A stretch of 64,000 nucleotides of DNA from Haliclystus octoradiatus (taxonomy: Eukaryota; Cnidaria; Staurozoa; Stauromedusae; Haliclystidae): the NCBI GenBank assembly GCA_916610825.1, contig OU744448.1, forward strand, positions 682,001 through 746,000. The letters run 5' to 3'. The notes beneath the pieces are model-generated. The model had not been told where the DNA came from, made no database searches, and was given only the letters and a program-made list of their open reading frames with translations. Position 1 is the first letter of the stretch, and each line of letters starts with the position of its first letter. This document shows positions 1-64,000 of the stretch, in pieces. Made by a program: the position numbers and the translations under genes.

Positions 1-112
1 TAAATTACAACTACATCCGTCATCAGCTCTGCTCCTGGTAATCAAAGTACGCATGTTAAGATATATAAAGGTGATTTATGCTAAGAACATCTTTCTAATT
101 ATTATCTTATAG

Positions 113-7473
<7,361 letters not shown>

Positions 7474-9207
7474 CTCTAATTAAATGATTAACCTTGTTGT
7501 GCGCAATTGACCGCAAAGGCGGACGGAAAAGATTCACGGTCAACCACAGCTTACGACTTGTAATTAATTAATATGTATTATATAATAATAAATAACCACA
7601 CTCAAAATATGTATTAATAACATTAAAATATAAATCTTATCTTCATTTTATTATCGGTCTTTGTATTATCAATATTTCATATATCATATATTTGAAGCTG
7701 ATTAATGTTATGGTAATAAAACGGATTTTTAATGTAGTATCTCATTGCGAATTGATTGGCTTATACTGTATTTTCCATCAAGGGAGGAACTACATTATAT
7801 AACCTCGTTGAGGGGGTCTATTGTGCCCTAGCCCCAGGCTACTTTATTGTTACTTCAAGGAACTTCACTCCGTAATGTGCTTAGGACTGTTTAGTCTGCA
7901 GTTTTCAGAATATTAGACAGCTTGCTTAACATTTATTTACATAATATTTACTAATGAATCGGACATGAAGACCACCCGACTATCTGTATTCTATGTATAC
8001 ATATCCCTGCTGTTTTAGCATTTTAATATTTTCCCTTTTTCGTTTAAATTTATACCAAATATTCAGTCAATTTTTGAAATCATTTTGACTTGACTAATGT
8101 CGCGTGATTGATGGAGGAAATGAATCCAGCAATCAGATTGTATGTGCTAATTTGTTGAGCATAACTAGATCTATCCTCGTCCGCCGGATTCTAGATCAAG
8201 ATGATTCGAACGTGTGGTAATTATGGCAATCAGATCAAAAGATTCACACACAATGATTTTGCTTTTTCATGCAATGCGTCAAAAGAGAGTTATATCAGTT
8301 TAGTTATTGTTGGGATTCAAGCAAACTCTTTTCTATAAAAAAATAAATAAAAGCTGGGACGTATCAGGCAGTCTGTTAACCATCTAAAGAGTTCTGTAAA
8401 TTCAACTGAATGGCAAACAGATGGTATACAACAAAAATCAATTTCATTTTCTATAATAAAAACTCATGAGAATGCAATCGCTATGATAAAATCAGCGATC
8501 CTTTTATAATTGGACGTATCTTATACAATTATATTTTACACGCCATGCCGAGAGTAACAAATGATATCAAATGTTTATCCTATAACGTAAATTACTCATT
8601 AGAATACACACAATTAAGATAATTTCAATCGTGTTTTGTTTCCCTTTGAACATCGTGCTGTTGATATACTTTTAAATGCGTCACTTTCTTTCAATCATTC
8701 TAGCACTTCCCCTTCATAGATTTGCTAAATAAATGAAACATTCGCATTGTTTATTGTTACTTTTAACTACACACTTTCATTATTTGCTTTGTTGAATCCC
8801 TTTTGAAAAAGTTACTCTCAAAACTGCATTTGTACTATTATACTAACTTTAAATATTTGAGAGTTACTATTTTTAAACTCAACAATACAATGCCATAATA
8901 TTTACCCAGCCATTATTCGTGTCCCTCGATATCAATTCTGGTATTTCGGTTCCAACAATGTCCTCCGTTTGAAAGTGAAAAGACGGTGATCTAGATAATT
9001 GTATATTACAGACTCAAGACGCAAAAGAGTTTAAAGGATTTACTTATTATTTATTTAAAACGTTTCAAATTTTCAAAACATTTGCATTTATAATACATTG
9101 GTCAATTGCGTATTGTATTCGCAACAGCCCTGTTAGTTTTCTTATTTACATATATAATTTATTTGTGTATTTCCCTTGAAGCTCTGTTCAATATAATAAT
9201 TTATCTT
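7474..9207. other. Intergenic, GCNA 3' UTR then no recognised feature
   Basis: Holds the probable GCNA 3' UTR with AATAAA at 7587-7592. I see no coding exon, RNA gene or clear repeat beyond that. The tryptophanase stop lies at the right edge, so the two genes are convergent. Confidence 0.6.
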
Positions 9208-10959
9208 TTAAATGTTAATAATCTCAATTGTTTTGTTTTTTTCGTCCATCTTTTTATCCGCGATACTTGCGACGTTGTTTGCATTTGCATCTGTTGTTAA
9301 ACCGCATGAGCTAAATGAACGCGATTTCGTTACCCATGATGATTGTAGGGGAGCGAATTTGGCCGTAAAATGTCGTAAACATTTCGGTGCGTTGGTGATA
9401 GTTAGACCGGTTAGGAGATGAGCTTTGGTTGCGACACGGCGGATGACATCGATCGTATAATCGATATGTTCTTTTGCGTAAACGCGACGAGGAATTGCCA
9501 AGCGAACGAGTTCCATGCATGCGGCTGCCTCCACTCCGTTGCTCTGTTGGCCGAACATTACAGAACCGATTTCTACAGAACGGATACCACCTTCGATGTA
9601 CAATGCCACCCCGAGCGCTTGCCCTGGATAAAATAATAAAAGAGACTATAAAATGTGAACAGGGGGAAACGATGATTGCTACGCGGTAGTAATAATTAGG
9701 GCGGGGTTATGTACCTGGATATTGCAACGGTGGTATGTGAGGTAATAACTTTCCAGCGTCAATGTACACTGCATGCCCTCCGAACGGAAGAACGAGCGGT
9801 ATCCCTGCCTTCTTCAATGCTTCACCCATGTATTGAACCTGACCGACTCTATCAGCCAGATAGCTATGAGTTACGACCTCTTTCAAACCAATTGCAATAA
9901 CGTCTAGATCACGGCCTGACATTCCGCCGTACGTTTTATAACCCTCTGTCAATATGAGGTTGGTTGTACACGCATCTGCTAATTCGTCATCGTTTAATGC
10001 CAACCAACCACCGATGTGTGAGAGACCATCTTTCTTGGCACTCATTGTCATACCATCTATCAATGATGCCATTTCGCTGACAATTTCTTTGACTGTCTTA
10101 TGACGATAGCCGACCTCTCGTTCTCTGATAAACCAGGCATTCTCTGCAAATCTAAAACACATCGGAAATATTCAATTACTACAAGGAAAGTTAGAAGCTA
10201 CATATCTGCAGTATAAAAACAATCTGTGGTCTGCTATTATATATGTATGTATGATGATAGAAGACTGTCATAGCTACAATGTTATGTTTGTTTGACTAGT
10301 CAATAATTACCTGCACGCGTCAATGAACAGTGGCTTCTTATATGCTTTGCAGACGGCTTTCACTTTGTACATGTTTTCCAGACTAACAGGTTGGCCCCCT
10401 CCTGAGTTGTTTGTCACGGTTAACATCACCAATGGTACTTTACTGCCTTCTTTCTCTAACAATCTTTCTAATGCTTCAAAGTCCATGTTGCCTTTGAATG
10501 GATGGATGAATTGTGGTCTTCTGGCTTCTTTGATGGGGATATCCAATGCCGTTGCACCAGTTACCTCAATGTTGCCACGTGTTGTATCAAAATGCATGTT
10601 GTTAGGTATGATCAAACCAGGTCCTGCTACTGCTTGGAATAGAATTCTTTCAGCTGCTCTGCCTTGGTGACATGGAATAATGTGTTTCAATGGAAATAGT
10701 TCCTTCACTGCCGCCTCGAAGCGCCACCAGCTTTTTGACCCTGAGTAACTTTCATCGCCTGATAACAGAGCAGATGTCTGAGCTGCCGATAGTGCGCCGG
10801 TTCCCGAATCCGTCAGCATGTCAATCACCACATCTTCTGAACGAACATCGAATAGATTGTAGTTGGCTTTCTTTACCATCCGTAGTCGTTGTTCTTCTGT
10901 CGTTTGTTTGATTGGCTCAACCGTTTTGATCTTGTAAGCAGGAATCATCTTGTGGCGTC
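9208..10959 (-). CDS. Tryptophanase-like beta-eliminating lyase (PLP enzyme), three coding exons
   Basis: Coding exons 10948-10311, 10151-9715 and 9623-9208 give about 496 residues. A spliced 5' leader starts at 10959, 11 bases before the ATG, so a non-coding upstream exon is likely. The protein follows bacterial tryptophanase/tyrosine phenol-lyase end to end: LTDSGTGA near residue 46, HQGR before residue 100, FDTTRG, NSGGGQPVS, the PLP-lysine motif MSAKKD, YGGMSGRD, GGHAVYIDAGKLLPH and LRHFTAKF. Known chemistry: cleavage of L-tryptophan to indole, pyruvate and ammonia. The Asp in FDTT matches tryptophanase rather than the Thr of tyrosine phenol-lyase, and the arginine I expect for phenol-lyase before ELVRL is an Ala; this favours tryptophanase. 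About 47 extra C-terminal residues follow the family's normal end. No mitochondrial or secretory signal is evident. Confidence 0.92.
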
Positions 10960-12529
10960 CTAAAGGAAATATATCTTGTGTACTGTTGCAATGAGGTTGT
11001 TTCTTTGCGTTGATGTACAGACAGACTGATACGGTCTATCATTCACCTCTCTTTTATACGGGCTCTAAACAATAGATATCCTAATGAATTGTATGTCAAC
11101 GTCCGTCTATATTCTTTTGAGATATTGATTGGCAGTAGCTTTGAACAGATAGATATTCAAATAGGTTTCAGGGGGTACAGATGTTACTGCAACATGCTGA
11201 GGTTTTATTATCTCGAATTGTGTTGTCGGCGTATAAACAGAATGCTCCTAGGTAGCGAAACTTCCTTACAATTTCTTCTCTATTTGATCGTACATCCCAA
11301 TAAAAGAGAGCCGACCGGTGATAAGCTTTCTCTCTCAACTTTCATTTGATGTCATGGTTACAGTGCAGATACATTCATCGGTAGGTGGCGTGGTTTACGT
11401 AATATTTAATTTGCGTCATTTTATTCGGAATTTATATCAAGTTGAGCGGTTAGGGTGGTCGGTGACCTGAACCGCTTTCAATTGCCTAATTGTATGTCAA
11501 CCATTAAACTAAAGAGAGAGTTGACGCAAATTCGAAAATGGTTAAACTCATTTATTAGACATATTTCAACACAATTGCATGGAATAGAACTATTAAAAAA
11601 GATGTCTCATGACATATAACATAGACAACATCCTGGTCGGCTGTACGAATAGTCATTCTCATTCAAAAAAGGGCGTTGCTTACTCATGCGTGATGTGTGG
11701 GATCTATATGGGGAGAGGATGTCACTGAAACTGAATGGGGGTCATATGGATGACGTCACAACTATATCATTACGATCTCACGTCTTAATTGGTTTAACAG
11801 TTGCTTTAGTCAGCACAACACTATCAACAGAATAATACCAAAAGGATTTAATGCGCAATTAACAGCTTAAGAAACATTATCATTATATTATTGTGGTGGT
11901 TACTAAGAAGACACAACGAAATGCTTGTATATCATTCTATTGTCACGTGGTTTCATATGCTTTTGTATAAGATCAACGTGTTTATCAACTATGAATTATT
12001 TTTAGTTTTTAAATCAATGCAGCGAAGCAATTATTTTGCAAAGATAGTCTGTTGATTGTCATTCAAAACATGAAATGTCACGTATACGCCACGTGAGAAT
12101 ATCGTGTTATATTTTTATATTTCATGTACTAAAATGTACCATCAATTATGACAACCAGACTATTTGTGATCAGTTGCCAATCAAATATCCTCTACTCAGA
12201 CTGTCTATAATTTAGTAAAGTTAATTAACAGCAGTAGAAAACTTGATTGTCTCGTTGGGGTAATAATAGATTAATCTATTTTCATCGTATCTATATAATC
12301 ATCTATTGTAATCCATTAGAATCGACATTATATTTAGTTTGTATATGTAGCATCAAGATAGCTGATTAATTAACGATGGATAATGATCGATCATCTTGTT
12401 TCGTTTGTTCAATTATAACCATTACGGCATATGTTGGCTGCATTAGTTATATAACTCAAGGCGGTCGGGTACATTGTATACAAACGTTTTTTATAAAAAA
12501 GTTAAGTTTGACTATAGCACGCTCTTTGA

Positions 12530-12695
12530 TAGCCTTCGTTACAGACCGCGATTCATTCACGAAAGAATAGGGTCTGTGCGAATTGCTCGTTTTCTCTGTC
12601 CGGGCCTCGTATCAGAATAAGATTGATGTCACATAATTATGCAAGATTAAATTCCTATTCTTTCGAGAAAGAATCGCGGTCTGTAACGTAGACTA
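12530..12695. mobile_element. MITE, 166 bp, 9-bp target duplication (Mutator-like?)
   Basis: The direct repeat GCTCTTTGA flanks it at 12521-12529 and 12696-12704. The inverted ends start TAGCCTTCG / TAGTCTACG and then share TTACAGACCGCGATTC and most of the following GAAAGAATAGG. A 9-bp duplication fits Mutator-like elements. It has no coding capacity. Confidence 0.85.
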
Positions 12696-13608
12696 GCTCT
12701 TTGACGTCACTATTAAAATATAGAAATATCGCTATAAATGGAATTATCATATAACTGTCATATCTAAGAATTGATCGTAATTTATATCTATACAGTGGAT
12801 AATGTAAATTTTATGGATAAATTGTGTCTTTCTAGATTTAAAATCAGTATGTCAACATCTGCAAAAGATTTGCTATGACTTTTTGATGCTTCTGGTAGAA
12901 AGTTAGAATTAAGAATATGCTAACCTAGATTTTCATGTTTTAAATGACCTAACTTTTGAAGCCTAGAAGTAAACGTGGGAATTGCTTTTGCCTCATCTCT
13001 AGTACCTATTCTAATGACTTAAATTGTAAATTATATGAGAACAATACTTAATGTAATGTCTCTTTTATTTGCCTGCCAATGTGAAGATATTTGTCAAAAT
13101 ATATCAAATCAAAATCATTGTGTAGATGTACAATCGTTTTGGTGGAGTATTTTAACCTCGAACAACTTTTTACAATTTCCGTTTGAGTTGACAATCTAGA
13201 TGTTTTTTTATTTGAAAAAAATTAAAGTTGAAAAGAACATTCACTAATCAAACAAAGGAAAATTGCTTTTGTGAACTATCGATAATCAAGTGTTTTGAAA
13301 CTATAAAATCTACCGCACGATTTTATAACAATTTAAGGAGACATTTGAAATATCTTGATAATGATATAGATACTGTTAAAAATGAATATTCCATCCTTCA
13401 TCTATTGTCTAATTATGCCTGCAAGGCCACCACCTAAATGATAATGGTGGCTTTTTTTCAAAGGGCTCATGTATTGTGGAACAATATACAAATAAATGAA
13501 TAAATAACTAAATAGCAATATCAAATGATTAAACATATAATTAATTAAATGTTTAGTTTATAATTTTACAAGATTTTTGTTGTGTAGACTTGGATTACAG
13601 AAACGAGC

Positions 13609-13688
13609 TAGCCTGTGCGCAGACCTAAATCTTTTTTTTATGATTAGTGGTAATCATAAAAAAGAAATTGGGTCTGCGCGCAGGCTAA
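13609..13688. mobile_element. MITE, 80 bp, same TIR type as 12530-12695
   Basis: A near-perfect hairpin: TAGCCTGTGCGCAGACC at the left and its complement (one mismatch) at the right, with an internal ATGATTA/TAATCAT stem. Flanks GAAACGAGC (13600-13608) and GGAACGAGC (13689-13697) form an 8/9 target duplication. The TAGCCT...CAGACC tip matches the 12530 element. Confidence 0.82.
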
Positions 13689-15586
13689 GGAACGAGCATG
13701 CTTGAATTTGATTTTGTGTTCCCGGGAAAGCTGATTGAATGTCATATTCTGTTCCAGACGCCAAGCCAATAAAGTTGACTAAGCATCAGTCAAACAGGGG
13801 ATAGTCAACTAAAATCCCAGATCAAAACTATAGATCCTATTACGTCATCATTGCTCCGTCATTCTTCCGGCATGGATTCTTCCGCCGACCGATCATGATG
13901 GTCTCCTTCTGATCTAGATAATGCAGGAAGCTAGGAGGGTCGTACAGAGGGGGTCCTGGGATGAATCACCAAACAATAAGGTAGTCCTGAATCATGATTC
14001 GATTGCGATGCGCCAGACCACTTTGAATGGGGATCCTATTTAGACGGTCAAGAAAAAATTGGATTTCAAATTTGAGATTGAACAAATTTGTTAACCCTTT
14101 TTCTGAAAATAAGATGGCTTATCTCCTGTAAATTCTTTGGCCAATTTTACGTGTACAAATCCAAAATTTTGATTTTAGAATGATTTTGATTCATGTTCTG
14201 TGATATCGATGAGATAATTACATAATAGATTTTGTTTACGTGTTGGTTGCAATTTATTGATGGAAACCAGCTTCACTGAAATGATATATACGGTCAAATT
14301 CATAAGTGCCATAATAGAACAATCACACAAGCAGCAATGTACCCACTGTAACAAAACTTTGAATGAATGGAAATGCGGACATTATTTAAGATTTGAAAGG
14401 ATCTGGTTATCTGTTTGATTTGCTATAGCTCGTTACAATCTGATTTACTGCTACTCTCGATTCTTCAATGCGTAAACTATATGTGCTTCTTCGCACGTAC
14501 TTTATTACATGAAATCTAGATGATGGACTATAGTCCTATAATAGACATTGTCATAGTTCTGTTACGTTGCATCACATAATGAGGCCTCAAACACAACAAC
14601 TTTATATGGCATATGCGGCTATATCAAATAAACCTGCTTAATATAATCTGAGTCCAACACCTCTAGATTCCAGGACAAATGTTTTATAGGCCTAATTTCA
14701 ACAACAAATTAATGTTGAAATGTTGTAGTTTTTCAGGAAGCTAACCCTTTTGTCAGACCTTGTATGCCGCACCCCCGTCAAGAGCTGTTTTAATGTCATA
14801 AAACTAACTTATCAGAAGTCAGTAACGTTTACTGGTGTATACAACTAATGGTATCAAAGAACAATACAGTCTGAAATCATCTATTGAGTTTCATTGTCAT
14901 TTTAATCACAGTCTGAGAACATCTTGACAGGGTGGCATAGATTACATCTCCTTTTAATCGCAACAAAGACCGTCTGTACATCCAATTAAGCCTACGCTTA
15001 ATTAATTAATCAGTAGGTACTTAATTGATCTACTCTACCTGAACGTGGGAGGCATCATAACATATTACATATATAGCTGTGGACATTCCATTATATATTT
15101 TCATTATATTACAGTATCACTTGTTTATATCTACTGTAGATTATATCACTATAATCATCAGTACTGCTCAGGAACGAAGAACTGACTAATTCGATATCAA
15201 CATTATTTGAATAAGTATAAAATATCTTCACTTTAAAAATATTCCCACTTCTGGCTAGGCATATAAAGGGTCTTATAAAGCAAATAGTTTTGAGATGTTC
15301 CAAGTTCTCAGAATATCGCAACTGCATAGTCGAGCGATGCATCTCGGTAGAGCGGAGTAGCCCTATATGACAGCAAAATTCAGTGGCAACAGTTTTCTAA
15401 TTTTTTATTCATGCTCAACGTTTTGGATAGGTTGTCTTCGGCATTCATTTTCAAGAGTAAAAAGATCAATTTCTGCTTTCTAGGCTATTCCAAAATGTTC
15501 TACCATTATTTCATGATTTCGCGGGTAACCTCGCATTGAGTAATATTCGAAAGGAAGAGAGCAATATTTTTGGATTTGCACCAAAA

Positions 15587-21318
<5,732 letters not shown>

Positions 21319-22254
21319 TATCCTGTATCTTTGTACTATTTTAGTTAGATAGTTTAAACTATTAAAAATGTATATAATTATTGAGGAAACAAATGAAGAT
21401 AAGAGTGGTTGATGTGTGTACTGTTTTTGTGAACGAATTGCGTTCATCGATTGGGGAAATTTATCTTTAACCAATTTGAATATTCTCAAAAAATTGCAAT
21501 TTAAGTAATATTGGGGACAGTAAAAAGTGAAAGAAAAATTGCTCCGCTATGCTCAGACGCATGGTTGAATGATAGAAAAGAAAACACTACAGTGAAACCT
21601 GACAGCCAGCTATGATAGGTAGGGTTGATTCAGGGTCTAGGCTTTGTATACAGGGTTGATTTAATAGAATATATTTTTTCAATGATACCAAAAGTGACCG
21701 CTACAGACAGGTGGCTTTTATATACAGGGTTGGTTCAATACAAAATACTAATTCAGACATTCCAATAGATAGATGGCCGCTGTATAGACGTGACAGGTTT
21801 GATTAAAGTCTTTGGTTCTATTGACTATGACTGTACTGGCAATATTTTTGCATTTTCGAGTTATCAAAGTTTGGAAATTACGTTTTTGTCAATTTTGGTC
21901 GATTGCATAAGTTAATTTTCTCTGGAAGCTACAATTTTGGGATTTTAAATTGACAATGTTTTATAGGGCGGTGAAGTTAATTTGTAATTTTTTAATATAC
22001 GAATTTCTGTAGTCATGAAATAATATTATCTACAAGAACGAGATTCATTAAAAAAAGATTTGAATTTTTATATTTGTAGGTACTGTACTTAATTAATGCT
22101 TGCCGTCTGTCATGGGAGTAATAATAAACTGACTCGAGTAAATTTCATTTTAAATGTTCTTAATGTCAATAGCATATGTTTCTTTGTCTGAAACCCCAAA
22201 GGAGTATTAGACTTCAAAGGAGGGAGTTTCAGACAATTTTGCTAGAAATTAGAT

Positions 22255-23012
22255 ATGAGTTCCCATTTTCAGAAAGCAGTAAAGGACAACGGTCGCAACT
22301 ATACGGTCCCAAGGCTGCTGTGGAGTTTTGAAAGAATTTTGAAGAACGAAAAAGCAAAGGTATTTATATTTTCAATTAAGGTATTTGTATCTACATTAGT
22401 AATAATTTGTATGCTCCCACTAATTCATTAATTAATTATTTAATTTTAGGGGTATGAATTGGAAGAGCGCTCAAGTGCACAAAGTTTAAGATATTTTCAG
22501 ATTTTCTTTCATTCTTTCAATAAAGGTTTTATTTTATATCATTATCTTACTTATGATAATGTTGAGATTCAAATCATTAATTTCTCGAGCATTAACCATC
22601 ACTTGCCAGGCTTTCTGCATTTCATGTTCCCGATTGAATATGAATCGAAACGGTAAGCTCATATTATCATTAATTGTCGGAACTGCCAGTTCTTTTGATT
22701 TGTCGTTGCGTTGCTTGAATATTAATCCTGGTTTTATACTATGTTTGTTGCATGTTTTATTTTTAGTAAACTTACCTGGCTAATTGCCACTTCTGCTAAA
22801 CTTTTATTCGAAGAGAATGCTTGTCAAATTCTGACGTTTGCCAGCTTAAAATTTGCGCCAGGAGGTGAGAAATATAATGCATCGAAATCATATCAAATTT
22901 ATCCAAAAATTCCAATTTCACCAGTTTATGATTATTTCATTATACTACAGAGAATTCCCAAGACAATATAAAAGAACAAAATAAAACCAGCAATGTTCAA
23001 ATTTCCGAATAA
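22255..23012 (+). CDS. Predicted small five-exon gene, function unknown
   Basis: I do not recognise this protein. Exons 22255-22359, 22450-22525, 22610-22652, 22767-22864 and 22951-23012 all have GT-AG borders and matching phases and total 384 nt, exactly 128 codons with the stop (127 residues). It starts MSSHFQKAV, has a helical, aromatic-rich middle (LLWSFERIL, LRYFQIFFHSF, LTWLIATSAKLLFEE) and a polar Asn/Gln/Lys tail. There is no signal peptide and no clear membrane span. The stop codon overlaps an AATAAA at 23008-23013, a plausible poly(A) signal. The same strand as COQ2, starting about 0.9 kb after its stop, leaves open that it is a downstream or read-through exon set of COQ2. Evidence is frame continuity only. 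Confidence 0.42.
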
Positions 23013-24209
23013 AATTTGCCTGTGTGTACACCAGGCAGGTAAGTAGACTTTTACTGTGTAAAAATTGATTTGTACTTCCCTTTGATTCAAAATCTTTCCC
23101 TCCTAAGATTTTTGAAAACTATACTAGAATTCGATGAGCACGATGGAATAACAATTTTGTCATTTAAATTTTAAAATTAAGGTAAATTTGAAACTTCGTG
23201 AAACTTCTCTGATTAATCATTATTTCTGCAATTTCATACTGTATATTAATTTATTATTTGGTTTTTATATTCTTTAATATTGACTGTAAAATGTAAATCT
23301 TTCTTCTTTCGGCAGAATCTTTGATGATTTTTCGCATGGTTCAGTCACAGTCAACTTGTGGATAATATTTCTTGTCAATGTTACAAACATTTTGTGATCC
23401 AAGTGTACATCAAACTGTAATCCGATTATATAAAAATTGCATCTCTCGGTCGACAGTGAGGAAGAAACATCGTCCACAGCTTCTGAATTTATTCTAATAT
23501 AGCTTTTCAGAATATACCAATGTATACCCTCAATTTCAGGTCTTGATCGCTTGAAATATCCAACTACTACAATGTAATTAGGCAGTCTGTTATATAATTT
23601 AGATTTTTTTTTTTTGGTTTTCAGGTATCTTCACAAACAACTTCAACCAAACCTCAAACTCAAAATAAAACGAATGAGGTGATGACTGAGACAGACGTCC
23701 ATCAACGCACACAGGATGACGTTGCAATAATTATATATAACAGAAAGATATGACTAATAAAAATAAGTTCAAATTTTACTGTTGTTATACTTTTTTCATA
23801 AGAAGAAGTTCAGATAGATGGTAAAGATAGTATTTAAAAATGTGATCTGTAAATTTAACAGTAAAATAAGCAAAGTATATCGTAGCACTAGAATATATAT
23901 AGACTCGTGTACATAATAATTAATTTCATAAATGTATATTGTAATTAATAAGATTAACATAGTCATTGTAAAGCTGTATCTATACGTTACAGTGAGGAAG
24001 ATAATTATTATTAAAGAATACATGTCCAAGCATTGCAACGAATTGTAGTAGTCAATGTCACAATACTAGCACATAGATGCATAAATGAATGTTTCCAGAT
24101 AATGATCAAGATCAAATGGAATCGGGATGCAAATTAGTATAGGGGTCAAAGGTCATGACGCGCGCGTCATCTTCATCCGTTGCCGTATAATTATTATCCA
24201 GAAATCAGG
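23013..24209. other. Intergenic, no firm feature
   Basis: One acceptor-like TTTTCAG at about 23619-23625 opens a short frame rich in Thr/Gln ending near 23752, followed by AATAAA; this could be an alternative last exon of the 22255 gene. Nothing else is recognised. Confidence 0.35.
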
Positions 24210-24212
24210 ACC

Positions 24213-24484
24213 GAAATTTAAAAGTTAAACGAGACTTACCAAGTTGAAGTTTGACTGTAATTCTGCGAGGTACCAGGTCCTGAGCTAAGGAGTCAGCACA
24301 ATGAGATGTGCACATATCTCTGTAATAATCAGTCTTCAAAGCACGAGTAACTCCCACCCTTTGGGCGGGAATAAATAGATACAATAATAACCACTTATAA
24401 GGGTGGGTGACTCCTTAGCTCAGGACCTGGTACCTCGCAGAATTACAGTCAAACTTCAACTTGGTAAGTCTCGTTTAACTTTTA
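24213..24484. mobile_element. Foldback derived from a sister DIRS terminus
   Basis: Two arms of about 85 bp, 24213-24297 and 24404-24486, are near-perfect inverted copies (TAAACGAGACTTACCAAG, GTACCAGGTCCTGAGC, AAGGAGTCAGCAC). The loop side carries 44 bp identical to the inside of the right end of the adjacent DIRS element (28670-28713, inverted). The arms differ in sequence from the DIRS ends proper, so this is a related but distinct family end, immediately abutting the left ITR. Confidence 0.8.
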
Positions 24485-24535
24485 AATTCTACTCGTTACC
24501 AGGTCTCCTTCGCTAAGGAGTCAGCACAATGAGAT
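24485..24535. repeat. DIRS left inverted terminal repeat
   Basis: 51 bp, identical in inverted orientation to 28696-28746. Beyond it the left side continues TTGAAAGC while the right continues GTGCACATATC, marking the ITR boundary. Confidence 0.92.
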
Positions 24536-24611
24536 TTGAAAGCATGGGAGATACGAGTTCAACAAATAATCGAACAAAGCCTCTTTATGTTAAACATAGC
24601 AATTAGACAAT

Positions 24612-25742
24612 TTATATTGTTGCTTGTGATAATACAGATCGAGCTAATGTACTGCCCGATGTTGATATCGGCTTATTATAAAATTTAGCGAAGGTTTTTG
24701 AGTTAGTCCATCCTGCACTATTCAATATCTCCCCTATTGGGGTTCCTCCTTTAGAGGCTGCTGACGTAGCAGCAGAACGCGTGCTATGCGCTTTAAAAAT
24801 AGATGTATCTATGCCAGATAATTGTAAACAATTTTTGATCCATCTAGCAATTGTATCACATGTTACCGGTTTATACGGTTTGATTAAACTAATCAATAAC
24901 TGTTTGTGGTTGCCTCGCAGTTTTTCAGTAATTAATAGATACTGCTTTAGGCACATCATAACATCTAGCGCTGGATTATCATGATAGGCTTTAAATTCAA
25001 TCGTACCTACATGATGCAAAGGCCGCGATGTCTTCAGTAAAGAAGATATCGTAAAAATGCATTGATTGTTATCTATAGACATTTCATTAATACACAAGGC
25101 CTGCAAAGTTTGACAGCGCTGACCAGATAGTAATGCCATCAACATAACAGTCTTCATAGTCAATTGCTGATGAGTTAATAGCTCAACTGATGGAATACCA
25201 GCAAGATAGTTCAGCACTAAACTTACATCCCAAATATGAGTGTATCTAGGTAGAGTAGGTCTGATGTTAAATACTCCTTTCATAAACCTAGTTACCATTG
25301 GATGGGAACCAAATGATCCCAATTGATTAGGTAAAATAATAATCAATGATAATGTACTACGGGCAGTGTTAATGGCACTATAGCCTAACCCCGAATCAAA
25401 TAACTCAGCCAAAAAGTTTATACCATGTTCCAGAGCAATGTCATTGGATTTAATAGCATTTTGTTCACAATATTTTCGCCATTTAGGCAAAGTAGTAGCG
25501 TATTGTCTCTTAGTAGATGACTTCCAGGAAGATTTCAATACTTTGGTTGCCACTTCAGAGAACCGATTGTATGTGTTCCCCTCCCCGACACAGAGCAAAG
25601 TAACAAGACTAGCTTCTTGCTCAGCGGGTGCCGCTCCAGTGGTTTTTGGGGTAACTGCAGAGTCTGCTCCCCCGTTGGTAAACTCACTGGGCACTTCTCC
25701 AACATCTGCAACAGCTTCGGCCACCACGGCTGAGTCGGCCAT
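24612..25742 (-). CDS. DIRS tyrosine recombinase
   Basis: Open frame of 376 residues. A SAM-like N-terminal core-binding region includes STKRQYATTLPKWRKYC (about 76-92). The catalytic domain shows the first Arg in LLSGQRCQTLQ, the H-x-x-R box as HSTRSAA and the nucleophile Tyr in KFYNKP. It integrates the circular DNA intermediate by site-specific recombination. The N-terminal region overlaps the end of the RT/RNase H frame by about 200 bases; the true start may lie anywhere in that overlap, possibly reached by reinitiation or frameshift. Confidence 0.9.
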   Translation of the reverse strand: MADSAVVAEAVADVGEVPSEFTNGGADSAVTPKTTGAAPAEQEASLVTLLCVGEGNTYNRFSEVATKVLKSSWKSSTKRQYATTLPKWRKYCEQNAIKSNDIALEHGINFLAELFDSGLGYSAINTARSTLSLIIILPNQLGSFGSHPMVTRFMKGVFNIRPTLPRYTHIWDVSLVLNYLAGIPSVELLTHQQLTMKTVMLMALLSGQRCQTLQALCINEMSIDNNQCIFTISSLLKTSRPLHHVGTIEFKAYHDNPALDVMMCLKQYLLITEKLRGNHKQLLISLIKPYKPVTCDTIARWIKNCLQLSGIDTSIFKAHSTRSAATSAASKGGTPIGEILNSAGWTNSKTFAKFYNKPISTSGSTLARSVLSQATI

Positions 25743-27619
25743 TGTGGTACTACAAGTAGGCCTGCTGCGCGGTCGGTTGAAATCTTCTGTAATACTTTTG
25801 TTATAATGCTAAATGGAGGAAACGCATAAAAGTTCAATTCACTCCAATTTAAATGAAATGCATTAACAGCCCAGGCATCTGGGTCAGGCCTGTATGAGAC
25901 ATAGCAATCTAATTGTTTGTTCAACCTTGATGCAAATAAATCAATTTCCGGTTGAACCTCAATATCCTTAACAGCTTTGCTGAACATTAAAGGATCAAGT
26001 CGCCATTCAGATGATACGTGTTTTTGGCGAGACTCTGCATCAGCAGTAACATTAAGCACTCCGGGAATACGTGCAACTGTGATCCAAATATCCCGAGCAA
26101 TACACCATTGCCATATATTTCTAGCTAAAGTGTCAAGTTTAATAGAATGACAAGTTCCCATGTGATTAATTACTGATTCCGCAGTAGTATTGTCTACTAA
26201 GACTTTAACATGTAAACCTCTAACAGTAGTTTCAAAAGCACGTAATGATAGCCAAACCGCAAACGTTTCCAAATAGTTTATATGCTCCTTAGCCTCGTCT
26301 GATGACCAATGGCCACCAGTAGAGTCAGTAGATGTGCTATTAATTGAACAACCCCAGCCTGTGTTCGAGGCATCAGTTGTCATATTTATATTAGGAGAGG
26401 GGTATGATATAGGCTTATAAGATGTAGTTATTGAAGTGGCCCACCAATCGAGCTCACCTAAAGCCCCATCTGATAAAGTCATATTCCCTTCATAGTTGCC
26501 ATGGCAACGTTTCAATGCATTGGCTTTGTCTGCTTCTAAACGACGGTAATACAAAGGGCCCCATCTAGCACCAGGGAATGTAGAAACTAGTTGACCAATC
26601 ACCTTGGCAACATCCCTCACTGTTGGTTTATGCGATTTAGATAATGACTGACATGATTTAATAATTGCATTTGCTTTTTCACTAGTGAGACGGACTTGCA
26701 TTGTTGTAGAGTCAATAATAAATCCTAAATACGTTATTGACTGTGTTGGAAGAAACACTGATTTTTTAGGATGTACAACAAACCCTAAAGAATCCATTAA
26801 ATGGACCGTATCGATCACATTGTTAGCACATTGTTCATACGTTTCTCCCATTAATATTGAGTCATCAATGTAAGTTGATGATAAATGACCCTGTTTTCTT
26901 AATGTTGAGAATACAGGCTTCATTAACTTCGTAAATAGGCGTGGGCCTGGTGAAAGTCCATTAGGTAAACAAACATACTGGTACAATTGATTTTTCCATA
27001 AAAATTTTAAGTACTTTTTATTATTATCTGCAACTGGTACAGAATAATAGGCATCTTTTAAATCAATAGATGCGAAATAACAATTAGGAGTCACCAATTG
27101 AATAGCAGTAGAAATGTGCTCCATTTTAAAATGTTTGTAATTAACGCATTGATTAAACCGTTTTAAATTCAAAATTAATCTATATGTGCCATCTTTCTTA
27201 GCCCTCAAAAATATAGGCGAAATAAATTGTTGCGGGTCAGGCAAACTCAGTTCAATAACCCCTTTAGCTAATAACTTATCAATTTCTGATTGAACTAAAG
27301 CTTTTTCATGCTCTAAAATTGAGCTAGAACGAGGCAAACAAGACAAAGGCACGCAAGTTAAATCAATATGTAATCCCTGAATAAGATCAATGATCTCAGG
27401 GTCGGATGTTAAAGATAGCCACTTTGGTAAATAATTATGCAAACGGCCACCTTTAAATTGTAAAGCTTTAAGGTTGAGAACATTACAAAGTTCAATGATA
27501 TTATCATTCAAAGAATTTACCTCTAAAAATGGCAAACCAGCTATTTCTCTTTGTCCTGTGAACTTCTGTCCCGTTTTTGATAACGATTCGTCTGAGACAT
27601 CTTCCCAGGATTTTTCCAT
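25535..27619 (-). CDS. DIRS reverse transcriptase-RNase H polyprotein
   Basis: Open frame of 694 residues. RT motifs: KDGTYRLILNLKRFN, ASIDLKDAYYSVPV, LPNGLSPGPRLFTK and the catalytic YIDDS. RNase H follows (MTTDASNTGWG, NYLETFAVWLSLR, VDNTTAE, NVTADAESR). After it comes a DIRS/Ngaro-type stretch, EIDLFASRLNKQLDCYVSYR. It makes the cDNA of the element from its RNA. It overlaps the gag-like frame by 79 bases at its start and the recombinase at its end. No methyltransferase-like domain is seen. No stop or frameshift is seen. Confidence 0.93.
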   Translation of the reverse strand: MEKSWEDVSDESLSKTGQKFTGQREIAGLPFLEVNSLNDNIIELCNVLNLKALQFKGGRLHNYLPKWLSLTSDPEIIDLIQGLHIDLTCVPLSCLPRSSSILEHEKALVQSEIDKLLAKGVIELSLPDPQQFISPIFLRAKKDGTYRLILNLKRFNQCVNYKHFKMEHISTAIQLVTPNCYFASIDLKDAYYSVPVADNNKKYLKFLWKNQLYQYVCLPNGLSPGPRLFTKLMKPVFSTLRKQGHLSSTYIDDSILMGETYEQCANNVIDTVHLMDSLGFVVHPKKSVFLPTQSITYLGFIIDSTTMQVRLTSEKANAIIKSCQSLSKSHKPTVRDVAKVIGQLVSTFPGARWGPLYYRRLEADKANALKRCHGNYEGNMTLSDGALGELDWWATSITTSYKPISYPSPNINMTTDASNTGWGCSINSTSTDSTGGHWSSDEAKEHINYLETFAVWLSLRAFETTVRGLHVKVLVDNTTAESVINHMGTCHSIKLDTLARNIWQWCIARDIWITVARIPGVLNVTADAESRQKHVSSEWRLDPLMFSKAVKDIEVQPEIDLFASRLNKQLDCYVSYRPDPDAWAVNAFHLNWSELNFYAFPPFSIITKVLQKISTDRAAGLLVVPQWPTQPWWPKLLQMLEKCPVSLPTGEQTLQLPQKPLERHPLSKKLVLLLCSVSGRGTHTIGSLKWQPKY

Positions 27620-28596
27620 TTGCGGTGGCCCTGCCAGTTTAAAGACTTATTGTAATTATTATATTGCTGCTTTTTGAAGGGTTTGCTCGAGTCGAACTTC
27701 CCACGTTTACTGGCATTGAAGGCAGGCTCACCAGAAATGTCTTTACTAAGGCGATTCGCCGTGCGTATGCGACCCATTTCTGCTGGTAGATCATCACCAA
27801 ATAAAAACCCCGAGTCGGGATAATCAGAGCTGGCCAAAGCTTTAAATTCTTTGGGAAGCTCTGGGGCAATAGCATCTCTGCGACGGGCTGACACTTCGTT
27901 CACCATATGCCCCATAAATGCCAAAGCATCAACATTTGCAGAAACGAGTGCATTGTAAGTTGGAACCAAAAGTTTACTCTGCGAGTCGCGTAATTTGGTT
28001 AATTCCTCAGTGTTGTATATCATGGCAGAACTAGTGGCAATGAGTTCTTTTTGGACATTAGCGAGTCGCAAGTCCGTTTGCCTAACTGTGCGAGACATAA
28101 ATGACCATATCTCCGGGTTAACACGTCGCACAGTTAAACGTGGGCAATTTTCTGGCCTGACATACTTTGACAGTTTGTCTTTCAGTTTAACTTCTTTTAA
28201 AGGCTTTGCCCATAACTGCTCCACAACAGCTGCCAATTCTGTTCCCACTGCTGGTCCGAGAACCTCTTCATCTACTAAATCGGCGGCAAGTTCTTTTAAA
28301 AAACCATCATCAGTGGACTCAGCTGTAGTTGTTCCCATGAGGCGATCAGCCGGTTCATCACTACCATCACCGTCACCATCATTGGCTTCATCGACCATAC
28401 TGTCATCCTCATTTCGGATTTTCTTGGGCGGCGGTGATGAGTCATCACTGCGGCTTATCAATCCAGAAATGGACATATTCATCGTTTGAACGGATGAATT
28501 TAATGTTTGTAACATTTGACCAATACCTGTTAGAGTATTAGTCAATGTAACAGGTGCTGTGTCAGCACCAACAGATTCTTCTTCTATTAAAGACAT
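27541..28596 (-). CDS. DIRS gag-like ORF1
   Basis: Open frame of 351 residues from an ATG about 100 bases inside the right ITR. It has an acidic, Asp/Ser-rich first third, a helical middle (EELTKLRDSQSKLLVPTYNA, NEVSARRRDAIAPELPKEF) and a basic, Asn/Lys/Gln-rich C-terminus likely to bind RNA. No zinc knuckle is present. The assignment rests on position, overlap with the RT frame and composition rather than on a conserved motif. Confidence 0.78.
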   Translation of the reverse strand: MSLIEEESVGADTAPVTLTNTLTGIGQMLQTLNSSVQTMNMSISGLISRSDDSSPPPKKIRNEDDSMVDEANDGDGDGSDEPADRLMGTTTAESTDDGFLKELAADLVDEEVLGPAVGTELAAVVEQLWAKPLKEVKLKDKLSKYVRPENCPRLTVRRVNPEIWSFMSRTVRQTDLRLANVQKELIATSSAMIYNTEELTKLRDSQSKLLVPTYNALVSANVDALAFMGHMVNEVSARRRDAIAPELPKEFKALASSDYPDSGFLFGDDLPAEMGRIRTANRLSKDISGEPAFNASKRGKFDSSKPFKKQQYNNYNKSLNWQGHRKWKNPGKMSQTNRYQKRDRSSQDKEK

Positions 28597-28695
28597 GTTT
28601 GAATAATAATAATAATAAAGTTACTCAAGAGTAAAATTAAAGACCGATCACACTTAAGATAAATGTGCAACTGATTATTACAGAGATATGTGCAC

Positions 28696-28746
28696 ATCTC
28701 ATTGTGCTGACTCCTTAGCGAAGGAGACCTGGTAACGAGTAGAATT
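28696..28746. repeat. DIRS right inverted terminal repeat
   Basis: Partner of 24485-24535. A degenerate copy of its outer part (GGAGACCTGGTA then CGAGTA) recurs at 57286-57312. Confidence 0.92.
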
Positions 28747-30050
28747 GGCAAATATCAGTGAAAATGCCTTAATTTTGGAAAAATACTTTATAGATTTTCA
28801 TTATTTGGGTTGTATGGCACAAATTTACCATACTAAGCATGCGCAATGCAGTTTTGACGCGTAATTTTGGATGCGTCACAAAATTCATTGGATTCCATCC
28901 ATTTTTGGGGCTTACATACTGAGCTAGTTTAAAACCTCATGACGCTTGCGTCAAACGATTTTACTCTATTAGAATTTCGAAGACAACTTTACCAAAGTTA
29001 TCCGGATATGATATCCGCTTTTTCACATCCGATCCAAAATGGCAAGATATAAAATATTAGACCTGTGCCACATGCCCCTGTACTTCACTTCGTACAGATT
29101 AACGCAGCGAAATAGTGGGCCTTGTGGAGCTAGGCTAATAAGAAAATATGCCAATGTAGATTCAATCGTTTAGGTCGTATCTGTTTAATAATACCCATTA
29201 ACTATTAACAAAAATGCCTGATGGTGTAATGGTAGCCTAGCTCCACAAGGCCCACTATTCCGCTACTCTACACCCTATACAAAATGGCCATTGGTAAAGT
29301 GGAGTACAGGGGCACGTGGCACAGGTCTAATGCTAATGTACTGGTATGTGCACTATTTTGAAAAGAATCTCTCTTGGTTGGACTGAGTATCACGTGGGTA
29401 AACGTCATATTGTTAACTATGGTAACACAGAATTATGTAAAAACAATAAAAATGATTTTTGAAATCATTTGGTTGTAATCTATGAAGCACAAAACCTTTT
29501 GTTTGGCAAATAACTATAAATATTTAAAATCTCAAAGAAATATGTCAACAATCTTTTTTACCCAGCAGCGACCAGAGCTGAATCCTCCCAAATCATGTCC
29601 TAATCGACTTTAAAACGAGGCTTATTAACATTTCATTATATAATTATCACTGGTATAAAAGGTCTTGCCCTACAGGGAAGCCATAGTCAAAAAAGTGAAA
29701 CCAACACTTTAAACAAATTAGTGAACTATATTTGTTTCCGTGACAACAAGTGTCTTTTGTTGCTTATATTAAAATTCAAAATGTTTCAAAGTTGCAAAAT
29801 GCAAATTTGAAATGGAGGAAAGGTTTGCTCATGGACAGTTCATGAACACCATATAAACATATATGCTTGTTTTCCGTGAACTTTTTCATGAACTGTTCAT
29901 GAACCAGACTTTTATAGAAGTAACGAAAGTAAGACAAAGTAGGTAGAACTCTTTTGTGCACTTTTAAAATTGTATCTGAAACATTTCAAACTCAACAATA
30001 TTTCCTAACTAATAAACTATAGAAAATAATTAAACTATTTACAGTGGTTT
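28747..30050. other. Intergenic between the DIRS element and the TDRD3-like gene
   Basis: Holds a MITE (29057-29330) and a short inverted pair of TTCATGAAC motifs at about 29835-29905. No exon is recognised. It includes the presumed 3' UTR of the TDRD3-like gene at its right end. Confidence 0.6.
29057..29330. mobile_element. MITE with about 75-bp imperfect TIRs
   Basis: The left end starts TTAGACCTGTGCCAC and the right end is its complement. Arms share GCCCCTGTACT and AGTGGGCCTTGTGGAGCTAG (inverted). The centre is A/T-rich with no ORF. Confidence 0.8.
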
Positions 30051-33000
30051 TTAAGTCTGTTGGTCTGGTCTGTAAATGTCATGCTGATATTTTTGAGGTT
30101 GGAAATCATTCGGGTAGGCGCCGCCGTGATGATGAGGTGTGAAGTTACCCATCTGTGATTGGTTGAAATACATCGGTTGTTGTTGATATTCAAGATGGCT
30201 ACTACCTGCATCTTGTTGATGATTGTAATGGTTAAAAACATCTTGCTGTGATTGATAGGGATTGCTCATGAAGCAGCTGTTTGGCATTGGTTGGACACCC
30301 TGCTGCTAGAAATAAAAACAACAGCATCAATAATAATATTGTAGGGTACTGTAACATACTTTGATCCAGTTTAGTGAACAATACATCTAAATGCAGCAGT
30401 AGTGACAGTATCGCCCGGCTGAAAGCGTTGCAAGTAAATGTAATAATGGATCTCAGATGCGTCATTGCAGATCAATTCAACAGATTCATTGGTGGCGGAT
30501 ATCCCCATTCCCCTGTAAAGACCGTTCATGAACGTTAAATGGCCCTGCAGTTGTCATGAACAGGGTCCAACAAAAGATTCAGCCTTCTGGAATCTAGGAT
30601 TCAAGGAGTCCTACTTTCGTCGCACTGTGGTTATGAACTGTTCATAAAAATCAATTCATAAACTGTTAAATATTAATTTACTACTTACCATTTGTATCTG
30701 CTGGAGACCATACTGTGTAGCATTGTTTTCTTGAAATTGATGATGCATATTATGCTGTAAAAAATATTTGAAAAAAAGTTGCCATGGCTTGTACTCTCAA
30801 AATTATGTGAGTACAAAAAATGCACGCCCCCAGAAAATTTAACAATAAACCAGTCACCTATAAATTTAATTTAAGCAACAATCAATATTATTTATCAGAA
30901 TTTTCTTGGTGATAAGTTTGGTACAAAATAACAACACAATTAAGTTTGCACAACGTTTCGACTGATTGACTTCAGCCATTCTCAAGTGAATGTTTTTTAT
31001 TATTAATTAAGATATATATATACATAAAAATTGTTTGCCCCTTGAGGGTAAAGTTACATCATGAAAAAGTTACATCATGCTTCGCACAGACCACATTTAA
31101 AATGATATATGACGCATTGTTGTGAGCTTCTTACTTTTAAAAATAGCGTTAAAATTTACACTTATTTTACAATTCAAACGGTAAAGTTATTTCCTTGTTT
31201 CATCACATGATTGTTGATCTTTAAACCGTAAAACTATACTAACATATTTTATATTATCGTCTGGTAAAACTGGAGAATTCAAATCATAACTTAGCATTTT
31301 ATTTAAAATAGAATTAAAACACTGGGTGGATACTTAAGTTTACTAAAAATGTAAAAAAAGTACTTTACATTCAATATTAAAATCAGCTTCAGAGGAACAA
31401 AGATGATGCGCTCTGTGAAAATACCAGTTTTATACCTTTGGTCTATGTGACTCTGATAATGTAAAAGAAGTCCTTTGCTTGGTGATTTTCGGTGGACACT
31501 CGTTGATATTTCTATTGCCACTCCATCTGATTGTTCATACAGCTCACCATTGAATTGAAACCATTGATCCTTGGCACTGATCAATAATAGCTCACGCAGA
31601 TCGTCAGGTGTTAACTTCAAGGAATACTTTTCATTGAACCAATTGTTAGAAAATGCATCCGTTACTAAAATTTCAATAGTTTCCAGTAGGAGGACGTTAG
31701 GAGGACGTGAGGAGAAGCCAGATTTGTTAATCCAACAATGCGTCATATATCATTTTAAATGTGCTCTGTGCGAAGCAGACTATGTCGGCTATACATGCCG
31801 GCACCTATATGAACGCATAGATGAACACAACAAAGGTAACCTTGGTACACACGTCCATCAGGAGCACGGCACGGAATCTACTGATGAATTTGAAAAACAT
31901 TTTAAATCATAAAAAAGTGCAAAAATAAATTCGATTGTCTCGTGAATTGTCTTGTCTCAAGAATTGAAACCAACATTAAACGTTCAAGGTGATTCCATCC
32001 GAGCCAAAGTTTTCAAATAACTGCATGCATTTCATGATACAGCATTTCCTCTAAGGATTAGAAATATATCTATAGGCTAGTTACCATAGTTACTGTTGTC
32101 ACTGATATCGATATCATACTGTAAATATTGTTCATGATGTAACTTTACCCTCAAAGGGCAAACAACTTTTACGAATATATATATCTTAATTAATAATAAA
32201 AAACATTCACTTGAGAATGGCTGAAGTCAATCAGTCTAAACGTTGTGTAAACTTAGTTGTGTTGTTATTTTGTACCAATCAATATTATGCTTCAATTATA
32301 TAAAGTAAAGATAGAACTTTCTTAATTTATGAAATAGTTTAGGTTAAAGAGCGTAGCATTAAATCTATAGAGGACAAACAAGCGACAATCAAAGTGTAAA
32401 TAAAACAAAAAGGAACGTGTTCAGATCAAGTGCACATGACACCAAACGCGACACGATTTTCACTCACTTTGAGTTCTTAGTGTGACCTGGGGAATAGAAA
32501 CTTAATTTTGTGCAAAAGGAGATACAATATTTTATAATTTTGTCTTAACCTTTTTTATATTGAAAGCCTTCTTGTCACTCTGACTGTTGTTCAAAGTTGT
32601 GAAAAAAGTGAATGGTCCTAACCAGCGTACTTTTTCTACATTAATTTAATATCTTGGCTTAATTATATGCGTCCAAATTAAAAAATCATTTCACTGTTCT
32701 TCCTTGTTTATAGCATCAGCTATCAGAATCTGTGTTAAAACATATTGGTGTCATTGTGCACTGTTATCCTATATTCTCTGCTTCTATTCAAGCGTTTCAG
32801 TTGCCAGTGAGAAAGGAATTCAATGACAATGCTTTTGATGATTGTGGATTTAGATAAATAATGGTTGACGTTGATATTATTCATAAATGGATACATACCA
32901 TATTAGGATGATGAGACATATTTTGCGCTTGAAACCGTAAATCAAACGGTGGTGCCATCATTCCATGAGCATTCTGTTGTAGCGACATTAGATGTGGTTG

Positions 33001-33711
33001 ATCGTATGGTAACATGGATTGAGAAATGCCGCCTCTTTTACTTTTGTTGCGGTTCAATCGAGTCTAATCACAACAAATAAAGTAGGTTTCTAACAATTTA
33101 TAAAATAAAATATTTGAAATAAAAATATAACAATTCACCCTCTATAAATTGTTCTTTTTTAAAAGGATTGTTTAATTTCAATTTTCCAATATACTAACTT
33201 GTAACACATGATAAATATTGTTAATTAATTATTTACATAACCCCCTACCTTCTCTTTTTCCTTGGCCTCTAGCATAGGTTGCTGATCACGCAGCCTCTGA
33301 CGTCTCGTCTTTTTATCAACCAAAGGTACTAAATTCAGATTATCTTGAAGCTCTTCCCCGCTGAGTGGCTGTTTCCTTACATAACGTCCATCAACAATTC
33401 CACCTTTCATACTAGCATCATTGCCCTGATTATCTAATTTCAACTTTTCTTCCATTGCTCTAATATAAGCTTCTTCATCTTTATCCTTTTGTGAGACTTT
33501 CTTCTTCGTTGTGTCAGAGTCTACATTAATCAAATGTTTATGTTGTTCTTGCACCAATTTAGGCTGGACCGGTTCATTGTTTGCCTTTCCATGAGAACCT
33601 AAACTCGAAGTATTGTTTCTCATAGGTTTGTTATTGTAGTGATGATGAGAGAGATTGTTAGATGGATGATTGATAACAGCTTGATGTGTTGGCCTGTTTG
33701 ACAACGTTGTC

Positions 33712-33767
<56 letters not shown>

Positions 33768-36700
33768 AAGAATATTATTCAGAATTGCCTGTTGCTGCTG
33801 AATCTGTGAATGTTGGTGCTGCAGAATGTGTTGATTTGGAAATGTATTAAATGGTTGATTAGAAGAATTCAGCTGTTGTATTCTCTGGTCGTTAACATTG
33901 GTGATAACGTTAGCGATGGTACCTTGATTCGACTGCCCATTACTGTTCATCCGAGGATGATAGCTTTGAATGTGGTGGGTATTTGACGTCATATTACTGG
34001 TTTTGACGATGGAATCAGTCTGTGGTATCACTTTATTAGGTGGTAAGTTTTGCGATTGAGGTTGGTTTTGTTCTGTCTTTTGAAATGTTGGTTTTGTATC
34101 TGTTGCTGTTTTGCTGGCTTTTGGTGCTTCATATAAACTTTTAGTTTTAATTGATTGCTTACTACTTGTGTTCTGTGTAGGTGTTCTAATTGCAGATGTC
34201 CTCTCCTTTCCCACTGAATCAATCCCTCTTTTAGATGATGTGCTATTGTTAGCACTTTCAGCACGCTGTGGTTGTTGTCCTGGTTTCTTCTGGTAATTAG
34301 ACTTCTCCTGTGGCCTATCTGATTCATAGTCTTTCACTCGCTTTTTATGTCCCTCTGATTGGGGCTTCGGGCGTTTATCTTCTTTCTCTGCGTGATTCGG
34401 TTTCTGCTGATTGCTTCGATTAGACATTTGATCTTTGTTATTGATTTCTCTTTTTGGATGTTGTTGTTGTTGGTCTGTGGCCTTTTTGTTATTTTTAACA
34501 GTAGTGACAGGCTTTGTGCTATTTGGTTTGGCAGTAGCTGTAGGAAACAGATTAACTTATAATTTGTAAAACAATAGAAAACATTCCCTATAAAATATAT
34601 TTATAAATATTGAAAACACTAATATACAATTATTAAACACTTTCTGTGCAATAAGGGTTATATCATCAACATGAGTCACGAGGAAGGTTCGATATTATCA
34701 GAAAACCTACAGTTTGTCACTGACGATTCATGACATTTGAATTCATTTCGAAATACAAATTGAAGAGTGTTTGTGTGGTATTTTATTGGCAGCATTTTGA
34801 TATTAGGGTTTTTATGAAAGGTTCACTTTTTCTATTTTATAAGAATAAATATCTGATCAGAATAAACACCTTTCAGTTGAAAACTTGCATGACTAAGCAG
34901 CAGAATGACACCATACAATTCTCATATTACAATAGGCCTATGGATGTAGCATTAACTGATACCTTGCATGTTGTTTTGTTTCTTCAACGTTATTTCATTT
35001 GGTTTAAAGTTTTCTTCTTTGAAAGGCTCAAATGGAGGTGGACCATTCCCTTTTGTTGACGAACGTTCGACTGTTTTCAAATCCTTGAAGGCAAAAGAGA
35101 ATTAAAGTAAATATAAAGGGAATAGCTATTTCAACCTGATAGAAATGTTTTAGGTGCACAAACTATTTGGTGATAATAAAATACATTTTCTCTTACTTTG
35201 GATAGTTTCCATTTTGCTTTCATTTCTTTAACTTCACCACCAAGAAATTCAACATTTTTGCTATGAAGCAGCAGAAATCCATCGCGTATTCTAATTTCAT
35301 TGCACAATCGTAACTTTGAGCCAGGAGGTGTCTGAAGACTGTAATTTATAAAATCACTTATTATTGTATCATGCAATATTAATAAGTGGAGTGATGCCAT
35401 AAAATAATACCTACCTAATGCAAGATATGGCATCAATAATAATACCATGTATGTTTACATCGCCATCGACAAGAAACACCTTGTAGAGTGGAGGCGCATG
35501 AGTTGAGTCAGGATTGGCAAGTGGTGCAGACAAATTACGAACCTTTTGAAGTTGAACGACAGCAGGACCAGTTACCTACAATAAAGAGACCACAATTAAA
35601 TGTCACAGGAGACATGTCAATGGATCAGGACATAGAACAACTAAAATGAATATAAATCCACTAAGAATCGAAACTTGAGATTTTTGAATTTGGCAATGCA
35701 ATATTTAAGCTATTTCACCATAAGCTAAAATCGTAGGGAGAAAGATCATTTTCATTTTCAAGTCCAAAATACTGGAATTTACTATCTAATGAAATCAGGA
35801 TGACTTTAAAAACAAAACAAAGACTCATCTATTTTTAGAGGAAAATTATATATCTTAATCACGCCAACAAGTGACATTTCAAAATGATTTTATCTATTAT
35901 GTAATACCTCTGCGAGTAACGGATGTACCTTATTTTGTATTATGTTTTTAGTTTTCTGTAATTATCGTTGTTGTATTGTGATCTCCGTTGAGATAAGAAA
36001 GTGTTTAAACTGTTGTCCAGTATTAAATTGTGAAGATAAACCAATGTGTTTATCATTTTACTGTTAATTGCTATTACAGTGTTATTGTATTTAGTTTGAT
36101 ATTAAGTTAAATTGTCATCTTATTTTAGAAAACCATTATTTATAATCCATTTGCTAATTGTCGCATAGAGATTTGAAAGTATTACTGCCTTGTTTAGTGC
36201 GGCCTTGGTGTAGTGGCTAGGGTGTTGGACCACGGCCCGCAGGGTCTCAGGTTCAATCCCTGTCCGGAGCACTATAGGTTGGCGTCAGGAAGGGCATCCG
36301 GCTATTAAATGCACATCAGCTTCAAAATACTAACAAATTAACCAACCACCCCGGTGAAAAAAAGCTGTAAGCTTACCCGGTTCGTGGAAAATGATAAATC
36401 CAAAAAACAAAAAAAATACTGCCTTGTTATATTGCTTCAACTCTTGACTAACAGCTGGTAGGTATAAGATTGCGTGTTTCTGTTTTAAAATCACTGATGC
36501 AACATATTAGTTCTACTTTTTATTTTAGTTTTAATAATAAAATAATACGTAAAGCGCTCTTGGATTAACGTTAGAAAGAGAACTATATAAATGCAGTTAT
36601 TATTATTATGATTTGAATGATCTTGAACATATTTTTGAAAAGCATCCTAAGATCAGAAAAAGACATACCCAAAATTAAAACAAAGGAACTCCAAATCATT

Positions 36701-37814
36701 GACCCATACAGTGTTTGAGTTTGACCTTATGAAAACTTTCGTTTTGACCTCTCTTTGAATAAAATTTTTTTAATTTTAATTAAATTTTTCCTATTTAATT
36801 TGAACTCATATTCCATACTCTAATTTCACAATAAAGTTAATAAACGATTGATTCTGCTATTTTATTCAACAGATTGTATTGGTAATCGATTGATTAATGC
36901 TAATCTTAGAATCATGACTTGATAGAGATATTAAGCCATTCTGCTATGTACAAAACACTTATCATGAAATGAAGATATACGATACCTCTGACTTTTCTTT
37001 ATAGTCTGTTGGCAACGCTCTGCATCCGTGACGTTTTAAATCAATCTGAAATTAACAATAGAGATGATCGCATTATGACACACATACACACATCATAACA
37101 ATTGTTTTCACAAGGCCCTTCAATTTTTATCAAAGTGGATTGAGACAAATGACTGTTCTCTGGCTGTTGACAACAACTTAAAGAGCCGATTCATGTCCCT
37201 AAATCCACCGTTGTAAATCGTCCGTAAATAGTAAATGCATTGCATCAGTAAATCCTGGGGCTGTTGGGGCGCAATATCCCCTAACCCCCAATAAAGATGT
37301 AAGAGAAATTTGGGTAATTTTGAAGGCTCCAGCTGTGCATATGCCACACCTACTTTTGTTGGGAAAATGATATCCCCTATTCAGGAGCAGGTAATAATGG
37401 TTGGGATCACAACATTTCTTTACTTAAAGCCTCAAATACAGATCTAAGTTTTCGAACAAAGCTTGAACTTGAACAGATAATTTGTTTATTGCTTAAAATG
37501 CACTTTGAGAGTAACCACTTCATAAGTTTTTCATTTTTTTCATTTTGTAATATCTAAAAGAAATCAAAAGACCACGGAAATCAGTCAAAGAAAGACATTG
37601 ATAATTTGCGCATGCAGCCATGGGCGTTTGATGTATGTTGATTTAGACCCCACAAGCTTAAGTTACGGCAATCGTGGTTATAACCCTGTCGTATAATTTA
37701 TAATATAAATCACCGCTTCTCACATTAACAGCATATTTCATAACATCGTTTGCAGTTGGTTTATCCTTTTTCAATTTATATTGACATTCCTTCAACCCAC
37801 TTGGCTTCAAAAAC
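30051..37814 (-). CDS. TDRD3: TDRD3-like protein (DUF1767/OB-fold), Tudor and UBA not found; first exon not placed
   Basis: Exons 37814-37724, 37045-36986, 35575-35415, 35338-35197, 35083-34963, 34537-33249, 33063-32899, 30754-30689 and 30305-30051, all in phase. The start codon lies in an exon I could not place. The N-terminus aligns with TDRD3: KPTANDVMKYAVN, TGPAVVQLQKVRN, LQTPPGSKLRL, FLGGEVKEMKAKW, then GNGPPPFEPF. This fold is where TDRD3 binds topoisomerase 3-beta. In place of UBA and Tudor domains, the 1289-bp exon codes a Lys/Gln/Asn-rich disordered region with a polyglutamine run, ending in basic RRQRLRDQ. The last exons are His/Asn/Gln-rich; the terminus KYQHDIYRPDQQT loosely resembles the C-terminal EJC-binding motif. 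Missing domains could be real loss or exons I failed to see. Confidence 0.82.
30920..32277. mobile_element. Inverted pair of Penelope-like element fragments
   Basis: Arms of about 146 bp at 30920-31065 and 32132-32277 are inverted copies (GTACAAAATAACAAC, CATTCTCAAGTGAATG, GGGTAAAGTTACATCAT). The minus frame 31746-31303 carries RT-like residues (NWFNEKYSLKL, FNGELYEQSDGVA). The plus frame ending at 31912 carries a GIY-YIG nuclease start, CALCEADYVGYTCRHLYERI. A truncated minus-strand copy of the same GIY-YIG start lies at about 31070-31115. Thus two 3'-end copies sit head to head inside a TDRD3-like intron. Both are incomplete. Confidence 0.78.
33712..33764. repeat. CAG repeat coding polyglutamine
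   Basis: Uninterrupted CTG units on the plus strand, read as about 17 consecutive Gln codons (CAG) in the large TDRD3-like exon, after an already Gln-rich stretch. Likely length-polymorphic. Confidence 0.95.
36196..36400 (+). mobile_element. tRNA-derived SINE, family B, with GGAAGGGCATCCGGC core
   Basis: Box A GGTGTAGTGGCTAGGG and box B GGTTCAATCCC, about 50 bases apart, then the conserved core AGGAAGGGCATCCGGC, seen in several invertebrate SINE families as I recall. Ends in an A-rich tail. It lies in a TDRD3-like intron and is unrelated to family A. Confidence 0.85.
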
Positions 37815-38560
37815 CTATAAAAGTAAATAAAAATTCAATTAGTAAGCAAACTTCAATCCATAAATTACATTAAACCTTTTGCTAACTAGATAGCCCTATA
37901 ATCTGACCTATTATTTCTAAGCTACTAAATCTAGTTCAATATAACTAACTAATATACTTAATCTAAGCTAAATGCTTCATCCTGTTCACATGCAGGGATA
38001 TTTCTAATTGATTGTTCGATCCATTTTTTAATCTATGGAAACAAGAGGCAATCCCCACATCACGTTTAGACGCAAAATATTATGTGTCTGACTCTGACTT
38101 TGCAAACCTACGAATTAACGAATTTGCAAACTTTAAATCTATTTTAAAGAAATTGTCCTCTAGCCATAGACTACTATTTGATGTATGGAAATATAAAAAA
38201 GGAATTTTGACACATACCAGCCTTGTTTCTGAAGGTTTTCTTCCATGGTGTATATGATCAGAATTATATAAACTTTATAACTTTCCTTCTAAGAAAATTA
38301 GAACGTCTAATGATCAGAAAATCTGAAAAGTAGGAATCATGGGCCTCACAATCAAAGCGATCGAGCGAGGCTCGTTCTACGTAACAGATGTTGTTGGAAA
38401 CGAGAAAGAACGAACGATCTCACAATCGGCAGAAAAGGATTTCCAAATTGAATTTTAAAGAACTTGATACAAGAAATAATAGTTACTATGAGAAAAGTAC
38501 AAAAGAGATAGATATTGGCTTTTATAGATAATGGTATGATCAGTTCAAAAGGCGCTCACG
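37815..38560. other. Divergent intergenic region between TDRD3-like and CFAP97
   Basis: Should contain the first TDRD3-like exon and a promoter for both genes. An open frame at 38012-38257 (+) is unrecognised and probably a repeat relic. The stretch 38341-38460 is richer in CG than its surroundings and is the likeliest promoter. Confidence 0.45.
38390..38401. promoter_or_regulatory. Possible RFX X-box upstream of CFAP97
   Basis: GTTGTTGGAAAC (or GTTTCCAACAAC inverted) fits RYYNYY-RRNRAC with zero spacer, 160 bases before the CFAP97 ATG. Canonical X-boxes have a 1-3 base spacer, so this is a weak match, of note only because CFAP97 is a ciliary gene. Confidence 0.2.
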
Positions 38561-39905
38561 ATGTCTAATAAACATGTTACTTCAGTTTCTGTACAAAATG
38601 GCCACAAAAGAGATGCTGACAAAAGCAGTGGACGCAACGGTAATTTGCTGAAAGCAGATTCTGACCAAATTGATTTAGATGCCCTCTTGAAAGCAGTTCT
38701 TGATGTCAGTGAAGATGGCAGACAAGGAAATCGACCACAGAGTGCATTCAGCAGTGGCTACTCAAGCCACGGCGAAGCTGAAAATGGCGATCTAAATTCA
38801 TCAGAGTTTGCCCTTAGTAACAGACAAATACAGCAGAGTCGACGAACCTCGAATAATAACCGTCCTGCAGATGGAACAAGACGGAATAATCTTTTGAATA
38901 AAGAATCAAGGCAGAATTTATCTTTTACGAATGAGAAAGTATATGATATTGATAGGGAAAATGAAAGATTATTAAAAGAAATAACCAAAGGACAACGACG
39001 TAAGAAATTGAGTAGGCCCACAAACTCTAATAAGATCAAACCCGTTAAAGTGATGTCATCGTCAGAACTTAATCGTCAGAAGTATCAAGAAAAAATTGAG
39101 AGAGACAATCTTGTGAGTAGGCTGACTGAATTACTTTGTGCTGCGGCGAACCCAAACATCAAGCGGTCAAGAAATATCTGGTACCTTGTATTTTTTATTG
39201 CTATTGTCTGCATGATGATGACGATATTCAATGATAAGGGTTGTTCAAATAAAGAGTTGTTGTTTGAGTTTAAGCTTTATGTAAATTGTAGTAACTTTAA
39301 TACCATTAGTGACCTTTCAAAAACCTAGGCCAATTCAATATATGCCACGTCACTGGTAGTACTGGTAATAATTTATAGGTCAGTCTAAGTCCCTAGATCA
39401 ATTTTGCAAACTATTGTATGTTCTAGAAAATGTCATTGTGGTCGGGTCTAGCCTTTGATGCCATCGTAAATGAATCATCCTACAGAAAAGTCTGATGAAT
39501 AAATTGAATAATTCTCGATATATGTCAGATCATTTATATCTTTTTCTTCCTGTTTTGCAGGCTCTCCTCAACCGCCTTGAAAAAGTGAAGCCATCCAAGG
39601 GTCTGGCCAAAAAGGACCTACTCAACACCAATCAGCAGACATCAACACAATCGAAACGCTCAAAAAATCAGTCAACAATGCCGCGGAGGAGGCCAGGATC
39701 ATCCTCGACTATATACTCTAGTAGAGACTCTTCACGTGCTTCAAGCGTAAACGATTTACGCTGTATAGAATCCAGATGCGCAAGTAGCAATAGTTCTCGT
39801 TTAAATTCAAGTCGTTCTTCCAATAGTGTCAGCGGGACATTGTTTACACCAACAAGATTACAACAAACAAAATATGCTAAACCAATTTGGGAGCCAGGAT
39901 GGTAG
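38561..39905 (+). CDS. CFAP97: CFAP97 (hemingway/KIAA1430 family), ciliary protein
   Basis: Two coding exons, 38561-39112 and 39561-39905, joined in phase 0 (donor GTGAGT, acceptor TTTGCAG), give 298 residues. The diagnostic KIAA1430 region spans the joint: YDIDRENERLLKEI, then KIERDNL from exon 1 running into ALLNRLEKVKPSKG from exon 2. Before it is a Ser/Asn/Arg-rich disordered N-terminus with a DLDALLKAVLDV helix near residue 35; after it a Ser/Arg-rich tail ending PIWEPGW. The family is needed for motile cilia and sperm flagella; the molecular mechanism is not well defined. Without splicing, frame 1 would read on into a hydrophobic stretch that I take to be intron. Poly(A) signal at 40045-40050. 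Confidence 0.92.
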
Positions 39906-40044
39906 CAGTGTTGATGAAATCAGCACTCATACACTGATAAATTCATTACATATAACAATTGTCACACTGCCATGTAAATATTTAAATTATATAAATTATA
40001 GATTAGATAGCCTGCAACTACACAATATGTAAATATTCAAAGTT

Positions 40045-40050
40045 AATAAA
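40045..40050 (+). terminator. AATAAA polyadenylation signal for CFAP97
   Basis: Hexamer about 140 bases after the CFAP97 stop and about 150 bases before the TOMM5 start, so the two plus-strand genes are tightly spaced. Confidence 0.5.
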
Positions 40051-40198
40051 TTCAGCATGTACAGTCTCTCAGTGTGTTGTTTGAATACGAGACTGTGGTT
40101 GGCAACCTTCAACAACGTGCAAAATTTTTGCAAGATTTTACAGAGAAGTGATAAATTTACTAGTTTTAAATAACTATTTTGTTACCATAACAGGAGTT

Positions 40199-40484
40199 AT
40201 GTTTCGTGCAAAAGGTCCCGAAGAAGTTTCTAAAGATTCCAAAATAGAATCGCCAAGAAGAAAGGCTTTGAAGTCTCTACAGTGGTTTGTTATTGCTGTC
40301 GTACTTTTGAGAGCAGGTGAGACCGTGAGAGATTTAGTCCAGGCAACTTGAACAGTGACACTGGACTGCATTCATCCCATATGCTCATGTTTTACTTCAA
40401 ATTTTATATAATGTCTATCTTGAATTGTGTTTTTGAATTGTTTTAGCTCCAATTGCAATTGAATTTGTAAAGACAAGAGCATAA
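40199..40484 (+). CDS. TOMM5: TOMM5, small subunit of the mitochondrial outer-membrane translocase
   Basis: Exons 40199-40316 and 40447-40484 join in phase 1 to give exactly 51 residues, the length of vertebrate TOMM5. The start MFR, the membrane segment LQWFVIAVVLLR and the following AP with a short basic end match the family pattern (MFR...F..Y.ALLR.TP). It is a single-span, tail-anchored subunit of the TOM complex that helps assemble TOM40. An acceptor (TAACAG) lies 5 bases before the ATG, so there is probably a non-coding first exon. The gene lies between CFAP97 and the end of DIS3, convergent with the latter; 3' UTRs may overlap (AATAAA near 40655 on plus, its complement at 40540-40545 for DIS3). 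Confidence 0.85.
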
Positions 40485-40790
40485 ATAGAAAGACGAATGA
40501 AGATTTCGAACAGGCTAGAAAAGGATTGACAGTCTATACTTTATTACTTGTTTGGCTTTTACACCTTCAAACGGAAATGGAAAAAGAAAATACAACACTG
40601 AATTGGCAATACTTATTGAACTTTGTAATAACATCATAGTAAAATACTATTATTAAAAAATAAAACCCTGAATTTAAATACAAATAGACTATTCACAGTG
40701 TCAGACGGTCAGCCTCTGATGACATCCTAGAGCTCCATCAAATTGCTTCAAAATCATTTTTAAGCGTAATCACACCATAATAATATGATG

Positions 40791-57115
<16,325 letters not shown>

Positions 57116-58167
57116 AACAGAAACATATATTTATTAAACAAACTACGTTGCTTTGGTCAATACGAATCACTCAGAATTTACAACTTTGTCCGGCGTTATT
57201 TGATAACCTCTTTTTAAAGTTATGGCCTCATGATTTGCTTTCTACTGAGCTTCAAGTTGTGATCACGTGATTAGCAAGTTGTGATCAGCGGAGGAGACCT
57301 GGTAGCGAGTATCTAAATTCATCTTTTATGGAATGATGGTAATGAGTAAATTTTCCTGGCGGATGATGGACGGACTAATATTTTATATGATTCCACAGAA
57401 AACAAACATCTATTCACATTTGGTAAAAAAAACCGATAGGGTCACAATTAGGGTCACACAATGCTCTATCCAGTTCCAGGACCTAGTTTTGAGCCATGTT
57501 ATACATATTTCATCAATTGAAGTTAGCAATTGATATGAACTACTTGATAGTTTACGGTCTTCTTACAATTCTGTATTGATCCAAAGACGGAAGAAATTTA
57601 AGAGAGTAAACACATCTTGACAAACAAAACTCGCGCAAGGGTTTTCTCAGATCAAGCGGGCTCTGCGTGTCCAATCTAATAAGACTTACTGTGTATATAG
57701 ATATATATATCATTTTTCATTCAGCAGCACGGGGTCTGCAGCAAGTATATTTATGGTGCATGAGACGATGATGATAATAATCATGATACGAGCACTATTA
57801 TTTTCCCAAGGAGCATTATGGGGATAGTATTCCTGTTCCGGATTCCCATGATTCATATCATCGCTAGTTGAGCTCATCAAACCTACTTAGAGCAAAACAA
57901 ATACAACAACTGCATTTCGTTTGATTTCTTTGTATACATTCAAACTGTGGTGTTGATGTTTTTGATGCAAGTGTTAAATTAAAACTTATATTTTATAATC
58001 GGTCACGAAGCAATTTTCGGTTTGTACATGGTTTGTAATAGTAGCGAAGAAAAAGGTTTGATCGAATCAATTGAGGAAGTATCAGGATAGAACGTTTGAC
58101 ACTGTTGACATACTTTAAACAATATTAAACTGTTATATATCATTGGCGTTTTGTAACTTGAAGGATT
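57116..58167. other. DIS3 upstream region to first GPCR
   Basis: Should hold the DIS3 promoter (to the left) and the GPCR 5' leader (to the right). Apart from the DIRS remnant at 57286-57312 I see nothing firm. Confidence 0.5.
57286..57312. mobile_element. Remnant of a DIRS terminal repeat
   Basis: GGAGACCTGGTAGCGAGTA matches the outer end of the DIRS right ITR (28728-28742) with one change. It lies about 175 bases upstream of the DIS3 start codon. Confidence 0.6.
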
Positions 58168-59232
58168 ATGTCCGAGTGTGGTTGGGCACCAACGGTCCTT
58201 TCGTATATTACTGCTGTATCATGCTGTATTCTGTCGCCGGTTACATTGTTTACTAACATTGCTATATTCGTTGGTATATTGATAGACCCATACAAGAACC
58301 TTCAAACACCATTTAATAGCTTTATTCTTAATTTGACGTTCAGCAATCTGCTAATTGGTACAATTCTTCTGCCGTTTTACGTCGTCGTACATATAATGGA
58401 GGCCAATAACACTCTACCTCGGAATATGTTCTCAGCGATGCATGTTCTGAAGTTCATTGCCACATTCGCAAGTACGTTGAGCCTTGGTTTATTATGCTTC
58501 GATCGTTATATGGCTGTCACGTGGCCTTTCTGGTATAAAAGTCGTTTAAATCGACGCAAGTGTTTCCTTATATCCGGATTAATATGGCTGATATCATTAA
58601 CTCTGCCTTGGCTTTATTTTGCGTTCGAATATATTCATTTCTTAATGGTTTTTGCACATGTTGCGTTGCTGGTAACGCTAGTGGTTCTGATCTTGACATA
58701 TGTGAAGGTCTATCGTGTTCTAACTACGGCTGTTAAACGTACGTCTAACTTGGGAGCGGGTTCTGGGATGAAGGCAAAATCACGCAAGATGTCCACGAAC
58801 GAGAAACGACTGACGAGGACGCTCTTGATTATTCTGTTATCTTTCGTTGTGACGTACGGTCCAGCAATGGTGGCTATTTACATCTTGGAGTTCTGTCCTT
58901 CCTGTGATTGCCAATTCCGTCATAGTCTAAGGGACCTTCAGAACATCTTGATATTATCAAACAGTGCGATCAGTCCCCTCATATGCCTCTTTCGTATGAA
59001 GCCAATCAAAGCAGCCTCGTTTACAATCCTCAAATGTAGCTTTAAACCAGCGAGATTCAGTTCGGGATCAAACATTGATGCCAGTAAACTGAGACTGGAT
59101 GATCTCAAAGCGGGACAGCACAACTCATCTGCGGCGTCACAGCAACAAGAACCTGCAAGAGAGACGCAGCCTCGCACTCTTGATGAACGTAAATCCACAA
59201 CTAAATCGGAGTACACTAACCATGAACTATAG
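58168..59232 (+). CDS. Orphan class A (rhodopsin-like) GPCR, copy 1
   Basis: Single exon, 354 residues, seven hydrophobic segments at about 12-37, 48-73, 89-111, 132-151, 156-182, 216-241 and 257-277. N30 is the TM1 Asn; DRY is at 112-114 (FDRYMAV). Unusual points: Asn60 replaces the TM2 Asp, the TM3 disulfide Cys position is Phe, the second extracellular loop is nearly absent, and TM7 has SPLIC where NPxxY is expected. ECL3 has a CPSCDC cluster. Short ECL2, no TM3 Cys and ECL3 Cys recall melanocortin-type (MECA) receptors, but the ligand is unknown. The long ICL3 is basic, and the Ser/Gln-rich tail could be phosphorylated. A tandem paralogue lies 2.3 kb downstream. Confidence 0.9.
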   Translation: MSECGWAPTVLSYITAVSCCILSPVTLFTNIAIFVGILIDPYKNLQTPFNSFILNLTFSNLLIGTILLPFYVVVHIMEANNTLPRNMFSAMHVLKFIATFASTLSLGLLCFDRYMAVTWPFWYKSRLNRRKCFLISGLIWLISLTLPWLYFAFEYIHFLMVFAHVALLVTLVVLILTYVKVYRVLTTAVKRTSNLGAGSGMKAKSRKMSTNEKRLTRTLLIILLSFVVTYGPAMVAIYILEFCPSCDCQFRHSLRDLQNILILSNSAISPLICLFRMKPIKAASFTILKCSFKPARFSSGSNIDASKLRLDDLKAGQHNSSAASQQQEPARETQPRTLDERKSTTKSEYTNHEL

Positions 59233-61505
59233 TCAAAAGAAACTTAATAACCAGTTCTACCCAGAGCCATCTATACTCTGGATTTTATAGCTTTTAAAAC
59301 ACGCATTCAAATTAACCAATGTCTTATACTTTGTTGATGACTAATATGAAAAGAGTTTCAATATTTCTTAAATGTTATAGTAATTAGCATTCAATTGAAG
59401 GGCCTTGTGAAGTGGTTTTCTTGAGCCGCATCATCTGCATGAATAGCAAACACCCGGCATATGACTCATTGATTTTGGCTGTCAGCTCTTTGCGAATAAG
59501 ATGGTCAAATAGGAGTCATGAATAGTTTAATCAATCTGTAAACTATATGATCATTCTTAAAATGCATGTTATAGCGCCATTAGAGGAGGATTAGCTCAGA
59601 TGGCAGAGCAACTGAACTTCAGATCGAATCATATCTGATCGATTGTGGTTCAAATGAAGGTCAACTCATCCTTGACTTTATCTGAAACATCAAATGAGTA
59701 CCATCTGAGGATGGCGGATGGAACGGTCCAAAGGGAATTGCATTGTGAGTAGCTGCGGCGCATCGTTGCGCATTGACAATAAAGACCTATCTGCCATGAG
59801 ATCTGTTAAAATTGATCTGCAGTGTCGCGGCTGAGATCAACAAAGAGTGTAGAGATAGAGAAGTGGTCCGTCTACATTACTTACTTTACCGACATTACCA
59901 CACGTCATGCAAAGCAAATGTAATATATAACGATTGTGTCAACAGTACTGTACGTACACTATAGCTGTCGATATATATGCCACCATATATAAATCAGTAG
60001 CCCCGTTACTATGTCTGCATATGTGCTCACATACTGTATCGCTAAGGGCCCCGAGGCATACACGCATTTCACCGGGCTTATATGTGTGTGAATCAAGGTA
60101 TAGGAGCCAAGGAAGGAGCTGTCTATGAAATATGTTCTGAAGGTTGACGCCTTCCTCTGTTTCATGGCACAAATACCACATCAGATGACACCATCACTCA
60201 ATATGTCTAGCCTGCGAACACACGGCGTGTGACCTCTACGAAGACAAGTAAATTATAATTTTTAATTTAAATGGATGCCAAGTTGTACCATTTTTAAATA
60301 TAATTATTCCACGTGATGAGCGATGATGACATATGTCAGTGGTTAGCATGTAATTGTGTCACCCTATCACTCCTGCATTCACTCATCAAAAACCGTCTGT
60401 AAAAGTATTGCACAAAGTTGGGAAATAATAAGTATAAATGATGTTTTGCCTCTTGAAATTTGTATTAAACTATGGTGCAAAACACAAATCATCATATATT
60501 ACTATTAATTCAAAATGTTTTGCTTAAAAATGTTAAACCATATTAAATACTATAATAATTTCTACTTACCAATCTCATATTATTATTCATAGGCCTATAT
60601 ATCTAATATCCCAATTATTTGAGGACTCTATAACTTGTTAACTGCCTGGGGTCACTCACAAACAAACGGTTTTGCTTAAGGGTTGACCCTGGTTATAATT
60701 TACATAGCTTATTTGTAATTAATATGTATGCTTTTTATGACCAAATATATATCAAATCACATCACATCAATGAAATTAGATTAGGGGGCTGACTCAAGGG
60801 GGGCTGACCGTCTGGATATGATTTAAATATCCGGCAAGGCGATACATGGAAAATCATCAAGGAGTGACTGAGGGAGTGACGATCATAGCCATTGATTCAT
60901 ATTGAGTTAGCGGCTTAATTCACGCACAATATGGATATATAAACTACTTGCACTAAGACGCAGGTGTATGTATAATTGCAACATAGTATTCTATTGCATA
61001 GGTGATTTTTATTGTCAATTTCAGGCTTAAGAAGATCATTTACTACAGAACCGGAGGAAGTCATTTCTATTTTTTATTCACAGTATTGATACTATTGAAA
61101 GTATGCATCAGAATACAATAAGATTGATTGTTCAGCTTTTAGAAGGCGATCTACTCTGGCGGCGGCGTTTTCATAGATTGAAGGGATATTTTTACCGCGT
61201 TAGATCAGAATTAACACCCTTAGTTTGTCGTCATCCTACTAAGCCAAATTTAAAAGAGGCCAACGAACACCACGCAAATGAACACTGTTGTGATTTGTGG
61301 AAGCGACAAATAAAATTAGATTTTTGTTATTTTGGCTTGGTCTTAGAAGCAAGTGGGATTCAGGCAGTATTCAAGTTATATTATTCGTTGTAAAAGATAT
61401 TATTCATTATTTATTCCACAGTTATCATCACATCCCTCTCTGTCAACAACAGCGAAGCAACGACCGTTTTTGTGATTTTATTGCTGGTTAAAAAGTGGTT
61501 ACAAG
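59233..61505. other. Intergenic between the two GPCR genes
   Basis: Holds a SINE (59584-59888) and otherwise nothing recognised. The frame at 61103-61393 immediately upstream of GPCR 2 is probably 5' UTR or chance. Confidence 0.5.
59584..59888 (+). mobile_element. SINE family A, internally deleted
   Basis: Head TTAGCTCAGATGGCAGAG and GGTTCAAAT, then the AAACATCAAATGAGTACCAT body. About 60 bases of the 3' part (around the GGGTGCCTTCGG block) are missing. Ends TCTACATTACTTAC. Confidence 0.88.
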
Positions 61506-62570
61506 ATGGTTGAATGTTTCCCTAGAGTATGGGCACCAACAGAGCTTTCATATTTTACAGCTATCCTCTGTTTGATTCTCTGTCCACTGACAATTCTGGG
61601 CAACTTATTTATCTGCCTTGCTGTTCTGCTGGACCCGTATAAAAAACTCCGTACACCATTCAATTACTTCCTCATTAACTTAGCAGTCAGTGATTTGATC
61701 TTAGGCATTGTGGTGTTACCGTTTTACGTAGTGGCTCATTTCATGGAAGCACACAACACACTGCCTACGGAATTATTTAAACCGATGCATATTGTTAAAT
61801 TTGTTCTGACGTTTGCAAGTACGTTCAGTTTGGCTGCACTCTGCCTGGACCGCTATGCTACAGTGACATGGCCATTGAGTGTCAGAGACCGTCTCAGTAT
61901 GCCACGATGTATTATGATATCCGTTGGCATTTGGTTCTTTTCGTTAACTCTTCCGTGGCTCTATTTCCCCATGGGTTATATTGATTTTTTGATGGTGTTT
62001 GCAAATTTGGCTCTTGTCACTACATTAATCATCATGTTTTTCACCTACTGGAAAGTCGATCGTGTTCTGACAAAGAAATGTATCACTGGGGATTATTCAG
62101 AACAGTCTGAAGGTGTAACAAAGAAAGCCAAGTCAAAGGCCAAGCACAGAACAAATAAGGAACGTCGCGTAACTCGTACATTCCTCATCATTTCGTGTAC
62201 CTTTGTATGTACATATGTACCGGCTATAGCAGCAATTTACATCTTACAATTTTGTTCAAGTTGCGATTGTACGTTTCGTCATTGGATGAGAGACTTACAA
62301 AATGTTTTTGTTTTATCTAACAGCTGTATGAGTCCCATTGTATGTACAATTCGCATGCGCCCGTTTCGCAAAGCTATCATGGCTATACTGAGTTGCTCAT
62401 GGAAGAACGCGAGTAGAAGAGCTGCTTTAGAGCAAAGCACTGTTTCGGTTGACTCAAAGAGTAATGCTCCAAATCATAAATTAAGAGCATTCTCTGCTGC
62501 GGACGATGTTAGATATAATAAAAATCATTCGGAATCTATCATTTCCTCGTCAGATGGCACAAGATATTAA
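61506..62570 (+). CDS. Orphan class A (rhodopsin-like) GPCR, copy 2
   Basis: Single exon, 354 residues, the same length as copy 1 and clearly paralogous: DPYKKLRTPFNYF, LPFYVVAHFMEAHNTLP, DRY at 115-117, SLTLPWLYF, FRHWMRDLQN and SNSCMSP all have counterparts. Unlike copy 1 it keeps the TM2 Asp (NLAVSDLILG, D63), part of the sodium site. It shares the absent TM3 Cys, very short second extracellular loop, CSSCDC in ECL3 and SPIVC in TM7. The start ATG at 61506 follows AAG. The third intracellular loop has Lys-rich KKAKSKAKHR, and the C-terminus is Ser-rich. Ligand unknown; a tandem duplication product. Confidence 0.9.
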   Translation: MVECFPRVWAPTELSYFTAILCLILCPLTILGNLFICLAVLLDPYKKLRTPFNYFLINLAVSDLILGIVVLPFYVVAHFMEAHNTLPTELFKPMHIVKFVLTFASTFSLAALCLDRYATVTWPLSVRDRLSMPRCIMISVGIWFFSLTLPWLYFPMGYIDFLMVFANLALVTTLIIMFFTYWKVDRVLTKKCITGDYSEQSEGVTKKAKSKAKHRTNKERRVTRTFLIISCTFVCTYVPAIAAIYILQFCSSCDCTFRHWMRDLQNVFVLSNSCMSPIVCTIRMRPFRKAIMAILSCSWKNASRRAALEQSTVSVDSKSNAPNHKLRAFSAADDVRYNKNHSESIISSSDGTRY

Positions 62571-64000
62571 TCAACAACACAAAAGCGAGCACAAAATAGT
62601 ATCTTTGGTTGTCAATAGCTTCTTTCAAAACCCTCACTTTGTAAGAAATATACATAGGAACCGTTGGCCAGTGTTTCCGCTTTTCCATAGACACAGTGTG
62701 ATATATCATATAACACACCTGTCACCGCGATATTTAATTAATTGCGATGGAAACACACTTATGGAACTGTGTGTCGTATATTTCACTCCAATAATTGTAA
62801 GTTGTAACTATTTTAATTTTACGGTAAATATATAGCCATTGTAAATTAGTATGTATTTTTATTCGTCAATCAAAACATTGGCTTGCAAATACAGGGAAGG
62901 TTCAAAGCTTCATACTCTATATAGTAAAAACAAGTTATAATTAAAAACTAGCTGTTATCATAATTACATGAAGTACTTAAAAAGAACGTTTGATAATATT
63001 GCTATACGGATTAATTTGGTGTCTTATTTTGTTCAAAACACACCCATTAGAGGCCACGCAATTTTGTGACTGTACAATTTCGACAGCCTCTTTCCTATGT
63101 GTTTGGTTCTGTCAGTTAAACATTTACCAAGGATAGCTGAATGTTTTGAGAAGTAAAATTCAAACCTGCCAGCAATGATCGAACCTGTAAAGAACAAACC
63201 GTTATGCACTGGGTTGATTCAATAGAAAGTAAGACTATTCAAGACTGACTCATACATCCCATCGCATCGCATTTTATTTTTCTTTCTGATCAGCTAATAT
63301 TTGTTTATTGGACGGTGTGTCACCCCTGAAAAATTGATAGTTACATCTAAAGAAAACTAACATTTGATCATTATGTAAATATTGGCACACGATATATGGA
63401 AACACGATAGAGCCTGTACAACCATTCCTATTAATGTGACTGTCTATGCTACTACTACTAAGTACTGTCAACTGGCTCAGCTTTGACTTTATCTAAAACA
63501 TCAAATGAGTACCATCTTCTGATGGCGGATGGAATGGTCCAGAGGGAATCGCATTGTGAGTAGCTGCGGCGCATCGTTGCGCATTGACAATCGAGACCTA
63601 TCTGCCATGAAATCTGTTGAAATTGATCTGCAGTGTCGCGGCTGAGATCAACAAAGAGCGTTTAAAATCATTGCTCTCAGCGAAAAAAGCCACTCATCTA
63701 GAAATAGAGGAGAGGCACGGGTGCCTTCGGTAGGGCGACACCGTCTACATTACTTACATTACTTACAAGTAGAAGTAGTACTAATGAGAAATAAGTACAA
63801 GTAGCGTTGTTACTTTTGTAACTTTTTACTACTACTTTGTAAATGTTAGAGTTCGCGTTTGCGGCCTGTTACGGGCAGTGTCGCTCCGGTTTCGAAATTA
63901 ACTTATAATTTTAATCAAAACATGGATACTTTTGTTTTAAAATTCATAGCTAGGTAGCTCAGTTATCTTATATAAGAGAAGAGATATCGCTTATTGATAT
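62571..64000. other. Intergenic, downstream of GPCR 2
   Basis: Nothing recognised except the SINE at 63467-63771. The final 230 bases begin with TACTT/AAGTA-rich sequence resembling the edge of another repeat. Confidence 0.45.
63467..63771 (+). mobile_element. SINE family A, 5'-truncated
   Basis: Lacks the tRNA head; begins in the TCAACTGGCTCAGCTTTGAC region and runs to GGTGCCTTCGGTAGGGCGAC and TACATTACTTAC. It is very close in sequence to the 50183 copy, so the family was probably active recently. Confidence 0.88.

Follow-up and report, generated by a model that had tools for sequence, protein, structure and literature searches.

A three-exon tryptophanase-family gene of the stalked jellyfish Haliclystus octoradiatus, probably acquired by an old bacterial transfer

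Gene model and chromosomal setting

The window, i.e., the whole stretch of 64,000 nucleotides that was analysed, spans positions 682001-746000 of a Haliclystus octoradiatus contig of 35,873,919 bases (C4). ORF and splice-site analysis places on its minus strand a tryptophanase-family gene with three exons and a 496-residue product, in agreement with the initial annotation, which had described three exons joined at GT-AG junctions and had named no strand. The gene's features and those of its surroundings are presented in Table 1. Regarding the extent first proposed for the gene (9208..10959), the 3' end was retained and the 5' end was not: a possible AG acceptor ends just ahead of position 10959, and the coding sequence starts 11 bases later, with the ATG at 10948. 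Similarly, the C-terminal extension is present, and its length was corrected from about 47 to about 44-45 residues (452/453-496).

Table 1. Features of the tryptophanase-family gene and of the surrounding window.
Feature	Position	Strand	Details and basis
Possible core promoter	11024..11058	minus	TATAAA from 11058 and TCAGTC from 11029; consensus match only
Coding exon 1	10311..10948	minus	638 nt; ATG 10948-10946; residues 1-213, codon 213 split 2/1; homology over exon (PDB search)
Intron 1	10152..10310	minus	159 nt; GT-AG; phase 2; GC 30%; GTAATTAT...TTTTAG
Coding exon 2	9715..10151	minus	437 nt; carries PLP lysine K253 in MSAKKD
Intron 2	9624..9714	minus	91 nt; GT-AG; phase 1, in codon 359; GC 38.5%; GTACATAA...ATCCAG
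Coding exon 3	9208..9623	minus	416 nt including stop 9210-9208; V375, I377, R399, H443 and C-terminal extension
C-terminal extension codons	9211..9345	minus	about residues 452-496; no PDB match
Possible polyadenylation signal	9158..9163	minus	AATAAA, 45 nt past stop codon; consensus match only
UbiA-family exon	15461-16150		Pfam scan
Retroelement	24612-28620	minus	reverse transcriptase and tyrosine recombinase; ORF list and Pfam scan
CFAP97-like exon	38540		Pfam scan
Two rhodopsin-type GPCRs	58162, 61476		Pfam scan

Of the combinations of GT and AG sites tried near both junctions, six left the reading frame open over more than 450 residues. The combination 10310/10152 with 9714/9624 was chosen because it alone, of the six, retains both R213 and Q360. 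The codon at the intron 1 junction restores R213, which is invariant in both alignments considered (A1 and A2), while Q360 is invariant in the four-row alignment A1 and not in A2. The intron 2 acceptor at 9624 retains G359-Q360, which an alternative AG located 6 nt further in does not. Under this model both predicted introns would be spliced. Exon GC is 45-46%, compared with 30% and 38.5% in the introns.

Upstream of the gene, 31 nt separate the first T of TATAAA from the A of the initiator-like TCAGTC motif. Given that these two motifs lie close 5' of the ATG, it is plausible that the gene needs no upstream exon and that its promoter lies just 5' of the start codon. If transcription began earlier, an ATG at 11042 would be upstream in the transcript.

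A Pfam scan was applied to ten proteins of the window. Apart from the tryptophanase, seven of the nine presented matches (two GPCRs, CFAP97, UbiA, reverse transcriptase, tyrosine recombinase and GIY-YIG) and two presented none, and no bacterial operon-like neighbour was found among these nine ORFs. We take the UbiA-family exon to be COQ2, and the retroelement is presumably DIRS-like. When the whole genome (261,861,806 bases in 33 contigs) was searched exon by exon with PF01212, this being the one family on which the count is based, the locus in the window was the only match. In terms of composition, the GC3 of the gene (0.43) falls among the values for four neighbouring exons (0.30-0.45), and its overall coding GC (45%) is above theirs (35-43%). 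Composition is therefore no evidence of a foreign gene, and no proof of a settled one either.

The initial annotation had argued from introns and eukaryotic neighbours against bacterial contamination, and the 35.87 Mb contig, the GPCRs, the CFAP97-like gene and the retroelements bear this out. Because of its introns, the animal chromosome on which it lies and its neighbours, the reading of the gene as an animal nuclear host gene is supported. Although the protein looks bacterial within an animal assembly, as contamination or an assembly chimera would have it, we give such an origin next to no credence: two introns interrupt conserved blocks, most of the scanned neighbours carry Pfam matches with nothing operon-like among them, the assembly is described as chromosome-scale (262 Mb in 33 scaffolds, from 68-fold HiFi and Hi-C data; PMC9975415), the best bacterial identity among the matches listed is only about 63%, and a tryptophanase is named in Nematostella as well (PMC5015328). 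The same genome description gives chromosome 3 as 35.87 Mb at 33.7% GC, and the mitochondrial genome as 18.3 kb at 38.3% GC, and names a poly-A RNA-seq set, ERR9434978 (PMC9975415).

Simple repeats occupy three further parts of the window: (AAT)n and (ATA)n separated by a 259-base duplication (348-1557), a 46-base unit repeated 25 times (1984-3131), and (TTTA)93 (6766-7138). Just left of the window, a retroelement frame on the minus strand (L103:2501-4756) presents weak RVT, RNase H and rve matches. In the mitochondrial contig (C33; 18,316 bases, 38.3% GC), cox1 lies on the minus strand with eight internal TGA codons; of the other long frames recognised by eye as mitochondrial genes, most lie on the plus strand. 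ARAGORN reported two tRNAs only, one with anticodon TCA and one Met; the former, SeC by the bacterial code, would thus be Trp in the mitochondrion. Medusozoan mitochondrial genomes typically have such a layout with two tRNAs. A scyphozoan mitogenome has likewise been described with two tRNAs.

Family membership and specificity residues

The 496-residue protein matches PF01212 with an E-value of 2.9e-72 and 243.9 bits (gathering score 27), and the NCBIfam tryptophanase subfamily NF009709 with 641.1 bits (cut-off 285). Its best PDB match is a tryptophanase, with an E-value of 1e-127, and among solved structures 8sij (Tryptophanase 1) and 8sbg (Tryptophanase) match best. These matches uphold the initial description of a full-length protein of the beta-eliminating lyase family; the PLP lysine in its SAKKD motif is K253. 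The constant active-site residues of E. coli tryptophanase, Y74, R103, K270 and R419, are all present as Y68, R97, K253 and R399. We assume that Y68, R97 and R399 have the catalytic roles of their equivalents, R399 being the carboxylate binder. Lys270 is the PLP lysine of the E. coli enzyme.

Of the 129 columns with a constancy of 97% or more across 86 subfamily rows, the window protein keeps 119 and changes ten, as would be expected of a working enzyme. A decaying or silent gene is very unlikely in light of this conservation, of the intact frame of 496 codons, and of promoter and poly-A signals that are plausible as consensus matches.

In comparison with the equivalog models, the window protein presents scores below the cut-offs for TnaA (456.6 against 825.8 in TIGR02617, and 520.7 against 750 in NF053783) and for tyrosine phenol-lyase (489.2 against 720.7 in TIGR02618). 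The same cut-offs were missed by all six relatives tested other than E. coli, namely those from Rhodobacter capsulatus (L088), a Chloroflexi bin (L011), an Acidimicrobiaceae bin (L014), Limnohabitans (L002), Streptomyces (L005) and a viral contig (L092); E. coli passes TIGR02617 only. Hence, the failure describes the subfamily and not the window protein alone.

Five positions separate indole-lyases (Asp137, Phe304, Val394, Ile396, His463) from phenol-lyases (Thr124, Met288, Met379, Arg381, Phe448) (PMC5805759). At these positions the window protein has D121, Y284, V375, I377 and H443, i.e., four of the five are of the indole-lyase type and the Phe304 position is a Tyr. These residues support a tryptophanase-type rather than a phenol-lyase-type specificity. 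Tyrosine phenol-lyase (1c7g and others) belongs to the same family and is 44% identical to the window protein, yet its five specificity residues are all absent, and a phenol-lyase identity was ruled out on this basis. E. coli TnaA (b3708), with the same family and catalytic residues and about 42% identity, is on a branch separate from the window protein in the trees.

A less likely reading, though one with some weight, keeps the protein among the beta-eliminating lyases of this family but gives it another main substrate (an S-substituted cysteine, serine or a modified tryptophan), with indole not being its product. This would suit the Tyr at the Phe304 position, the long branch of the protein and its C-terminal tail, which has no equally long counterpart in the compared relatives: bacterial rows reach 0-31 residues beyond the matched core, and a PDB search with the tail gave no match at E-values up to 1. 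However, indole-lyase residues occupy the remaining four specificity positions, and Tyr at the fifth is shared with the solved tryptophanase 8sbg and with 7 of the 86 subfamily rows.

Bacterial relatives and origin of the gene

Searching the genome contigs (genome_contigs) yielded relatives of the window protein at no fewer than 587 loci. The best 80 of these at least 587 loci were kept; they are 53-62% identical to the window protein and come from Chloroflexi, Actinomycetes, Acidimicrobiaceae, Bacteroidetes, Proteobacteria, an archaeal bin and others. In a survey of 400 genomes from the phylum of one Chloroflexi bin (G003), 168 presented a match at E <= 0.001, strong and weak matches taken together. 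Ten loci fetched from this survey, which were compared pairwise and left out of the trees, are 58.9-62.7% identical to the window protein. Matches also occur in 82 plasmid records, nine of which were fetched.

Taken over the nearest 90 loci, the bacterial NF009709 subfamily (Chloroflexota, Actinomycetota, Rhodobacter capsulatus and others) aligns with the window protein over its full length at about 53-63% identity, and agrees with it in the catalytic residues and in most of the specificity residues, together with low TnaA and phenol-lyase equivalog scores in the six members tested. The window gene differs from this subfamily in its two introns, its long branch and its C-terminal tail of about 44 residues.

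Before a quick tree of 99 rows was built, two loci without a suitable frame (L060 and L098) and one of half length (L055) were excluded, and 14 further rows that were long, odd or near-duplicate were removed before a careful tree of 85 rows. The window protein is the sole animal, protist or other eukaryotic sequence among the tree rows. The quick tree places it within an otherwise prokaryotic group, with an SH-aLRT of 99 and a branch of 1.07. In the careful tree it belongs to a set of 42 rows whose other 41 members are prokaryotic (98/87), with a long branch of 1.11 changes per column, and its immediate sister group lacks support (78/32). Two alternatives were put to AU tests: keeping the window protein outside the 78 subfamily rows lowers the log-likelihood by 21.4 (p 0.232), and keeping it outside a 44-row group lowers it by 5.3 (p 0.333). 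A bacterial affinity of the protein is clear. As neither alternative was rejected, nesting inside the bacterial subfamily is favoured, not proven.

No close donor was found among the matches listed from the genome contigs and the 400-genome Chloroflexi survey, where the best bacterial identity is 62.7%, which fits an old transfer event. An ancient transfer into the animal lineage, as the initial annotation had proposed, is the best reading: the relatives found are bacterial, none is close and the best tree nests the protein among them, although the AU tests also allow a placement outside that subfamily.

Very old vertical inheritance, with early eukaryotes already carrying the gene and most lineages losing it later, would require no transfer into animals, but seems improbable by comparison. 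According to a 2021 survey (PMC8537960), tnaA has a scattered occurrence among protists, fungi and animals; its authors suggest that a eukaryotic ancestor may have passed the gene on to some of the protists, and consider the animal entries too few to show where the gene came from. The AU results would also allow such a history. On the other hand, the distribution given in that survey is patchy, and the best tree puts the window protein inside one bacterial subfamily. For Entamoeba and Trichomonas, too, tryptophanase has been named among the genes gained by transfer (PMC4053834).

As a clue to function, the flanking ORFs of 83 bacterial tryptophanase loci were clustered, with nothing informative found. 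The two largest clusters, of 14 and 6 loci, seem to represent the tryptophanase locus itself, read on its reverse strand or in an overlapping frame; all remaining clusters comprise three loci or fewer.

In one Streptomyces plasmid (L005:264-2865), the tryptophanase directly follows a gene of the tryptophan dimethylallyltransferase family, a hint that it feeds indole prenylation. Four uncultivated viral contigs (L091-L094) carry closely similar tryptophanases, 55-56% identical to the window protein, which form one tight tree group. In L092 (69-9327), the neighbours are an FTR1 permease, an inorganic pyrophosphatase, a dihydroorotate dehydrogenase, an aspartate decarboxylase, a DNA methylase and a phage peptidase family. 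The only PHROG match of the L092 tryptophanase is weak (phrog_20062, 4.7e-5), and the gene set looks like a phage metabolic gene cluster.

Predicted enzyme and its place among animal tryptophanases

Taken together, we consider it likely that the locus encodes a host enzyme of the tryptophanase group, PLP-dependent and probably cytosolic, whose gene most likely came from an old bacterial transfer and then acquired introns and a tail. The source would be the bacterial tryptophanase subfamily of Chloroflexota, Actinomycetota, Pseudomonadota and others, and the two introns and the C-terminal tail would have been gained after the transfer. In the predicted enzyme, K253 would carry PLP, R399 would bind the carboxylate, and the preference for L-tryptophan would be determined by D121, I377, V375, H443 and Y284. 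L-tryptophan would thus be converted into indole, pyruvate and ammonia. The N-terminus begins directly at the core, with no obvious targeting stretch by eye, and the reaction presumably takes place in the cytosol. We infer both this location and the substrate, and predict that the animal has its own route to indole, which may serve as a signal, as a defence or in plain catabolism.

Animal tryptophanases are already known, so the novelty implied at first was overstated. The animal table of the 2021 survey lists tnaA in two octopuses, five corals, three sea anemones, Saccoglossus, Limulus, Folsomia, Drosophila and Priapulus; 8 of its 15 species are cnidarian, from the genera Nematostella, Exaiptasia, Actinia, Acropora, Stylophora, Orbicella and Pocillopora (PMC8537960). 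Given this list, the stalked-jellyfish gene is one further animal case. The likeness to the listed genes is one of gene name, not of sequence, and unlike the host of the window gene, the species in that table include no staurozoan or other medusozoan. A Nematostella vectensis gene, v1g204932, carries the name Tryptophanase in a table of expression during regeneration (Oral, Hour 24; PMC5015328); this gene is cnidarian, from an anthozoan, and is likened to the window gene by name alone. No staurozoan or medusozoan tryptophanase was found in the literature searched for tryptophanase.

If the enzyme is active, indole, which is usually read as a bacterial message, can come from the stalked jellyfish itself, and caution is required in that indole in cnidarian holobionts would not be assignable to bacteria alone. 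Should the gene prove to be an orthologue of the anthozoan genes listed in 2021, it would span both main cnidarian branches, and the choice between one ancient gain and many gains would become directly testable. As a tentative proposal, which we regard as possible and hold with limited confidence, cnidarians might make their own indole through a single bacterial tryptophanase gained before the split of anthozoans and medusozoans and kept as an animal-controlled microbial signal or defence, with the tail serving regulation or targeting.

The idea that tryptophanase is the only route of tryptophan breakdown in this animal was considered and is not supported. On the same chromosome, at C4:7246704-7252638, three exon-like matches to tryptophan 2,3-dioxygenase are present, one of them with two internal TAA codons. 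Tryptophan breakdown therefore need not depend on tryptophanase, and entry into the kynurenine pathway is probably also available in Haliclystus octoradiatus.
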